Assembly: GCF_003384035.1 (NCBI RefSeq)
Contig: NZ_QQAK01000009.1
Span: 62,001-126,000, forward strand
Origin: Sporosarcina sp. BI001-red
GTDB lineage: Bacteria > Bacillota > Bacilli > Bacillales_A > Planococcaceae
Direction of reading: 5' to 3'
DNA: 64,000 nt
Shown here: one piece after another, positions 1 through 64,000 of the stretch
How positions within the stretch are numbered: the stretch's first letter is position 1
Layout of the letters: each line of letters begins with the position of its first letter
The notes under the pieces: model-generated
Database searches by the model: none
Told to the model about the DNA's origin: nothing
The model's input: only the letters and a program-made list of their open reading frames with translations
Position numbers and translations under genes: made by a program

Positions 1-516
1 CAATGCAGCGCCTGCAGCAAAGTAGAAGGGGAACTGTAGTCCGAACTTAGATAGAAAACCACCGATTCCAGGTCCTATCATGAATCCGAGAGACATAGAA
101 GCACCAAGTAAACCCATACCGCGACCACGTTCTTCAAATGTTGTAATGTCCGCAACAAAAGCCATCATCGGTGGAATTAAGAATGCGGAGCCGATACCAG
201 AGAAGAATCGAGCTACAAAGAGCATCCAAAGTTCTGTAGAAAGACCAAAGGCAAGTTGGGAAACACCATAGAGAATGAGTCCGAAAATGATGATATTCTT
301 TCGTCCGTGCTTATCTGAAAGAGAACCGGAAACCGGAGAAAATATAAATTGGGCAAACGAGAACACGGCAATAAGCGAGCCGAGTGCAGCACCAGCCACG
401 CCAAAGGTTCCTAAGTAATCAGGCATGATTGGAATGATGAGTCCAATTCCCGACATGGTAATGAACATATTGAACATTAAGATATAAATTGCAAATGATG
501 TAGATTTAGCGCCCAC
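1..516 (-). CDS. MFS transporter, multidrug-efflux type (5' part, cut by window edge)
   Basis: The gene reads leftwards off the window, so only the first 172 codons are present. The start is a GTG at 516, chosen because an AAGGAGG ribosome binding site sits 7 nt upstream; the ATG 6 nt earlier hits a stop after four codons. The protein shows hydrophobic helices from residue 7 and an MFS loop 2-3 signature with SDKHGRK near residue 63, plus a helix-4 segment rich in Gly. This resembles the 12-helix drug:H+ antiporters (NorA/Bmr/YfmO-like). The substrate cannot be read from the sequence. The upstream region is unusually long and holds repeat array 1. Confidence 0.85.
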   Translation of the reverse strand, partial: MGAKSTSFAIYILMFNMFITMSGIGLIIPIMPDYLGTFGVAGAALGSLIAVFSFAQFIFSPVSGSLSDKHGRKNIIIFGLILYGVSQLAFGLSTELWMLFVARFFSGIGSAFLIPPMMAFVADITTFEERGRGMGLLGASMSLGFMIGPGIGGFLSKFGLQFPFYFAAGAAL

Positions 517-579
517 GCATGTTCCTCCTTTTAATCAGTCGTATCCTCGCCTTAGTCTATCACACAGCTCGTCTCCACT

Positions 580-591
580 GTGTTCGAACAC
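580..591. promoter_or_regulatory. 12-bp perfect palindrome upstream of the MFS gene
   Basis: GTGTTCGAACAC is a perfect palindrome about 63 bp before the MFS start codon. Such short palindromes in front of drug-efflux genes are often operators for TetR or MarR proteins, but no regulator gene is adjacent and symmetry does not extend outward. Function is inferred only. Confidence 0.25.
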
Positions 592-674
592 CTCAGACAA
601 TTCTAGCAGTATAGACTTCCCAATTTGTTTACTAGGAATGGAGGTTTAACATTCGGGATTGTCCACGGTTGTTG

Positions 675-954
675 AAAGTGCTCGTAAACCTCAAAAAGTG
701 ATCATAACCTCAAGAAAGCGCTCATAAATCTCGAAAAGTGATCATAACCACAAGAAAGCGCTCATAAATCTCGAAAAGTGATCATAACCACAAGAAAGTG
801 ATCATAAATCCCGAAAAGTGATCATAACCTCAGGAAAGCGCTCATAAACCTCAAAAAGTGATCATAACCTCAAGAAAGCGCTCATAAACCTCAAAAAGTG
901 ATCATAACCTCAAGAAAGCGCTCATAAATCTCAAAAAGTGATCATAAAACCATA
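675..954. repeat. Tandem 20-bp repeat array 1 (14 half-units, 40-bp full period)
   Basis: Fourteen consecutive 20-bp half-units alternate mostly between type A, head AAAGTGATCATAACC, and type B, head AAAGCGCTCATAAAC or -AAATC. The unit at 795 has an A head on a B tail, and the units at 675 and 935 are degenerate edges. All share the core TCATAA every 20 bp. Type A is centred on the palindrome TGATCA. The tails (TCAAG, TCGA) differ from those in array 2. Stop codons rotate through all frames because the period is not a multiple of three, so it is not coding. There are no variable spacers, so it is not CRISPR. Confidence 0.95.
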
Positions 955-1043
955 AAACTACTTACTCCACCTTACCCAAACGCCCGCGTTACATAACTAT
1001 CGTCCACTCAATCGCCACCTCGCGACCAATCAATCCCTTCCAT

Positions 1044-1072
1044 AAAAAAACAGAAGCGACAATCCGCTTCTG
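1044..1072 (-). terminator. Rho-independent terminator of the pot operon
   Basis: On the minus strand CAGAAGCG pairs with CGCTTCTG across a 6-nt loop and is followed by seven T residues, 16 nt after the potD stop codon. Confidence 0.9.
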
Positions 1073-1087
1073 CTGCAACATATCCAA

Positions 1088-2161
1088 TTATTTCATATTC
1101 ATCTTGAATTCCAAAAACAACTCATTGTACTTACCGAGCATTTCCAACCCAAGATTTTTGTACACTTCTAAGTGATCGCGAGCCGCTTCATCCGGATAAT
1201 ACCTCTCGTCCGTGACCACCTCGGGATCTAAGAGATCCAACGCTTTTTTATTAGGCGTTGAATAGCCAACGTAATCCGCATTTTGAGCAGCAACTTCGGG
1301 ACGTAACATGAAGTTGATAAATTCATAAGCCCCATCAATGTTTTTCACCGTCTTTGGAATAACGATGTTATCGAACCATAAGTTTGACCCTTCCTTAGGA
1401 ACTACATAAGTGATGTCTTCATTCTCAGACATCATATCCGCTGCTTGCCCGGACCAGATGAGTGACACGGCTGCTTCGTTATTCATCATCATTTGTGTCA
1501 CTTCATCCCCGATGACAGCTTTAATATTCGGGCTCAACCTTTTCAGCTTATCTGTCGCTTCACGAAGTTCGTCAATGTTCGTTGAGTTGAGTGAATAGCC
1601 AAGTGAATTCAAACTCATACCCATTACTTCGCGCGCACTATCTACAAGGACAGCTTCTTGTTTGAGTGAAGGATCCCATAAATCATCCCAACTCTCAAAA
1701 GTTTGACCATTTAACAAAGTTGGATTATAAGCGATTCCTAGTGTTCCCCAAAAATAGGGGATGGAATACGTATTGTCAGGGTCAAAGGGAAGATCCATAA
1801 AGTAGGGATCGATATTTTTGATGTTAGGAATCTTGTCGTAATCAAGCGGAACGAGCAAATCTTTTTCTTGCATCATCTCCACCATATACTCGGAAGGGAC
1901 CGTAATGTCATAAGAAGTCCCGCCTTGCTCGATTTTCCCCATCATTCCCTCGTTAGAATCGAAGGTTTCATAGATGACATTGATACCTGTTTCTTTTTCA
2001 AACTGTTTGATGAGATCAGGGTCAATATATTCGCCCCAGTTGTAAACGGTCAGCGTATTTCCTCCGGCTTGTGCTCCGCTTTTAGCAAGTTGTGCATTAA
2101 TGATCATCAAAATAGCTGCTGTTGCTGCAATTAGAAATGCTCCCCGAATTAACGATTTCAT
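1088..2161 (-). CDS. potD: Spermidine/putrescine ABC transporter substrate-binding protein
   Basis: The extracytoplasmic receptor of the PotABCD polyamine importer. The 357-residue product has an N-terminal hydrophobic segment (about residues 5-24), then the PotD family opening TVYNWGEYIDPDLIKQFEKETG and the bilobed binding-protein fold. It overlaps the potC stop by 4 nt, so translation is coupled. There is no lipobox cysteine after the hydrophobic segment, which is unusual for a Gram-positive binding protein; the segment may be an uncleaved anchor, or signal peptidase I may cut after the AQA at about residue 32. Polyamine specificity follows from family and operon context; the ligand itself is not proven. 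Confidence 0.92.
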   Translation of the reverse strand: MKSLIRGAFLIAATAAILMIINAQLAKSGAQAGGNTLTVYNWGEYIDPDLIKQFEKETGINVIYETFDSNEGMMGKIEQGGTSYDITVPSEYMVEMMQEKDLLVPLDYDKIPNIKNIDPYFMDLPFDPDNTYSIPYFWGTLGIAYNPTLLNGQTFESWDDLWDPSLKQEAVLVDSAREVMGMSLNSLGYSLNSTNIDELREATDKLKRLSPNIKAVIGDEVTQMMMNNEAAVSLIWSGQAADMMSENEDITYVVPKEGSNLWFDNIVIPKTVKNIDGAYEFINFMLRPEVAAQNADYVGYSTPNKKALDLLDPEVVTDERYYPDEAARDHLEVYKNLGLEMLGKYNELFLEFKMNMK

Positions 2162-2958
2162 CGTTTCACCCCCGAAGCAGGTGTTTTAGTTCGATTCGTG
2201 ATGAAATAATAGCCTAAAATCAGAGCAGCTGTAATCACAAAGATGAGACCAGATAATGCATTGATCGTTAACGTAACTCCCGTTCTTGCCATCGAGTAGA
2301 TTTCAACAGAAAGTGTGGAGAAGCCATTTCCAGTCACGAAGAACGTCACCGCAAAGTCATCCAAGGAATACGTAAGAGCCAAGAAAAATCCTGCGAAAAT
2401 CCCAGGTTTAATGAATGGCAAAATGACACGAGACATGATTTCCTTACGAGTTGCTCCAAGGTCGAGTGCAGCATCGATCAGTGTCGGACTCATCTCCTGC
2501 AATTTCGGCAGCACCATAATGACGACAATCGGAATACTGAACGCAATATGAGAAAGAAGGACAGAAGCAAATCCTAGTTTAACGCCGACTAGTGTAAATA
2601 AAATAAGGAAAGAAGCACCGATAATGACGTCAGGACTTACCATGAGAATACTATTCATGGAAAGCATTGCGTTTCGCATCGCTTTGTTCTTCATATAATG
2701 AATCGTGATTGCTCCCATCACACCGATTGCCGTAGAAATTAGCGCAGAGAGTAAGGCGACGACAACTGTATTGAGCACGATGATAATAAGACGCTTATCT
2801 TCAAACACTGCAGCGTAATGCTCCCATGTGAAGGACTCGAAATGGGACATCGTGCCACCAGAGTTGAACGAATAGAAAATTAAGTAAAAAATCGGTGCAT
2901 ATAAAACAAGAAAGACAGCTGTCAAAAAGATTTTTGGGAGTTTACCGTTTCTTTCCAC
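2158..2958 (-). CDS. potC: Spermidine/putrescine ABC transporter permease
   Basis: The second membrane subunit of the polyamine importer, 266 residues with about six membrane helices. The EAA-type loop that contacts the ATPase is visible as DAALDLGATRKEIMSRVILP near residues 160-180. The start is a GTG inside the end of potB, giving a 17-nt overlap. The N-terminus is short and basic, followed by a hydrophobic helix with LYAPIFYLIFYSFNSG, typical of PotC. It must pair with PotB in the membrane and is driven by PotA. Confidence 0.93.
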   Translation of the reverse strand: MERNGKLPKIFLTAVFLVLYAPIFYLIFYSFNSGGTMSHFESFTWEHYAAVFEDKRLIIIVLNTVVVALLSALISTAIGVMGAITIHYMKNKAMRNAMLSMNSILMVSPDVIIGASFLILFTLVGVKLGFASVLLSHIAFSIPIVVIMVLPKLQEMSPTLIDAALDLGATRKEIMSRVILPFIKPGIFAGFFLALTYSLDDFAVTFFVTGNGFSTLSVEIYSMARTGVTLTINALSGLIFVITAALILGYYFITNRTKTPASGVKR

Positions 2959-3769
2959 TTCCAGCCATCCCCCTTTCGTTCGCAGTCGTTAGAAGCAAAA
3001 TGACTACCATGAATAGAATTAAGAACACGGCAATCGTTGAGCCCATTCCCCAATTTTGAGTAACGAGGAATTGCTGCTCAATGGCTGTACCGAGCGTAAT
3101 GACTTTGTTTCCTGCAATGAGTCGAGTGATCATGAACAATGAAAGTGCTGGGATGAATACGACTTGAACGCCTGACTTTACACCGTTTAGTGTAAGTGGC
3201 CAGATGACACGTCTGAAAGTCGTCCAAGCATTCGCACCTAGATCCCTAGAGGCGTCAATCAGTGCAGGATTTAATTTATCCAACGCATTGAAAATCGGTA
3301 AAATCATGAATGGAATGAAGATATAAACAGATACAAACACGAAACTGAAGTCTGTGAACAAAATCTGCTGTTTGCCGATACCTACTGCTTCAAGTAAAGC
3401 ATTAACCGGTCCATATAAGCCCATTAATCCGATGAACGCATAGGTCTTCAGCAAGAGATTAATCCATGAAGGGATAATAATCAGCAGCAGCCACAACTGC
3501 TTATGCTTCAGTTTAGTTAAAAAATAAGCTGTAGGGTATGAGATTAACAATGAGAAAAACGTAATGAGAAAGGCATACCAAAATGAGCTCACTGTCAGTT
3601 TTAAATAGACAGACGTGAAAAAGTTTTTATAATTTTCAAACGTGAAATTACCGCTTAAATCGAAAAATGAATAGTACACGATTAGTCCGATTGGGGCAAT
3701 GACGAAAAGAAGTATCCAAAGAGAGTAAGGTACCATGGACAAACGTAAGCTAGCGCGATTAGTCTTCAT
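2942..3769 (-). CDS. potB: Spermidine/putrescine ABC transporter permease
   Basis: The first membrane subunit of the importer. I chose the ATG at 3769, which gives a 275-residue protein starting [18 protein letters not shown] and overlaps the potA stop by 11 nt. Longer in-frame starts exist inside potA, but they would add a charged tail not usual for the family, and no start has a strong ribosome binding site, so translation probably relies on coupling. About six membrane helices and an EAA loop ([20 protein letters not shown]) are visible. It forms the heteromeric channel with PotC. Confidence 0.9.
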
Positions 3770-4862
3770 CCGCCACACCATACGCTTCAAGTCGCGCATC
3801 ATAATCTTCTTCAGATTCGTTAAGACGCATGACATGAATGTTTTCCGGGATAAAGTCTAGACCAATTTGCATACCAACTTCCGCTTTTTTAGTTGAATGG
3901 ACGAGCCATTCGTTGCCATCTTGGTCGTAAGTTGAAATTTCATAGTGAACGCCTCGGAAAAGGGAGGTGTCTACAGTAACCGTAAGTTTCCCAGCATCTA
4001 CAGGCGTGATTTCAATATCTTCCGGTCGAAGGACGATGTCCACTTTCTCATTAGGTTGGAGTCCAGCATCGGCACATTCAAATCGTTTCCCGTTGAATTC
4101 AACTAGGTAGTCTTCAATCATGACACCAGAGACGATATTCGATTCACCGATGAAGTCAGCGACAAACCGGTTGATAGGCTCATCGTAAATATCGATGGGT
4201 GTCCCAGACTGCTGGATTTGTCCGGAGTTCATGACGAAAATTTCGTCTGACATTGCGAGTGCTTCTTCCTGATCGTGAGTAACAAAGATGAAAGTCTTTC
4301 CTAGACGTTGCTGTAGCTCACGCAGTTCATACTGCATCGCTGAACGCAATTTCAAGTCCAATGCAGAAAGGGGTTCATCTAACAAGATGACTTCCGGATC
4401 ATTGATGATTGCGCGTGCAATTGCGACCCGTTGACGTTGTCCACCAGACATTTCTGTAATTTCCCGGTTTTCATAACCAGAAAGGTTGACGAACTTAAGT
4501 GCTTCTTTCACACGTCGATCCACTTCGGCTTTTTTCACTTTTTTGATGCGTAATCCGAAGGCAACGTTTTCATAGACATTCAAATGAGGGAACAGGGCAT
4601 AGTCCTGGAAAACTGTGTTCACTTGTCGCTCGTTCGCGGGTGTTTGATTGACAGATTTCCCATTAAAGTAAATGGTCCCTTCAGAAGGCTCTGAAAACCC
4701 TGCAATGAGTCGAAGGATCGTTGTTTTCCCGCAGCCGGAAGGACCGAGAAGTGTGTAGAACTTTCCGCGTTCCATTTCAAATGAAACACCATCTAATACA
4801 GTTGTGTCTTCGCCGAAGCGTTTGCTGACATTCTCAAAGCGAATGATTGGTTGTGTGGACAA
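3759..4862 (-). CDS. potA: Spermidine/putrescine ABC transporter ATP-binding protein
   Basis: The ATPase of the importer. I place the start at a TTG (4862) preceded by a GGGGGA ribosome binding site, giving 367 residues beginning (M)[16 protein letters not shown]; the frame stays open further upstream only because it overlaps the regulator gene. Walker [10 protein letters not shown] lies near residue 40, the signature MSGGQRQR near 140 and Walker [13 protein letters not shown] just after, followed by a C-terminal TOBE-type regulatory domain. It lies 16 nt after the XRE regulator stop, at the head of potABCD. Confidence 0.94.
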
Positions 4863-4878
4863 TGAGGGTCCCCCTTTT

Positions 4879-5421
4879 TTATAAATAAGATTCTGTAGCG
4901 ACAAGTAAGAGCTCACTGTTCCCATCGTGTGCATTTGATATACGGTGCTGGTCTTCTGCAGAATAGTACACTGCGTCCCCCTCACTTGCTGTATAAATGC
5001 GAGTCCCTATCTCTATTTCAACGTTCCCCAGAAGAACATAGATAAACGTTTCGGAAAGAGAAGGGGCAAATTGTTTAAGCTCACCTTTACGCGAGAACGT
5101 AATATGTACGGGTTCCATTTCATTTTCATTGGATCTAGGAATAAGCCAGCGTATTTTGTAATGCAACTCATCGTTGATATATGTGGTTTGGTGTTCTGGT
5201 GAGTAAACGACGGGATCACTCTTCTTGGTTTCGTCAAAAAAGTCTTTTGGAGTTGTACCGAGAACTTCGAGCAAGGAGAAAAGCGTTTCAATAGAAGGAG
5301 AATTCAAATCCCGTTCTAATTGAGAAATGTAGCCTTTCGTCAAATCAGTGCGTTCACCGAGCTCTTCTTGAGTGAGTCCGCTTTGTAATCGCAACCGTTT
5401 GATTTTGCTGCCGATCTGCAT
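4879..5421 (-). CDS. XRE-family transcriptional regulator with C-terminal cupin domain
   Basis: Likely local regulator of the polyamine importer. The 180-residue protein has an N-terminal helix-turn-helix (about residues 5-60, with [23 protein letters not shown]) and a C-terminal cupin domain that could bind a small ligand. The start at 5421 is set by AGGAAG a few nt upstream; two earlier ATGs lack a ribosome binding site. The arrangement regulator-potABCD is also known from Listeria and is related to PuuR-type control of putrescine genes. An inverted repeat in its own leader (5442-5462) suggests autoregulation of the whole operon. Ligand binding is inferred. Confidence 0.88.
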
Positions 5422-5441
5422 GTGTCTTCCTACTCTCATCA

Positions 5442-5470
5442 AAGTTTAGTATAGCTGAACTTCAAGTTTA
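5442..5470. promoter_or_regulatory. Candidate operator in the leader of the regulator-pot operon
   Basis: AAGTTTAG at 5442-5449 and CTGAACTT at 5455-5462 form an inverted repeat with one mismatch, and a third half-site AAGTTTA follows at 5464-5470. It lies just downstream of the predicted transcription start (promoter 5486-5513), a position suited to repression by the XRE protein. Confidence 0.45.
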
Positions 5471-5485
5471 CTTTTAGCATCTTTC

Positions 5486-5513
5486 ATTATACAAAAACAA
5501 CACAGGAAATCAA
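5486..5513 (-). promoter_or_regulatory. Sigma-A promoter of the regulator-potABCD operon
   Basis: On the minus strand TTGATT (5508-5513) is followed after 16 nt by a perfect TATAAT (5486-5491). Confidence 0.65.
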
Positions 5514-5604
5514 GGGTGGATTTACACAAACCTAGCAATCATTCCTTAAACAAAACATAATGTTCTTCATGGCGTAGTACACAGCGGGTGATAACGGGCT
5601 TTCG

Positions 5605-5633
5605 TTGTATTATTGCCTGAGGCATAGTAGAAT
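5605..5633 (+). promoter_or_regulatory. Sigma-A promoter of the Cys-rich small protein gene
   Basis: TTGTAT (5605-5610), 17-nt spacer, TAGAAT (5628-5633), 26 nt before the TTG start at 5660. Confidence 0.6.
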
Positions 5634-5659
5634 AATACCAAAGAAATGGGGGACTCCGA

Positions 5660-5989
5660 TTGGGCGAGAAAATGCTGTTTTATTTTGACCCGGAAGACCG
5701 GCACTGGAATAATTTGATGAAGACTGCACTGAATAACGACATACAAACGGTAACGGATGGTAGTTCCCGTGTGTTTTTATACAATAACGAAACGATTATT
5801 GAATGGGCGGACATGGCGGATCACTGTGTGCGTTGTATGGGCTCACTCGTGTACAATGAAGAGTTCGATTCCGTCTACTGTGCCTCTTGTGACGAATGGC
5901 GAGAAGTATCATGTGAAGATCCGTCCTGCGACTATTGCGGAGACAGACCCTCAAAGCCTTCGATGTGTTCGGATAGTGAAGAGTCATAA
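5660..5989 (+). CDS. Cysteine-rich small protein with putative zinc-binding motifs, unknown function
   Basis: I do not recognise this 109-residue protein. The start is a TTG at 5660 with GGGGGA upstream; an ATG four codons on is the alternative. The N-terminal half (about 1-50) has no motif I can name. The C-terminal half carries Cys pairs CVRC, CASC, then a Cys and CDYC, which look like zinc knuckles or zinc ribbons, and is acidic (ends DSEES). It has its own promoter and sits directly before the peroxiredoxin gene, so a redox- or metal-linked role is possible but only inferred. Confidence 0.7.
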   Translation: MGEKMLFYFDPEDRHWNNLMKTALNNDIQTVTDGSSRVFLYNNETIIEWADMADHCVRCMGSLVYNEEFDSVYCASCDEWREVSCEDPSCDYCGDRPSKPSMCSDSEES

Positions 5990-6021
5990 TTAATCTTCTT
6001 CTCAATTACATGACTTTTTTC

Positions 6022-6037
6022 GATAATGATTCTTATC
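6022..6037. promoter_or_regulatory. Possible Fur/PerR-type box upstream of ykuU
   Basis: GATAATGATTCTTATC is an imperfect palindrome (GATAA...TTATC) resembling one half of a Fur site or a relaxed PerR site. It lies about 100 bp before the peroxiredoxin start, where PerR or Fur control would make sense. The match is partial. Confidence 0.35.
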
Positions 6038-6137
6038 TGTGAGTCATTCTAATTGATATTCTGACAAGCATTTGATAAGCTATAGAAGAATTGAGCGGAT
6101 GAGAATTCCGCCCACAAGATAATTGGAGGGATTTTGA

Positions 6138-6680
6138 ATGGTAGAACGTATGGTTGGTACACAAGCGCCAAGATTCGAAATGGAAGCTGTAATGATGGAC
6201 AAGTCATTTGGTAAAGTTAGCCTTGAAGAAAACATGAAAAATGATAAGTGGACAGTATTGTTCTTCTATCCAATGGACTTTACATTTGTCTGCCCGACAG
6301 AGATTACTGCAATGTCTGATCGTTACGACGAGTTCGAAGACCTTGACGCAGAAATAATCGGTGTTTCTACAGATACGATTCATACACATAAAGCTTGGAT
6401 CAACACAGACCGTAAAGACAATGGTCTTGGGGATTTGAAATATCCACTTGCTGCTGACACAAACCACGAAGTAGCTCGTAACTATGGTGTTTTGATTGAA
6501 GAAGAAGGAATTGCTTTGCGTGGACTTTTCATCGTCAATCCAGAAGGTGAAATGCAATACCAAACAGTATTCCACAACAACATTGGTCGCGATGTAGACG
6601 AAACACTTCGTGTACTTCAAGCACTTCAAACTGGTGGTCTTTGCCCAGCGAACTGGCGTCCCGGTCAAGAAACTCTATAA
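6138..6680 (+). CDS. ykuU: Typical 2-Cys peroxiredoxin (AhpC/TSA family)
   Basis: Reduces hydrogen peroxide and organic peroxides in the cytoplasm. The 180-residue protein has the peroxidatic motif FVCPTE with Cys52 and the resolving cysteine in GGLCPANW (Cys169), so it is a typical 2-Cys enzyme. ATG at 6138 follows TTGGAGGG at good spacing. The next gene, ykuV, encodes a CxxC oxidoreductase and the pair is conserved in Bacillus, so YkuV is a likely reductant or partner. A hairpin terminator (6708-6739) lies between the two, so ykuV may be expressed at a lower level. Confidence 0.93.
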   Translation: MVERMVGTQAPRFEMEAVMMDKSFGKVSLEENMKNDKWTVLFFYPMDFTFVCPTEITAMSDRYDEFEDLDAEIIGVSTDTIHTHKAWINTDRKDNGLGDLKYPLAADTNHEVARNYGVLIEEEGIALRGLFIVNPEGEMQYQTVFHNNIGRDVDETLRVLQALQTGGLCPANWRPGQETL

Positions 6681-6707
6681 TCTCATACAATAAAAATTGA
6701 TTGAAGT

Positions 6708-6739
6708 TCCCCGCTAAGATTTTGCAGCGGGGATTTTTA
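6708..6739 (+). terminator. Terminator/attenuator between ykuU and ykuV
   Basis: TCCCCGCT pairs with AGCGGGGA across a 10-nt loop, followed by TTTTT. It would stop most ykuU transcripts before ykuV, which has its own AAGAGGAGG ribosome binding site right after the hairpin. Confidence 0.8.
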
Positions 6740-6760
6740 TCCAAGAGGAGGAACTAACAC

Positions 6761-7210
6761 ATGAAATTACGTGATCAAATGCCAGAACTCGTTGGCGCAA
6801 CAGCATGGTTGAACGGTGAAGTTACTAAAACTGAACTCGTTGGTGAAAAACCAACACTCATTCACTTTTGGTCAGTGAGCTGTCATATGTGTAAAGAAGC
6901 GATGCCAGACGTGAATGCATTCCGGGATAAGTACAAAAACGAATTGAATGTCGTTGCTGTTCACATGCCACGTTCTGAAGATGATGTAGATTTGGAGAAC
7001 ATTAAAGCAGTTGCAGCTGAACACGACATTACACAACCGATTTATGTAGACAGCGAGCTTAAATTGAATGATGCGTTCGAGAATCAGTACGTTCCAGCGT
7101 ATTACGTATTCGACAAAGATGGTCAGCTTCGTCATTTCCAAGCTGGCGGAAGTGGCATGAAAATGCTTGAAAAGCGTGTAAACCGTGTACTCGATGAAAT
7201 GAAAAAGTAA
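6761..7210 (+). CDS. ykuV: Thiol-disulfide oxidoreductase, thioredoxin-like (YkuV)
   Basis: A 149-residue thioredoxin-fold protein of the TlpA/ResA-like group without a signal peptide, so it is cytoplasmic. The active site is WSVSCHMCKEAMP with Cys41 and Cys44. A cis-Pro is visible in YVPAYYVF near residue 113. B. subtilis YkuV, with the same CxxC context, is a thiol:disulfide oxidoreductase. Its place after the peroxiredoxin suggests it recycles oxidised thiols, possibly YkuU itself; that link is inferred. Confidence 0.9.
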   Translation: MKLRDQMPELVGATAWLNGEVTKTELVGEKPTLIHFWSVSCHMCKEAMPDVNAFRDKYKNELNVVAVHMPRSEDDVDLENIKAVAAEHDITQPIYVDSELKLNDAFENQYVPAYYVFDKDGQLRHFQAGGSGMKMLEKRVNRVLDEMKK

Positions 7211-7215
7211 GTTTT

Positions 7216-7253
7216 AAAACCCGACATCCGTTCAACGGACCGTCGGGTTTTCT
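7216..7253 (+). terminator. Terminator of ykuUV
   Basis: AAAACCCGAC pairs with GTCGGGTTTT, with an inner CCGTT/AACGG stem, followed by TTTTC. It begins 6 nt after the ykuV stop. Confidence 0.9.
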
Positions 7254-7322
7254 CGATATTTGAGAGAGTAGCGCTGCTATGGTAAACTTAACGCATTCTT
7301 ACGTGAATCGGAGAGATGAGAA

Positions 7323-7982
7323 ATGAAAAAGGAATTTGTCGTCATCGGCTTAGGCCGCTTTGGTGGGAGTATCGTGAACGAACTAATTGAATTAGATGCT
7401 TCGGTTATGGCGATTGACAAATCTCAAGAGCGAGTGGATGAATATGCTCAAATTGCGACACAAGCAGTTGCAGCGGATACAACCGATGAATCGTCTTTAC
7501 GATCGCTTGGAATTCGTAATTTTGAGCATGTTGTCGTAGCAATTGGAGAGAATATTCAAGCCAGTATTTTAACAACGCTGATTTTAAAAGAACTTGGCGT
7601 GCAAATGATTACTGTGAAAGCTCAAAATGATTATCATGAAAAAGTATTGCGTAAAATCGGTGCAGACCATGTCATTCATCCGGAGCGTGACATGGGACGA
7701 CGAATTGCGAATCGAATGGTCTCAAACGACATTCTCGATTACTTGGAACTATCCGATGAGTATTCAATTGTGGAAATCCGTGCAAATGAAAAACTGTCTG
7801 GTGCAACTCTGATAGACTTGGATATCCGTGCAAAATATGGTGTCAATATTGTCGCGATTAAACGGGAAGATCATATTTTAGTTTCACCTCAAGCGATAGA
7901 AGAGATTCGATTGAACGATGTTCTAATTGTTATTGGTTCAGATGTCGATATCCATCGATTCGAGAAAAAAGTATTGCACTAA
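7323..7982 (+). CDS. ktrC: Potassium uptake regulatory subunit KtrC (TrkA-N/TrkA-C)
   Basis: Cytoplasmic RCK-type gating subunit of a Ktr potassium channel. The 219-residue protein has an N-terminal Rossmann domain (GLGRFGGSI at 9-17, acidic end of beta-2 in AIDKSQ) that binds ATP/ADP, and a C-terminal TrkA-C domain (about 135-219). Its position next to rnjA is that of B. subtilis ktrC (ykqB). It would form an octameric ring below a KtrD or KtrB channel encoded elsewhere. In B. subtilis the ktr genes respond to cyclic di-AMP; no riboswitch is visible in the short leader here, though the protein may bind the nucleotide directly. Confidence 0.9.
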   Translation: MKKEFVVIGLGRFGGSIVNELIELDASVMAIDKSQERVDEYAQIATQAVAADTTDESSLRSLGIRNFEHVVVAIGENIQASILTTLILKELGVQMITVKAQNDYHEKVLRKIGADHVIHPERDMGRRIANRMVSNDILDYLELSDEYSIVEIRANEKLSGATLIDLDIRAKYGVNIVAIKREDHILVSPQAIEEIRLNDVLIVIGSDVDIHRFEKKVLH

Positions 7983-8026
7983 AAAACAGCCTGACCCGGT
8001 TGGTTCCAATCGGGTCAGGCTGTTTT
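7983..8026. terminator. Bidirectional terminator between ktrC and rnjA
   Basis: A long stem, AACAGCCTGACCCG with its complement CGGGTCAGGCTGTT, is flanked by A-runs on the left and T-runs on the right. It serves both convergent genes. Confidence 0.95.
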
Positions 8027-8027
8027 A

Positions 8028-9695
8028 TTATACTTCTAAGATTACTGGTAGAATCATAGGTCTACGTTTTGTTTTGTCATATAGATAAGAGCTGAGAGAA
8101 TCAATAATTTCACTTTTTAGGACTCCGATATCAGCTGGTCCAGTTGACAATTTTCGGTGCATTTGACGCGTCAGCATATATTGGGCTTCATTGATCATTG
8201 CACCGGATTCCCGCATATAGACGAATCCACGTGAAATTAAATCCGGACCTGAAACAACGCGGTTCCGTTTCTTATCAATCGTAGCAACGACAATAACAAG
8301 ACCGTCTTCGGAAAGATTTTTACGATCACGAAGCACGACATTACCGATATCGCCAATCCCACTACCGTCAATATAGATGTCGCCTGAAGGAACGCGTCCA
8401 GCAGGGCGTGCAGTATCCTCAGTCAGTGCAAGGACATCCCCGTTTGACATAATAAAGACATTATCGGGTTCCACGTCACATGCAATGGCGAGTTCTTCAT
8501 GCATTTTTAACATTCGATATTCACCGTGGATCGGCATGAAGAATTTTGGCTGAATAAGACGCAACATCAGCTTTTGCTCTTCTTGTGAACCGTGACCAGA
8601 TGTATGGATATTGTTCAGAGCGCCGTGAATGACTTCAGCACCAGCACGGAACAAGGCATTGATAGTTTTGTTTACACTTAACGTATTGCCTGGGATAGGT
8701 GAAGACGAGAAGATTACTGTATCACCGGGTTGAATCTGAACTTGGCGGTGTGTGCCGTTAGCGATTCTAGATAATGCAGCCATCGGTTCACCTTGACTGC
8801 CTGTACATAAAATCATCACTTCGTTTGCAGGCAAGCGATTAATGCTTTGAGTATCTACGAAGAGATCTTTTGGCGCATCAATGTAGCCAAGTTCACGGCC
8901 GATTGTAATCGCATTATCCATGCTACGTCCAAAGATAGCAACTTTCCGTCCATGAATTTGTGCCGCTTCGATCACTTGTTGCAAACGGTGGATATTTGAC
9001 GCAAACGTTGCGAAAATAACTCGTCCATCCACTTTTCTGAAGATTTCGTTCAGACTATCTCCAACTTTACGTTCTGACATCGTAAAGTTTGGAACTTCAG
9101 CGTTGGTACTATCAGAGAGGAGGCAAAGAACACCTTCGCTTCCGATTTTAGCCATTTTCGCGAGATTAGCAGGTTCTCCAACAGGGGTGAAGTCGAATTT
9201 AAAGTCACCTGTGTGCACGATGTTGCCTGAAGGAGTTTTTACAACGACACCATACGCATCAGGGATACTATGCGTCGTGCGGAAGAATGATACAGCTGTT
9301 TTTCGGAATTTGAAAACATCATCCTCACCAAACTCGATAAGCTTCGTTGAACGAACGAGACCATGTTCTTCAAGTTTGTTGCGTAACAATCCAAGCGCTA
9401 ATTTACCACCGTAAACAGGCATATTCACCTGTTTCAATAAGTAGGGAATCCCACCGATGTGGTCTTCGTGACCATGCGTGATGAATAGTCCCTTGATTTT
9501 ATCGGCATTACGCTTCAAATATGTGTAATCAGGAATGACGTAGTCGATTCCAAGTAAATCATCTTCTGGAAATTTGATACCTGCGTCAATTATGATGATT
9601 TCATCTTGAAATTGAACAGCATACGTATTCTTACCGATTTCACCTAGTCCGCCTAAGGCGAAAACGGCAGTTTCATTATTCTTAATAGATTTCAT
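8028..9695 (-). CDS. rnjA: Ribonuclease J1
   Basis: Metallo-beta-lactamase/beta-CASP ribonuclease with 5'-to-3' exonuclease and endonuclease activity, central to mRNA decay and 16S rRNA maturation. The 555-residue length is normal. The metal-binding motif HGHEDH is at residues 74-79, further active-site residues are in HTGDFKFD and the beta-CASP HGEYRM region follows. The gene lies 3 nt after rpoY, so the two are co-transcribed and translationally coupled, as in B. subtilis. Confidence 0.97.
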
Positions 9696-9698
9696 GCA

Positions 9699-9908
9699 TT
9701 ACACCTGCTCAAGCTCGAAGTGTTCAGAAGCCTGCTCGTATTCGAGATGCTCCCCTTCAAGTTGTTGGATGAGTTCGATGTTGTAATGGCGATTTTGTAA
9801 CTTTTTACGCACTTCACGTTGAGTTTCTGCTTCTACATACATCGTTTGTGTATTTTCGCGGACAGGTACTTGTACCTTGGTTTCTTGGTAATAAACTTTA
9901 AAGATCAT
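9699..9908 (-). CDS. rpoY: RNA polymerase epsilon subunit
   Basis: Small RNA polymerase-associated subunit of Firmicutes (formerly YkzG), 69 residues, beginning MIFKVYYQETKVQVPVREN as in the family. It binds the core enzyme and has been linked to protection against phage proteins. A GGAGAGC ribosome binding site precedes the start and rnjA follows after 3 nt. The pairing with rnjA is conserved across the Bacillales. Confidence 0.95.
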   Translation of the reverse strand: MIFKVYYQETKVQVPVRENTQTMYVEAETQREVRKKLQNRHYNIELIQQLEGEHLEYEQASEHFELEQV

Positions 9909-9980
9909 ATTGTGCTCTCCTTTTTAAAAACGTTCGATTTTTGGACTGATACTTTTAATAGTACCACGTCATTCAGGGAA

Positions 9981-10013
9981 AATAAAGAAAAGCCCACCTT
10001 ATAAAGGGTGGGC
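9981..10013 (-). terminator. Terminator of the 23-aa peptide gene
   Basis: On the minus strand GCCCACC pairs with GGTGGGC over a short loop and is followed by TTTTCTTTATTTTC. It lies 9 nt after the small gene's stop codon and would release an RNA of about 130 nt. Confidence 0.85.
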
Positions 10014-10022
10014 GTATAAACG

Positions 10023-10094
10023 TTATGCAATTGACTTTTTCCCGAGGATGCCATTCAGCCGTTTCAACAATTTACGTTTCAGGCGCCTATACAT
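10023..10094 (-). CDS. 23-residue highly basic peptide, unknown function
   Basis: A short gene that I do not recognise. It encodes 23 residues beginning MYRRLKRKLLKRLNG and ending KKSIA, with nine Lys/Arg and no acidic residue; the first two thirds would form an amphipathic cationic helix. AAGGAGTGAT, nearly the anti-SD complement, ends 6 nt before the ATG. A consensus sigma-A promoter (10119-10147) starts right after the def stop and a strong terminator follows, so this is a complete transcription unit of about 130 nt. The RNA might also act as a regulatory RNA. Possible roles are membrane or nucleic-acid binding, both speculative. Confidence 0.75.
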   Translation of the reverse strand: MYRRLKRKLLKRLNGILGKKSIA

Positions 10095-10118
10095 GGCGAT
10101 ATCACTCCTTGTTAAAGA

Positions 10119-10147
10119 AGTATAACGTATTCTGAACTTTCTGTCAA
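10119..10147 (-). promoter_or_regulatory. Consensus sigma-A promoter of the 23-aa peptide gene
   Basis: On the minus strand a perfect TTGACA (10142-10147), a 17-nt spacer and TATACT (10119-10124). The predicted start is near 10112, giving a leader of about 17 nt that holds only the ribosome binding site. Confidence 0.85.
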
Positions 10148-10154
10148 GTTAAAA

Positions 10155-10712
10155 TTACTCTCTTTCAAAAGGAGAAGCATCTGGAATTTCTTTATATGGA
10201 TCTTTCGGATCGATGTGATCGTAAAACATAATTCCATTTAAGTGATCAAGTTCATGCTGAAATGCAATGGCAGGTAAACCTTTTAATCGTTTTTTGAATT
10301 CGTTTCCTTCTGCATCGAATGCTTTTATCGTAATTCGTGCATATCTTGGTACGAACCCTTCTACTTCGCGATCGACAGATAGGCAGCCCTCGCCAGTTGC
10401 TAAATACAATTTCTCAACTGAATGACTAACAATTCTTGGGTTGATCGCAATGAGACTAAGATCTTTATCCTCCTCTTGTTCAATGTGCAAAGCGAACATT
10501 CGCTTAGGTTCATTCACCTGAGGCGCAGCTAAGCCAATCCCAGCACGCAAGTCGTATTTTTCAGCAATGGCATCATCTTGGCTGTTTATGACATATTCTA
10601 GTAAGTCAGATGCGAGCTGTTTGTCTTCAGTAGTTAGAGGGAACGTAACCTCTTCAGAGCGTTTTCGAAGAGTTGGATGGCCTTCGCGTATAATATCATT
10701 CATTAAAATCAT
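10155..10712 (-). CDS. def: Peptide deformylase
   Basis: Removes the formyl group from the N-terminal methionine of nascent proteins using an active-site metal. All three family motifs are present: GIGLAAPQ (residues 58-65), EGCLS with metal ligand Cys110, and QHELDH with ligands His153 and His157 and catalytic Glu154. At 185 residues it matches the B. subtilis DefB (YkrB) class, and its place between rpoY and ykyA is the same. AAGGAGATACC sits before the ATG at 10712. Confidence 0.96.
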   Translation of the reverse strand: MILMNDIIREGHPTLRKRSEEVTFPLTTEDKQLASDLLEYVINSQDDAIAEKYDLRAGIGLAAPQVNEPKRMFALHIEQEEDKDLSLIAINPRIVSHSVEKLYLATGEGCLSVDREVEGFVPRYARITIKAFDAEGNEFKKRLKGLPAIAFQHELDHLNGIMFYDHIDPKDPYKEIPDASPFERE

Positions 10713-10817
10713 GATTGGTATCTCCTTTTCGTTTTAGTGCCTATTCTTAGTATAATGGAAGTATGAAACGGGTGAAAGGATTTAATGCTAACCTAGAAAA
10801 TTGATAGGAGGGATACA

Positions 10818-11456
10818 GTGCGGAAGTTAGTTTTGATAATCCCGATGTGTTTACTTCTTTTGGTCGGTGGATGCACAGAAGAAAAAGATGAGATGCAAAG
10901 GGAGTTAGGCAGTGTGCTAACTGATATCCATGAGTACGAGAACAAAGTTGGGGAATATGAAAACCAACTGGCGAGTCTAGAGAAAAAAGAACAGATCTTG
11001 TTTGATAAAACAGTGGATTTCAGTATTGAAGAACGCGAACTCATTGAAAGCGGAGTTTCCCGGCTTGAAAATTACCTTGAAGAGAGACGACAATTAATAG
11101 ATGAAGAACAAGAAGTTATCGCTGGAGGAGAGGAAACGGCCAAACGACTTACTTCGCTTCCAGATGTAACTAGTGAGGAAGGAACACAGTCAGTATTAAC
11201 GTTAAAAACTGCCTTGACCAAGAGATATGAACTTCACAATGAAGTCATTGGTTTATACAAAGATTTAATGGACAGCCAAGGTGTTGTATATGAACTTCTG
11301 ATTGAGGAAAATGTTAAACGGGTAGAATTAGAAGAGGCGACGGCTACGGTCAACGAACAACGAGCTAAACTGGAAGATGCAATCCAAGTGTTTAACCAAT
11401 CTACATTGGAAGTGAATAGTGCTTTGAAAGAAACTCAACAAGTAGAATCAGAGTGA
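10818..11456 (+). CDS. ykyA: YkyA-type lipoprotein, coiled-coil, putative cell-wall binding
   Basis: A 212-residue exported protein with a GTG start at 10818 (GGAGGGA upstream). The signal peptide ends in a lipobox LVGGC with Cys19, so the mature protein is lipid-anchored to the outer face of the membrane. The rest is charged and predicted to be long coiled coil (Glu/Lys/Leu-rich heptads from about 25 to 205). YkyA family members lie between def and pdhA in bacilli; their role is unknown. Confidence 0.88.
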   Translation: MRKLVLIIPMCLLLLVGGCTEEKDEMQRELGSVLTDIHEYENKVGEYENQLASLEKKEQILFDKTVDFSIEERELIESGVSRLENYLEERRQLIDEEQEVIAGGEETAKRLTSLPDVTSEEGTQSVLTLKTALTKRYELHNEVIGLYKDLMDSQGVVYELLIEENVKRVELEEATATVNEQRAKLEDAIQVFNQSTLEVNSALKETQQVESE

Positions 11457-12785
<1,329 letters not shown>

Positions 12786-12788
12786 CCG

Positions 12789-13766
12789 ATGGCACAATTG
12801 ACTATGATCCAGGCAATTACCGATGCAATGCGCACGGAATTGAAAAATGATGAAAACGTGCTCGTGTTCGGTGAGGACGTTGGTAAAAACGGCGGCGTTT
12901 TCCGAGCAACTGAAGGTCTTCAAAAGGAATTCGGAGAAGAACGGGTATTTGATACTCCACTAGCTGAGTCAGGTATTGGTGGTCTTGCAATCGGTCTTGC
13001 ATTGACAGGCTATCGTCCTGTTATGGAACTGCAGTTCTTCGGTTTCCTATTCGAAGTTATGGACTCGGTAAGCGGTCAAGCTGCACGTATGTCTTTCCGC
13101 AGTGCAGGTAAATTAAATGCTCCAATTACAATCCGTTCTCCATTTGGCGGGGGAGTGGCTACACCAGAAATGCACGCAGACAGTCTGGAAGGACTTGTTG
13201 CTGCGCAGCCTGGATTAAAAGTAGTTATCCCATCAACGCCATATGACGCAAAAGGTCTTCTGATCTCTGCAATCAAAGATGAGAACCCTGTCATCTTCTT
13301 AGAGCATATGAAACTGTATCGTTCGTTCCGTCAAGAAGTACCTGAAGAAGAATACACAATTCCTTTAGGTAAAGCAGATGTGAAGCGTGAAGGAACTGAT
13401 TTGTCCATCATCACATACGGTGCAATGGTACAAGAAAGCTTAAAAGCAGCGGAAACACTTGAAAAAGATGGTCACTCTGTTGAAGTTATCGATTTACGTA
13501 CAATTCAACCATTAGACGTTGAGACAATAATTGCATCTGTTGAGAAGACAAACCGCGCCATCGTTGTACAAGAAGCTCAGCGTCAAGCAGGAATTGCTGC
13601 AAATGTCGTTTCTGAAATTATGGAGCGCGCAGTCTTAAGCCTTGAGGCACCAGTACTACGTGTAACTGCTCCGGATACAATTTATCCGTTTGCACAAGGT
13701 GAAAACACGTGGCTTCCAAAAGCGGATGACATTGTTGCAACTGCGAAAAAAGTACTTGAATTTTAA
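12789..13766 (+). CDS. pdhB: Pyruvate dehydrogenase E1 component, beta subunit
   Basis: The 325-residue partner of PdhA; it supplies the pyrimidine-binding transketolase domain ([17 protein letters not shown] near residue 29, with the conserved Glu that activates ThDP close by) and a C-terminal transketolase domain that contacts E2. It starts 3 nt after the pdhA stop, so the subunits are made in equal amounts. It is nearly collinear with B. subtilis PdhB. Confidence 0.96.
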
Positions 13767-13802
13767 AAGCCAGTCAAATGGACTGAGGAGAGGGTGGATC
13801 AC

Positions 13803-15191
13803 GTGGCATATCACTTCCGTTTACCAGATATCGGAGAAGGAATTCATGAAGGTGAAATCGTAAAGTGGTTCGTATCTAAAGGCGATACTATTAACGAAGA
13901 TGATACACTTCTTGAAGTACAAAACGACAAATCTGTCGTGGAAATCCCTTCACCTGTGTCAGGAACAATAGAAGAAATACTTGTAAGTGAAGGAACTGTA
14001 GCAATCGTGGGAGATAAATTGATTCGAATTGATTCTCCAGACCACGAAGATGAGGTAGAAGAGGAAACTCCTGTCGAAGAAAAACAGGAAGCAAAATCTG
14101 AAACTCAAGTTCAAGCAACTGCCGAAAAAGGACAGTCTATAGATAAAAAAGAAGCACCAAAAGATGCGGCAGGTACTGCAACAGAAGCAACTCCTGAACC
14201 TAAAGGAGAAGCGACGAGTAAGGACGTGGATCCGAACCGCCGAATCATCGCGATGCCTTCAGTGCGTAAGTTTGCTCGCGAAGAAGGCGTGGACATTCGC
14301 CAGGTTGCAGGTTCAGGTAAAAATGGTCGTGTCATGAAAGAAGACATTGAGTCATTTAAATCTGGCGGTAGCAAAACGACTCAAAACGAAGCTCAAGAAG
14401 AGAACGTTTCAGCTGGAGCTCAAGAAGGACAGCAAGCAGAGACAGCACAAACAGAGCAGCCTCAACCTATTGAAGTTCCTGAAGGCGACTTCCCTGAAAC
14501 ACGCGAAAAACTTTCTAACATACGTAAAGTGATTGCGAAGGCGATGGTGAACTCTAAGCGTACTGCTCCGCACGTCACACTTCTTGACGAGGTGGATGTG
14601 ACGGAATTGGTTGCACACCGTAAGAAGTTCAAGGAAATCGCTGCAGAACAAGATATTAAGTTGACGTACTTGCCTTATGTAGTGAAGGCACTCGTTTCAA
14701 CATTACGCAACTTCCCTGAATTGAATACATCACTTGACGATGCTACTGAAGAATTGATCCAGAAGCATTATTACAATATCGGGATTGCAGCGGATACGGA
14801 TCGCGGACTTCTTGTACCAGTGATTAAACATGCAGATCGCAAATCGATGTTTGCAATTTCAAAAGAAATTTCTGATCTCGGTGGAAAAGCTCGAGATGGT
14901 AAACTAGCTGCTTCAGAAATGAAGGGCGCGTCTTGCTCGATTACTAACATCGGTTCTGCAGGCGGTCAGTGGTTTACACCAATTATTAATCATCCGGAAG
15001 TAGCGATTCTTGGTATTGGTCGCATTTCAGAAAAACCAGTAGTAAAAAATGGTGAAATCGTTGCGGCACCTATGTTAGCATTGTCATTAGTGTTTGATCA
15101 TCGAGTAATCGATGGAGCGACGGGGCAACAAGCGTTGAATCACCTTAAACACTTGCTAGGAAATCCAGAACTTTTATTAATGGAGGCGTAA
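13803..15191 (+). CDS. pdhC: Dihydrolipoamide acetyltransferase, E2 of pyruvate dehydrogenase
   Basis: Core of the pyruvate dehydrogenase complex, transferring acetyl groups to CoA. I start it at the GTG at 13803, giving 462 residues opening (M)[12 protein letters not shown] as in the family; a GTG 9 nt earlier is also possible. Domains: one lipoyl domain (1-80, lipoyl Lys43 in NDKSVVE), a Glu/Ala/Gln-rich linker, the E1/E3-binding domain (about 140-180), a second linker, then the catalytic domain from about 225 with FDHRVIDG (His433). Confidence 0.95.
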
Positions 15192-15195
15192 ACAT

Positions 15196-16608
15196 ATGGT
15201 AGTAGGAGACTTTCCAATTGAAACAGATACGCTCGTAGTCGGTTCAGGTCCTGGAGGATATGTAGCAGCAATCCGTGCTGCACAACTCGGACAAAAAGTG
15301 ACGATTGTAGAGAAGAATACGATCGGTGGTGTTTGTCTGAACGTTGGTTGTATCCCTTCGAAAGCGCTCATTTCTGTCGGACATCGTTTTGTAGGTGCCC
15401 AAGACGCTGGGGATATGGGAATTACTGCATCAGACGTAAAACTCGATTTCTCTAAAGCAATGGCATTCAAAGAAAGCGTTGTGAAGAAGCTTACTGGCGG
15501 TGTTGAAGGACTCCTTAAAGGGAACAAAGTCGATATCGTCAAAGGTGAAGCGTACTTTGTCGATGCCAACACAGCACGTGTGATGGACGACAAATCTGCA
15601 CAAACGTATAAATTTAAAAATGTAATTTTAGCAACTGGAGCACGTCCTGTTGAGATTCCGAACTTCAAATTCTCTAAACGAGTGATCAATTCTACAGGTG
15701 CTCTTGAGTTAAAAGAGCTTCCTAAGAAATTGGTGGTAATCGGTGGAGGATATATCGGTACTGAGCTTGGTTCTGCTTATGCAAACTTAGGTTCTGAAGT
15801 TACGATTATCGAAGGTGGAGACGATATCCTCTCAGGCTTCGAAAAGCAAATGACACAACTTGTTAAAAAAGGATTGAAGAAAAAAGGCGTTGAGGTTGTT
15901 GTGAAAGCAACAGCTAAAGGTGCCGAAGCAACAGATTCTGGCGTGAAAGTAACGTATGAAGTGAAAGGCGAAGAAAAAACCGTTGAAGCTGATTACGTGC
16001 TTGTAACTGTAGGACGCCGTCCAAATACAGATGAGATGGGACTTGAAGAACTCGGCTTGAAGTTTGAAGAGCGTGGACTTCTAAGTGTAGATAAGCAATG
16101 TCGTACAAGCATCTCAAATATTTACGCAATCGGGGATATCGTTCCTGGTTTACAGCTTGCACATAAAGCATCTTACGAAGGTAAGATTGCTGCTGAAGCG
16201 ATTGCTGGTGAAAAATCAGAAGTCGATTACTTGGCGATTCCTGCAGTATGCTTCACAGATCCAGAACTTGCAACTGTCGGTCTAAACGAGAGTCTTGCAA
16301 AAGAGGAAGGCTATGAAGTAGCAGTAGGCAAATTCCCATTCGGTGCGAATGGCCGTGCGCTTGCATTAAATGCTCCTGATGGCTTCGTGAAGCTTATTGC
16401 GCGCAAAGAAGACGGATTATTACTTGGGGCTCAAATTGCTGGTGAGAACGCTTCTGATATGATCGCTGAAATGGCAGTCGCTATTGAAAGTGGCATGACA
16501 TTAGAAGATGTCTCTATGACAATTCACGCGCACCCTACATTGGGAGAAATTTCAATGGAAGCAGCAGAAGTAGCTCTTGGTAAACCGATTCATATTCTTT
16601 CTAAATAA
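15196..16608 (+). CDS. pdhD: Dihydrolipoamide dehydrogenase, E3 component
   Basis: FAD enzyme that reoxidises the lipoyl groups of E2 with NAD+. The 470-residue protein shows the FAD Rossmann motif GSGPGG (16-21), the redox-active disulfide GGVCLNVGC with Cys47 and Cys52, the NAD motif [10 protein letters not shown] near 185, and the C-terminal catalytic pair in HAHPTLGE. It is last in pdhABCD, 4 nt after pdhC, and may also serve other 2-oxoacid dehydrogenases. Confidence 0.96.
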
Positions 16609-16620
16609 GAAATGGGAAAT

Positions 16621-16652
16621 CCTATCTGACGTTCGTCGGATAGGTTTTTCCT
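16621..16652 (+). terminator. Terminator of pdhABCD
   Basis: CCTATC..GACG pairs with CGTC..GATAGG around a TT(C) loop, followed by TTTTTCCTTTTT. Confidence 0.85.
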
Positions 16653-16689
16653 TTTTCGTATAAACTAATTAGGACGGGAGGGAAAGTAG

Positions 16690-16959
16690 ATGGAGTATAG
16701 TTACCCACTACGTGCAGATTGGTCAACAGAAGAAATTATGACCGTAACTGGTTTTTTTACTTGTATTGAAAAGGCGTTTGAGCAAGGAATCGGCCGCGAT
16801 GAACTGCTGAATGCGTATAATGCGTTCAAGAAGGTTGTCCCTTCAATGGCTGAAGAGAAAACGTTGTTTAAAGAATTTAAAGACGCCAGTAGTTATGAAT
16901 GCTATAAAGTAGTGAAGCGTGCGAAAGAAGGAGTAAGTGGAGACGTTATTAAGGGGTAA
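16690..16959 (+). CDS. yktA: UPF0223 family protein YktA
   Basis: An 89-residue protein that opens MEYSYPLRADWSTEEI, the conserved start of the UPF0223/YktA family. It is small, soluble and probably alpha-helical, with no signal or membrane segment. It lies after pdh and before the convergent yktB as in B. subtilis. Structures of the family exist, but I know of no assigned function. Confidence 0.85.
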   Translation: MEYSYPLRADWSTEEIMTVTGFFTCIEKAFEQGIGRDELLNAYNAFKKVVPSMAEEKTLFKEFKDASSYECYKVVKRAKEGVSGDVIKG

Positions 16960-17005
16960 GCAGAAGCGTGAAATATAGTAGTACTTGTTTCTTCTTTCGG
17001 CAATC

Positions 17006-17058
17006 AAAAAAAGATTCCAGTGAATCGCTCAATAGTCGAGCTACTGGAATCTTTTTTT
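17006..17058. terminator. Bidirectional terminator between yktA and yktB
   Basis: AAAAAAGATTCCAGT and ACTGGAATCTTTTTT form a long stem with a 21-nt apical region; A- and T-runs allow use in both directions. Confidence 0.9.
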
Positions 17059-17069
17059 GTTGACCTTTA

Positions 17070-17693
17070 TTATCCAATCACCCGATCATATACAGGTAAA
17101 AGTTTTTCGAACGTTTCTTCCGTGTACGATAAAAACTCTTTTTCAGACATTGCTACGGCTTGTTTACGGTCAAGATGACGGCCAACGAGGAATTCGGCTT
17201 TCTTTACGTCTCGAAGACGCTCGAGTAGATCGACTAAACCAACATTACCCGTTTCTCGAATCGCATTCACATCTGGCTTCATGTGATCTCCCGAAACAAT
17301 ATAATCTTCAGGAAGTGATGTCAAAATGGTCAAATCTTTTTGCAAACGCTCTGAGATTCCTTTTTTATCGGGATTTTCGTAAATAATAGCAAGAATGATG
17401 AATAAATGTGTACCCCAAAGACCAATCTGAAAGTGAGGAAGCGCTTTATACCCTCTTTTCGCAGGAGCGAATGCAACCCAGCTGTCTGACGGTGGATTCA
17501 CAGATCGTCTTGCGTGCTTTGCAACGTGAGGATAGAATTCACCTTTTCCATGTGCAGATAACAACGGAGCGAATAGATCACCTAACTTCGTGAACTTAGG
17601 CTGGATACGTTCTTGTAATGCGGTCATCCGTGCATCCAATCCATCTACTTCGAAAACAGAAAAATCGTTCTCTGTCCAAAATGTTTTTGTCAA
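17070..17693 (-). CDS. yktB: UPF0637/DUF1054 family protein YktB
   Basis: A 207-residue soluble protein of the YktB family. The start is a TTG at 17693 preceded by GAGAGGGG at 8 nt, giving (M)TKTFWTENDFSVFEVDGLD, which fits the family opening; the frame stays open upstream but without a ribosome binding site. The conserved centre has RSVNPPSDSWVAFAP and PHFQIGLWGTHLFI. Its place between yktA and ykzI matches B. subtilis. Function unknown. Confidence 0.86.
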   Translation of the reverse strand: MTKTFWTENDFSVFEVDGLDARMTALQERIQPKFTKLGDLFAPLLSAHGKGEFYPHVAKHARRSVNPPSDSWVAFAPAKRGYKALPHFQIGLWGTHLFIILAIIYENPDKKGISERLQKDLTILTSLPEDYIVSGDHMKPDVNAIRETGNVGLVDLLERLRDVKKAEFLVGRHLDRKQAVAMSEKEFLSYTEETFEKLLPVYDRVIG

Positions 17694-17846
17694 TTTTCTG
17701 ACCCCTCTCTTTTTTCTACGTTTATTGGGAAGAACTTTAGGGAATAATTGAAGACAAGAGGACAAAACATCTAGCTGTCCAACTGATTCCCGCATATCTT
17801 ATGGTAACAGGAAATTGCACATACTTTCAAAAAAGGGGTGTTTTCG

Positions 17847-18041
17847 ATGAAACAAATCGTTCATGTTATTCGTAAAGCAGATGTTGAAAAAGAATTCCTA
17901 AAAGTATTGAATCTAGAGTTGGATTATGAATTAGCGACTCTTCATGACGCATTGAATGAAGAAGACTCTAAGCAGATTGCAAAAAGCAAAAAGAGGTTGA
18001 CTGAAATTCATAATGAGTTGGAGAAGTTGAATGGCTTTTAA
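17847..18041 (+). CDS. ykzI: Small YkzI-like protein
   Basis: A 64-residue, charged, probably helical protein. AAAGGGGTG lies 6 nt before the ATG at 17847. It sits between yktB and the inositol monophosphatase gene, the position of B. subtilis ykzI, and the length agrees. No motif is visible, so the name rests on synteny and size. Confidence 0.7.
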   Translation: MKQIVHVIRKADVEKEFLKVLNLELDYELATLHDALNEEDSKQIAKSKKRLTEIHNELEKLNGF

Positions 18042-18067
18042 CGTAGTCACAATACGAAATTATTAGC

Positions 18068-18120
18068 AAGGCTGTTGGTCATTGTTCTCTTCAGGGAGAC
18101 CATGCACTGGAGCCTTTTTT
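18068..18120 (+). terminator. Probable terminator after ykzI
   Basis: AAGGCT pairs with AGCCTT, an inner GGTC pairs with GACC, and TTTTTT follows. The stem has internal mismatches. Confidence 0.6.
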
Positions 18121-18148
18121 GTTTGGCTCCGTATAGCTATGCTATACT
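18119..18148 (+). promoter_or_regulatory. Promoter of the inositol monophosphatase gene
   Basis: TTGTTT (18119-18124), 18-nt spacer, TATACT (18143-18148), 28 nt before the start codon. Confidence 0.5.
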
Positions 18149-18176
18149 TAGTGGAGATGAACTGGAGGGATTTGAG

Positions 18177-18971
18177 ATGAACTGGGGCGTACTTGACCGT
18201 TATGCAAAATCATTGATTAAAGAAGCGGGTCAACACATAAAACATTCTTTTTCTACCGAAATTGTAGTTAGCTCGAAGTCATCAGCTAACGATCTTGTCA
18301 CGAATATTGACCGTGAAATTGAACAATTTTTCATTAAACGCATTCATAGAGACTTTCCCAATCATCGAATTATGGGGGAGGAAGGTTTTGGGGATGACAT
18401 TCAGTCGCTGGATGGGGTCATTTGGTTTTTAGACCCAATAGACGGAACAATGAATTTTGTCCATCAAAAACGAAATTTCGCTATTTCTTTAGGGATTTAT
18501 ATTGATGGAATCGGGATGCTTGGTTATGTTTACGATGTCATGGCGGATGATTTATACTCGGCTATGAAGGATGAAGGTGCCTATCTAAATGATATTCGAC
18601 TTCCGAAATTAATGGACACGACAATCGAAGAAGCAATTGTCGGTGTGAATGCAAGCTGGGTCGCGCCGAATCGATATGTAGATCATGATCCCATAATAGA
18701 CCTGGTCAACAAATGCAGAGGGACACGCTCCTATGGATCTGCAGCGCTCGAACTGATACATGTAGCAACAGGAAGAGTGGATGTGTACATGTCGATGAGA
18801 TTGTCACCGTGGGATGTGGCGGGTGGGATGATCATTGCAAACGAAGTAGGGGCGATTTCCTCTACAATGAGCGGACAGCAACCAGGAATGCTTCAGTCAG
18901 AGACTTTCATGGTCGCAAATGCGAGTGTCCACACGCAACTTCTTGAAGAATTCATTGTATTAAAAAAGTGA
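18177..18971 (+). CDS. yktC: Inositol monophosphatase family protein (SuhB/YktC-like)
   Basis: Mg2+-dependent, Li+-sensitive phosphatase family. The start at 18177 follows CTGGAGGGA; the longer frame upstream overlaps a terminator and promoter. The 264-residue product has the metal-binding motifs GEEGF (around residue 66), WFLDPIDGTMNFVH (about 82-95) and SPWDVAGGMIIANE near the C-terminus, all intact. The substrate could be inositol phosphates, sugar phosphates or nucleotide phosphates. In B. subtilis yktC lies in the same place. Confidence 0.92.
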   Translation: MNWGVLDRYAKSLIKEAGQHIKHSFSTEIVVSSKSSANDLVTNIDREIEQFFIKRIHRDFPNHRIMGEEGFGDDIQSLDGVIWFLDPIDGTMNFVHQKRNFAISLGIYIDGIGMLGYVYDVMADDLYSAMKDEGAYLNDIRLPKLMDTTIEEAIVGVNASWVAPNRYVDHDPIIDLVNKCRGTRSYGSAALELIHVATGRVDVYMSMRLSPWDVAGGMIIANEVGAISSTMSGQQPGMLQSETFMVANASVHTQLLEEFIVLKK

Positions 18972-19008
18972 AGTATCATTAGATTACCTAACGATCTTCA
19001 CTCATCTA

Positions 19009-19194
19009 TTAAAGAAGTCCTTGTTCGCGCAACTTCTTTTTTGTTTTAAATCCATTCCCCATGATCAAAACCAGAGAAACGATAGCTGCAATCGCCAACA
19101 AAAAACTTTTTACGCCAACCGCAATTCCGATCATAAACATTGATAGAACGGCTCCTAGAGCGTATAAAACGAACACCCATTTGACATTTTTCAA
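19009..19194 (-). CDS. ylaF: Small membrane protein YlaF (DUF5325)
   Basis: A 61-residue protein with two hydrophobic segments (about 7-25 and 29-46) and a basic C-terminus. The start is a TTG at 19194, 9 nt after AGGAGG. It is divergent from typA, as ylaF is in B. subtilis. Function unknown. Confidence 0.85.
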   Translation of the reverse strand: MKNVKWVFVLYALGAVLSMFMIGIAVGVKSFLLAIAAIVSLVLIMGNGFKTKKKLREQGLL

Positions 19195-19294
19195 AAAAAT
19201 ACGCCTCCTGATAAAGTAAATCGTTTTTTCTCGAAGTATCTTGTGCTATAATAACACAGTTAATCAACCGAATAAAGACAGATGGAGTGAAATG

Positions 19295-21127
19295 ATGACA
19301 AACACACGAAATGATCTTAGAAATATAGCTATTATCGCCCACGTAGACCATGGTAAAACAACACTAGTCGACCAGTTATTGAAGCAATCAGGTATTTTCC
19401 GTTCAAATGAGCAAGTTGAAGAGCGCGCAATGGACTCAAACGAAATTGAGCGCGAACGTGGAATTACGATTCTTGCGAAAAATACTGCGATCGAATATGA
19501 AAACACGAAAATCAATATCTTGGACACACCAGGACACGCTGACTTCGGTGGAGAAGTTGAACGTATTCTTAAAATGGTTGACGGTGTAGTTCTAGTTGTT
19601 GATGCATTTGAAGGATGTATGCCACAAACACGTTTCGTATTGAAAAAAGCACTTGAAATCAACTTGAAGCCAATCGTTGTCGTAAATAAAATTGACCGCG
19701 AATTTGCTCGTCCTGAAGAAGTGGTTGATGAAGTTCTTGAATTATTCATCGAATTGGATGCAAATGACGAGCAACTTGAATTCCCAGTTGTATTCGCTTC
19801 AGGATTTAATGGTACCGCTAGTCTTTCACCAGACCCAGCAGACCAAGAAGATACATTGAAAGTATTGTACGAAGCAATTCTTGATAAAATCCCAGCACCA
19901 ATCGACAATCGTGAAGAGCCACTTCAATTCCAAGTATCTCTTCTTGACTACAGTGACTATGTAGGTCGTATCGGAATTGGACGCGTATTCCGCGGAACTA
20001 TGAAAGTTGGACAACAAGTTAGTGTTATGAAACGTGACGGTGCTGTTAAGAACTTCCGCGTTACAAAAATGTATGGTTTCTTAGGATTGAAACGTATTGA
20101 AATTGAAGAGGCATATGCAGGCGACTTGATCGCGATTTCTGGTATGGATGACATTGATGTAGGTGAAACGGTTTGTCCTACTGACCATCAAGAAGCGTTG
20201 CCATTGTTGCACGTAGATGAGCCTACATTGCAAATGAAGTTCCTTGTGAACAACAGTCCATTTGCTGGCCGTGAAGGTAAATGGGTCACTTCAAGAAAAA
20301 TTGAAGAGCGTCTACAGCAGCAATTGCAAACAGACGTATCGTTACGTGTAGACCCAACAGAAACTCCTGATGCATGGACGGTTTCAGGTCGTGGTGAACT
20401 TCACTTATCGATTTTGATCGAAAACATGAGACGTGAAGGATTTGAACTTCAAGTTTCAAAGCCTGAAGTAATTGTTAAAACAATCGATGGTAAGCGATGC
20501 GAACCAGTTGAAAATGTTCAAATTGACGTTCCTGAAGAATATACAGGCGCAGTAATCGAATCTATGGGTGAGCGTAAAGGCGAAATGCTAGATATGTCTA
20601 ACAATGGTAATGGACAAGTTCGTATGACATTCCTTGTACCGGCTCGTGGTTTGATTGGATATTCTACTGACTTCCTAACTTTGACGCGTGGTTATGGAAT
20701 CATTAACCACTCATTCGATTCTTATAAGCCAATGACATCTGAAAAAGTCGGCGGACGTCGCAATGGTGTTCTTGTTTCTATGGAGAATGGTAAAGTAACT
20801 GCTTATAGTGTTATGCAGCTGGAAGACCGTGGAATCATGTTTGTTGAAGCGGGTACTGATATCTATGCAGGCATGGTTGTTGGAGAGAACACGCGTGAAA
20901 GTGATATCACAATCAACTTAACACGTATTAAGCACGCAACCAACGTACGTTCTGCAACAAAAGACCAAACAGTTACAACTAAGAAACCTAAGATTATGAC
21001 GCTTGAAGAAGCTCTCCAATATGCAAGCGACGATGAGTACTGTGAAGTGACACCTGTTTCGATTCGTATTCGTAAGAAGATTCTTGATAAAAACGAACGC
21101 GAAAAGTCACAGAAAAAGAGCAAATAA
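19295..21127 (+). CDS. typA: Translational GTPase TypA/BipA
   Basis: Ribosome-associated GTPase of the EF-G/LepA group that helps 50S assembly and translation under stress or cold. I start it at the second of two adjacent ATGs (19295), 7 nt after GGAG, giving 610 residues that open MTNTRNDLRNIAIIAHVDHGKTT. G1 AHVDHGKT (about 15-22), G2 RGITI, G3 DTPGHADFGGE and G4 NKID are all visible, followed by beta-barrel domain II, an EF-G-like domain V and the BipA C-terminal domain. A TATAAT element at 19247-19252 may be its -10 box. Confidence 0.96.
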   Translation: MTNTRNDLRNIAIIAHVDHGKTTLVDQLLKQSGIFRSNEQVEERAMDSNEIERERGITILAKNTAIEYENTKINILDTPGHADFGGEVERILKMVDGVVLVVDAFEGCMPQTRFVLKKALEINLKPIVVVNKIDREFARPEEVVDEVLELFIELDANDEQLEFPVVFASGFNGTASLSPDPADQEDTLKVLYEAILDKIPAPIDNREEPLQFQVSLLDYSDYVGRIGIGRVFRGTMKVGQQVSVMKRDGAVKNFRVTKMYGFLGLKRIEIEEAYAGDLIAISGMDDIDVGETVCPTDHQEALPLLHVDEPTLQMKFLVNNSPFAGREGKWVTSRKIEERLQQQLQTDVSLRVDPTETPDAWTVSGRGELHLSILIENMRREGFELQVSKPEVIVKTIDGKRCEPVENVQIDVPEEYTGAVIESMGERKGEMLDMSNNGNGQVRMTFLVPARGLIGYSTDFLTLTRGYGIINHSFDSYKPMTSEKVGGRRNGVLVSMENGKVTAYSVMQLEDRGIMFVEAGTDIYAGMVVGENTRESDITINLTRIKHATNVRSATKDQTVTTKKPKIMTLEEALQYASDDEYCEVTPVSIRIRKKILDKNEREKSQKKSK

Positions 21128-21151
21128 GCAGTTATGAAAGGAATGTGTTGA

Positions 21152-21484
21152 ATGAAGGTAGAGGATTCAGAGCTCGTAGCCACTAGGATGTCCGGCATCG
21201 CTAAATTTATATATGAAATGATGCCGAATTTCACTTATGCTGGCTACGTCTTGTTCGCCCTCGTGTTTTTACTGGCAGCATTAGTGTATAAACTAGGGTT
21301 TGCTAGAAAAATCAAGCCATTGCAAAATCTTGTGATTTATACGTTTTTGTTTATCGGCTGCCTCGTGCTAACGTTCTTGGCGTTTTTCCTTCCAATTGCG
21401 GAAGGGCTAATTGTAGCCGCGCTGATTCTGATTATTTACAGAGTCCGTAGACTAAATGAACATCAAAAAGATCCAGTCGCATAA
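21152..21484 (+). CDS. ylaH: YlaH-like membrane protein
   Basis: A 110-residue protein with a short soluble N-terminus and three hydrophobic segments (about 28-48, 55-76 and 79-97). Its place between typA and ylaI and its hydropathy match the YlaH family. Function unknown. The last codons overlap the stem of the terminator shared with ylaI. Confidence 0.85.
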   Translation: MKVEDSELVATRMSGIAKFIYEMMPNFTYAGYVLFALVFLLAALVYKLGFARKIKPLQNLVIYTFLFIGCLVLTFLAFFLPIAEGLIVAALILIIYRVRRLNEHQKDPVA

Positions 21485-21502
21485 TGCGGCTGGATCTTTT
21501 TT
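21465..21502. terminator. Bidirectional terminator between ylaH and ylaI
   Basis: AAAAAGATCCAG and CTGGATCTTTTT pair around a 13-nt loop; the stem overlaps the 3' end of both coding regions. Confidence 0.9.
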
Positions 21503-21704
21503 AAAATTCGTTTTCAGCTGGATGGGAACTTCTACGGAAAGTGAACTTTCCTGTTTCTATGCGTAATCTCGTCAACTCTCCAATTCGTTCTCTGCAAGGT
21601 TCGCACATATATGTATGAATCGGTCGGTTACGCAATTTCTTTGCGAGAGGATCTTCGTCGCTCAGTTTACCGATTTCATCGCACATTACACATTTAACAC
21701 GCAT
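21501..21704 (-). CDS. ylaI: YlaI family zinc-ribbon-like protein (DUF2197)
   Basis: A 67-residue protein with two Cys pairs, CVMC (residues 5-8) and CEPC (34-37), that would bind one zinc ion. The rest is basic and polar. AGAGAGGTG precedes the ATG. Synteny (ylaH-ylaI) and the Cys spacing match B. subtilis YlaI. Function unknown. Confidence 0.88.
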   Translation of the reverse strand: MRVKCVMCDEIGKLSDEDPLAKKLRNRPIHTYMCEPCRERIGELTRLRIETGKFTFRRSSHPAENEF

Positions 21705-21718
21705 CGTTGCACCTCTCT

Positions 21719-22216
21719 TTAGCTAATCCGGATTGCCGAAACATTACGGATAGGATTATTTCGATTTGAGCCGTTCTTTAGCAAGACGTGAATCGGACCG
21801 TCTTCTCTTAGTGGCTTGCCTTTCAAGCTGAACTGGAACAGCAAATTTGGTGCATCTGTAATTGGAAAGTCGTGCTCTCCATCCGCAGTTTCGAAAGTAA
21901 TCGTTGTCGCATCGTCAGCTGGAATTGCATTTTTTAAGAATGGCTCAAAAATGATTCCGAATGTACCGGTCAACATTTTTTGTTTCTCATATTTCTTTTC
22001 GGACTTCAGTGTTGGTGGATAGGTCGAACCCTCCATAATTTCCCGTGACCAGTGTTTACCCATGCGCTCTTTATAGTCTTCCATCTCATCAAACTCTTCA
22101 ATTTCTGTCGTAAAATAAGTTTCCAAGTCGAGTCGTCTGTCGTCAAAAATCCAGACAGTCGGATCTAACGTAATTGTATGCTTTACATTCCCTTTAATCG
22201 GTACAATGGTTTCCAC
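21719..22216 (-). CDS. Conserved hypothetical protein, function not recognised
   Basis: A 165-residue soluble protein starting at a GTG (22216) behind AGGAGG. It opens with an MET-IVPIKGNVKHTITLDPT stretch and a phrase VWIFDDRRLDLETYF; the middle is acidic and the C-terminal half looks beta-rich with FQFSLKGKPLREDGPIHVLLKNGS. I have seen relatives labelled peptidyl-prolyl isomerase in Bacillus genomes, but I see no cyclophilin, FKBP or parvulin motif and do not adopt that label. It may be co-transcribed with ylaI, 14 nt downstream. Confidence 0.8.
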   Translation of the reverse strand: METIVPIKGNVKHTITLDPTVWIFDDRRLDLETYFTTEIEEFDEMEDYKERMGKHWSREIMEGSTYPPTLKSEKKYEKQKMLTGTFGIIFEPFLKNAIPADDATTITFETADGEHDFPITDAPNLLFQFSLKGKPLREDGPIHVLLKNGSNRNNPIRNVSAIRIS

Positions 22217-22320
22217 AATAAATCCTCCTAGCTCATTCGTTTCTAGTTTACAGTATACCTCCTTTTACTCTTAATCGGAAGCTATCTGACTATATGTCGC
22301 AAGAACACTACGGGAAATAC

Positions 22321-22349
22321 TTGCAATTTCGGCTTTCTACAGCTAAAAT
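22321..22349 (+). promoter_or_regulatory. Sigma-A promoter of ylaN
   Basis: TTGCAA (22321-22326), 17-nt spacer, TAAAAT (22344-22349), 45 nt before the ylaN start. Confidence 0.6.
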
Positions 22350-22394
22350 TACTCTATAGCAGCTTGCTGAAATAAGAGTAATGGGGGCGTCCTC

Positions 22395-22676
22395 ATGGAT
22401 ATAGAAGTACAGGAAACCTATCAGGAAAAAGCCATAATGCAGCTGCAGGCGGATGCAGACAAAATCGCCCAGCTCATTAAAGTGCAGATGGATCATTTGA
22501 CGATGCCGCAATGTCCTTTATATGAGGAAGTATTGGATACGCAAATGTATGGGCTGTCTCGTGAAATTGACTTTGCTGTAAAGCTGGGTCTTATTGAGAG
22601 AGAACGCGGAAAGAACATACTTTCTGTTTTAGAGAAAGAAATGAATATTTTGCATGAACTTAGCATAAAAAAATAA
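22395..22676 (+). CDS. ylaN: YlaN (UPF0358), iron-homeostasis-linked protein
   Basis: A 93-residue all-helical protein of the YlaN family, with the conserved phrases [28 protein letters not shown] split across the middle and a basic C-terminus. YlaN is needed for growth under low iron in B. subtilis, and work in Staphylococcus links it to Fe(II) binding and to relief of Fur repression. It stands alone between its own promoter and terminator, before ftsW, as in B. subtilis. Confidence 0.92.
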
Positions 22677-22683
22677 ACAAAAG

Positions 22684-22713
22684 ACTCAAACTAACCTAAA
22701 GTTTGAGTTTTTT
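22684..22713 (+). terminator. Terminator of ylaN
   Basis: ACTCAAACT pairs with AGTTTGAGT over a 7-nt loop, followed by TTTTT. Confidence 0.9.
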
Positions 22714-22736
22714 ATTTACAGATACGAGGGATTTTC

Positions 22737-23900
22737 TTGAAAAGTTATGCAAAGCGGCTATTTCGCCATTTTGATTTCCCATTATTTTTTACATATTTAG
22801 TCCTTTGTCTTTTTGGACTCGTGATGATTTACAGTTCCAGTATGGTATGGGCGGTGAATCGATATGGCTGGGAGCCTGATAAGTTTTTTAACCAGCAGCT
22901 TTTTAGTGTGATTATCGCACTACTGGCATTTTTCTTTACTGCATTTCTTCCATACAAACTATATCGAAAAAAGTATTTTATGGTAGTGACTGTTGCTGTC
23001 ATGCTAGTGTTGCTGTTTCTCGTTCATTTCATAGGATTTGGTGGAGAAGTAGGTTCTCAAAGTTGGATTAAACTACCGATAGGAAGTTTGCAGCCTTCTG
23101 AACTCGCAAAGATTGTGATGATCATATATTTTGCAGGTGTGTTTGCAAACAAGTACAAGGCTGGAACCATCAATAGTATTAATACAGCGATTGTACCACC
23201 GGTCATTATATTAGGCTTCGCAGTTGCCTCCGTTATGATGGAAACTGATATCGGGGCGACCTTTATCATTATTGCAACATCTATATGCGTGATGGCCACA
23301 AGTGGTATCAACATCAAGACATTTTGGAAGTTGAGCTTGTTTGTAGCTGGCATCCTAGTACTTGTAGGGATCATTTTATTTTTCTCTTGGGATACTGTTA
23401 TGACTGGAAGTCGTATGGGCCGTTTTACAGCCTATCGCGATCCTTTCCAATACATCCAAGGTTCTGGACTCCAAATTGTAAATGGTTATATTGCCATCGG
23501 TGCAGGAGGTCTATTTGGACTTGGACTAGGAAACTCAGTTCAAAAAATGGGTTATTTGCCAGAACCGCATACAGATTTCATTATGTCGATTATCGCTGAA
23601 GAACTTGGTATCTTTGGAACGATCCTTGTAATTGGAGGATTAGGATTTTTAGTAGTGCGTGCTTTTTGGATTGCGTTAGCTACTAAAGATCCCCATGCTA
23701 GAATGCTTGCTTCAGGTGTTGGTGCCCTCATTGGTATTCAAACGTTCATCAATCTCGGTGGAGTGACAGGGCTCATTCCATTGACGGGTGTCACGCTTCC
23801 CTTTATTAGTTATGGCGGAACTTCGATTATTCTGTTATCTTTAGCTTTAGGAGTATTGATGAATATTTCAATGATCACTAGATACGAGAAAAATAAATAG
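22737..23900 (+). CDS. ftsW: FtsW, SEDS-family septal peptidoglycan glycosyltransferase
   Basis: Polytopic SEDS protein that polymerises lipid II at the division septum together with a class B penicillin-binding protein. The start is a TTG at 22737 after GAGGGA. The 387-residue protein has about ten membrane helices, SQSWIKLP near residue 108, the METDIGAT segment near 163 and the signature GVTLPFISYGGTS near 355. Its place between ylaN and pyc is that of B. subtilis ftsW (ylaO). The second SEDS gene at 62744 is in the spoVE position. Confidence 0.93.
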   Translation: MKSYAKRLFRHFDFPLFFTYLVLCLFGLVMIYSSSMVWAVNRYGWEPDKFFNQQLFSVIIALLAFFFTAFLPYKLYRKKYFMVVTVAVMLVLLFLVHFIGFGGEVGSQSWIKLPIGSLQPSELAKIVMIIYFAGVFANKYKAGTINSINTAIVPPVIILGFAVASVMMETDIGATFIIIATSICVMATSGINIKTFWKLSLFVAGILVLVGIILFFSWDTVMTGSRMGRFTAYRDPFQYIQGSGLQIVNGYIAIGAGGLFGLGLGNSVQKMGYLPEPHTDFIMSIIAEELGIFGTILVIGGLGFLVVRAFWIALATKDPHARMLASGVGALIGIQTFINLGGVTGLIPLTGVTLPFISYGGTSIILLSLALGVLMNISMITRYEKNK

Positions 23901-23917
23901 AAGAGGGCGTGCCTAAG

Positions 23918-26900
23918 GTGGAAATGAAATCCATTAAAAAGATTTTGGTTGCGAACCGTGGGGAAATTGCAATTCGTATTTTCAGAGCGTGTACTGAACT
24001 TCAAATTCCAACAGTAGGTATTTATTCTGCAGAAGACCGAGGATCATTTCATCGTTATAAAGCGGATGAATCCTATCTGATTGGTGAAGGAAAGAAACCA
24101 ATCGATGCGTATCTAGACATCGATGGGATTATTGAAATCGCTAAACGTTCGGGTGCAAATGCCGTGCATCCAGGTTACGGTTTTTTAGCTGAGAACGAAG
24201 AGTTTGCTGCACGTCTTGAAAAAGAAGGAATCATTTTTATTGGACCGACTTCTCGCCATCTAGAGATGTTTGGAGATAAAGTGAAAGCTCGATCTCAAGC
24301 AATACTAGCAGGAATCCCTGTCATTCCAGGTACAGATGGACCCGTCCAATCCATTGAAGAAGTGGCGGCGTTTGGGACATCTCATGGCTATCCGATCATC
24401 ATCAAAGCATCACTTGGCGGTGGCGGACGTGGGATGCGTATTGTGGAGCATGCAGATGAAGTCCAAGAAGCGTATAATCGCGCGAAATCTGAAGCCAAGT
24501 CGGCATTCGGATCTGATGAAGTGTACGTAGAAAAACTGATTAGAGAACCAAAACATATTGAAGTACAAATCTTAGGGGACACTCATGGGAATATTGTGCA
24601 CCTGTATGAGCGTGATTGTTCGGTACAACGTCGCCATCAAAAATTGGTGGAAATAGCCCCATCCATTTCTTTGTCTGATGAATTAAGACAGAATATTTGT
24701 GATTCAGCGGTTAAACTCATGGCAAATGTAAATTACATAAATGCGGGGACAGTTGAATTTTTAGTCGCAAATGATGAGTTTTACTTTATTGAAGTCAATC
24801 CGCGTATTCAAGTAGAACACACAATTTCTGAAATGGTCACGGGTATCGATATCGTCCATACACAAATCTTTATTGCAGATGGAGAGAATCTTCATACTGG
24901 ACAGGCAGCTGTTCCTTCGCAAGAGGACATACCGTTGTTTGGCTATGCCATCCAAGCGCGAGTAACGACTGAGGACCCGTTGAATGATTTCATGCCTGAT
25001 ACCGGAAAATTATCTGTTTACCGATCAGGTGGTGGATTTGGTGTCCGTCTTGATGCAGGCAATGGTTTCCAAGGAGCCGTAATTACACCGTACTATGATT
25101 CGCTGCTTGTAAAAGTTTCAACATGGGGAATGACCTTCCGGGAAGCTGCATCCAAAATGGATCGGAACTTACAAGAATTCCGAATCCGTGGAATCAAGAC
25201 CAATATCCCGTTCCTAGCAAATGTTGTCCGTCATGAAAGTTTTTTAACTGGCAATTACACGACGAGTTTCATAGACGCAGCTCCAGAATTATTTGAATTC
25301 CCAGTCAGAAAAGACCGAGGAACTAAAGCCTTGAATTATTTAGGAACTATAACGGTTAATGGCTTCCCAGGTATTGGGCGACAGTCGAAACCTGTATTTG
25401 CGGTTCCGCGCAAGCCGGAAGTTGATTTGTCTATTCCACCGAAGCAAGGGACTAAACAAATTTTGGATGAGCGAGGACCAGAAGGGTTGGCAAAATGGGT
25501 TAAAGAACAAGAAGATGTTCTACTGACAGACACGACATTCCGCGATGCCCATCAATCATTACTTGCAACACGTGTCCGGACGTCGGATATGACGAACATA
25601 GCTTCGGAATCAGCACGTCTTATGCCGGACCTGTTCTCGTTTGAGATGTGGGGCGGTGCAACGTTTGACGTTTCTTACCGATTCCTAAAAGAAGATCCAT
25701 GGGAGCGTCTTGCGTTACTTCGAGAGCAGATTCCAAATGTGTTGTTCCAAATGTTATTTAGAGGGGCAAATGCAGTCGGATACAAAAACTATCCGGATAA
25801 TGTGATTCGGGAGTTTGTTAAAGAGTCCGCAACTGCCGGTATAGACGTATTCCGTATTTTCGATAGCTTGAACTGGATCAAAGGGATGGAAGTGGCTATT
25901 GATGCTGTACGCCAAGAAGGTAAAGTAGCGGAAGCCGCTCTTTGTTACACAGGGGACGTATTGGATCCAATGCGCACTAAGTATACGATTGCGTACTATA
26001 AGGAAATGGCGAAGGAGCTTGAAAACGCTGGAGCTCATATCTTGTCCTTGAAAGATATGGCAGGCTTACTTAAGCCGGAAGCGGCATATCAACTAATTTC
26101 AGAATTGAAGGAAACAGTTGATATTCCAATTCACTTACATTCTCACGATACGAGTGGTAACGGAATCGCTATGTATACGCGTGCTATAGAAGCAGGTGTT
26201 GATATTGTCGATACTGCACTTGGTGCGATGTCTGGACTGACATCACAGCCTTCCGCTAACTCGCTTTACTATGCGTTGCAATATGGAGGTCGTGGCGTAC
26301 GTACAGATGTTAAAGCACTAGAAGAGTTATCATTTTACTGGGAGGATGTGCGTGAGTATTATGCTCACTTTGAAAGTGGTATGATCAGCCCGCATTCAGA
26401 AGTGTACGTCCACGAAATGCCGGGTGGCCAATACTCCAATTTGCAACAACAAGCCAAGGGGGTAGGGCTTGGTAATCGATGGAAAGAAGTTAAAGAAATG
26501 TTCTCTCGCGTCAATATGTTGTTTGGGGATATTGTGAAAGTAACACCTTCTTCCAAGGTTGTTGGAGATATGGCATTGTTCATGGTCCAAAACGAATTGG
26601 ATGAAGACGCAGTCCTTGCAAGAGGGAACTCCATTGACTTCCCAGAGTCTGTCATTGAATTTTTTGAAGGGTACATCGGTCAACCTTATGGTGGATTCCC
26701 TGAAGAGTTACAGAAAGTCGTGTTAAAAGGCCGTAAGCCACTAACTGTGCGGCCAGGGGAATTATTAGAACCGGTAAACTTCGAACAAGTCATTGAAAAG
26801 CTAAATGGTGATTTGGAAAAGCCAGCTACCATACACGATGCATTGGCATACTCGTTGTATCCGAAAGTATTTGAGGAATATACGGCGATGTATAAAGACT

Positions 26901-27361
26901 TTGGTAATCTATCTGTCATCCAGACGCCTGAATTCCTATATGGTATGAGATTAGGTGAAGAAATTGAGGTCGAAATTGAGGTAGGGAAGACGCTTATTAT
27001 TAAGCTTGTTTCTATAGGTGAACCTCAGGCCGATGGAACACGTGTTGTGTACTTTGAATTGAATGGTCAACCACGTGAAGTGATCATTCAAGATGTAAGT
27101 GTAGAAACAGATTCTGTGAAGAAGCAAAAAGCAGATCCTACCAATGATGCACATATCGCTGCAACGATGCCTGGGACTGTTCTACAGCTTGCAGTTGAAA
27201 AAGGGGACCGCGTCCGCCGCGGTCAACACTTGTTGATCACCGAAGCGATGAAGATGGAGACAACGATTCAAACACCATACGACGGTGTTGTGAAGGAAAT
27301 TCATGTAACCCCTGGAGAAGCAATCTCCACTGGCGATTTGTTGATTGAACTTGAACATTAA
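23918..27361 (+). CDS. pyc: Pyruvate carboxylase
   Basis: Biotin enzyme making oxaloacetate from pyruvate, bicarbonate and ATP. I choose the GTG at 23918 (spacer 10 after AGAGGG), giving 1147 residues, near the 1148 of B. subtilis PycA; GTG 23909 and ATG 23924 are alternatives. Order: biotin carboxylase (about 1-455, glycine-rich loop SLGGGGRGMR), carboxyltransferase (about 525-800, DTTFRDAHQSLLATR), tetramerisation domain, and C-terminal biotin carrier with EAMKM (biotinyl Lys1112). The 3' untranslated region runs through repeat array 2 to a terminator 460 bp away. Confidence 0.96.
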   Translation: MEMKSIKKILVANRGEIAIRIFRACTELQIPTVGIYSAEDRGSFHRYKADESYLIGEGKKPIDAYLDIDGIIEIAKRSGANAVHPGYGFLAENEEFAARLEKEGIIFIGPTSRHLEMFGDKVKARSQAILAGIPVIPGTDGPVQSIEEVAAFGTSHGYPIIIKASLGGGGRGMRIVEHADEVQEAYNRAKSEAKSAFGSDEVYVEKLIREPKHIEVQILGDTHGNIVHLYERDCSVQRRHQKLVEIAPSISLSDELRQNICDSAVKLMANVNYINAGTVEFLVANDEFYFIEVNPRIQVEHTISEMVTGIDIVHTQIFIADGENLHTGQAAVPSQEDIPLFGYAIQARVTTEDPLNDFMPDTGKLSVYRSGGGFGVRLDAGNGFQGAVITPYYDSLLVKVSTWGMTFREAASKMDRNLQEFRIRGIKTNIPFLANVVRHESFLTGNYTTSFIDAAPELFEFPVRKDRGTKALNYLGTITVNGFPGIGRQSKPVFAVPRKPEVDLSIPPKQGTKQILDERGPEGLAKWVKEQEDVLLTDTTFRDAHQSLLATRVRTSDMTNIASESARLMPDLFSFEMWGGATFDVSYRFLKEDPWERLALLREQIPNVLFQMLFRGANAVGYKNYPDNVIREFVKESATAGIDVFRIFDSLNWIKGMEVAIDAVRQEGKVAEAALCYTGDVLDPMRTKYTIAYYKEMAKELENAGAHILSLKDMAGLLKPEAAYQLISELKETVDIPIHLHSHDTSGNGIAMYTRAIEAGVDIVDTALGAMSGLTSQPSANSLYYALQYGGRGVRTDVKALEELSFYWEDVREYYAHFESGMISPHSEVYVHEMPGGQYSNLQQQAKGVGLGNRWKEVKEMFSRVNMLFGDIVKVTPSSKVVGDMALFMVQNELDEDAVLARGNSIDFPESVIEFFEGYIGQPYGGFPEELQKVVLKGRKPLTVRPGELLEPVNFEQVIEKLNGDLEKPATIHDALAYSLYPKVFEEYTAMYKDFGNLSVIQTPEFLYGMRLGEEIEVEIEVGKTLIIKLVSIGEPQADGTRVVYFELNGQPREVIIQDVSVETDSVKKQKADPTNDAHIAATMPGTVLQLAVEKGDRVRRGQHLLITEAMKMETTIQTPYDGVVKEIHVTPGEAISTGDLLIELEH

Positions 27362-27387
27362 TTGGGGAAGTATGTATAAACCGTGAG

Positions 27388-27827
27388 AAATGATCATAAC
27401 CCTTGTGAAACGCTCATAAACTGGAAAAAGTGATCATAACCTCTGTGAAACGCTCATAAACTGTGGAAAGTGATCATAACCCTTGTGAAACGCTCATAAA
27501 CTGGGAAAAGTGATCATAACCTCTGTGAAACGCTCATAAACTGTGGAAAGTGATCATAACCCTTGTGGAACGCTCATAAACTGTGGAAAGTGATCATAAC
27601 CTCTGTGAAACGCTCATAAACTGTGGAAAATGATCATAACCCTTGTGAAATGCTCATAAACTGGAAAAAGTGATCATAACCTCTGTGAAACGCTCATAAA
27701 CTGTGGAAAGTGATCATAACCCTTGTGAAATGCTCATAAACTGTGAAAAGTGATCATAACCCTTGTGAAATACTCATAAACTAGGCAAAGTGATCATAAA
27801 CTCCATAAAATGCTCAATACACATAAA
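27388..27827. repeat. Tandem 20-bp repeat array 2 (22 half-units, 40- and 80-bp periods)
   Basis: Twenty-two 20-bp half-units alternate strictly between A (AAGTGATCATAACC head) and B (AAACGCTCATAAACTG head); the last two are degenerate. A tails alternate CCCTTGTG and CCTCTGTG, so the order A1-B-A2-B gives an 80-bp higher-order period that breaks only near the end. Heads match array 1, tails do not. The array lies between convergent pyc and ctaA, inside the pyc 3' untranslated region, and ends at a bidirectional terminator. It is neither coding nor CRISPR-like. Confidence 0.95.
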
Positions 27828-27866
27828 AAGAACAGCCACTCGGAATCCGAGCGGCTGTTCTTTTTC
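27825..27866. terminator. Bidirectional terminator between pyc/array 2 and ctaA
   Basis: AAAAAGAACAGCC.CTCGG pairs with CCGAG.GGCTGTTCTTTTT around an AAT loop; it sits directly before the ctaA stop codon and serves both strands. Confidence 0.95.
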
Positions 27867-27867
27867 A

Positions 27868-28779
27868 TTATTTTTGAATACGTACTCTGGATAGTAACAA
27901 AATCATGTACGTAAGTAATCCGAATAGCAATGTTACGAATAATGAATGTAACAATGTAATTGTAAGATTTAACCGAGTGAAGACAGAAAGCATGCCAGTT
28001 GTTGCTTGAGCAAGAACCAACAACATTGCTATGGACCAGCTCCATACCAATACTTTTTGGTCACGATAGTTACGTAACACATGGATAGCAATATAAACTA
28101 GCCATATGACGATCAATGCAGCAGCAGTTCGGTGTCCCATTTGAACCCATTCGTTTAGATTAGAGGGGAGCTCGAATTGATCATTTCTGCACAATGGCCA
28201 ATCTGCGCAAGCGAGACTGGATTCTGTATGACGAACCAAAGCACCTGTATAAATAACGATGTAGGAGTAAACGGTCACGCCAATCGTATGGAACTTCAGT
28301 TTGGAGCCAACTTGGATTTTATCGGCATCGAACTTTTTATCCACTTCAAATACGAGTAGGGTTAGAAGCAAGACAGCTGCAAAAGAAATTAATGAAATCC
28401 CGAAATGCAGAGCGAGGATAAAATCACCTTGTCCCCATTTGACTTGTGCTGCACCAACAAGTGCTTGCAAAACAAGGAAAAATACGGAAATAACCGAGAG
28501 AAACTTAGTTTCACGAACATGTCCAATCGCTTTCCATGACCATACAGATAAAATTACTATTAGAATTCCGACAGCACCAGTAACGAGACGATGAGAAAAC
28601 TCAATCAGTACTTCGGGAGTAATCTCGTCAGGAATTAGTTGTCCATTACAGCCTGGCCAATGTCGTCCACAGCCCATACCACTGTCTGTTTTCGTAACGA
28701 GCGCACCGCCAAGCATGATGAGCAGCATCCCGATTGTCGCAGCTACCGCAAACCATTTTAAGTAGTTAAATCGTTTCAA
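27868..28779 (-). CDS. ctaA: Heme A synthase (COX15/CtaA)
   Basis: Membrane enzyme oxidising the C8 methyl of haem O to the formyl group of haem A for cytochrome aa3/caa3. Start is a TTG at 28779 with AAGAAGGTG upstream. The 303-residue protein has eight hydrophobic segments, the extracytoplasmic Cys pair [11 protein letters not shown] near residues 35-43, haem-ligand histidines in EFSHRLVTG (about 60) and MGHRTAA (about 215), and a second Cys pair CADWPLC. It is divergent from ctaB, as in B. subtilis. Confidence 0.95.
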
Positions 28780-28833
28780 ACAAAGACACCTTCTTCTATA
28801 AAATGTCGACCGATTAAAAGGTCTCTTATTTTA

Positions 28834-28862
28834 ATGATAGAGAATCGCACCTTAAAACACAA
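28834..28862 (-). promoter_or_regulatory. Sigma-A promoter of ctaA
   Basis: On the minus strand TTGTGT (28857-28862), 17-nt spacer, TATCAT (28834-28839). Confidence 0.5.
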
Positions 28863-28896
28863 TGCCGGAAACGAAGAACACACGTTTAGGTTCCGA

Positions 28897-29039
28897 TTTT
28901 CACAAAAAGTTCATAAAAAAGACCATATAACTTCACAAATGGATAGGTGGAATGATTTACTATAGATAGTGCACTGTATAAATCCTCGACATATTGTGCA
29001 ATTCTATACAAATTGCGATTTTGTATAGAAATTGTGAAG
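28897..29039. promoter_or_regulatory. ctaA-ctaB control region with ResD-like boxes
   Basis: The 320-bp gap between divergent ctaA and ctaB carries three sites like the ResD consensus TTTGTGAA: on the minus strand at 28897-28906 and 28931-28939, and on the plus strand ATTGTGAAG at 29031-29039. ResDE controls cta genes in B. subtilis. A weak plus-strand promoter (TTTACT at 28956, TATAAA at 28977, spacer 15) could serve ctaB. The rest of the gap shows nothing else apart from the palindrome listed separately. Confidence 0.4.
29002..29030. repeat. 29-bp inverted repeat in the ctaB leader
   Basis: TTCTATACAAA (29002-29012) and TTTGTATAGAA (29020-29030) are perfect 11-bp complementary arms around a 7-nt centre. 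It could be an operator or an RNA hairpin in the ctaB leader. There is no following T-tract, so it is not a standard terminator. Confidence 0.85.
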
Positions 29040-29099
29040 GATTTTCGATATAGTTAAGTACAGCGGTCATTTTTAAAAGGCTTTGAAAGGGGGAGTCAA

Positions 29100-30020
29100 A
29101 TGTCGAACAGTCGTACGACTGCTGCAGAGACGGTACCGAAAACTGTAATTGCACCAACATTTATGAAGGACTTTTTAGCACTTATTAAAATTGGTATTGT
29201 GAATTCTAACCTGATTACTGCATTCACGGGTCTCTTCTTGGCGTTCCAGTTTGCAAATATAAACTTTGTACATGAACTGGATCTCATGATTGCTACGCTT
29301 TTCGGAACTGCCCTGATCATAGCTGGTTCAGCAGCGCTTAATAACTTGATCGATCGTGATATCGATCCCATTATGACACGTACTAGAACTAGGCCAACAG
29401 TAACAGGGCGTTTTAAGGCACCGGCTGTGCTCGCAATGGCGTTGGGTTTTATAGCTATTGGGGAAGTTTTGCTGTTTTCAGCGAATGCTACTACTGGCCT
29501 TCTCGGTCTTGCAGGAGTATTCAGTTACGTCGTCCTTTACTCCATGTGGTCGAAACGACGTCACGTATCCAATACAATTGTTGGAAGCTTGTCTGGTGCG
29601 ATTCCGCCACTAATCGGTTACGCAGCAGTGGAGCCGTCTCTCGGATTAGGAGCGTGGGCACTGTTTCTGATTATGTTTGTCTGGCAACCGCCCCATTTTT
29701 ACGCGCTTGCTATGAAAAAGACAGATGAATATGGAGCGGCTGGAATTCCGATGTTACCGGTCGTAAAAGGATTTGCCCGCACTAAGAAATCGATGCTTGC
29801 ATGGGTTGTGCTACTATTTCCTTTACCATTCATGTTAAGCGAACTAGGAACTGCGTTTTTAGTTCTAGCCACATTGTTGAATATAGGGTGGTTATTACTT
29901 GCACTAAAAGGATTCAACGTGAAAGATGATTTGAAGTGGGCAATGTCCATGTTCATCTACTCGCTGAATTATATGACAATTCTTTTTGTCTCGATGATTA
30001 TCTTTTCGATTTTCATCTAA
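29100..30020 (+). CDS. ctaB: Protoheme IX farnesyltransferase (haem O synthase)
   Basis: UbiA-family prenyltransferase that adds farnesyl diphosphate to haem B, making haem O, the substrate of CtaA. The 306-residue protein has about eight or nine membrane helices and the Asp-rich motif NNLIDRDIDPIMTRTRTRP (about residues 80-98), with a second motif around DEYGAAGIPMLPV. AAAGGGGGAG precedes the ATG. It is the first gene of the ctaBCDEF cluster. Confidence 0.95.
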   Translation: MSNSRTTAAETVPKTVIAPTFMKDFLALIKIGIVNSNLITAFTGLFLAFQFANINFVHELDLMIATLFGTALIIAGSAALNNLIDRDIDPIMTRTRTRPTVTGRFKAPAVLAMALGFIAIGEVLLFSANATTGLLGLAGVFSYVVLYSMWSKRRHVSNTIVGSLSGAIPPLIGYAAVEPSLGLGAWALFLIMFVWQPPHFYALAMKKTDEYGAAGIPMLPVVKGFARTKKSMLAWVVLLFPLPFMLSELGTAFLVLATLLNIGWLLLALKGFNVKDDLKWAMSMFIYSLNYMTILFVSMIIFSIFI

Positions 30021-30117
30021 ATGTATGGAATTCTTTCTTTGACAGGAATTCATTATAGAGAGGTCTACACTCCTCGATGGAAGAAAACACTATTAGAAAG
30101 AGAGGGATTATGAAGCG

Positions 30118-31188
30118 ATGATGAAAGGACTCAAAAAATGGCGTCTCTTTTCCTTGTTAGCAGTTCTTACTGTATTTCTAGCAGGATGTGGCCAACAGGA
30201 ATTATCCACGCTTCTACCAGCTGGTCAGGTAGGTAAAGATCAGTTTAAGCTACTGATTCTTTCTTCAGTTATCATGCTGTTCGTCATTCTTGTTGTAGTT
30301 GCAATTTATGTAATAGCACTGATTCGTTTCAGACGTTCGAAACTAGGCGAGGATTTCATGCCTGAACAAGTTGAAGGAAGTCAGAAATTGGAGCTTGTTT
30401 GGACAATCATTCCAATTATCCTCATTATCATTCTTGCTGTTCCTACTGTGTATTACACGTACAAACTTGGGGACGTAAAGGCAATGGAGGAAGTTAACGA
30501 CGATGGGGAAGCGAAACACCTTGTTGTAGACGTTACCGCTAATCTTTACTGGTGGGAATTCGAATACCCGGATCTTGGGATTGTTACAGCTCAAGAGCTT
30601 GTGGTGCCAACAAAAGAAAAAGTATTCTTCAATCTGAAAGCGGCAGATGTTAAGCACTCCTTCTGGATTCCTGCAATCGGTGGTAAACTGGATACAAACG
30701 TAGAGAACTTAAACAAATTCTATTTAACATTTGATCAAGAATCAAAAGGTCTTAAAGATGGCGTATTCTATGGTAAATGTGCTGAGCTATGCGGACCGTC
30801 TCACTCACTCATGGATTTTAAAGTAAAAACATTGCCACGTGATGAGTTCAACGCATGGGCGAAAAACATGAAAGCTACTGAAAACGCTAAGGTAGTTGCA
30901 AATGCAAATGCTAATGGCGAAAAAGTATTCCAGGCTAGTTGTGCTTCTTGTCATGCTGTTTCTGGTGCTGGTGAAGGTGGAGCAATTGCACCAAACCTTG
31001 CTGCATTTGGAGACAGAAATCGCGTAGCCGGTTTCTTGAAACATGATGAAAAACACTTAAAAGAATGGATTAAAGATCCACAAAAAGTTAAACCGGGCAA
31101 CAAGATGCCTTCTTTTGAAAATCAACTATCCGATCAGGAATTGGATGACTTAGCTGAGTATTTACTTGGTTTGTCTGTTGAGCAGTAA
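30118..31188 (+). CDS. ctaC: Cytochrome caa3 oxidase subunit II with fused cytochrome c domain
   Basis: Electron-entry subunit of the terminal oxidase. The 356-residue precursor has a lipobox (FLAGC, Cys24) so the N-terminus is lipid-anchored, two membrane helices (about 43-67 and 90-110), a cupredoxin domain with the Cu-A ligands in CAELCGPSHSLM, and a C-terminal cytochrome c domain with CASCH and a distal Met (KMPSF). The fusion identifies a caa3-type cytochrome c oxidase rather than a quinol oxidase. AGAGAGGG lies upstream of two adjacent ATGs. Confidence 0.96.
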   Translation: MMKGLKKWRLFSLLAVLTVFLAGCGQQELSTLLPAGQVGKDQFKLLILSSVIMLFVILVVVAIYVIALIRFRRSKLGEDFMPEQVEGSQKLELVWTIIPIILIIILAVPTVYYTYKLGDVKAMEEVNDDGEAKHLVVDVTANLYWWEFEYPDLGIVTAQELVVPTKEKVFFNLKAADVKHSFWIPAIGGKLDTNVENLNKFYLTFDQESKGLKDGVFYGKCAELCGPSHSLMDFKVKTLPRDEFNAWAKNMKATENAKVVANANANGEKVFQASCASCHAVSGAGEGGAIAPNLAAFGDRNRVAGFLKHDEKHLKEWIKDPQKVKPGNKMPSFENQLSDQELDDLAEYLLGLSVEQ

Positions 31189-31223
31189 TACGTAACGCGA
31201 TATTGAAGAGGAGGTAAAATAAC

Positions 31224-33104
31224 GTGAGTTCTGTTGCTCAAAAAAGAGGATTCGGCGCAGCCCTTTGGGATTGGATGACAACCGTCGACCATAAAAAAAT
31301 CGGAATTCTTTACCTCATAGGCGGCGGTTTCTTCTTCGTCGTCGGTGGTATTGAAGCGATGATTATTCGTCTCCAGCTGTTAAAGCCGAACAATGACCTT
31401 GTTAGTGCAGGTCTTTTCAATGATTTAATCACGATGCATGGTACGACGATGATTTTCTTGGCAGCCATGCCGATACTATTTGGTTTTATGAACTATATTA
31501 TGCCACTCCAAATCGGAGCGCGTGACGTTGCGTTCCCATTCATTAACTCATTAGGTTTCTGGATGTTCTTCTTTGGAGGAGTGTTCCTGAATGTTTCATG
31601 GCTTGTTGGACAAGTTCCTGATGCTGGTTGGACTTCTTACGCATCTCTATCACTTGCTTCTACAGGACACGGAATTGACTTCTATGCGATTGGACTTCAA
31701 ATCGCAGGTGGTGGTTCGTTGATGGCTGGGATTAACTTCCTTGTTACCATTATTAACATGCGTGCCCCAGGTATGACGTATATGAGGATGCCATTGTTCA
31801 CTTGGACGACATTTGTCGCTTCTGCAATGATCCTTTTCGCTTTCCCACCACTTACTGTCGGTTTGTTCTTTTTAACATTCGACCGTATGTTTGGCGGTAA
31901 TTTCTTTAATCATACGATGGGTGGAAATACAATTATCTGGGAGCATATTTTCTGGATCTTCGGCCACCCTGAGGTATATATCTTGATCTTGCCGGCCTTC
32001 GGTATTTTCTCTGAAATCTTCTCGATTTTCTCTCGTAAACGCCTCTTCGGTTATCCGGCGATGGTATTTGCCACAGTATTGATTGGTTTCTTAGGATTCA
32101 TGGTTTGGGCTCACCATATGTTTACAGTAGGTCTTGGGCCAACTGCAAACGCAATCTTCGCAGTTGCAACGATGGCGATTGCTGTCCCAACTGGTGTTAA
32201 AATCTTTAACTGGTTGCTTACAATTTGGGGCGGAAGCATTGTCCTTACAACTCCCATGTTGTATGCACTTGGATTCATCCCGTCATTCGTAATGGGTGGT
32301 GTTACAGGGGTTATGCAAGGTGCTGCACCTCTTGACTATCAGTTACACGATAGTTATTTCATTGTTGCTCACTTCCACTACGTAATCGTTGGTGGGGTTG
32401 TACTTGCTATCTTAGCTGGAGTACACCTTTACTGGCCTAAAATGTTCGGAACAATGCTTAGTGAAACACTTGGTAAAATCACGTTTGTATTCTTCTTTGT
32501 AGGATTCCACTGTACATTCCTTATCCAGCACTGGCTTGGATTCTGGGGAATGCCACGTCGTGTTTGGACATATATGGACGGACAAGGCTGGAATACAGCG
32601 AACATGATCAGTTCTATCGGTGCGCTTCTTATGGCTATCGGGGTTATCGTATTGGTAGTAAATATCATTATGACAACTGTTAAAAACGTACGTGTTGGAA
32701 ATGATCCATGGGGCGATGGTCGTACGCTTGAATGGGCAATTCCATCACCGCCACCGTTCTATAACTTTACTCAAACTCCACTTGTACGTGGACTTGATAC
32801 AGTTTGGATTGAAAAGCAGGAAGGCAACAAAACGGGCCTTACATTTGCTGAACCTGTTCAGGACATTCACATGCCAAATGGTTCGATCATTCCATTCTTC
32901 ATGACATTCGGTTTGTTCATCGCAGGATTCGGTGCAATGTTCCACCAGGAAACTTCTTGGGGACTTCCATTGCTCATCTTCGGTCTAGCATGGACATTCG
33001 TATCAATGGCAGTTCGATCGTTGCAAGATGATCTTGGTTTCCATGTTACAAAACAAGAACTTCAGCGTGATATTGATAATGCAAATAAAGGGGGTCAAAA
33101 CTGA
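31224..33104 (+). CDS. ctaD: Cytochrome caa3 oxidase subunit I
   Basis: Catalytic subunit with low-spin haem a and the haem a3-CuB centre, pumping protons. The 626-residue protein starts at a GTG after GAGGAGG. The haem a ligand His is in LITMHGTTMIF, the CuB ligands in IFGHPEVYILILP and VWAHHMFTVG, and the haem a3/a ligands in HFHYVIVGG. The sequence YxxHPEVY marks an A-type haem-copper oxidase. Its stop codon shares one base with the ctaE start. Confidence 0.97.
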   Translation: MSSVAQKRGFGAALWDWMTTVDHKKIGILYLIGGGFFFVVGGIEAMIIRLQLLKPNNDLVSAGLFNDLITMHGTTMIFLAAMPILFGFMNYIMPLQIGARDVAFPFINSLGFWMFFFGGVFLNVSWLVGQVPDAGWTSYASLSLASTGHGIDFYAIGLQIAGGGSLMAGINFLVTIINMRAPGMTYMRMPLFTWTTFVASAMILFAFPPLTVGLFFLTFDRMFGGNFFNHTMGGNTIIWEHIFWIFGHPEVYILILPAFGIFSEIFSIFSRKRLFGYPAMVFATVLIGFLGFMVWAHHMFTVGLGPTANAIFAVATMAIAVPTGVKIFNWLLTIWGGSIVLTTPMLYALGFIPSFVMGGVTGVMQGAAPLDYQLHDSYFIVAHFHYVIVGGVVLAILAGVHLYWPKMFGTMLSETLGKITFVFFFVGFHCTFLIQHWLGFWGMPRRVWTYMDGQGWNTANMISSIGALLMAIGVIVLVVNIIMTTVKNVRVGNDPWGDGRTLEWAIPSPPPFYNFTQTPLVRGLDTVWIEKQEGNKTGLTFAEPVQDIHMPNGSIIPFFMTFGLFIAGFGAMFHQETSWGLPLLIFGLAWTFVSMAVRSLQDDLGFHVTKQELQRDIDNANKGGQN

Positions 33105-33730
33105 TGGATTTGAATAAAAAATTCACTCCGGAAACTTGGCCGGAACACCCTGAGCGTGCAACGCTTGAAGCGAAAAATAAATTTGTTGGTTTCTGGCTCT
33201 TCCTTGGTGGAGAGACAATTCTTTTCGCAACGTTATTTGCAACATATATGGCCCTAAAGAATAAAGGGCCAAGCGGCTTTGGGTATTCTACCCAAGAGCT
33301 GTATGAGCTACCACTAGTATTTGTAATGACGTTGTTGCTTTTGACATCTTCACTTACGAGTGTATATGCGATGTACCACATGAAAAACTTTAACTTTAAG
33401 AAAATGCAACTTTGGTTAGCCATTACTGCATTCCTCGGACTATGCTTCCTGGGACTTGAGGTTTATGAGTTTTCTCATTACGTAAAAGAAGGCTTTACCT
33501 TTGGAAACAGTGCGTTTAGTTCATCGTTCTTTACACTTGTAGGAACACACGGTTTCCACGTTGCAATTGGATTGGTTTGGGTAACACTTTTACTCATCCG
33601 AAATTCAAAACGTGGTCTGAACCTGTATAATGGAACTAAGTTCTACACGTTCTCACTGTACTGGCACTTCATTGATGTCGTTTGGGTATTCATCTTTACG
33701 GTAGTTTACTTGATGGGAGTGATCGGATAA
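33104..33730 (+). CDS. ctaE: Cytochrome caa3 oxidase subunit III
   Basis: Integral membrane subunit of the oxidase, 208 residues with five predicted helices, consistent with the short bacillar form. Conserved segments include FWLFLGGETILFATLFATY and GTHGFHVAIGLVW with the subunit III histidines. The ATG overlaps the ctaD stop by one base (TGATG), so translation is coupled. Confidence 0.95.
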   Translation: MDLNKKFTPETWPEHPERATLEAKNKFVGFWLFLGGETILFATLFATYMALKNKGPSGFGYSTQELYELPLVFVMTLLLLTSSLTSVYAMYHMKNFNFKKMQLWLAITAFLGLCFLGLEVYEFSHYVKEGFTFGNSAFSSSFFTLVGTHGFHVAIGLVWVTLLLIRNSKRGLNLYNGTKFYTFSLYWHFIDVVWVFIFTVVYLMGVIG

Positions 33731-33731
33731 C

Positions 33732-34079
33732 ATGTCAGAAGTTGAAATGTATAAGAGAACCCCTCTTGAGCAGGATCTATTCATCCGTCGTTCAAAGGAA
33801 ACTATGCGTGGTCAAGTTATGATGTTCTCGCTCATGATATTCATGACACTTGTCTCGTTTACATTCGTTGTGGCTCATCTGCAAGGAGTAGAAGGATTTA
33901 CAAAGTATTTAGTGATCCCTCTTCTTTTCCTCTTTGCTGCTGTTCAAGTAGCTTTGCAGCTTTTCTATTTCATGCACATGAAAGAAAAGGGACACGGTGT
34001 CCCTCAGATGTTCATGTTCACAGGTGCTGTATTTGCTTTCCTGATTCCACTTACCTTCGTTACGATCGTCTGGTGGTAA
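33732..34079 (+). CDS. ctaF: Cytochrome caa3 oxidase subunit IV
   Basis: Small 115-residue membrane subunit with three helices (about 30-50, 58-78 and 88-110) of the COX4_pro type. It begins one nt after the ctaE stop and is followed by a strong terminator, closing the ctaBCDEF transcription unit. Confidence 0.93.
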   Translation: MSEVEMYKRTPLEQDLFIRRSKETMRGQVMMFSLMIFMTLVSFTFVVAHLQGVEGFTKYLVIPLLFLFAAVQVALQLFYFMHMKEKGHGVPQMFMFTGAVFAFLIPLTFVTIVWW

Positions 34080-34086
34080 GCACTGC

Positions 34087-34130
34087 AAAACCTCTGTCCT
34101 TGGCCAATTGGCAAGGGCAGAGGTTTTCTT
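34087..34130 (+). terminator. Terminator of ctaBCDEF
   Basis: AAAACCTCTG..CCTTG.CCAATTGG pairs with its complement ending CAGAGGTTTTCTT. It separates ctaF from ctaG, which has a separate promoter. Confidence 0.95.
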
Positions 34131-34158
34131 ATTTCAGATGGATGTCAAAGAACGTTCA

Positions 34159-34187
34159 TTGTTTTACATTAGAGAACAGCCTATAAT
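34159..34187 (+). promoter_or_regulatory. Promoter of ctaG
   Basis: TTGTTT (34159-34164), 17-nt spacer, perfect TATAAT (34182-34187), 31 nt before the TTG start of ctaG. Confidence 0.6.
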
Positions 34188-34218
34188 AGGAACAGATCTT
34201 AAAAAGGAGCTGGGGCAC

Positions 34219-35133
34219 TTGTCGTTAAGTATATTTGGCTTCCGCGCTTTATGGAGTCCGTACTTTTTGTTATTTCTCGTTCTTGTGACGGTCCTTTACT
34301 TTTTACTGACTAAAAAGTGGAGAACTCGATTTGAAGGAACTGAGGCTGTCACATCAAGACAGATTACTTCTTTCATTTCCGCAATTGTACTATTGTACAT
34401 TGTTAAAGGATCACCGGTGGATTTAATGGGGCACATTCTGTTTTCTGTTCACATGTCTCAAATGGCCCTTTTACTTTTGGTAATCGCACCGTTATTCATT
34501 GTTGGTGTTCCGAACTTTTTGTGGAAGAAAGTTTTTAGTTACTCTAAACTTGCTTCTGTGATTAGGTTTTTCACAAAGCCTGTCATTAGCTTGATTGTCT
34601 TTACGATTCTGTTTTCTTTGAATCACTATCCACTCGTTCTGGATACAATAAAACTTAGCTTAATTCTGCATACTGCATTTACACTGACGTTATTTTTATC
34701 AGCATTGTTCTTGTGGTGGCCGATATTCAACACATTGCCGGGTGAGCCTCAATTACATGGCTTGAAAAAGATTGGATATGTGATGTTAAGTGCAATTTTG
34801 TTAACACCTGCGTGTTCGTTGATCATCTTTGCAGATGTCCCTTTGTACGAGTCGTATAGTAGTGGGGAAGCATGGTTGAAAGCGATGGCACTCTGTGTGC
34901 CTGCGGGGACACTCTCCGGCTTGACGATCTCAGGACCTGAATTATTTACAAGTATGCCAACGCTTTATGATCAACAGCTTGGCGGAATTATTATGAAAGT
35001 CATTCAAGAATTATTGTATGTGTTTATCATAGGTAAAATCTTTATTACATGGTATCGTGATGAACAAGAAAATGCTGATGAAATTACACGTCAAGATTTG
35101 ATCAATCGGAAGAAATTATCGGTTCATGGCTGA
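34219..35133 (+). CDS. ctaG: Cytochrome c oxidase assembly factor CtaG (caa3_CtaG)
   Basis: Membrane protein needed to form active caa3 oxidase in B. subtilis, thought to help insert copper. The start is a TTG at 34219 placed 9 nt after AAAAAGGAG; the frame is open 37 codons further upstream but that part overlaps the ctaF terminator and the promoter. The 304-residue product begins (M)SLSIFGFRALWSPYF and has about seven helices, with conserved His/Met in HILFSVHMSQM. Confidence 0.93.
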   Translation: MSLSIFGFRALWSPYFLLFLVLVTVLYFLLTKKWRTRFEGTEAVTSRQITSFISAIVLLYIVKGSPVDLMGHILFSVHMSQMALLLLVIAPLFIVGVPNFLWKKVFSYSKLASVIRFFTKPVISLIVFTILFSLNHYPLVLDTIKLSLILHTAFTLTLFLSALFLWWPIFNTLPGEPQLHGLKKIGYVMLSAILLTPACSLIIFADVPLYESYSSGEAWLKAMALCVPAGTLSGLTISGPELFTSMPTLYDQQLGGIIMKVIQELLYVFIIGKIFITWYRDEQENADEITRQDLINRKKLSVHG

Positions 35134-35165
35134 TTGTTACATCTGAATAGAAATGGAGAACTCGT

Positions 35166-35630
35166 ATGATGAACTTGCCTATTCTGCCGACATTGAGCAC
35201 GTTGCTTATAATTATCTCTGGCGTATTAGTCGTGATTGGATGGATGCTGATCCGCAAAAAGCGGAAGCAAGCACACAAAAATGTGATGATTGCCGCATCT
35301 ATCTCAGCCCTTCTGTTTTTAGTGATATACTTATCCCGTACAATTATCATTGGGAACACCTCTTTCGGTGGCCCTGACAATATTAAAATTTATTATACCG
35401 TGTTCTTGATATTTCATATTTGTTTGGCAACGGTTGGAGCCTTCCTGGGCGTCCTATCGCTCATCACGGGTTTCAAGGACAACTTACCAAAGCACCGCCG
35501 TCTTGGGCCTGTAACAAGCACTGTGTGGATTTTTGCTGCACTAACAGGGGTAGTCGTCTATTTGCTCCTCTATGTGTTCTACACAGGTGGGGAGACGACA
35601 TCCATGATTAAAGCAATCTTGGGATTTTAA
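35166..35630 (+). CDS. DUF420 family membrane protein (YozB/CtaM-like)
   Basis: A 154-residue protein with four hydrophobic segments, of the DUF420 family. The family member CtaM is needed for maturation of haem-copper oxidases in Staphylococcus aureus, and the place right after ctaG supports an oxidase assembly role here. GGAG lies 7 nt before the ATG at 35166, and a strong terminator follows. The exact step (copper delivery or chaperone) is not known from sequence. Confidence 0.88.
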   Translation: MMNLPILPTLSTLLIIISGVLVVIGWMLIRKKRKQAHKNVMIAASISALLFLVIYLSRTIIIGNTSFGGPDNIKIYYTVFLIFHICLATVGAFLGVLSLITGFKDNLPKHRRLGPVTSTVWIFAALTGVVVYLLLYVFYTGGETTSMIKAILGF

Positions 35631-35632
35631 CC

Positions 35633-35676
35633 AAAAACACGCATGCCCCAATAATTGGGACATGCGTGTTTTTTTT
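35633..35676 (+). terminator. Terminator after the ctaG-DUF420 unit
   Basis: CACGCATG.CCCAAT pairs with ATTGGG.CATGCGTG, followed by TTTTTTTT, with an A-run on the other side that may serve the convergent gene. Confidence 0.93.
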
Positions 35677-35691
35677 GGTTTTGACTTCTAG

Positions 35692-36750
35692 CTAGATTTT
35701 AAAGTTCATCTTGATGATTCCAGCCTCGATTGCTGTAGTAAAGAGGATTACGACCATCGGGCCGATGAAGAATCCAAGGACCCCGAACAGCTTCAATCCA
35801 ATGAACATTCCAATCAGTGTAGGAAGAGGGGATAAGCCGATTTGAGAACCCATCACTTTCGGTTCCACAGTTCTTCTAATAATGAGTAGTACTGCAGCTA
35901 AAATGGCGAGCTTTGTTCCCATCGCGACATCACCACTTACATACTCATAAAGTGACCATGGTGCAAGAATGATAATTGACCCCAAAATAGGAATAACATC
36001 GATAATCCAGATGATAATCGCCATAACTACCGCATACTTCGGAACAATTAACAACAATCCCACGAATGCAACAGCTAAAACGATGAAGCTCACGAGCAAT
36101 TGTGCTTTCATGAATCCAATGACTGTTGCATGCAGTTTGGTAGTCATGTATCGTACCTTTTCAGCTGTTCGGTCTGTTAGTAAGTTGAGCGTACCTTGTT
36201 TTAATTGAGGAAGCTCAAGCATAAACAAGAACAAGGCAATTAAGAAGACGATGAAACTCACGAGGAAATTTGGGATTTCAGAAGCGAGTGCAATAATCTT
36301 TTCATAGCTCAACAATTCAAGAAGGGAAGTTTTGAAGGAAGTGAGCGCCGCTGTCAGTTGTTCTTGTGTGGCTTTGACGATGTCTGAAGGCATTCCGGAA
36401 GTATATTTAAATACTTTCTCCTGCATATCAATCCATACACCGGATAACGAGTTTAAATAGTCAGGTGCATCTTTAGTGAATTGAATGATCCTGCCGATTA
36501 ATGACGTTACTGAATAGTAGATTCCTATCGCAACGAGTAAAACGACAAAAATGAATACGGATATTACGGATAGTTTTCGTTTCCACTTGAACTTACGCTC
36601 TACTAATTTGACAAGTGGATCAATAATAAGCGCTGTCAGTAGAGCTAAAATTAGCGGTATAGAAACCGGGAGTATAAAGAATAGAGCAGCAACTGCAATA
36701 AGTACAGTCACTAAAATAAGCAAAGATCGTTTTGTTAACCATTTTGACAC
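35692..36750 (-). CDS. AI-2E family transporter (permease, YtvI-like)
   Basis: A 352-residue polytopic protein of the AI-2E/PerM family with about seven to eight helices: two at the N-terminus, a long soluble segment (about 85-150) and a helix bundle at the C-terminus with IPILGSIIILAPW. The start is a GTG at 36750, 8 nt after TTGGAGG. Members are exporters or Na+/H+ antiporters, and some (YtvI) act in sporulation; I cannot assign the substrate or pick the paralogue. Confidence 0.88.
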   Translation of the reverse strand: MSKWLTKRSLLILVTVLIAVAALFFILPVSIPLILALLTALIIDPLVKLVERKFKWKRKLSVISVFIFVVLLVAIGIYYSVTSLIGRIIQFTKDAPDYLNSLSGVWIDMQEKVFKYTSGMPSDIVKATQEQLTAALTSFKTSLLELLSYEKIIALASEIPNFLVSFIVFLIALFLFMLELPQLKQGTLNLLTDRTAEKVRYMTTKLHATVIGFMKAQLLVSFIVLAVAFVGLLLIVPKYAVVMAIIIWIIDVIPILGSIIILAPWSLYEYVSGDVAMGTKLAILAAVLLIIRRTVEPKVMGSQIGLSPLPTLIGMFIGLKLFGVLGFFIGPMVVILFTTAIEAGIIKMNFKI

Positions 36751-36811
36751 CCGGCATTCCTCCAAATCGTGTATTATTTCTATTATAGCCAAAACAAATG
36801 AAAATGGATAT

Positions 36812-36840
36812 GAAAAACCGGAGAATAGAATATTCTCCGG
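36812..36840 (-). terminator. Terminator of the YugN-like gene
   Basis: On the minus strand CCGGAGAAT pairs with ATTCTCCGG over a 5-nt loop, then TTTTT. Confidence 0.9.
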
Positions 36841-36847
36841 CTGATGA

Positions 36848-37213
36848 TCATTTTTTTAAGTTCAAAGTTTGTAAATCTTTCACTAAGCCAGCTAATGTCT
36901 TTTTGCAGTCATTCACGACGAATGATGGATAGAATTCGTCATCACCGTATTCAACACCGTGTGGATAATAATGTTTTCCGAGTTGAGGTGTAATGAATTC
37001 AATAACCGCCTCATTCTTTCCAACATCACCGTTAGGAGTGAGACCATAGACACGAAGATAGTATATGCCTTCGCTTACTGTATACTTTTTGTCGAATGTA
37101 ACACGTTCGTAGTCCCATTGTCCCGCAAGAATTAAATCATATCTTTTAGCAATTTCTTCAAGATCAATTAGGCTAACAGCCAGCTCTTCAATACCTGTGT
37201 TTACAAAATCCAT
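36848..37213 (-). CDS. YugN-like family protein (YlbA position)
   Basis: A 121-residue soluble protein of the YugN-like family, with the conserved phrases WDYERVTFDKKY and GIYYLRVYG and an acidic N-terminus (GIEELAVSLIDLEEIA). It lies between the cta genes and ylbC, which is where B. subtilis carries ylbA. Function unknown. GGAGGAAG precedes the ATG at 37213. Confidence 0.82.
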   Translation of the reverse strand: MDFVNTGIEELAVSLIDLEEIAKRYDLILAGQWDYERVTFDKKYTVSEGIYYLRVYGLTPNGDVGKNEAVIEFITPQLGKHYYPHGVEYGDDEFYPSFVVNDCKKTLAGLVKDLQTLNLKK

Positions 37214-37417
37214 TGATTAGCTTCCTCCTTATAAAACAGTTATTCGATTGCTACGCGTCTATAATCATAGAACAAAAAGAAGTCGGTTGCAATGGCAACA
37301 TTGTGTCTGGAAGAGTATTTAAGATAACTGATGAGAAAAGGATGACTTATTCATCTGATGTTGATTACAATGGGGTATAGAGTTATATGGATGGCAGTTG
37401 TAAGAGGGGGTGGGCAG

Positions 37418-38485
37418 TTGAAACGAATATGGAAAGTGCTTGTATTATTAGTGGTTGCACTTCTTACAGTTTACTTTTGGGATGATGGATTCAAAGAGAA
37501 CGAGCCATTGGAATCACCTGTTCAGCCTGGGACTGCTATTAGCGGAGGGGAACCTTTCGAACAGCAAGGTATGAGTAATGCGAAACGGCCAGATAAAGGG
37601 ATTTCTACTGTGGTAGGCCGCTCTTCAGATGATTTGATTAAGCTGTATGGTGAACCAGATCGCAAGGATCTCTCAGTATTCGGTTTCGAATGGTGGATCT
37701 ATAATGCGAATCCGATGTTAATGGTAGGAGTTGCAGAAGGTAAGGTGAATCAGATATATAGTGCGGATCGCAAGGCGGATGTCTATCCATATGAAAATGG
37801 GCAAAGTAGTGAGGATATTTATCGAAGCACGATCATTGAGTCTGAATTGGAAGTGGTCGTAGGGGAGAATCAGTATACGTTTGTACTCAATGGAGATGAC
37901 GTTAAAAACAAAATGCTAATTCAATCAGAAGGTCTTTTCACTCAATTATATATAGATGAAAAAGGTCAACAATTGGAAGGTGTCCGTTTCATCGATCCCA
38001 TGACACTTGTCATGCAGCAGCCGTATGACCTTTTCTACAAAGGGGACCTGGTGGAAGTGAAGAAGCCTTCATCTGTAGATCAGATGGCTGTAGATCGCGC
38101 GTTGGAGCGTCAAATTCTTGACATCACCAATATTTATCGGACGAATCATGAGGTAGGTAAGTTGAAACGGGACTACCAACTTCAACTTGTTGCACGTGAA
38201 CATAGTAAGGAAATGGCGTTACAAAATTATTTTTCCCAAGATTCACCGACATCCGGAACACTTGCCAATCGATTGGACGTGGCCGGAATTAACGTAAAAA
38301 AAGCAGGAGAAAATATAGCGTTGAATTATACGGATGCCATTGAAGCGGTTCATGGTTGGTTGAATTCTCCTGCGCACCAAGAAGTTTTGTTGGATAAAAA
38401 CTTTACACATATCGGTACTGGCGTGTATGGAAATTATTATACGCAAAATTTAGTACAAGAAGTTGAAAAACCAGATAGACCATAA
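37418..38485 (+). CDS. ylbC: CAP (SCP/PR1) domain secreted or anchored protein YlbC
   Basis: A 355-residue exported protein. The start is a TTG at 37418 after GGGGGTGGG. An N-terminal hydrophobic anchor (about 4-22) is followed by a CAP-associated domain (about 65-210, with RSSDDLIKLYGEPDRKD) and a C-terminal CAP domain (about 235-350) with HSKEMALQNYFSQ and GENIALNY, the family's metal-site region. The order matches B. subtilis YlbC. CAP proteins act outside the cell; some are proteases or bind lipids, and the function here is open. Confidence 0.9.
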   Translation: MKRIWKVLVLLVVALLTVYFWDDGFKENEPLESPVQPGTAISGGEPFEQQGMSNAKRPDKGISTVVGRSSDDLIKLYGEPDRKDLSVFGFEWWIYNANPMLMVGVAEGKVNQIYSADRKADVYPYENGQSSEDIYRSTIIESELEVVVGENQYTFVLNGDDVKNKMLIQSEGLFTQLYIDEKGQQLEGVRFIDPMTLVMQQPYDLFYKGDLVEVKKPSSVDQMAVDRALERQILDITNIYRTNHEVGKLKRDYQLQLVAREHSKEMALQNYFSQDSPTSGTLANRLDVAGINVKKAGENIALNYTDAIEAVHGWLNSPAHQEVLLDKNFTHIGTGVYGNYYTQNLVQEVEKPDRP

Positions 38486-38490
38486 AGAAA

Positions 38491-39231
38491 TTAAGAAGAG
38501 TGTGGGGTAATCCACGTCCCTTCTTCCGCTACAGCAATTCCTCTAACACAAAGAGGGATTGCTGTTTCTTTTGCATGAAGAGCTGCGCGTTTTTGAATGA
38601 TTGGTCGAGCACAGTCTAATAGTGGCAAAAATTCATCGATGGTCAACGAATCGAATTTTTTAGCATTAGAATAGATATGGGGATCTGCTGACATTACGCC
38701 AGGGACATCCTTGAAAAACTCCACATGAGAGGCGTTCAGACTGCTACCAAGAGCGATAGCTGTCAGATCACTCCCTCCCCTACCTAGTGTCATGTAATCC
38801 CCTCCTACACTCATCCCTTGAAATCCAGGTATGATTAAGCACTTGTAATCTTGCAAACTCTTTTCGATATAGCTTGTCTCGATTGACTCGATGGTTGCGT
38901 TACCAAAAGGGCCAAGGGTCTTAATGCCAGAATTTACACTATGCATGACCCTATTAGAAATCCCTGCTTCCTCCAATTCTGCACTAAGGACAGCGGATGC
39001 AATCAGTTCTCCGCAAGCTGCCGCTAGGTCCCAAGAAGCCGTAGAGGATTTAAATGACGGTGTTATAGACAGTAGTCTATCTGTAGAATATGGACTTTCC
39101 TGACGTCCAATTGCAGAAACGACAACGATAACCTTATCGTATGAAATTAGACCCTCTTGAATTCGTTCAATACATAAACGACGCATCGTGCGATCTTTCA
39201 TCGCAGCGCCTCCAAATTTTTGGATAATCAT
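38491..39231 (-). CDS. Aspartokinase, catalytic domain only (no ACT domains)
   Basis: A 246-residue amino-acid kinase-fold protein, start ATG 39231 with GGGAGA upstream. It keeps the aspartokinase opening IIQKFGG, the CGELIASA segment with the substrate Glu, GRGGSDLTAIAL for aspartate/ATP binding, and DVPGVMSADP. The usual C-terminal ACT domains (about 150 residues) that give lysine or threonine feedback are absent, so it should not be inhibited that way. The usual KFGGTS is changed to KFGGAA. It is divergent from murE and inserted between ylbC and ricF. It may feed aspartate into DAP and dipicolinate synthesis during sporulation (inference). Confidence 0.85.
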   Translation of the reverse strand: MIIQKFGGAAMKDRTMRRLCIERIQEGLISYDKVIVVVSAIGRQESPYSTDRLLSITPSFKSSTASWDLAAACGELIASAVLSAELEEAGISNRVMHSVNSGIKTLGPFGNATIESIETSYIEKSLQDYKCLIIPGFQGMSVGGDYMTLGRGGSDLTAIALGSSLNASHVEFFKDVPGVMSADPHIYSNAKKFDSLTIDEFLPLLDCARPIIQKRAALHAKETAIPLCVRGIAVAEEGTWITPHSS

Positions 39232-39252
39232 CTCGTCTCCCAACTTTCTTCG

Positions 39253-39281
39253 TGACATTTACCGGATGCTTTTCATACTCT
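39253..39281 (+). promoter_or_regulatory. Candidate sigma-E (mother-cell) promoter of murE
   Basis: TGACATT (39253-39259) matches 5 of 7 positions of the sigma-E -35 element (KMATATT). After a 14-nt spacer CATACTCT (39274-39281) matches 7 of 8 of the -10 element (CATACAHT). No good sigma-A promoter is seen in this 112-bp gap. Confidence 0.45.
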
Positions 39282-39343
39282 GTGGTAGGTTCACTCTTAC
39301 TATATTCCCTGGAAAGAAAAACGTTCGGGAAGGAGAAATTGAT

Positions 39344-40774
39344 TTGCATCTGATCGAATTACTAAAAGATTGGCCATGCACGATCCAAGGGAACTGGCGA
39401 GACGTTACAATTGACTCAGTTACCGAGCATCCAAACCGTCTTAAGAAGAATTGTTTATTTATTGCTAGAAAAGGCGCTCATCATGATGGAATGGAGTCAA
39501 TTGAGGAGGCACTGGATAGAGGAGCCGCTGCGATTGTCATTGACCGTTCAGTACCGGAATGTAATCTGTCTAAATGGAGTCAACGAGGAGTTGCCATTGT
39601 GACTGTCCCCGACTGCAAACGGTTCTTATCTTATAGTAGTGCACAATTATCAGGAGATCCTTCGGAAGAATTAACGATAATTGCAGTGACTGGTACGAAT
39701 GGTAAAACCACTGTAACGCATTTTATAAGCCAGTTACTCTCGCAATTTGGCATCAAGACGGCTGTGCTCGGAACGACAGGTTGTTATATAGATGGAGAAA
39801 AGTTCGATGAAGAAATGCCACCGCTTACAACGCCAACTGCAGAGTATTTACATCCTTTATTGCGCAAATGCAAAGACCGGGGAGTTACGCACGTTGCGTT
39901 AGAGGCTTCTTCACTTGGATTGGAAATGGGGAGGCTCGCTCATTGTCACGTATCAATCGGGGTCTTCTTGAATATAGGAGTCGATCATTTTGAAGAGCAT
40001 GGTGGACGTGAACATTATATTGCAGCGAAAAAAAGGCTATGTTCGTTGTCTGAGCAACTCGTAGTGAATTGTGAAGATGTGGAATGTATGCACATTGTCA
40101 AGGATATAGAGCTACCCATTCATTTGTTTGGAAGAAATATTGCAGGAGGATGTATGCCTTCGGAAGAATTAATTGGATCGTTGCCTCCAGGGGAGCATAA
40201 TCGCTTAAACGCAATGGCCGCTGCAACTGTTGTGAAGTTATTAGGTTTTCCAGAGAGGGAAATTTTCACTGCATTTCGTCTGTTAACCTTACCAGAAGGT
40301 CGGATGCAGCTTGTGGAACATGAGGGAAGGCGAGTTTACATCGATTATGCCCACACCCCAGATGCGTTGTCTGCTGCTTTACAAGCAGTAACTAGTTTGA
40401 ACCCAAGAAAGCTTATTTGTGTATTTGGTTGTGGAGGAGATCGAGACAAAGAGAAGCGACCAGTTATGGGTAAGATTGCTGAGAATTATTGTGACACTGT
40501 AGTCCTTACATCTGATAATCCTCGAAGTGAACATCCATTGGCTATCGTCCAACACATTTTAAAAGGAACGGCGGACCCTACGTCAATCTGCGTAGTCATG
40601 GATCGAAAGCGTGCCATTCATCAAGCAATCGCCGCGAGTCAGCCAAATGATATCGTTCTAATAGCGGGTAAAGGTCACGAAACGTCACAGATCATTGGAA
40701 GTGAGGAAATTAGAATGTCTGATCTCGCTGAAGCGATGACGGCACTTCATCAGCTGGAAACCTTTCAGGAATGA
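39344..40774 (+). CDS. murE: UDP-N-acetylmuramoyl-tripeptide synthetase MurE, meso-DAP-adding type
   Basis: Adds the third residue to the peptidoglycan stem peptide. The start is a TTG at 39344, 8 nt after GGAAGGAG, giving 476 residues. The P-loop is VTGTNGKTTVTHF (from about 115); the substrate motif is DNPR (391-394), and GKGHE follows. DNPR and GKGHE are typical of meso-diaminopimelate ligases; lysine ligases lack the Arg. The gene is outside the dcw cluster, where murE is missing. Next to an aspartokinase and behind a sigma-E-like promoter, it may be the cortex-specific MurE of a spore-former with a lysine-type vegetative wall (inference). Confidence 0.88.
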   Translation: MHLIELLKDWPCTIQGNWRDVTIDSVTEHPNRLKKNCLFIARKGAHHDGMESIEEALDRGAAAIVIDRSVPECNLSKWSQRGVAIVTVPDCKRFLSYSSAQLSGDPSEELTIIAVTGTNGKTTVTHFISQLLSQFGIKTAVLGTTGCYIDGEKFDEEMPPLTTPTAEYLHPLLRKCKDRGVTHVALEASSLGLEMGRLAHCHVSIGVFLNIGVDHFEEHGGREHYIAAKKRLCSLSEQLVVNCEDVECMHIVKDIELPIHLFGRNIAGGCMPSEELIGSLPPGEHNRLNAMAAATVVKLLGFPEREIFTAFRLLTLPEGRMQLVEHEGRRVYIDYAHTPDALSAALQAVTSLNPRKLICVFGCGGDRDKEKRPVMGKIAENYCDTVVLTSDNPRSEHPLAIVQHILKGTADPTSICVVMDRKRAIHQAIAASQPNDIVLIAGKGHETSQIIGSEEIRMSDLAEAMTALHQLETFQE

Positions 40775-40801
40775 ACAAGTGATGCGTTTACTCCATCTAT
40801 T

Positions 40802-40810
40802 TGGTATAAT
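40802..40810 (+). promoter_or_regulatory. Extended -10 promoter of ricF
   Basis: TGGTATAAT is a TGn extended -10 with a perfect TATAAT (40805-40810); no clear -35 is seen. It lies 26 nt before the ricF start. Confidence 0.5.
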
Positions 40811-40835
40811 GATGGGGAATGGAGGGAAATCACAT

Positions 40836-41279
40836 ATGATGATGACCGACGAATGGCTTGCCATCATCGAACAAACAGACGAATTGGCAGAGATGATTTT
40901 AACATCCGACGTATTAGTTGGGTACCGCTCCGCTCATCATGCAGTATACAGTGATCCGGATTTAGTGAAGAAAATTCGAGGCTTTTCTGAGATGAAAGAC
41001 CGCTATGAAGAGGTGCAGCGGTTTGGAAGATACCATCCGGATTATAATATAGTAATGAAGTCTATACGACTCGACAAAAGAGCGTTAGATATGAATGAGA
41101 AAGTGGCAACGCTGCGACTTGCAGAGAATGATGTCCAATACATGTTGGATGAAATTAGTGCAGGGATTGCCCATTCTGTATCTGAATCCGTAAAATTACC
41201 GACAGACAATACATTTGTAACGGATTCTTCTTGCGGAGGTAGTTGCGGAACTGGCGGCGGTTGCTCATGTTCAGCATAA
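40836..41279 (+). CDS. ricF: RicF (YlbF), Fe-S-binding RNA-maturation/sporulation factor
   Basis: A 147-residue YlbF/YmcA-family protein, start at the first of three ATGs behind GGAGGG. The body is helical; the C-terminal tail has four cysteines (133, 137, 143, 145) in a Gly/Ser-rich stretch, as in B. subtilis RicF, where such cysteines help hold Fe-S clusters. RicF works with RicA (YmcA) and RicT (YaaT) in RNase Y-dependent RNA processing, Spo0A activation, competence and biofilm formation. ylbD and ylbE, which precede it in B. subtilis, are absent here. Confidence 0.9.
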   Translation: MMMTDEWLAIIEQTDELAEMILTSDVLVGYRSAHHAVYSDPDLVKKIRGFSEMKDRYEEVQRFGRYHPDYNIVMKSIRLDKRALDMNEKVATLRLAENDVQYMLDEISAGIAHSVSESVKLPTDNTFVTDSSCGGSCGTGGGCSCSA

Positions 41280-41293
41280 CCTGAATAGAATAC

Positions 41294-41327
41294 AAAAAAG
41301 CGGATGGCTCTTCAGCCATCCGCTTTT
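41294..41327. terminator. Bidirectional terminator between ricF and the GDPD-like gene
   Basis: AAAAAAGCGGATGGCT pairs with AGCCATCCGCTTTT around a 4-nt loop; it overlaps the stop codon of the convergent gene. Confidence 0.95.
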
Positions 41328-42105
41328 AGTTTTCAAGTAAAGTATCTAATTGTGCCATTGTTAACTTTGGAGAATCTGTGATGAAACCCGAAATACCTGC
41401 TTGCGCCAGCTTGACGACGTCATCTGTTTCGTAGTTTTCTACATAGACACTGATGTTCAGTTTATTTAGAAACTGGATGAAACCCTCACTTGCTGGTTGA
41501 AATGGACCGATCTTACCAGCTAAAACGAAAAGATCCGTCCGGGGATGGTAGAGATGTCCAAAACGGCTAGTAAATGCAGCATACGCTTGCTTCAGTTCGA
41601 TCACCCCTGCTCCTACAGCAGCCATATGTTGTGTATACAAGTTGAAACGATCTACTTGTTCATCATAGTGACTGATGACAGCAACTTGTTCTTGGGCTTC
41701 ACATTCTTCGAGCAGTTTCCATAACTTTGAAGGCATCAAACTACCTTCATAGGTATCTGGTGAATCTGCTATCCGAATGATGAAGAGTAAATGTGGATAA
41801 AGGGCAAGCATATCTTTAAGTAAGCAATAGGAGGATTCTGGATGTTCATAGTTTACGAGAATGATTTCTTCATTGGCTGTCAATTTAACATCCATTGCGA
41901 AACCGTGAACTCCAAGGGAAGCAGCTTCAGCAGCTTGTTGTTCACTATTGGTGGTGTCGGTTAATTGTTGAATAACAATAGGTCCTTCAAAGTGAAGCGC
42001 TTTTTTTGTGAGTCTCGCGTTTGGGCGGATGATTGCTTTTGAAGCAGCCCAGGCTGCTGCGCCTACTGCACCTACCGAAAGGGCAACTTTTGTTTTTCTT
42101 CCCAT
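41326..42105 (-). CDS. GDPD-like (PLC-like TIM barrel) protein, apparently inactive
   Basis: A 259-residue protein with an N-terminal Ala-rich hydrophobic segment (about 6-26). The rest resembles glycerophosphodiester phosphodiesterases: SEQQAAEAASLGVHGFAMDVKLT is at the place of the metal-binding ELDV strand, and GISGFITDSPKL matches the family's last strand. The catalytic His-Arg-Gly is replaced by a Gln-Gln-Leu stretch, the ENT motif is absent and the usual His-Asp becomes an Asn-Tyr context. It is therefore likely a non-catalytic homologue, a call made from motifs alone. Confidence 0.7.
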   Translation of the reverse strand: MGRKTKVALSVGAVGAAAWAASKAIIRPNARLTKKALHFEGPIVIQQLTDTTNSEQQAAEAASLGVHGFAMDVKLTANEEIILVNYEHPESSYCLLKDMLALYPHLLFIIRIADSPDTYEGSLMPSKLWKLLEECEAQEQVAVISHYDEQVDRFNLYTQHMAAVGAGVIELKQAYAAFTSRFGHLYHPRTDLFVLAGKIGPFQPASEGFIQFLNKLNISVYVENYETDDVVKLAQAGISGFITDSPKLTMAQLDTLLEN

Positions 42106-42233
42106 GTCTAATTCCTCCTTGTTTTGAAACTGTTAAGCTCATTATAAGACAAATTGGATGAACTGTCAGTAAAGTCTGGTTGCGGCTTTTTTCAAACCTA
42201 TGGTATTGTTAGGGGAAGAAAAGAGGGATACTA

Positions 42234-42506
42234 TTGGTTGATCGTCAAGGAGTTATCATTTATCTCCATCATTTGAAACAGGCGAAATCGTTCCGTAAAT
42301 ACGGTCACGTTCACTATATATCACGACGCATGAAGTATGTTGTCCTCTATTGCAGTCAAGATGACGTCGAGGAAGTCATTCGTAAAGTCGAGAAGCTCTC
42401 GTCAGTAAAGAAAGCAATTCCTTCTTACCGACCTTTTGTGAGCACGGAATACGAAAATGTACGTCCTGACAAAGCGAAGGAATACGATTACAAAACAGGT
42501 TTATAA
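42234..42506 (+). CDS. ylbG: YlbG family protein (DUF2129/UPF0298)
   Basis: A 90-residue soluble protein. The frame opens at a TTG (42234) after AGAGGGA, giving (M)VDRQGVIIYLHHLKQAKSFRKYGHVHYIS with the conserved RRMKYVVLYC core. It lies between ricF and rsmD as in B. subtilis. Function unknown. Confidence 0.88.
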   Translation: MVDRQGVIIYLHHLKQAKSFRKYGHVHYISRRMKYVVLYCSQDDVEEVIRKVEKLSSVKKAIPSYRPFVSTEYENVRPDKAKEYDYKTGL

Positions 42507-42508
42507 GA

Positions 42509-42904
42509 TTAGTCCAGTTGCGGCAACAAGTTATTGAGGCGTAAAACCCCAGTTACGTATTGGTAAAACAATTTTGTTTCTGGAAACTCTGAAGAATGTT
42601 TAAGTTCGACTGGGACAGGCTTGCTGCCGACAGATGTGGCGGCTTCTTCAAATACGAGTTGTCGTTTAGAAGCGCTACCTTCTTTTGATGGGATTCCTTC
42701 GCGACATATATAGATCGGGTAAAATCCACCTTCACCTGCAGGCGAGAAAGAAGCGGCTATAGAAATGGAAGGTTTGCCCTCTTTCGTTGTTGCTTTAAAC
42801 AAGAAGGTCCTCTCAAGTCTGTTCGCGTTTGTTGTAATTAGTTCGCATAATTCATAAATATCCGAGTACCCTTCACCGAGTTCAATGAATCGTTGTTGTC
42901 GCAT
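42509..42904 (-). CDS. Conserved hypothetical protein downstream of ylbG
   Basis: A 131-residue soluble protein, start ATG 42904 with AAAGGTG about 12 nt upstream; a GTG at 42919 is the alternative. It opens MRQQRFIELGEGYSDIYELCEL and has a conserved-looking FYPIYICREGIP. I recall similar bacillar proteins carrying a methylthioribose kinase label, but I see no kinase motif and treat that label as unreliable. It converges on ylbG with 2 nt between the stop codons and no terminator. Confidence 0.75.
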   Translation of the reverse strand: MRQQRFIELGEGYSDIYELCELITTNANRLERTFLFKATTKEGKPSISIAASFSPAGEGGFYPIYICREGIPSKEGSASKRQLVFEEAATSVGSKPVPVELKHSSEFPETKLFYQYVTGVLRLNNLLPQLD

Positions 42905-43004
42905 TTGTGATGCACACACCTTTCAAAAAGTATCAATCCCATCATAGCATGCTGTGGGATTCTTTGCAGATCGGTTGTAGGGGAAATAATAAGGGAGTTA
43001 CAAA

Positions 43005-43553
43005 ATGAGAGTGATCGCTGGAACGAGAAGGGGAATCCCTTTAAAATCGATTACAGGAACGGATACACGGCCTACTTCTGACAAAGTAAAAGAAGCGCTG
43101 TTTAGTAAAATCGGACCTTTTTTCAACGGTGGTATTGCTGTTGAGTTATTTGGAGGAAGTGGCTCACTGACTTTGGAAGCGCTCTCGCGCGGATCTGATA
43201 GCGCCTGGATTTTTGAGAAGAATTCTAAAGCATGCGCGGTCATTAAGGAGAATGCAGAGAAATGCAAGTTTACCGAAGAACTTCACATAGTTCGAGGAGA
43301 TGCGAGATCGGCAGCAGTTAAACTTGCTAAAGAAGGCATTCAAGCAGATTTATTATTTTTGGATCCACCTTACGCGAAAGAAGAACTGTACAATCTTGCA
43401 ATGCAGTTTGTTGAACTGGAATTGTTGACAGATCATGCGATTATCGTTTGTGAGCATGAAAAGCATCTCACTCTACCAACTTCATATGGTGTATTTGAAA
43501 CAGTAGGGACTACTGTGTATGGAGGAAGTGCACTCACTATTTACAAGAAATGA
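43005..43553 (+). CDS. rsmD: 16S rRNA (guanine966-N2)-methyltransferase
   Basis: SAM-dependent methyltransferase acting on the 30S subunit. The 182-residue protein opens MRVIAGTRRGIPLKS, has the SAM-binding AVELFGGSGSLTLEALSRG (about 45-63) and the catalytic LFLDPPY motif near residue 125. coaD follows 9 nt later, a conserved pair across Firmicutes. Confidence 0.95.
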   Translation: MRVIAGTRRGIPLKSITGTDTRPTSDKVKEALFSKIGPFFNGGIAVELFGGSGSLTLEALSRGSDSAWIFEKNSKACAVIKENAEKCKFTEELHIVRGDARSAAVKLAKEGIQADLLFLDPPYAKEELYNLAMQFVELELLTDHAIIVCEHEKHLTLPTSYGVFETVGTTVYGGSALTIYKK

Positions 43554-44042
<489 letters not shown>

Positions 44043-44045
44043 CAG

Positions 44046-44083
44046 AAAAACAATGGGGGGTCTCTAAACTCCCATTGTTTTTT
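44046..44083 (+). terminator. Terminator after coaD
   Basis: AAAAACAATGGG pairs with CCCATTGTTTTT over a 14-nt loop, 3 nt after the stop codon. Confidence 0.85.
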
Positions 44084-44155
44084 GTTTTGTGCGTATTTAG
44101 AGCCTTTGGATAACTTCGTTAAACTTATCTCCACATGCACTACACGATTTAACAG

Positions 44156-45046
44156 TCATAAAAGTATATAAAGAAACACAGGGACTGTTAATACGCTCCA
44201 GATGCGACCAATCACATAAGGTTTAAGAGACAGATCGGCTGAACGGGCGATGACGAATACTTGCATGTGAATACTTAAGCCATTGATGGAGAGAATGGCA
44301 GCGATTAAATACGGAAAGATTGGGGAACCATAAAAATGCTGCGTGGCGGACTGAACACCCGATGTCATTTCGAACAACGAAAGGACAATTGTTTTCACAA
44401 TCCCCATTTCAACGGTGGCAGCGGCTTGAATGACACTTGTTAGTACATTTCCAAGAGATGAAAAAAACACGACAGTCGTGGCGACTAAAATGATAATGGA
44501 TGAACTTTCCTTGAATGCATCTAGTAAAGGCGCGGAACTAGGTGCCGGTATCGGTGCATTGTCAGGCATCTCATGTTGAGAACGTCTTGATGCCATTAAC
44601 AATAGAATGAATAGGAAAAAGATAATATTAGCGGCGTGAATTGCAATGAGCAATTTCCACCCGGACATCGAATTTCCGAACAGTTCTAGCCCTACATACC
44701 CAACGATGAACATTGGACCTGGCGCATGACAAGCTGCTAGGAGAAGACTGCTTTCGTAAGTGGAAAGTTGTCCGTTCCGTTTCATCTCACTTACCGTCAC
44801 CGCTCCAACAGGAAACCCTCCGAATGATCCGAGTGTGTACGCCTTTAAATAGCGCAACCAAGTAGGAGAAGAATTTTTGGAAACGGGTAATTTTAAGAGC
44901 CATTGGGTTAGAATGATGTACGGCAGTAAATAGGGAAGCAATGCCTGCACAAACAATTTCACGCCTGTCTCTGCTCCATCATGAGCAATCCCAGGCTGTA
45001 AAATGAACAACGCAATGAGCGCCCAAATCATAATGACGTTGATCAT
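44156..45046 (-). CDS. ylbJ: Sporulation integral membrane protein YlbJ
   Basis: A 296-residue polytopic protein with about eight helices and conserved segments GSFGGFPVGAVTVSEMKRNG and HAPGPMFIVGYVG of the YlbJ/nucleoside-gate family. In B. subtilis ylbJ is under sigma-E and is needed for heat-resistant spores. The ATG at 45046 has no good ribosome binding site of its own; its first bases overlap the stop of a 12-codon mini-ORF (45043-45081) with an ideal one. The usual neighbour ylbK is missing here. Confidence 0.88.
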   Translation of the reverse strand: MINVIMIWALIALFILQPGIAHDGAETGVKLFVQALLPYLLPYIILTQWLLKLPVSKNSSPTWLRYLKAYTLGSFGGFPVGAVTVSEMKRNGQLSTYESSLLLAACHAPGPMFIVGYVGLELFGNSMSGWKLLIAIHAANIIFFLFILLLMASRRSQHEMPDNAPIPAPSSAPLLDAFKESSSIIILVATTVVFFSSLGNVLTSVIQAAATVEMGIVKTIVLSLFEMTSGVQSATQHFYGSPIFPYLIAAILSINGLSIHMQVFVIARSADLSLKPYVIGRIWSVLTVPVFLYILL

Positions 45047-45081
45047 GCTTCTCGTGCAAGTATAGATGGCTTTGTAATCAC
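45043..45081 (-). CDS. 12-codon leader mini-ORF overlapping the ylbJ start
   Basis: A GTG at 45081 lies 8 nt after a perfect AAGGAG and opens a frame of 12 residues (MITKPSILAREA) that ends in TGA inside ATGA, where the ATG is the ylbJ start. This would allow coupled translation of ylbJ. The alternative is a one-base frameshift (natural or sequencing) that has separated the true N-terminus from ylbJ. Confidence 0.5.
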   Translation of the reverse strand: MITKPSILAREA

Positions 45082-45205
45082 GCTTGCGGCTCCTTTCTCT
45101 ATTGTGTGAGAAGCTCAAACAAAAAACATTGTGCCGCTCATTTTTCAGATGATACACTTAACCATATGTTATCTAAGTACAGGCTATTAATGGAGGTGCA
45201 GGAAA

Positions 45206-46255
45206 ATTACTTTTAAAAGAATTGGGATAACTGCTCTACTTACGATTTTGATTGCATTCGTCATGCTCTACCCACTTGAAAGCTATGTAACCCAACCTGG
45301 TGGAGCCTATGAATTGTCACCACTTGTCAACGTAGAGGACGGTGATGAAGATGATTTAGGAACGTTCAGTCTCATGACAATTTCAGTTGGGAAAGCAACG
45401 CCTGCAACCTATTTATGGTCTAAGGTTTCAGACAAGATGAAATTACTTCCTGCAAACAAAATAAGACGTCATGGCGAGAGCGATCAGGAGTACAATGTGC
45501 GACAGTTACGTTTGATGAGTGACTCGCAATTCAATGCGATTACAGTTGCTTTTGAAAAATCTGGAAAACAAGTGGACATCGATTTTACAGGCATTTACAT
45601 TCAACACGTCGTTGAAGACAGTGCCTCAGACGGGAAACTACAAGCAGGAGATCGAGTTGTTGGAGTAGATGGAAATCCACTGATCGAGCCTGACCAGTTT
45701 GCAACGTATATCGCTGATCAGCGAAAAGGGGATACCATTCAAGTTGAAGCAGAGCGGGATAAGAAAAAATTCAAAACAGATATTACATTAAAAGAAATTC
45801 CTGAAGCGAAAGGAAAAGTAGGGCTCGGGATTCAGTTTTTAGAAGATCGATCCTTGAAGACGATTCCGAAAGTCAATTTCAATACATCTGAAATCGGCGG
45901 ACCTTCAGCGGGATTGATGTTTACATTAGAAATTATGAACCAGCTTAACCCTGAAGATATTTCGAAAGGGTATACCGTGGCAGGAACGGGTGAAATGATG
46001 CCGGGCGGTACAGTCGGTCGCATCGGTGGTATCGATTTTAAGGTCATGGCTGCTGATCGTGATGGAATGGAAATTTTCTTTGCACCGGACGATGAATTAC
46101 CTGAGGAAGTGAAAGCCGCGAATCCTGGTATTACGAGCAACTACGAAGAAGCCGCAGAAACCGCAAAAAAAATAGGCACGAAAATGAAAATCGTACCCGT
46201 TAAAACGGTGGATGATGCACTGGCTTATTTAGATAAGTTAGAACCGAAAAAGTGA
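45206..46255 (+). CDS. ylbL: YlbL, membrane-anchored PDZ and Lon-like serine protease
   Basis: A 349-residue protease with an N-terminal membrane anchor (about 5-21), a PDZ domain (about 115-185, GIYIQHVVEDSASDGKL) and a Lon-type proteolytic domain with the Ser234/Lys279 dyad (GGPSAGLMF and DFKVMAA). The only start that keeps the whole membrane segment is ATT at 45206, 7 nt after GGAGGTG; the frame has a stop at 45188 and no ATG or GTG before it, and the TTG at 45248 has no ribosome binding site and would cut the anchor. B. subtilis YlbL acts in turnover of the cell-division inhibitor YneA. Confidence 0.92.
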   Translation: MTFKRIGITALLTILIAFVMLYPLESYVTQPGGAYELSPLVNVEDGDEDDLGTFSLMTISVGKATPATYLWSKVSDKMKLLPANKIRRHGESDQEYNVRQLRLMSDSQFNAITVAFEKSGKQVDIDFTGIYIQHVVEDSASDGKLQAGDRVVGVDGNPLIEPDQFATYIADQRKGDTIQVEAERDKKKFKTDITLKEIPEAKGKVGLGIQFLEDRSLKTIPKVNFNTSEIGGPSAGLMFTLEIMNQLNPEDISKGYTVAGTGEMMPGGTVGRIGGIDFKVMAADRDGMEIFFAPDDELPEEVKAANPGITSNYEEAAETAKKIGTKMKIVPVKTVDDALAYLDKLEPKK

Positions 46256-46256
46256 G

Positions 46257-47471
46257 TTAGCTGTTGCGGATTGGTGGAGTCCGATAGTCGAGTCCGAGTG
46301 CAGGCTGAATTGGATCAATGCCGAAAGCATATAAATCCGAAACAGAAGACGAAAAATTAGCAGATGCACTATCAAAATTAGCAAGACGACTCACAACAGG
46401 CAGTTTCATATCTTCCTTCATTTCTTTCAAATACGCTTGGCCAACGTGTGTCATTCCAAGAAGCCGTAAGTGGTCTGGAGTTTGCATAGAGGCCCGATTG
46501 CTGTAGGTGAATCCAGTGTAGATATGAGTAAGCATGCGTTGGATACGAGTCCAAGTATAACGCTTTGACTTGACCCTCTCCATGAACTGTTGGAACGTCT
46601 CTGCTTGTTTGGCTGCTTTATACAGTAGATTTTCAATTCCTTCTGTCACATCTGCAATGGTTGCAAGGTGTTCGGGACCTTCGCGAAGAATTTGGAATCG
46701 AAGAAGTGGATAAAATCTATCCCAGCTACCAAAGGAACTACGCCGCGAAAGCCAATCGTTCAGGGATCTATAAACAGTATCGGGTACAAACTGTTGAATA
46801 TTCTCGGTGTTCACGTGTTCAAAAAATTCTTTACGGATGCCTGTTGCACTTGCAATTTGAGTATCAAGAGCAACATCATCGTGGTAGCCCGCACCAAGGC
46901 GAGGCAGTGTTGCAGGTTCCATAATAGAGCCGAGTTCCTTTGCCGCTTCCATGTAGTGAAAACCGAGAATGTTGTTTGGTAACGACAAATCTACAGTCTC
47001 CTGTTCGTTTATGGAGGTGCGAATGAGCGTGGAGTATGCTTGGTTCAACGCTTTAGGATAGCTCATTCCTTGTTGAACAGATTCACGGATGAGGTCATCA
47101 TACTGGGTTTGAACTGAAGCAATCATGTTTAGTGTCGTAGTAAATGGGGTGATTGTCCCGTTCTCACTCCCAAAACAATAACTGGAACAGCGAGCTGCAT
47201 CTAAAAGTTGGATGGCACCGGAAGCGAACGAAGGCGCATTTGAGGTGGCACGTTCATAAGGCAATTCGAAAACAAGGTCTACTCCGTTTTCAATCGCCAT
47301 TTGAGTACGTGTCCATTTGTCGATCAGTGCAGGTTCACCCCGTTGTAGAAAGTTGCCACTCATGACAGCAATGACTAGATCAGACCCGGTTTGAGATTTA
47401 GCGGAAGTTGCGTGGTGCAAGTGTCCATTGTGGAAAGGATTATATTCTACGACAATGCCGACAGCTTTCAT
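46257..47471 (-). CDS. tmcAL: tRNA(Met) cytidine acetate ligase TmcAL
   Basis: Makes N4-acetylcytidine at the wobble position of elongator tRNA(Met) from acetate and ATP. The 404-residue protein (formerly YlbM) opens MKAVGIVVEYNPFHNGHLHH with the nucleotidyltransferase HxGH-type motif near residue 15-18, and has the YERATSNAPSFASGA segment. It converges on ylbL with one nt between stop codons and no terminator, so the 3' ends of the two mRNAs must overlap. Confidence 0.94.
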   Translation of the reverse strand: MKAVGIVVEYNPFHNGHLHHATSAKSQTGSDLVIAVMSGNFLQRGEPALIDKWTRTQMAIENGVDLVFELPYERATSNAPSFASGAIQLLDAARCSSYCFGSENGTITPFTTTLNMIASVQTQYDDLIRESVQQGMSYPKALNQAYSTLIRTSINEQETVDLSLPNNILGFHYMEAAKELGSIMEPATLPRLGAGYHDDVALDTQIASATGIRKEFFEHVNTENIQQFVPDTVYRSLNDWLSRRSSFGSWDRFYPLLRFQILREGPEHLATIADVTEGIENLLYKAAKQAETFQQFMERVKSKRYTWTRIQRMLTHIYTGFTYSNRASMQTPDHLRLLGMTHVGQAYLKEMKEDMKLPVVSRLANFDSASANFSSSVSDLYAFGIDPIQPALGLDYRTPPIRNS

Positions 47472-47507
47472 GGAAGATCACTCCTGTTTGATTTATTCTA
47501 TTCGTTT

Positions 47508-47537
47508 AGTATAATGAACTAAGCGTTCAAGTGACAA
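47508..47537 (-). promoter_or_regulatory. Promoter of tmcAL
   Basis: On the minus strand TTGTCA (47532-47537), 18-nt spacer, TATACT (47508-47513). Confidence 0.65.
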
Positions 47538-47546
47538 GAAAATATC

Positions 47547-47575
47547 TTGACATCTTTTTTTATCCGCTATATAAT
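47547..47575 (+). promoter_or_regulatory. Consensus sigma-A promoter of ylbN-rpmF
   Basis: Perfect TTGACA (47547-47552), 17-nt spacer, perfect TATAAT (47570-47575). Confidence 0.88.
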
Positions 47576-47602
47576 CAAAAGTGTTGTCTTGAGGTGATAG
47601 GC

Positions 47603-48136
47603 ATGAAATGGTCAATTCATCAATTGCGTAAGTTCAGGCAGGGAGCAATGCCGCTTGACGAAGTGGTTGATCTTGGATCTGTAAGGGAAAGAAACCCGGA
47701 AATCCGGGCGGTTTCGCCTGTTCAGTTAACCGGAAGTTGTACAGTTGGTTCGAAAAAAATATCGTTCCACTTCCATTTGGAAGGCTCAATGACATTACCC
47801 TGTGCACGCACATGGGAAGATGTTCATTTTCCGTTCTCTATTGAGTCGGACGAGCAATACAGTTGGGATGAGGAAGTGTTAGCACAAGACGATGAAATCC
47901 ACCCGATTAAGGGAGATATAGTTGATCCAATGCCGATTTTTGAAGAACTACTTCTTTTAGAAGTACCGTTGCAGGTTTACTGTGATGATGCGGATACCGT
48001 GAAGGAAGCCTCCGGAACGGGTTGGTCGTACGCGACTGACGAAGAGTATAATCTCCAATTGACAGAAGAACAGGATAAGAAAGCGGATCCTAGACTTGCA
48101 GGCTTAGCAAGATTTTTTGAATCCGATAACGACTAG
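47603..48136 (+). CDS. ylbN: YceD/DUF177 family protein YlbN
   Basis: A 177-residue protein, start ATG 47603 after GAGGTGAT. It is the DUF177/YceD protein that precedes rpmF in nearly all bacteria and has been linked to 23S rRNA or large-subunit maturation. The family's acidic pocket region (DIVDPMPIFEELLLLEVPLQVYC) is visible, though the usual Cys motif is only partly present. Co-transcribed with rpmF, 24 nt downstream. Confidence 0.9.
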   Translation: MKWSIHQLRKFRQGAMPLDEVVDLGSVRERNPEIRAVSPVQLTGSCTVGSKKISFHFHLEGSMTLPCARTWEDVHFPFSIESDEQYSWDEEVLAQDDEIHPIKGDIVDPMPIFEELLLLEVPLQVYCDDADTVKEASGTGWSYATDEEYNLQLTEEQDKKADPRLAGLARFFESDND

Positions 48137-48160
48137 TCGAAATAAAGGAGGTGCCCTCTA

Positions 48161-48334
48161 ATGGCAGTACCAAAGAGAAGAACATCTAAAACCAAAAAGA
48201 ATATGCGCCGTACACATTACAAGTTACAAGTACCTGGTATGACAACTTGTGAAAACTGTGGTGAAATGAAATTGGCACACCGCATCTGTAAGTCATGCGG
48301 TCAATACAAAGGGAAAGTCGTTGTAGGCGAATAA
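48161..48334 (+). CDS. rpmF: 50S ribosomal protein L32
   Basis: A 57-residue ribosomal protein, [20 protein letters not shown] at the start. It has four cysteines as two CxxC pairs (CENC and CKSC), so it is the zinc-binding (C+) form and would make up part of the cell's zinc store. AAAGGAGGTG precedes the ATG. No second copy lacking cysteines is in this window. Confidence 0.97.
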
Positions 48335-48357
48335 GCAAGATTCTGCCGCAACTCCCT

Positions 48358-48373
48358 GATAGCAATTGCTATC
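48358..48373. repeat. 16-bp perfect palindrome downstream of rpmF
   Basis: GATAGCAATTGCTATC is perfectly self-complementary and lies just before the rpmF terminator. It could be an operator or part of the RNA 3' end; no protein partner is evident. Confidence 0.8.
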
Positions 48374-48374
48374 T

Positions 48375-48415
48375 AAAGACTACCGTGAGACCATGGGTCA
48401 CGGTAGTCTTTTTTT
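48375..48415 (+). terminator. Terminator of ylbN-rpmF
   Basis: AAAGACTACCGTGA pairs with TCACGGTAGTCTTT over a 9-nt loop, followed by a T-run. Confidence 0.93.
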
Positions 48416-48444
48416 GTACATAAAAATATCTAGGAGGCTAGGTC

Positions 48445-49200
48445 ATGTCATTTAACATTACATCCGATCAGGGAATGCTTACGTTTACAATTACTCGTCC
48501 TGAAGTCCGGAATGCAGTGAATCATGAAGTAATGGAAGGTCTTGAGCGATTCATTAACATGATTGAGCAAGATTGTTCGGTAAAGTGGGGAATCATTACG
48601 TCTGAAGGTGGGAAAGCATTTTGTTCTGGAGGAGACCTGGGAGAGTTCCATGCATTAGAAACATCTGCACAAGCGCTTCCGATGCTTTCTCGAATGACAG
48701 AGCTGCTATATCGACTGGCGACATTGCCTGTGCCGACCTTAGCGTTAATGGATGGAGCTGCGGTTGGTGGCGGTTGTGAAATTGCGGCAGCGTGTGATTA
48801 CAGGTTGATGAAATCGGGAGCTAAAGCAGGGTTCATCCAGGGCTCGCTTGCAATTACAACGGGCTGGGGGGGCGCGTCGTTGCTATATGAAAAAGAGTCT
48901 GGACATAGTAAAATACTTCAGCTCTTGACGGAGGCTCGTGTCCATACAGCTGAAGATCTGGCTGAATGGGGATGGATCACAAATACATATACAAGTGATA
49001 AACAAGTTGCACTGGAACGATTCACTGCTAAATTCGACCTCATTGAGCCTTCAGTACTGCAAGCTTATAAAACGATTGCCATCCGGAAGTGGGAGCAATC
49101 AGACTTGAAGAGCCGGATGATTGACGAGTGCAAGCGGTGTTCAATCCTTTGGGAATCTGAAGCGCATCATGCGGCTGTCCATCAATTTCGCAACCGATAA
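48445..49200 (+). CDS. Enoyl-CoA hydratase/isomerase (crotonase fold) family protein
   Basis: A 251-residue crotonase-fold enzyme. The oxyanion-hole segments (AFCSGGDLGEF and GAAVGGGCEIAAACDYR) are present. Of the two catalytic glutamates of classical hydratases, Glu112 aligns with Glu144 of rat enoyl-CoA hydratase, but the position 20 residues later is Gln132 instead of Glu164. This argues against a standard hydratase; isomerase or acyl-CoA decarboxylase activity is possible. It precedes a biotin carrier and an acyl-CoA carboxyltransferase, much like the B. subtilis yng cluster. The substrate is unknown. Confidence 0.85.
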   Translation: MSFNITSDQGMLTFTITRPEVRNAVNHEVMEGLERFINMIEQDCSVKWGIITSEGGKAFCSGGDLGEFHALETSAQALPMLSRMTELLYRLATLPVPTLALMDGAAVGGGCEIAAACDYRLMKSGAKAGFIQGSLAITTGWGGASLLYEKESGHSKILQLLTEARVHTAEDLAEWGWITNTYTSDKQVALERFTAKFDLIEPSVLQAYKTIAIRKWEQSDLKSRMIDECKRCSILWESEAHHAAVHQFRNR

Positions 49201-49243
49201 TAAGATGATTTATAAATTGAATATTCAAAAGATAAACGAATAG

Positions 49244-49273
49244 TTGAAAACGGTTTCAATGTTCAGATAAACT
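49244..49273 (+). promoter_or_regulatory. Catabolite-responsive element (cre) overlapping a promoter
   Basis: TTGAAAACGGTTTCAA (49244-49259) fits the CcpA-binding cre consensus with near-perfect symmetry. It overlaps a -35 TTGAAA followed 18 nt later by TAAACT (49268-49273). CcpA binding here would repress the biotin-carrier/carboxylase genes when preferred sugars are present. Confidence 0.7.
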
Positions 49274-49334
49274 AGAGAATAGATATATGAAAATCATCTA
49301 TCTGCAACAAGCAAAAGTTGAGGAGGAAAACAAT

Positions 49335-49550
49335 ATGGCTCAAGTACTTTCTACAATGACAGGGACGGTTTTCACAATTGAAGTTGAAGTAGGACAAGAA
49401 GTGAAAAAAGGGGATGTCGTTGTGATCCTTGAATCGATGAAGATGGAAATTCCTGTTGAAGCTGAAATGGATGGGAAAGTGGCATCGATAGCTGTTAAAG
49501 AAGAGGATTTTGTTGACGAAGGAGACCTCATTCTGACGTTTGAAGGATAA
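49335..49550 (+). CDS. Biotin/lipoyl attachment domain protein (biotin carrier)
   Basis: A 71-residue free-standing carrier with the biotinylation motif ESMKM (Lys36) in the usual beta-hammerhead fold. The start at 49335 follows AGGAGG. It resembles the B. subtilis biotin/lipoyl attachment protein YngHB. It is 25 nt before the carboxyltransferase gene and should carry carboxybiotin to it. The biotin carboxylase that must load it is not in this window. Confidence 0.92.
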   Translation: MAQVLSTMTGTVFTIEVEVGQEVKKGDVVVILESMKMEIPVEAEMDGKVASIAVKEEDFVDEGDLILTFEG

Positions 49551-49575
49551 GCGAATTAGTTAAGGGGGAGTTCAC

Positions 49576-51129
49576 ATGACAAACCACACAGAAGAACAAA
49601 AGGGGTATAATCAGAAACTTGAACAACAGCTTGAAAATATCTTTGCTGGCGGACAACCTAAATATCATGAAAAAGCTACACAACAAGGAAAGTTATTTGT
49701 ACGCAAGCGTCTTGAGTTACTGTTTGACGATGGTGAGTATACAGAAGATGGACGATTCGCGAATTGTGAAGCTGGCGACTTGCCAGCAGATGGTGTCGTC
49801 ACCGCAATGGGGAAAGTCGGTGGCCAAACAGTTTGTGTCATGGCGAATGATTCGACAATAAAAGCTGGATCATGGGGTTCTCGTACAGTAGAGAAGATTA
49901 TTAGAATTCAAGAAACTGCTGAAATGCATCGCGTTCCTCTGTTGTATTTAGTGGATTCCGCAGGAGCTCGCATTACGGATCAGTTGGATATGTTCCCTAA
50001 TCGCAGAGGGGCAGGGAGGATATTCCATAACCAAGTTAGATTATCTGGGTTTATCCCGCAAATTTGCGTTCTGTTCGGTCCATCTGCTGCTGGGGGGGCG
50101 TACATACCTGCATTTTGTGATCTCGTCATCATGGTCAAGGGGAACGCCTCAATGTATTTAGGTTCTCCTAGAATGGCTGAGAAGGTCATAGGGCAAAAAG
50201 TGTCGTTAGAGGAAATGGGCGGCGCTGAAATGCATTGTTCCATCAGTGGATGTGGGGATGTACTTGCTGAGAACGAAGAAGAAGCGATCGCTGAAGCGAA
50301 ACGATACCTTGCGTTCTTCCCTGCGAACTTTACTGAGCCTGTACCTGTAGCAGAAGCCATAGAAGCAAAAGTGGGCCGCACATTAGAAGAAATCATTCCT
50401 GAAAACCAGAATGCACCGTTCAATATGTATGAAGCACTCGATGTACTGATTGACGAAGGTAGTTTCTTTGAAGTGAAGAAGAAATTTGCATCTGAATTGA
50501 TTACAGGACTCGCGCGTATTAATGGAAAGTCTGTAGGAATTATCGCAAACCAGCCGAAAGCAAAAGGCGGAGTGCTTTTCGTGGACTCCGCAGACAAAGG
50601 CGCAAAATTCATTAACTTATGTGACGCATTTTCAATTCCTTTGCTATTTCTAGCAGATGTCCCTGGCTTCATGATTGGGACGAAAGTAGAAAAAGAGGGG
50701 ATTATTCGTCACGGAGCGAAGCTGATTATGGCGATGAGTTCGGCAACTGTGCCGAAGATTTCAGTTGTTGTCCGAAAAGCATATGGGGCTGGACTGTACG
50801 CAATGGCGGGCCCTGCGTTTGAACCGGATGTATGTATCGCGTTGCCAACTGCTCAAATTGCTGTGATGGGACCTGAAGCGGCTGTCAATGCCGTCTATTC
50901 AAACAAAATTGAAGCGATTGAAGATCTGAAAGAGCGTCGAGCGTATGTACAGCAAAAACAGCAGGAATACAAAGAAGAAATTGATATTTATCGATTAGCG
51001 TCAGAAATGATTATCGATGAAATCGTGAAACCTTCTCAATTACGGACGGTCCTTGCTACACGTTTTGAATTGTATAGTACGAAGAGTATTTCACAACCAC
51101 CTAAGAAACACCCGGTTTATCCAGTTTAA
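49576..51129 (+). CDS. Acyl-CoA carboxylase, carboxyltransferase subunit (YngE/PccB-like)
   Basis: A 517-residue fused alpha-beta-type carboxyltransferase that moves CO2 from carboxybiotin to an acyl-CoA. It has the two crotonase-like halves with VDSAGARI and GPSAAGGAYIPAFCD in the first, and DVPGFMIGTKVEKEGIIRHGAK and RKAYGAGLYAMAGPAF in the second. Likely substrates are propionyl-, methylcrotonyl- or related CoAs; the sequence does not decide. Together with the carrier gene it appears to be under CcpA control. Confidence 0.93.
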   Translation: MTNHTEEQKGYNQKLEQQLENIFAGGQPKYHEKATQQGKLFVRKRLELLFDDGEYTEDGRFANCEAGDLPADGVVTAMGKVGGQTVCVMANDSTIKAGSWGSRTVEKIIRIQETAEMHRVPLLYLVDSAGARITDQLDMFPNRRGAGRIFHNQVRLSGFIPQICVLFGPSAAGGAYIPAFCDLVIMVKGNASMYLGSPRMAEKVIGQKVSLEEMGGAEMHCSISGCGDVLAENEEEAIAEAKRYLAFFPANFTEPVPVAEAIEAKVGRTLEEIIPENQNAPFNMYEALDVLIDEGSFFEVKKKFASELITGLARINGKSVGIIANQPKAKGGVLFVDSADKGAKFINLCDAFSIPLLFLADVPGFMIGTKVEKEGIIRHGAKLIMAMSSATVPKISVVVRKAYGAGLYAMAGPAFEPDVCIALPTAQIAVMGPEAAVNAVYSNKIEAIEDLKERRAYVQQKQQEYKEEIDIYRLASEMIIDEIVKPSQLRTVLATRFELYSTKSISQPPKKHPVYPV

Positions 51130-51144
51130 TAGAAAAGAGTATCG

Positions 51145-51165
51145 TCCGCCTTCGGGCGGATTTTT
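51145..51165 (+). terminator. Terminator after the carboxyltransferase gene
   Basis: TCCGCC pairs with GGCGGA around a TTCG tetraloop, followed by TTTTT. Confidence 0.9.
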
Positions 51166-51186
51166 CTCGTGAAAAGGGGAGAGAGA

Positions 51187-52077
51187 ATGGAAGTTGTTAT
51201 TGCGGGAGCGGGTGCGATGGGGCTTTTAATTGGTTCCTACTTGGCTGAATCAGGAATTTCAGTGTCGTTTTTGACAAGACGGGAAGGACAAGCCATTGCA
51301 CTACGCGATCACGGTGTGACAAGAGTACAGAATGATCTTGAAAGCACTTTTCGTGTCCATGCATTTTCAGATTTGTTACTTGCACCGAAGAATGCCCTAT
51401 GGATTCTTGCTGTAAAGTCCAAAGATCTTAGCGATTTAGTGAAGCAATTGGAAAAGTCGAAATCCCTCGGTCATTTGATGTTCATCCAAAATGGCCTTCG
51501 CCATTACGACTTGGGACGTTCGACTTCGATACCATCCGTTTCAGTTGCATCTCTGACCCATGGCGCAGGGAAGATTGACGACCGAACTGTCAGCCACAAC
51601 GGCGTCGGTATGATGAGTATAGCTGAACTAAAAGGGAGTCAAAGGTATTCTTCTCAGCTATCCAAAGCAAATTCACCTTCTTTTCCTATACTTTATCAAC
51701 AGGATGCACTTCAGATGTTGCTGAAAAAGGCGCTCATCAACTGCTGTATCAATCCATTGACAACGATTTTGGAGTTGAAAAATGGTGATCTGCTCACTAA
51801 TGGACCGGCACACCAGCTTATGGAAGTGATCTACGATGAACTAGCAACTGGATATCCAGAAGTATTGAAAACCCTGCCTTTTTCAGAAGTGGAAGTAGTG
51901 TGTAGAAAGACCGCGGATAACCGTTCCTCAATGCTTACCGATCGATATAATGGCGTACCCATGGAAATCGACACGATTATTAGTGCAATTGTAGAAGGGT
52001 ATGAAGAAACAATGCCTACGCTTAAAGCTTTTGAAACATTACTGAAAGCTATTGACGAAAGGGAAGATGACGCATGA
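51187..52077 (+). CDS. panE: 2-dehydropantoate 2-reductase
   Basis: NADPH-dependent ketopantoate reductase of the pantothenate pathway. The 296-residue protein opens MEVVIAGAGAMGLLIGSYLAESG with the Rossmann GxGxxG, has VKSKDL after beta-4 and the catalytic-region phrase LLKKALINCCINPLTTI (Lys near 179) typical of ApbA/PanE. It takes the position of B. subtilis panE (ylbQ), before bshC. The stop overlaps the next start by 4 nt. Confidence 0.92.
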   Translation: MEVVIAGAGAMGLLIGSYLAESGISVSFLTRREGQAIALRDHGVTRVQNDLESTFRVHAFSDLLLAPKNALWILAVKSKDLSDLVKQLEKSKSLGHLMFIQNGLRHYDLGRSTSIPSVSVASLTHGAGKIDDRTVSHNGVGMMSIAELKGSQRYSSQLSKANSPSFPILYQQDALQMLLKKALINCCINPLTTILELKNGDLLTNGPAHQLMEVIYDELATGYPEVLKTLPFSEVEVVCRKTADNRSSMLTDRYNGVPMEIDTIISAIVEGYEETMPTLKAFETLLKAIDEREDDA

Positions 52078-52466
52078 AAGAGATGTTGCAGATTTTGTTG
52101 TCTCTTATCGTCATCGTTCCATACTTGTTGACTGTTGTTTTGTCTCTAATGCTAAAAGTGAGTGGGCGATCTTCTGTAAGATCATTTCGAATTGCAGCGG
52201 ATGTAACAGTGCCTTTTTTGTTTGTCTCTGTTAGCGTTCTACTCAGAATGATTTTAGAAGTACATGCGGGGATTTTTCTAATAGCAGGTGTTCTTGTAAG
52301 TGGTATTGGTTTTGCGGTAGCAGAAAGAATTCGTAGTAAAGAGTTCAGGATCCAGTATATGTTCCGCAATTTGTGGAGAATGCTGTTTTTAATATGGTCC
52401 TTGTTTTATATCGTTTTGCTCTTGTTAGGTGTTGTCAAAACAGTTGCTGAGTTTTTAAAGGGTTAG
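52074..52466 (+). CDS. DUF3397 family membrane protein
   Basis: A 130-residue protein with four hydrophobic segments and a basic stretch RSKEFRIQYMFRNLWR between the third and fourth. It overlaps the panE stop (ATGA), so it is translationally coupled. DUF3397 proteins are regularly found next to bshC in Bacillales. Function unknown. Confidence 0.85.
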   Translation: MKEMLQILLSLIVIVPYLLTVVLSLMLKVSGRSSVRSFRIAADVTVPFLFVSVSVLLRMILEVHAGIFLIAGVLVSGIGFAVAERIRSKEFRIQYMFRNLWRMLFLIWSLFYIVLLLLGVVKTVAEFLKG

Positions 52467-52487
52467 CTGATCGGCAAGCGTATGTTT

Positions 52488-52515
52488 TTAAACAATGACA
52501 GTGGAGTGATATACT
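52488..52515 (+). promoter_or_regulatory. Possible promoter of bshC
   Basis: TTAAAC (52488-52493), 16-nt spacer, TATACT (52510-52515), 37 nt before the bshC start. The -35 is weak. Confidence 0.4.
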
Positions 52516-52552
52516 CAATCCATAAATAGATGGTGAAAAAGGGGCTTGAACG

Positions 52553-54160
52553 ATGGAAATTGCATCACAAAACGTACATAAAAGCGCCGTTATGGAAGCT
52601 TATGAACAAAACGAGCAGTTCAGCAAAACATTCTATGACTATACACTTAGCGCGGACAGTTATACACAGCGATTGGCTGAATTGAACAGTCGCCTGTTTC
52701 AACGACAGGAGCTTGCGTGTACAATCCGTTCCTATATGGAGCCTTTCGGAATTTCGGATGCTGCTTCTTCGCATTTAGAAGAACTCTCAAATAATGGTGT
52801 TGTTATCGTTGGGGGACAGCAAGCTGGACTTTTAACTGGACCGCTTTATTCCGTTCATAAAGCAATTACGGTTATTTTACTTGCGAAGCAACAACGGGAA
52901 AAGTTGGGGGTTCCAGTCATTCCTGTTTTTTGGGTGGCGGGTGAAGATCATGATTTAGAAGAGATCAATCACATCTTTACCGAACAAGATGGTCGTCCGT
53001 TGAAACAGCAATACCCGGAACGATTCGTTTTAAAAACAATGGCATCGGATACCGAGTATGATGCTGAGCAAATGGCTAACTACATTCGTGTAGTGTTCCG
53101 AGACTATGAAGAGACCGCGTATACGAAGAAATTATTAGCGGAAGTACTTCATTCGGCAGAACAAGAACATACATTTACTAGGTTCTTTGTGCGCTTGATG
53201 AATGACCTATTCCAGAAACACGGACTGTTGTTCATAGATTCTGCAGACAAGTCGTTGCGGAAACTTGAATCCAACTATTTCAAAAAACTCATTGCAGAGT
53301 CTGGAACGATTGCTGGTTTGATTACACGTAAAGAACGGCTATTTGAAGAACAGGGATTTGGAACACCTATTCAAGCTGCAGAAGACGCAGCTCATTTATT
53401 TTATGTACATGACACTGGACGAGTCCTATTGAGTAGGAAAGGCAATTTCTTTGTCAATGAAGCTGCTGGACTTCAATTTTCAACTGCAGAATTGCTCGAA
53501 ATCGCTGAACAGACGCCATGGCTACTTAGTAATAACGTGGCAACGAGACCATTAATGCAAGACATGGTATTCCCGGTTCTCGCATTTGTCGGGGGACCTG
53601 GTGAGATTGCATACTGGTCGTTGTTAAAAGATGCTTTTAATCATTTTGAAATGAAAATGCCGATACTTGTACCCCGTATTTCCATAACAATAGTTACAGC
53701 AGAAACACAGCATGCATTGGAAAAATCAGAGTTGACCGTTGATCAAGTGATGACTGGTGAAGTGATAAACAGACGGGCGCAATTTTTAGACGAACAGAGA
53801 GACGTTAAACTGGAACAGTTACTGCAAGAAACTGAGAACGTGATCCAGGAACAATACAACAAAATTGAGCAGAACATTTCTGATAAGGACTTGAAAAGTC
53901 TAGCTGAAAAAAATCGTGCGTATCATTTACGACAGCTTACCTATCTAAAGGATAAAGCGGAAGATGCCTTGTTAAGAAAATACGCCGCAGCAATCCGAGA
54001 TTATAGTCTAGCAGAGGGAGATTTGTATCCCGAAAGAAACTTGCAAGAACGTACGTATACACCATATCCCTATTTAAATGTATATGGGCCTACATTAATC
54101 GATGATTTGTTAAATGCTTCAATCCCGATGAATGGTCAACATGTTGTTATTTACTTATAA
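52553..54160 (+). CDS. bshC: Bacillithiol synthase, cysteine-adding enzyme
   Basis: Last step of bacillithiol synthesis, joining cysteine to glucosaminyl-malate. The 535-residue protein (YllA family) has a Rossmann-like core with VIVGGQQAGLLTGPLYSVHKA (about residues 83-103) and VFWVAGEDHDLEEIN, plus a long coiled-coil segment near 400-470. A dedicated terminator follows. Its presence shows that the organism uses bacillithiol as its low-molecular-weight thiol. Confidence 0.95.
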   Translation: MEIASQNVHKSAVMEAYEQNEQFSKTFYDYTLSADSYTQRLAELNSRLFQRQELACTIRSYMEPFGISDAASSHLEELSNNGVVIVGGQQAGLLTGPLYSVHKAITVILLAKQQREKLGVPVIPVFWVAGEDHDLEEINHIFTEQDGRPLKQQYPERFVLKTMASDTEYDAEQMANYIRVVFRDYEETAYTKKLLAEVLHSAEQEHTFTRFFVRLMNDLFQKHGLLFIDSADKSLRKLESNYFKKLIAESGTIAGLITRKERLFEEQGFGTPIQAAEDAAHLFYVHDTGRVLLSRKGNFFVNEAAGLQFSTAELLEIAEQTPWLLSNNVATRPLMQDMVFPVLAFVGGPGEIAYWSLLKDAFNHFEMKMPILVPRISITIVTAETQHALEKSELTVDQVMTGEVINRRAQFLDEQRDVKLEQLLQETENVIQEQYNKIEQNISDKDLKSLAEKNRAYHLRQLTYLKDKAEDALLRKYAAAIRDYSLAEGDLYPERNLQERTYTPYPYLNVYGPTLIDDLLNASIPMNGQHVVIYL

Positions 54161-54172
54161 GTGATTTATTTG

Positions 54173-54220
54173 AGCACCTCTTACGCACATGAACTGTGCG
54201 TATAGAGGTGCTTTTCTTTG
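54173..54220 (+). terminator. Terminator of bshC
   Basis: AGCACCTCT.ACGCAC pairs with GTGCGT..AGAGGTGCT, followed by TTTCTTTG. It isolates bshC from the dcw cluster. Confidence 0.92.
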
Positions 54221-54277
54221 TAATAAATGTAACAATCTCAATAAATGAAGTACTATTGATACATTTTCATTGCAATT

Positions 54278-54311
54278 TGGGAAATTGGTGGAGGAAAGTG
54301 GGGGGATGTGG
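54278..54311 (+). promoter_or_regulatory. Candidate MraZ-binding repeats upstream of mraZ
   Basis: GTGG occurs at 54288, 54298 and 54308, with TGGG at 54278: four G-rich boxes at exact 10-bp spacing, ending 32 bp before the mraZ start. MraZ is known to bind tandem TGGG/GTGG-type boxes spaced by a helical turn in front of its own operon in other bacteria. I see no convincing -35/-10 pair next to them. Confidence 0.6.
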
Positions 54312-54342
54312 TACATTAAATTTATATAGTGGGGTGAAGGGT

Positions 54343-54774
54343 ATGTTCATGGGCGAATATCAGCATACTATCGATACAAAAGGCCGTTTGATTATCCCTT
54401 CGAAATTTAGGGAAGATCTTGCGGATGGTTTTGTGTTGACTCGCGGCCTGGACAACTGTCTCTTTGGTTATCCGATGGATGAATGGAAAAAACTCGAAGA
54501 AAAGTTGAAAGCGCTGCCCGTGACTAAGAAAGATGCCCGAGCATTCACACGTTTTTTCTTTTCTGGTGCAACTGAAGTTGAACTGGACAAGCAAGGCCGT
54601 GTTAATATTCCATCTTCACTACTTGGCTATGCCAAAATCTCAAAAGATTGTATGGTTATCGGTGTTTCGGGAAGGTTTGAAATATGGTCTGAAGAAAATT
54701 GGCAGACATATTACGAGGAGTCCGAGGAATCCTTTAACGATATCGCAGAAAATATCATGGACTTTGATTTTTGA
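54343..54774 (+). CDS. mraZ: Transcriptional regulator MraZ
   Basis: First gene of the division/cell-wall cluster. The 143-residue protein has two SpoVT-AbrB-like domains, each with a DTKGRLIIP or DKQGRVNIP motif (about residues 13-21 and 88-96). The start at 54343 follows GGGGTGAAGGG; the frame upstream runs back into the bshC terminator region and is not coding. MraZ forms rings and binds direct repeats upstream of its own operon. Confidence 0.95.
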
Positions 54775-54823
54775 TTGTTAGTTTGTATTGTAGACGTTAA
54801 TTTTTAGAAAGCAGGCGGTAACA

Positions 54824-55756
54824 GTGTTCGATCATACAACCGTATTACTACATGAAGCTGTAGAAGGCCTTTCCATAAAGCCTGAAGGAATCTATGTCGA
54901 CTGTACACTCGGTGGAGCAGGGCATAGTAAGGAGATTGCTAAGCAACTATCAGGTGAAGGTAGACTTATTTGCTTTGATCAAGACATGACTGCAATTGAA
55001 GCGGCAAAACACACCTTATCCGAGTATTTGGATAGAGTGACATTCATTCATGCTAATTTCAGTCAGCTAAAAGAGGAACTCCATAGAATTGATATAGAAT
55101 ATGTAGATGGAATTTTGTACGATCTTGGTGTTTCATCACCGCAATTAGATACTCCTGAACGTGGATTTAGTTATAACCATGATGCGCCATTGGACATGAG
55201 AATGGATACAACGGCCTCACTGACTGCATTTGAAGTGGTGAATGAATGGAGTTATCAAGATTTACTTCGTATTTTCTTTCGTTACGGAGAGGAAAAGTTC
55301 TCGAAAAGTATTGCCCGTAAAATTGAGGCAGCACGCTCAGAAAAACCGATTCAGTCGACTGCGGAACTTGCAGAGCTTATTAAGACAGGGATTCCAGCCG
55401 CTGCCAGAAGAACCGGCGGCCACCCGGCGAAGCGAGTATTTCAAGCTATTCGAATTGCGGTCAATGATGAATTAGGCGCAGCAGAAACGTCGCTGACAGA
55501 TGCTATTGAACTGCTAAATCCAAACGGACGCATCAGTGTCATCACATTCCACTCGTTGGAAGATCGATTGTGCAAGACGATTTTCAAGGAAGCTTCCTCA
55601 CTTCCAGAACTTCCACCCAATTTGCCTGTGATACCAGAAGGACTTGACGTCAAATTGAAACTGATTACCCGTAAACCTATCTTGCCAAGTGAAGAAGAAA
55701 TAGAAGTCAACAAACGAGCAAGATCTGCAAAGCTTCGAATAGCCGAAAGAAAATGA
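54824..55756 (+). CDS. rsmH: 16S rRNA (cytosine1402-N4)-methyltransferase
   Basis: SAM-dependent methyltransferase (MraW) that modifies the decoding centre. The 310-residue protein starts at a GTG (54824), (M)[18 protein letters not shown]-binding [14 protein letters not shown] (about 26-39), the [13 protein letters not shown] motif near 103, and [17 protein letters not shown] near 203 are all present. Second gene of the dcw cluster. Confidence 0.96.
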
Positions 55757-55773
55757 AAAGGGGATGAGGATGA

Positions 55774-56142
55774 ATGGCTCTAGAGCAACGCAAAATCCAA
55801 CCGAATTACATACCGGAACAGGAAACTCAAGCGAGTCCTGCATCGATACCTGCTCCGAAAACCCGGAAGTTCTTTTCACCGGGTGAAAAATTTCTAGCTG
55901 TTGTGTTCATTGCGGCTGTTGTGATGTTTTCGACAATGGTGCTTCATACACAAGCGCAAATCAATGATACAAACAAAGATATGTACTATCTTTCAAACAA
56001 AATCGAGGAAACATCAAAACAGAATATCGAGTTGTCCAATCAAGTAAGCGAGAAATCGACGTATGAACGTATTTGGGAGAAAGCAAAGGAACTTGGCTTG
56101 AATCTGAATGAAAGTAACGTAAAGGTCGTGCCTGGACGATGA
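55774..56142 (+). CDS. ftsL: Cell division protein FtsL
   Basis: A 122-residue bitopic membrane protein: cytoplasmic Pro/Gln-rich N-terminus, one helix (about 39-58), and an extracellular coiled coil (about 60-105). It partners DivIC and DivIB at the septum. The stop overlaps the pbpB start (ATGA). The identity rests on topology and place between rsmH and pbpB. Confidence 0.92.
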   Translation: MALEQRKIQPNYIPEQETQASPASIPAPKTRKFFSPGEKFLAVVFIAAVVMFSTMVLHTQAQINDTNKDMYYLSNKIEETSKQNIELSNQVSEKSTYERIWEKAKELGLNLNESNVKVVPGR

Positions 56143-58343
56143 AGAAAAAGAAATTTCGATTTCAAGGTGGGGCCTTTCTAATGCTGTTGTTATTTGGAGG
56201 GCTCTTTTTCCTTTTGTTCGGAAGAATGCTCCAGATTCAAATTACGGGACAAATTGACGGGCGTCCTCTTGCGGCGATGGCAGATCAGAAGTATTTAAAA
56301 GAAAGTGTTTTAAAAGCGAACCGCGGGCAGATTGTTGACCGAGCGGGAGATGTGATCGCTACGGACACGTTGAGCTATCGGTTAATTGCCGTTCTCAGTA
56401 AAGATGCGAGTAAAGGTTCTAAAAAACCGCAGCATGTTACAGATTATGAACATACGGCGGAAGTGCTAAGTAAGTATATTGATATGGACAAGGAAGAGAT
56501 CCTGAAACTCTTCAAAAATGCTAAAGAGGGTACGTACCAGATTGAATTCGGGAAGGCGGGGCGCTCCATTTCGAATGAGACTGCCGATGCTATCAAGAAA
56601 GAAGAATTACCAGGTATCCGTTTCTTCGAAGACAAAAAACGGCTTTATCCGAATGGGAATTTTGCTTCGTATTTAATAGGCTTTGCGATGCCTGAAGAAG
56701 ATGAAGACCAAACGGTGAAAACTATCGGGAAAATGGGTCTCGAAAAAACATACAATAAGCAACTGACGGGAACTGACGGAAAAGCGGATTTCAAGACGGA
56801 CCGATGGGGGATCCAATTGCGCGATTCTAAAAAGAACATCGAAGCACCCAAAGACGGTCAGACGATCCAGTTAACGCTAGATAAAACGATTGAAAACTTT
56901 ACAGAAGATGCGCTCAATCGTGCTGAAGAAAAATACCACCCTGAAAAAATGCTGGCAATTGTAGTGAATCCAAAAACAGGTGAGATTCTTTCAATGAGTC
57001 AACGCCCATCATTCCATCCCGGAACACGCGAAGGATTGACAGGGAATTGGCTGAATGAGGCTGTTGAGGAAACATTTGAACCAGGATCGACCATGAAAAT
57101 GTTTACACTTGCAGCAGCTATCCAAGAAAACAAATGGGATCCGAATGCCTATTACAAATCGGGGCAATATGAAATTTATGATCAAACTATTCGTGATGTA
57201 AATAAAGTCGGGTGGGGGATGATTACATTCCTTGAAGGTTTCCAACGTTCATCAAACGTCTCAATGGCATACTTGCTTGAGAGATTGGGAGATCAGACAC
57301 TCATTGAATACTTTGATGAATTCGGGTTCGGTAAGAAAGTGGGAATCGATTTGCCGAATGAGGCATCGGGTATTCTGCTAGCGAACTATCCAAGTGAACG
57401 ACTCACGACTTCGTATGGACAAGGATCGACTGTAACGCCGATTCAGATGGTACAGGCAGCAACAGCCATTGCGAATAACGGAAAGATGATGACGCCGTAT
57501 GTGATTGATCAAATCGTCGATCCGAATACAGATAAAATCGTTGAGAAACATGAACCTACTGAGAAAAAGAGTCCAATTAGTGAACAAACTGCAAAGCAAG
57601 TACGTGAAGTACTGGCATCGGTTATTACTGCAGAACATGGAACTGGTAAAAAATTCGCTTTAGATGGATATGTTGCAGGTGGGAAAACCGGTACTGCACA
57701 AATTCCGAAAACTTCGGGTGGGGGGTATATTGCAGGTGATGGAAATTACCTTTACTCATTCCTTGGAATGGCCCCTATCGATGATCCACAATTATTAACA
57801 TATGTACTTGTTCAGAAACCGAAACTAAAAGCAGGTCAATATGGTTCAGACCCGACTTCTGAAATCTTCACATCCATAATGGAAAGTAGCTTAAAGTATT
57901 TAAATATCGCGCCTGACGCTGAACAACCAGATGAGTCTTTGAAACTGAAAGATTATACTGGGGAATCTTCAGAAGAAGTGACAGCTAGTCTAACAGAGGC
58001 AGGCTTGAAACCGATAATCGTTGGGAAACCAGGCGAGATAGTCCAGCAATCTCCTGCAGTCAATACGAAGATCACAAAAGGTTCGCTAGTGCTTCTTAAA
58101 ACTTCTGGAGAGACGATTCTACCTGATTTTACAGGGTGGTCCAAAAAACAAGTTCTAGTGTTCAAGAACTTCTCGGGTCTTGATATCCGCTTGAATGGGG
58201 AAGGGTTCGTTGTGAAGCAAAGTCTATCGACAGGAGCAACCGTATCCAAAAGTGATCCAATTGTGGTTACGTTGGAAGAGCCCGAGCAACTGAACCAAAC
58301 GAAGCCAGAATTAGAAGAAGAACCTGAAATTATTGGTGGTTGA
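56139..58343 (+). CDS. pbpB: Penicillin-binding protein 2B (division transpeptidase)
   Basis: Class B penicillin-binding protein of the septum, 734 residues. It has an N-terminal anchor (about 10-32), a dimerisation domain, a transpeptidase domain with Ser317 in GSTMKM, SSN and GGKTGTAQ, and two C-terminal PASTA domains (about 600-720). It works with FtsW. Its place directly before spoVD and its two PASTA domains agree with B. subtilis PbpB. Confidence 0.95.
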   Translation: MKKKKFRFQGGAFLMLLLFGGLFFLLFGRMLQIQITGQIDGRPLAAMADQKYLKESVLKANRGQIVDRAGDVIATDTLSYRLIAVLSKDASKGSKKPQHVTDYEHTAEVLSKYIDMDKEEILKLFKNAKEGTYQIEFGKAGRSISNETADAIKKEELPGIRFFEDKKRLYPNGNFASYLIGFAMPEEDEDQTVKTIGKMGLEKTYNKQLTGTDGKADFKTDRWGIQLRDSKKNIEAPKDGQTIQLTLDKTIENFTEDALNRAEEKYHPEKMLAIVVNPKTGEILSMSQRPSFHPGTREGLTGNWLNEAVEETFEPGSTMKMFTLAAAIQENKWDPNAYYKSGQYEIYDQTIRDVNKVGWGMITFLEGFQRSSNVSMAYLLERLGDQTLIEYFDEFGFGKKVGIDLPNEASGILLANYPSERLTTSYGQGSTVTPIQMVQAATAIANNGKMMTPYVIDQIVDPNTDKIVEKHEPTEKKSPISEQTAKQVREVLASVITAEHGTGKKFALDGYVAGGKTGTAQIPKTSGGGYIAGDGNYLYSFLGMAPIDDPQLLTYVLVQKPKLKAGQYGSDPTSEIFTSIMESSLKYLNIAPDAEQPDESLKLKDYTGESSEEVTASLTEAGLKPIIVGKPGEIVQQSPAVNTKITKGSLVLLKTSGETILPDFTGWSKKQVLVFKNFSGLDIRLNGEGFVVKQSLSTGATVSKSDPIVVTLEEPEQLNQTKPELEEEPEIIGG

Positions 58344-58355
58344 TGAATAGCTGAG

Positions 58356-58363
58356 CATACACT
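58356..58363 (+). promoter_or_regulatory. Sigma-E-like -10 element before spoVD
   Basis: CATACACT fits the sigma-E -10 consensus CATACAHT perfectly and lies 38 nt before the spoVD start, where sigma-E transcription is expected. The -35 region (58335-58342) is a poor match. Confidence 0.4.
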
Positions 58364-58401
58364 CTCATAAATTAGCAATAAAACGAGAGGTGTGAAGCTC
58401 T

Positions 58402-60315
58402 TTGAAAGAAATCACCGGAATGCGGTCTAAGAAAAGACTGCGGGCCGTGTTCATTATTTTTTTACTTTTACTCGGAGCTACTGTGGGAAAGTTATTCCAT
58501 GCACAGATCATTAAACATGAATGGCTAAAAGAGCGCGCACAAGCAAACTGGGATCGAGAGATTCCTTTTGGTGGTGTAAGAGGGGAGATTGTGGATAGGA
58601 ACGGCAAGTTGATTGTAGGAAACCAACTTGCCCCTACACTTTACTTCATGCCGCCACAGAACCCGGATCCTGAAGAAGCAGCAGCAAAACTTGCACCGAT
58701 ATTACAAGTCGATCAGGCGAAGTTAGCTGAGAAAATGAGTAAAAAAGCTTACATGGTTAAATTGGCACCAGAGGGGAAAAACATTGACAAAGCTCAAGCG
58801 GATGAAATTTCAGCGTTGAAAATCCCGGGTTTGTACACGGGGGTGGATTTCATGCGAAGTTACCCAAATGGAGAATTACTCTCTCGTCTTTTAGGGTTTA
58901 CGGGGTATGATGGTAAAGGTCTTGCCGGAATTGAATATGCATATAACGAGTTTTTGGATGGAACGGGCGACAAAATTCGAATGTACACTGATGCAAGAGG
59001 CGTTCCACTTCCCCATGTGGATGATGACTTCAAAGACGGTAAAGAGGGCTCATCCGTAGTATTGACAATCGATGCTGAAATGCAAAAAATTGTTGAACGG
59101 GAACTTTCACAAGCAATGGAAAAGTATGATGCTAACCAAGCACTTGCGATTGTGATGAACCCAAAAACAGGAGAGTTACTCTCTTTAGCATCTACACCGA
59201 CATTCGATCCTTCGAACTATCAGGATGTGAAACCCGATATTTATAATCGAAACTTACCGGTTTGGATGACTTTCGAGCCTGGCTCCACGTTTAAGATTAT
59301 GACACTAGCAGCAGGACTGGAAGAAAAAGTTATTGACTTGGACCATGAAACCTTTAATGATCCAGGGTATACTATGGTAGGTGGGGCCCGCTTGCGTTGC
59401 TGGAAGCGAGAAGGTCATGGCCATCAATCTTTTCTGGAAGTCGTTGAGAACTCTTGTAACCCAGGTTTCATTGAAATCGGACGACGTCTAGGAGAAGAAA
59501 AACTATCTTCATATATTCGTGATTTCGGTTTTGGTGAATCTACAGAATCGGGTATTGCTGGTGAAGCAAAAGGGATTTTGTTTGCGAAAGATGCATTTGG
59601 TCCTGTGGAGCAAGCGACGACCGCATTCGGTCAAGGGATTGCAGTGACTCCGATTCAACAAGTGCAGGCTGTAGCCGCAGCCGTTAACGGTGGAATGCTG
59701 TACAAACCATATATCGTTAAAGAGATAATTGGCCCGGATGGGAATGCAACCCAATCGTACGTGCCTGAGATGAAGCGCCGTGTTGTAAGTGAAGAAACGT
59801 CTGCTGAAGTTCGAAGAGCACTTGAATCTGTAGTTGCAAATGGTTCAGGCCGCAATGCATTTGTCGATGAAATACGAGTTGGCGGGAAGACGGGAACAGC
59901 ACAAAAGGTTCAAGATGGAACGTACAAAGAAGGGGACTATATTGTCTCGTTCATAGGTATTGCACCTTCCAATGACCCTGAATTAGTCGTCTATGTTGCA
60001 ATTGATAATCCTAAAAACTCAGTTCAGTTTGGAGGCGTCATCGCAGCGCCAATTGTTGGAAGAATTATTGAAGAAATAGCTCCTTTAGCAGGAATTCAAC
60101 CACAAAAAGATCAGGTGGAAAAAGAATATCGTTGGGGTGATCCATTAACACAGCGTGTTCCTGACCTAAAAGGACTCACAAAAGACGAAGTTGCAAAGCA
60201 ACAGTACACGCTCAGAATTGAGTGGCACGGAAATGGCAAGAAAGTTAGTAAACAATTACCTGTTCCAGGAACAGTAGTGAATGAAGAAGATGTGATTCAC
60301 TTATATACAGAGTAA
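58402..60315 (+). CDS. spoVD: Stage V sporulation protein D, cortex transpeptidase
   Basis: Class B penicillin-binding protein that crosslinks spore cortex peptidoglycan in the mother cell. Start is a TTG at 58402, 9 nt after GAGAGGTG. The 637-residue protein has an anchor (about 13-30), a transpeptidase domain with Ser295 in GSTFKIM, SCN and GGKTGTAQ, and one C-terminal PASTA domain (about 580-637). One PASTA domain and the place after pbpB distinguish it from PBP2B. Its presence shows that the organism forms endospores. mraY, not murE, comes next. Confidence 0.93.
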   Translation: MKEITGMRSKKRLRAVFIIFLLLLGATVGKLFHAQIIKHEWLKERAQANWDREIPFGGVRGEIVDRNGKLIVGNQLAPTLYFMPPQNPDPEEAAAKLAPILQVDQAKLAEKMSKKAYMVKLAPEGKNIDKAQADEISALKIPGLYTGVDFMRSYPNGELLSRLLGFTGYDGKGLAGIEYAYNEFLDGTGDKIRMYTDARGVPLPHVDDDFKDGKEGSSVVLTIDAEMQKIVERELSQAMEKYDANQALAIVMNPKTGELLSLASTPTFDPSNYQDVKPDIYNRNLPVWMTFEPGSTFKIMTLAAGLEEKVIDLDHETFNDPGYTMVGGARLRCWKREGHGHQSFLEVVENSCNPGFIEIGRRLGEEKLSSYIRDFGFGESTESGIAGEAKGILFAKDAFGPVEQATTAFGQGIAVTPIQQVQAVAAAVNGGMLYKPYIVKEIIGPDGNATQSYVPEMKRRVVSEETSAEVRRALESVVANGSGRNAFVDEIRVGGKTGTAQKVQDGTYKEGDYIVSFIGIAPSNDPELVVYVAIDNPKNSVQFGGVIAAPIVGRIIEEIAPLAGIQPQKDQVEKEYRWGDPLTQRVPDLKGLTKDEVAKQQYTLRIEWHGNGKKVSKQLPVPGTVVNEEDVIHLYTE

Positions 60316-60372
60316 TTGTACGAATACTACTGAACCAACAACTTGTTTGGGAACACAGAAGGAGAACTAAAC

Positions 60373-61344
60373 ATGACGCTCGCCACAACAATCACGGCAA
60401 TTGCCGTAACATTTGGCCTTACAGCTCTACTGGGCTATGCGATTATCCCACTTCTGAGACGGATGAAATTCGGCCAAAGCATTCGAGAAGAGGGGCCACA
60501 AGCCCACATGAAAAAAGCAGGGACACCAACAATGGGCGGACTGATTTTCCTAGTCGCGATTCTTATTGCAACGCCTATTTTGTCTTACATAAATGGCGTG
60601 CTCACTACCCAGACAATCGTTCTATTGCTCGTCTTGGTCGGTTTCGGGGTTATTGGGTTCATTGATGACTTTATCATCGTGGTGATGAAACGAAATTTAG
60701 GTTTGACTTCTTTACAAAAACTAATCGGGCAAATTATTATCGCGATCTTTGCGTTTTTCTTACTGAAATTAGGACCATTTGATACAGTGATTTCGATTCC
60801 GTTTACCGGATTTGAAATCGATATGGGAATCTTTTATGTCGTATTCCTAATATTTTGGCTCGTTGGATTCTCGAATGCTGTGAATCTCACGGATGGATTG
60901 GATGGCCTCGTGTCAGGTACATCATCAATTGCATTCTCAGCATTCGGTATTCTTGCAGTATCCTATAATCAGCAAGATATCGCGATGTTTTCATTTGTCG
61001 TATCGGGAGCTATGCTCGGTTTCCTATTGTTCAACATGAAACCTGCACGGGTATTTATGGGGGATACAGGTTCACTAGCACTTGGTGGTGCGTTGGCAAT
61101 GATTTCAATGCTCATGAAGCAAGAGTTCTTGCTGCTCATAATCGGAATTGTTTACGTCATTGAGACATTATCAGTGATCATTCAAGTGATTAGTTTTAAA
61201 ACGACAGGCAAACGGGTATTCAAGATGAGTCCGATCCATCATCATTTTGAACTTTCTGGATGGTCGGAATGGAAAGTGGTACTTGTCTTTTGGGGAATTG
61301 CTTTCCTCGCTGCAATCGTACCTGTACTTATGGAGGTGATGTAA
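60373..61344 (+). CDS. mraY: Phospho-N-acetylmuramoyl-pentapeptide transferase
   Basis: Makes lipid I from UDP-MurNAc-pentapeptide and undecaprenyl phosphate. The 323-residue protein, start 60373 after GGAG, has about ten membrane helices and the conserved KKAGTPTMGG, GFIDDF, NAVNLTDGLDGL and FMGDTGSLALGG motifs with the catalytic Asp residues, plus PIHHHFE. It starts 58 nt after the spoVD stop; murE, which normally sits here, is missing. Confidence 0.96.
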   Translation: MTLATTITAIAVTFGLTALLGYAIIPLLRRMKFGQSIREEGPQAHMKKAGTPTMGGLIFLVAILIATPILSYINGVLTTQTIVLLLVLVGFGVIGFIDDFIIVVMKRNLGLTSLQKLIGQIIIAIFAFFLLKLGPFDTVISIPFTGFEIDMGIFYVVFLIFWLVGFSNAVNLTDGLDGLVSGTSSIAFSAFGILAVSYNQQDIAMFSFVVSGAMLGFLLFNMKPARVFMGDTGSLALGGALAMISMLMKQEFLLLIIGIVYVIETLSVIIQVISFKTTGKRVFKMSPIHHHFELSGWSEWKVVLVFWGIAFLAAIVPVLMEVM

Positions 61345-61345
61345 A

Positions 61346-62701
61346 ATGCACAACGCAGCTCAGTTTTTGGGAAAAAAAGCACTTGTCCTAGGATTAGCGA
61401 AAAGTGGTCATGCCGCTGCCTCGTTACTATCAGCATGTGGGGCATCTGTAACCTTAAATGATTATGCACCTGAGGACGGAAATCCACTAGCTGAACAATT
61501 ACGGACGCAAGGGGTCCGGGTTATCTGTGGTGGTCATCCCGACGATATATTAGAAGACGGCTTCGATTTTATCGTCAAAAATCCTGGAATCCCTTATTCC
61601 AACACTGTAATTTTACAGGCAGAGCAACTAGGAATTCCGATTTGGACGGAAATCGAACTTGCATACCTAATTAGTGAGGCACCAATTATTGGAATTACAG
61701 GTTCGAACGGAAAAACTACAACTACTACATTGCTATACCATATGTTGAATATTGGTGATCGACATCCATTAATTGCTGGTAATATCGGTACGGTTGCAAG
61801 TACGGTCGCAACAAAAGCGACAGCAGATGATGTCATTGTTTTGGAAGCATCTTCATTTCAATTGATGGGTGTTGATGAATTCCGTCCACATATCGCAATT
61901 TGGACGAATTTGTACGAAGCACATTTGGACTATCATGGAAGTGCTGATGCGTATGCTGAAGCAAAGGCTAAAATTACGAAAAACCAAAAGCAGACGGATT
62001 TCCTAATCTATAACGCAGATCAACCTGTCATTAAGCGTTTCATAGAGAATACTAAAGCGACTCTCGTTCCTTTTACAACTAAAGGTAGATCTGCTGAAGG
62101 GATTTCAGCAGACAGTGAATCGATATACTGGTTAGGTGAACCAATTATTCCAAGAAAGAAAATCACATTGCCTGGAGCTCATAATTTAGAAAATATCCTG
62201 TCTGCAACAGCGGCTGCGTTGTTATATGGCTGTGAACGGAGCGCGATTGAAAGTGTACTCAGTTCGTTTACAGGTGTAAGGCACCGTATGCAATTTGTAA
62301 CAGAATATGACGGACGCAAATTTTATAATGATTCGAAGGCTACGAATACGCTCGCAACCAAAAGCGCGTTGTCTTCATTTGAAACACCGACGATTTTAAT
62401 CGCTGGCGGATTGGATCGTGGACATTCGTTTGAGGAATTACGTCCACATATGAACCATGTAAAAGCGCTAATCGGGATTGGTGAAACGGGTGATCGACTC
62501 GTCCAGTTTGCCGAATCATGTGGTGTGGGAATTGTTAAAGAGACAGGTACCCTTTATGCTGCGATACAAGAAGCTTACGCCGTGTCCGACAAGGGAGACA
62601 CAGTTCTGCTATCTCCAGCCTGCGCGAGCTGGGATCAGTACCCTAACTTTGAAGCAAGAGGCGATGAATTTATCGAAGCTGTTCAAAAACTAAAAGCGTG
62701 A
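61346..62701 (+). CDS. murD: UDP-N-acetylmuramoylalanine--D-glutamate ligase
   Basis: Second Mur ligase of peptidoglycan synthesis. The 451-residue protein has an N-terminal Rossmann domain (KALVLGLAKSGHAAA), the ATP loop GITGSNGKTTTTTL near 113, the ASSFQL and NHLD-like segments (NLYEAHLDYH), and a C-terminal domain with NDSKATN. Only one nt separates it from mraY. Confidence 0.96.
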   Translation: MHNAAQFLGKKALVLGLAKSGHAAASLLSACGASVTLNDYAPEDGNPLAEQLRTQGVRVICGGHPDDILEDGFDFIVKNPGIPYSNTVILQAEQLGIPIWTEIELAYLISEAPIIGITGSNGKTTTTTLLYHMLNIGDRHPLIAGNIGTVASTVATKATADDVIVLEASSFQLMGVDEFRPHIAIWTNLYEAHLDYHGSADAYAEAKAKITKNQKQTDFLIYNADQPVIKRFIENTKATLVPFTTKGRSAEGISADSESIYWLGEPIIPRKKITLPGAHNLENILSATAAALLYGCERSAIESVLSSFTGVRHRMQFVTEYDGRKFYNDSKATNTLATKSALSSFETPTILIAGGLDRGHSFEELRPHMNHVKALIGIGETGDRLVQFAESCGVGIVKETGTLYAAIQEAYAVSDKGDTVLLSPACASWDQYPNFEARGDEFIEAVQKLKA

Positions 62702-62743
62702 ACGGTTAGTATTCGTTAGTTCTGTAAATCTAACAGCGAAAGG

Positions 62744-63832
62744 ATGCATCCACTGCTTTCAAAGTATAGAATGCTCTTTATGTTTTCTGCCGTAGCTCTC
62801 ACGATTATCGGTGTGCTCTTTGTTCACTCAGCTGCAGCATATTGGGGAGAAATCAGATATGCAGACGCCGCTCCATTTGCAGTTAAACAACTTGTTTACA
62901 TAGGGATTTCCATTACGGTCGCCTACTTGATGATGAGAACCCCGTTCCTATCGACCGAGAGATTTTGGACGTTATTCTATGTAGCGGCTATCGTGTTATT
63001 AACGTTAGTGCTGATTCCGGGAATTGGCGCAGTTAGAAACGGTTCTCAAAGTTGGATAGCCTTTGGTCCAATCAGTTTGCAACCTGCGGAGTTTGTGAAA
63101 GTGGCTTTAATCGGGAAGCTTGCGATGAGTATGAAGAAGAAATCGGGGCAGAAAGTTTGGGATTGGCGCCATTTTGCATTGATCTTATTACCATTTGCCT
63201 TAATTATGATGCAACCTGACCTTGGCTCAGCCGTCATAATGATCGTTTCCGCTTTTGTCGTGTTGTTCGTTGCAGGCTATCCTCTAACTTTCTTTTCTTT
63301 GTTAGGTGTAACTGGGGTGGGAGCATTTGCTGCGCTAATAGCAGCTGCACCGTATCGGTTAGATCGGATAAAATCGTACATTGACCCATGGAGTGATCCT
63401 CTCGGTAAAGGGTTTCAAGGCATCCAATCTCTCTTTGCAATAGCGCCAGGAGGACTACTTGGACATGGTTTCGGAAATAGTAGACAAAAGTATTTGTACT
63501 TACCGGAGCCCCAAAATGATTTCATCTTCTCGATTATTGCAGAAGAGACTGGATTTATAGGTGCAACGGCGGTTTTGTTATTATTTGTCTGTTTACTCGT
63601 TGGCGCATTCGGGATTGCGATTAGGACTGCGGGATGGAAAGAATGTCTTGTTGTATCTGGAATGGCATCCATTATCATCTTCCAGACATTTTTGAACGTT
63701 GGTGTGGTTTCCGGTCTGCTGCCGGTAACAGGTGTCACATTGCCATTCATCAGTTATGGAGGGTCTTCCATGTTGACGACGTGGCTGGCAGTCGGTGCGA
63801 TTTTACATTTTTCTAGACAAAAGATAGATTGA
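62744..63832 (+). CDS. spoVE: SpoVE-like SEDS glycosyltransferase
   Basis: A 362-residue SEDS protein with about ten helices, SQSWIAFG near 104, the MQPDLGSA segment near 155 and TGVTLPFISYGGSSML near 335. It takes the spoVE position after murD, while the vegetative ftsW is at 22737. SpoVE pairs with SpoVD to make the spore cortex. I cannot rule out a dual role in vegetative cells. The following genes in B. subtilis, murG and murB, are not here. Confidence 0.88.
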   Translation: MHPLLSKYRMLFMFSAVALTIIGVLFVHSAAAYWGEIRYADAAPFAVKQLVYIGISITVAYLMMRTPFLSTERFWTLFYVAAIVLLTLVLIPGIGAVRNGSQSWIAFGPISLQPAEFVKVALIGKLAMSMKKKSGQKVWDWRHFALILLPFALIMMQPDLGSAVIMIVSAFVVLFVAGYPLTFFSLLGVTGVGAFAALIAAAPYRLDRIKSYIDPWSDPLGKGFQGIQSLFAIAPGGLLGHGFGNSRQKYLYLPEPQNDFIFSIIAEETGFIGATAVLLLFVCLLVGAFGIAIRTAGWKECLVVSGMASIIIFQTFLNVGVVSGLLPVTGVTLPFISYGGSSMLTTWLAVGAILHFSRQKID

Positions 63833-63852
63833 GTGAAAAGGAGGGGGAGGAA

Positions 63853-64000
63853 ATGGAGAAGGTCATCGATATTGAAGAACGGATTCCGTCTATGCGCAAA
63901 AAGCGTCGTAAAAGAACCAATCGAAAGTTTGTGTTCATTTTACTCGTATTTGTTATCATCCTCCTCGTCCTCCTTTACTTTCAATCGCAGGCAAGTAAAA
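63853..64000 (+). CDS. divIB: Cell division protein DivIB/FtsQ (5' end, cut by window edge)
   Basis: The first 49 codons are present: a basic cytoplasmic N-terminus (MEKVIDIEERIPSMRKKRRK) followed by a hydrophobic helix (about 27-43). Topology and place at the end of the dcw cluster point to DivIB. AAGGAGGGGGAGG precedes the ATG. It follows spoVE directly, without murG and murB. Confidence 0.8.
   Translation, partial: MEKVIDIEERIPSMRKKRRKRTNRKFVFILLVFVIILLVLLYFQSQASK

Follow-up and report, generated by a model that had tools for sequence, protein, structure and literature searches.

The gene at 39344-40774 (+ strand) of the window, by which we mean the whole 64,000-nucleotide stretch of Sporosarcina sp. 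BI001-red DNA analyzed here, very probably encodes a sporulation-linked MurE that adds diaminopimelate (DAP) and serves cortex synthesis. Its substrate, timing and cortex product are inferred, in the absence of expression, enzyme or wall data. Our observations are that the MurE fold and active-site residues are intact, that the genome encodes another MurE, that the gene strictly co-occurs with sporulation genes and has repeatedly been lost together with them, and that a promoter element of mother-cell type is conserved. In the mechanism we propose, the mother cell would make this protein, here called MurE2, during sporulation, a timing inferred from its promoter and distribution, and the lysine-type MurE1 would make the vegetative precursor. 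With MurE2, DAP would take the third position of the stem peptide, and the cortex would be built from a DAP-type precursor, as inferred from substrate, timing and classical biochemistry. In the window genome and 57 others, a divergently transcribed aspartokinase without ACT domain (AKcat) would probably supply DAP without feedback inhibition.

MurE2 was annotated as a DAP-type UDP-MurNAc-tripeptide synthetase of 476 aa, a paralogue linked to sporulation. Its open reading frame is complete, and the TTG start is preceded by GGGAAGGAG, a good ribosome-binding site; the frame stays open 5' as far as a GTG at 39188. The protein scored 404.7 bits against the NCBIfam murE model TIGR01085 (cut-off 257.3), which meets the MurE family score, and 250.5 bits against the L-lysine-type model NF010628, below its cut-off of 536. 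DNPR was located at residues 391-394 (D391, N392, R394) and GKGHE at residues 442-446. The reading frame, the TIGR01085 score and the motif positions thus confirmed the sequence-only reading of this gene as a complete Mur ligase carrying both motifs. No match to the N-terminal Mur ligase model PF01225 was obtained in a Pfam search of MurE2. The predicted model showed the full three-domain Mur ligase fold (pLDDT 89.5, pTM 0.89), with E. coli MurE (1e8c, TM 0.86) as its top PDB match by Foldseek. The S. aureus enzyme 4c12 also reached TM 0.87, at a weaker E-value, indicating that the fold does not discriminate DAP from lysine enzymes.

Ranked by sequence, the 13 solved relatives of MurE2 are headed by DAP enzymes or a MurE-MurF fusion (259-240 bits), with the S. 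aureus Lys-MurE 4c12 in last place (148 bits). The P-loop, K229 (the carbamylated-lysine position), the D, N and R of DNPR and the Glu of GKGxE were invariant in all 20 MurE2s aligned; 7 of 21 MurE2s (genera g13, g18 and g19) have Ser, Ala or Cys where DNPR has Pro. MurE2 shares its fold, catalytic motifs, DN.R and GKGHE with the DAP-adding enzymes of E. coli (1e8c) and M. tuberculosis (2wtz), but it is only 30-32% identical to them by structure alignment, falls in a separate clade, is encoded outside the dcw cluster and is kept only together with sporulation genes. The S. aureus L-lysine enzyme has the same fold, with DNPA and SKGRE where MurE2 has DNPR and GKGHE. From D391, N392, R394, E446 and these relatives, MurE2 is inferred to be a DAP-adding MurE, an assignment without enzyme data.

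The dcw cluster of the window, in which the genes are presumably mraZ, mraW, ftsL, pbpB, spoVD, mraY, murD and spoVE in this order (named by similarity and order), had been read as lacking murE at its usual place. This proved correct, as at the junction (58402-61344, + strand) spoVD (58402-60315) stands directly before mraY (60343-61344), and no murE was found between 60315 and 60343. A Mur-ligase search of the whole 3.52 Mb genome gave six places, among them a second MurE outside the window (MurE1, C9:31473-33014), followed by prfC. The window itself occupies positions 62001-126000 of the same contig, C9. The sequence-only reading had called for such a search and would have failed if MurE2 were the only murE; the S. 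aureus-like MurE1 beside prfC excludes that case. Among solved structures MurE1 is closest to 4c12, the L-lysine MurE of S. aureus (439 bits), whose gene likewise has prfC as a neighbor.

The expectation that the second MurE would have a residue other than Arg at the DNPR position was not borne out, as MurE1 reads DDPR and keeps the Arg. DDPR and GTGG were present in 11/11 MurE1s aligned, the window genome's included, so the DAP-contacting Arg has not been lost; the outgroup MurEs showed DNPR in 20/20, with GCGG in 18 and GAGG in 2. MurE1 scored 508 bits against the DAP-named model NF001126, above its cut-off of 373, but only 394.5 bits against the L-lysine model NF010628, for which 536 are required. 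With the Arg kept and the DAP-named model passed, sequence alone does not prove MurE1 to be lysine-type. In our alignment T. maritima MurE also has DDPR, and this enzyme incorporates the two isomers of lysine in vivo and is able to accept DAP as a substrate in vitro (PMC9434261). A change of DNPA to DNPR in S. aureus MurE created no DAP activity (PMC3829189), so specificity cannot be read from this motif by itself.

With a threshold of E<1e-120, MurE1 was detected in 131 of the 151 family genomes; the 20 without it were 16 of g4 and 4 of g2. A third type of MurE was noticed in g2/g4 genomes without MurE1; four were aligned, of which three read DDLN and one DDRN. Such loci are L098, L099, L100 and L105, and also L093, L103 and L104, mostly with DDLN, and the closest solved relative of the L100 protein is T. 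maritima MurE.

In a tree of 62 MurEs, including 21 MurE2 and 11 MurE1, MurE2 and MurE1 each formed one clade (99 and 100% SH-aLRT, respectively). MurE1 grouped with five Bacillales MurEs having DNPR; the MurE2 clade was deep and long-branched, and the copy of genome G020 was very diverged (end branch 3.4). When 299 genomes of the class were scanned at E<1e-75, 18 had matches, 16 of them family genomes and two outside the family (f1). The two non-family matches lay in ordinary dcw clusters and were rejected as MurE2. Diverged MurE2s, such as those of g2, g4 and g18, fall short of this threshold, and copies of that kind outside the family are not excluded by the scan. Mur-ligase relatives without DNPR and GKGHE were also seen in non-sporulating genomes of g7 and g12 (L088, L091 and L102).

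The family sample comprised 151 genomes of 19 genera. SpoIVA was over the cut-off in 113 of them, with a strong partial match at a contig end in one more (G099); another 35 have none, and in two (G038 and G054) it is broken. Intact MurE2 was present in 114/114 genomes with spoIVA (85 by matches >300 bits, 29 by reading the region) versus 0/37 with spoIVA absent or broken; dpaB was found in 114 of the 151 genomes, the same 114 as spoIVA. In 34 of the 37 spoIVA-negative regions no trace of MurE2 was detected by tblastn at E<1e-3, and debris of the gene remained in three non-sporulating relatives, G001, G038 and G054. In G038 and G054 the beginning of AKcat is missing, together with the intergenic region and roughly 320 N-terminal residues of MurE2, so that AKcat residues 112-226 and the MurE2 C-terminus stand back to back, and G001 retains a C-terminal piece of MurE2 only. 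G020, which belongs to the same genus and has intact spoIVA, carries both AKcat and a much diverged MurE2.

For a locus tree we used seven proteins of the locus from 68 genomes out of the 151, comprising every one of the 37 negatives and 31 positives. As the states of sporulation and MurE2 coincide in all 68 rows, one vector was used for both, and the tree required six changes of state, always joint. All six independent pairs agreed (sign test, p 0.031, the best possible value with six pairs). This quick tree flags long branches, among them the window genome joined with g8, so the count of changes may be off by one. The proposal of the sequence-only reading that this gene is a sporulation-linked second MurE is supported by the distribution of 114/114 versus 0/37, by the six joint changes and by the mother-cell-type promoter element described below.

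MurE2 is flanked by a conserved upstream gene for a ylbC-like CAP-domain protein (37358-38485, + strand) and a conserved downstream ylbF-like gene (Com_YlbF; 40779-41279, + strand). Of the 40 sporulator regions read, 39 have it between these two genes, and in the 40th (G024) the contig breaks off after MurE2. As all 40 hold MurE2 at the same locus, we rejected contamination or an artefact as its source. Sporosarcina highlanderae shows the same murE2 layout, with AKcat, and is the nearest named relative among the matches listed, from which very near records may be left out; Lysinibacillus was not identified. The scan behind this statement listed 80 loci, one of Sporosarcina and the others general MurEs. 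Further along the window, a ylbJ-like sporulation protein (44156-45157, - strand) scored 103 bits, well below the curated cut-off of 305. A GDPD-like gene (41326-42105, - strand) encodes 259 aa, compared with about 300 aa or more in relatives; its product had no Pfam match and seems to be without the stretch holding the usual catalytic residues.

The divergent intergenic region between murE2 and AKcat (39232-39343, 112 bp) contains GTGAC as a -35-like element, 17 nt, and then CATACTCTG as a -10-like element, 61 nt 5' of the murE2 start. This site is without the final TA and is weaker than CATANNNTA. We examined 27 murE2 upstream regions of 130 nt (the window, 20 genomes of 12 other genera and 6 further g1), and expected counts were taken from first-order shuffles. 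The mother-cell (sigma E/K-type) -10 CATANNNTA was present in 24/27 regions versus 1.25 expected, and CATANNNT in 26/27 versus 4.9 expected; the CATANNNTA motif had been picked after inspection of the sequences, and the upstream sequences are mutually related. GTG[AT]C was found 17 nt before CATANNNT in 15 regions and 16 nt before it in 3, giving a -35-like element in 18/27, and the 21 other spacings between 8 and 30 nt yielded one match. CATANNNTA also occurred in 12/17 spoIVA upstream regions, used as a control (0.5 expected), and upstream of AKcat in 5/10 (0.5 expected). Counts at neighboring genes (expected in brackets) were 0/20 for YlbF (0.6), 4/20 for ylbC (2.2), 1/19 for GDPD (1.2), 1/4 for RsmD (0.2), 2/9 for CtaG (0.7), 2/20 for DUF36848 (2.1) and 0/16 for the gene at 42509 (1.0); the count at one neighbor, YlbG, was also raised (4/19 versus 0.6). 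The spoIVA control is a sigma-E gene in B. subtilis (PMC517825), and sigma E and sigma K have a common -10 and different -35 elements (PMC517825; PMC3789822). Because of this common -10, the murE2 promoter is claimed only as mother-cell type, and which sigma factor is involved remains unresolved. Judged from these upstream sequences, murE2 carries a putative sigma E/K-type promoter element, so that the criterion of membership is met, with the start site not mapped.

These data were weighed against other readings of the gene. We regard as unlikely a DAP specificity of MurE1, with its DDPR, together with a vegetative wall of DAP type, which would leave MurE2 as a redundant isozyme for sporulation output. 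The kept Arg, the passed NF001126 (2,6-DAP) and the failed NF010628 fit such a role for MurE1, but its best solved relative is the S. aureus Lys-MurE with the same prfC neighbor, its DDPR and GTGG in every copy aligned stand against the DNPR of every outgroup MurE, and the walls of Sporosarcina are lysine-type. It is quite improbable that MurE2 is a DAP ligase acting outside sporulation, in a stationary-phase or stress wall, with an indirect link to sporulation. Room for this is left by the appearance of a full enzyme and the absence of expression data; however, no genome with absent or broken spoIVA has an intact copy (0/37), the six changes are joint and the promoter element is of mother-cell type.

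There is very little to commend the idea that MurE2 has been repurposed or become a pseudo-enzyme, in the manner of the MurE-like plant protein PAP11: although PF01225 went undetected and the branches are long (3.4 for the end branch of G020), the P-loop, K229 and the DAP-contact residues are invariant in 20/20 and the model has all three domains. Hardly credible, finally, is a loss of MurE2 with sporulation merely because it is linked to sporulation genes in the ylb region. The locus does hold the ylbJ-like gene at 44156-45157, but non-sporulators keep the flanks, ylbF in 37/37 regions (chosen around ylbF) and ylbC in 36/37 (it was not detected in G027), and it is MurE2 that is gone.

A precedent for a sporulation-linked DAP-adding MurE serving the cortex is Bacillus (Lysinibacillus) sphaericus, which reportedly has a lysine wall and a DAP cortex, with a new DAP ligase activity at sporulation. 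That system is a biochemical activity, whereas MurE2 is a gene for which the same pattern is proposed. MurE2 offers a concrete gene for a decades-old biochemical observation, that one bacterium, in the course of its life cycle, builds two peptidoglycans that differ in the third residue. With MurE2 kept in every one of the 114 spoIVA-bearing genomes, of 13 genera, the question why a cortex should be of DAP type becomes open to testing. The set of sporulation genes gains one for a peptidoglycan precursor, and, in a family where many genera are asporogenous, MurE2 can serve as a sequence marker of probable spore formers. No gene for the B. sphaericus DAP ligase was recognized in the titles and abstracts of the literature (open-licence papers only), and a term search of the main text of a 2012 survey, its supplements not covered, found neither 'murE' nor 'diaminopimel' (PMC3533761).

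AKcat (38491-39231, - strand), divergent from murE2, consists of an aspartokinase catalytic domain only (246 aa), with a longer alternative start possible at an ATG at 39258. No ACT domain was found in it by family and Pfam searches or in the predicted model, and it fails the criterion for a monofunctional aspartokinase (catalytic domain plus C-terminal ACT domains, KFGGTS). Its best family was the DapG-type aspartokinase NF006068 (PRK08210; 216.8 bits, below the cut-off of 474), but AKcat stops after the catalytic domain. The model (pLDDT 93.2) matched the catalytic part of solved aspartokinases, with TM 0.85 by query length and 0.54 by target length against 5yei. The KFGGTS of the genome's full-length aspartokinase is replaced by K[FY]GG[IVAW]A in 10/10 AKcats; Lys5, Glu75, Arg151 and GGSD are retained, which makes activity likely, if unproven.

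AKcat stood beside MurE2 in 58 of the 114 sporulators (57 with >170 bits and adjoining coordinates, plus G020). It was not found in the other 56 (g10, g13, g14, g15, g18 and g19), indicating that it is not required. This divergent arrangement is new and was not mentioned in the sequence-only reading; AKcat is probably a DAP-supply partner of MurE2 without feedback inhibition. B. subtilis has dapG in the dpa operon; a dpaA-dpaB-asd-dapA operon without dapG was seen in 21/21 family regions read (e.g. L178:5075-8571). Compensation for a lost dapG was rejected as an explanation of AKcat, because dapG is missing in AKcat-positive (13/13) and AKcat-negative (8/8) regions alike, and the presence of AKcat and the loss of dapG are thus not complementary. 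As a tentative suggestion, which we hold to be possible rather than probable, the murE2/AKcat divergon may form a mother-cell DAP module. A single promoter region would then change the stem-peptide residue and, by way of an aspartokinase no longer under ACT-domain feedback that perhaps replaces dapG, open up the aspartate pathway to supply DAP and dipicolinate when the cortex is synthesized. The window genome has only one aspartokinase over the family cut-off, and its gene lies beside genes named here as threonine genes. The DpaA of this genome scored 53 bits, far below the family cut-off of 320.
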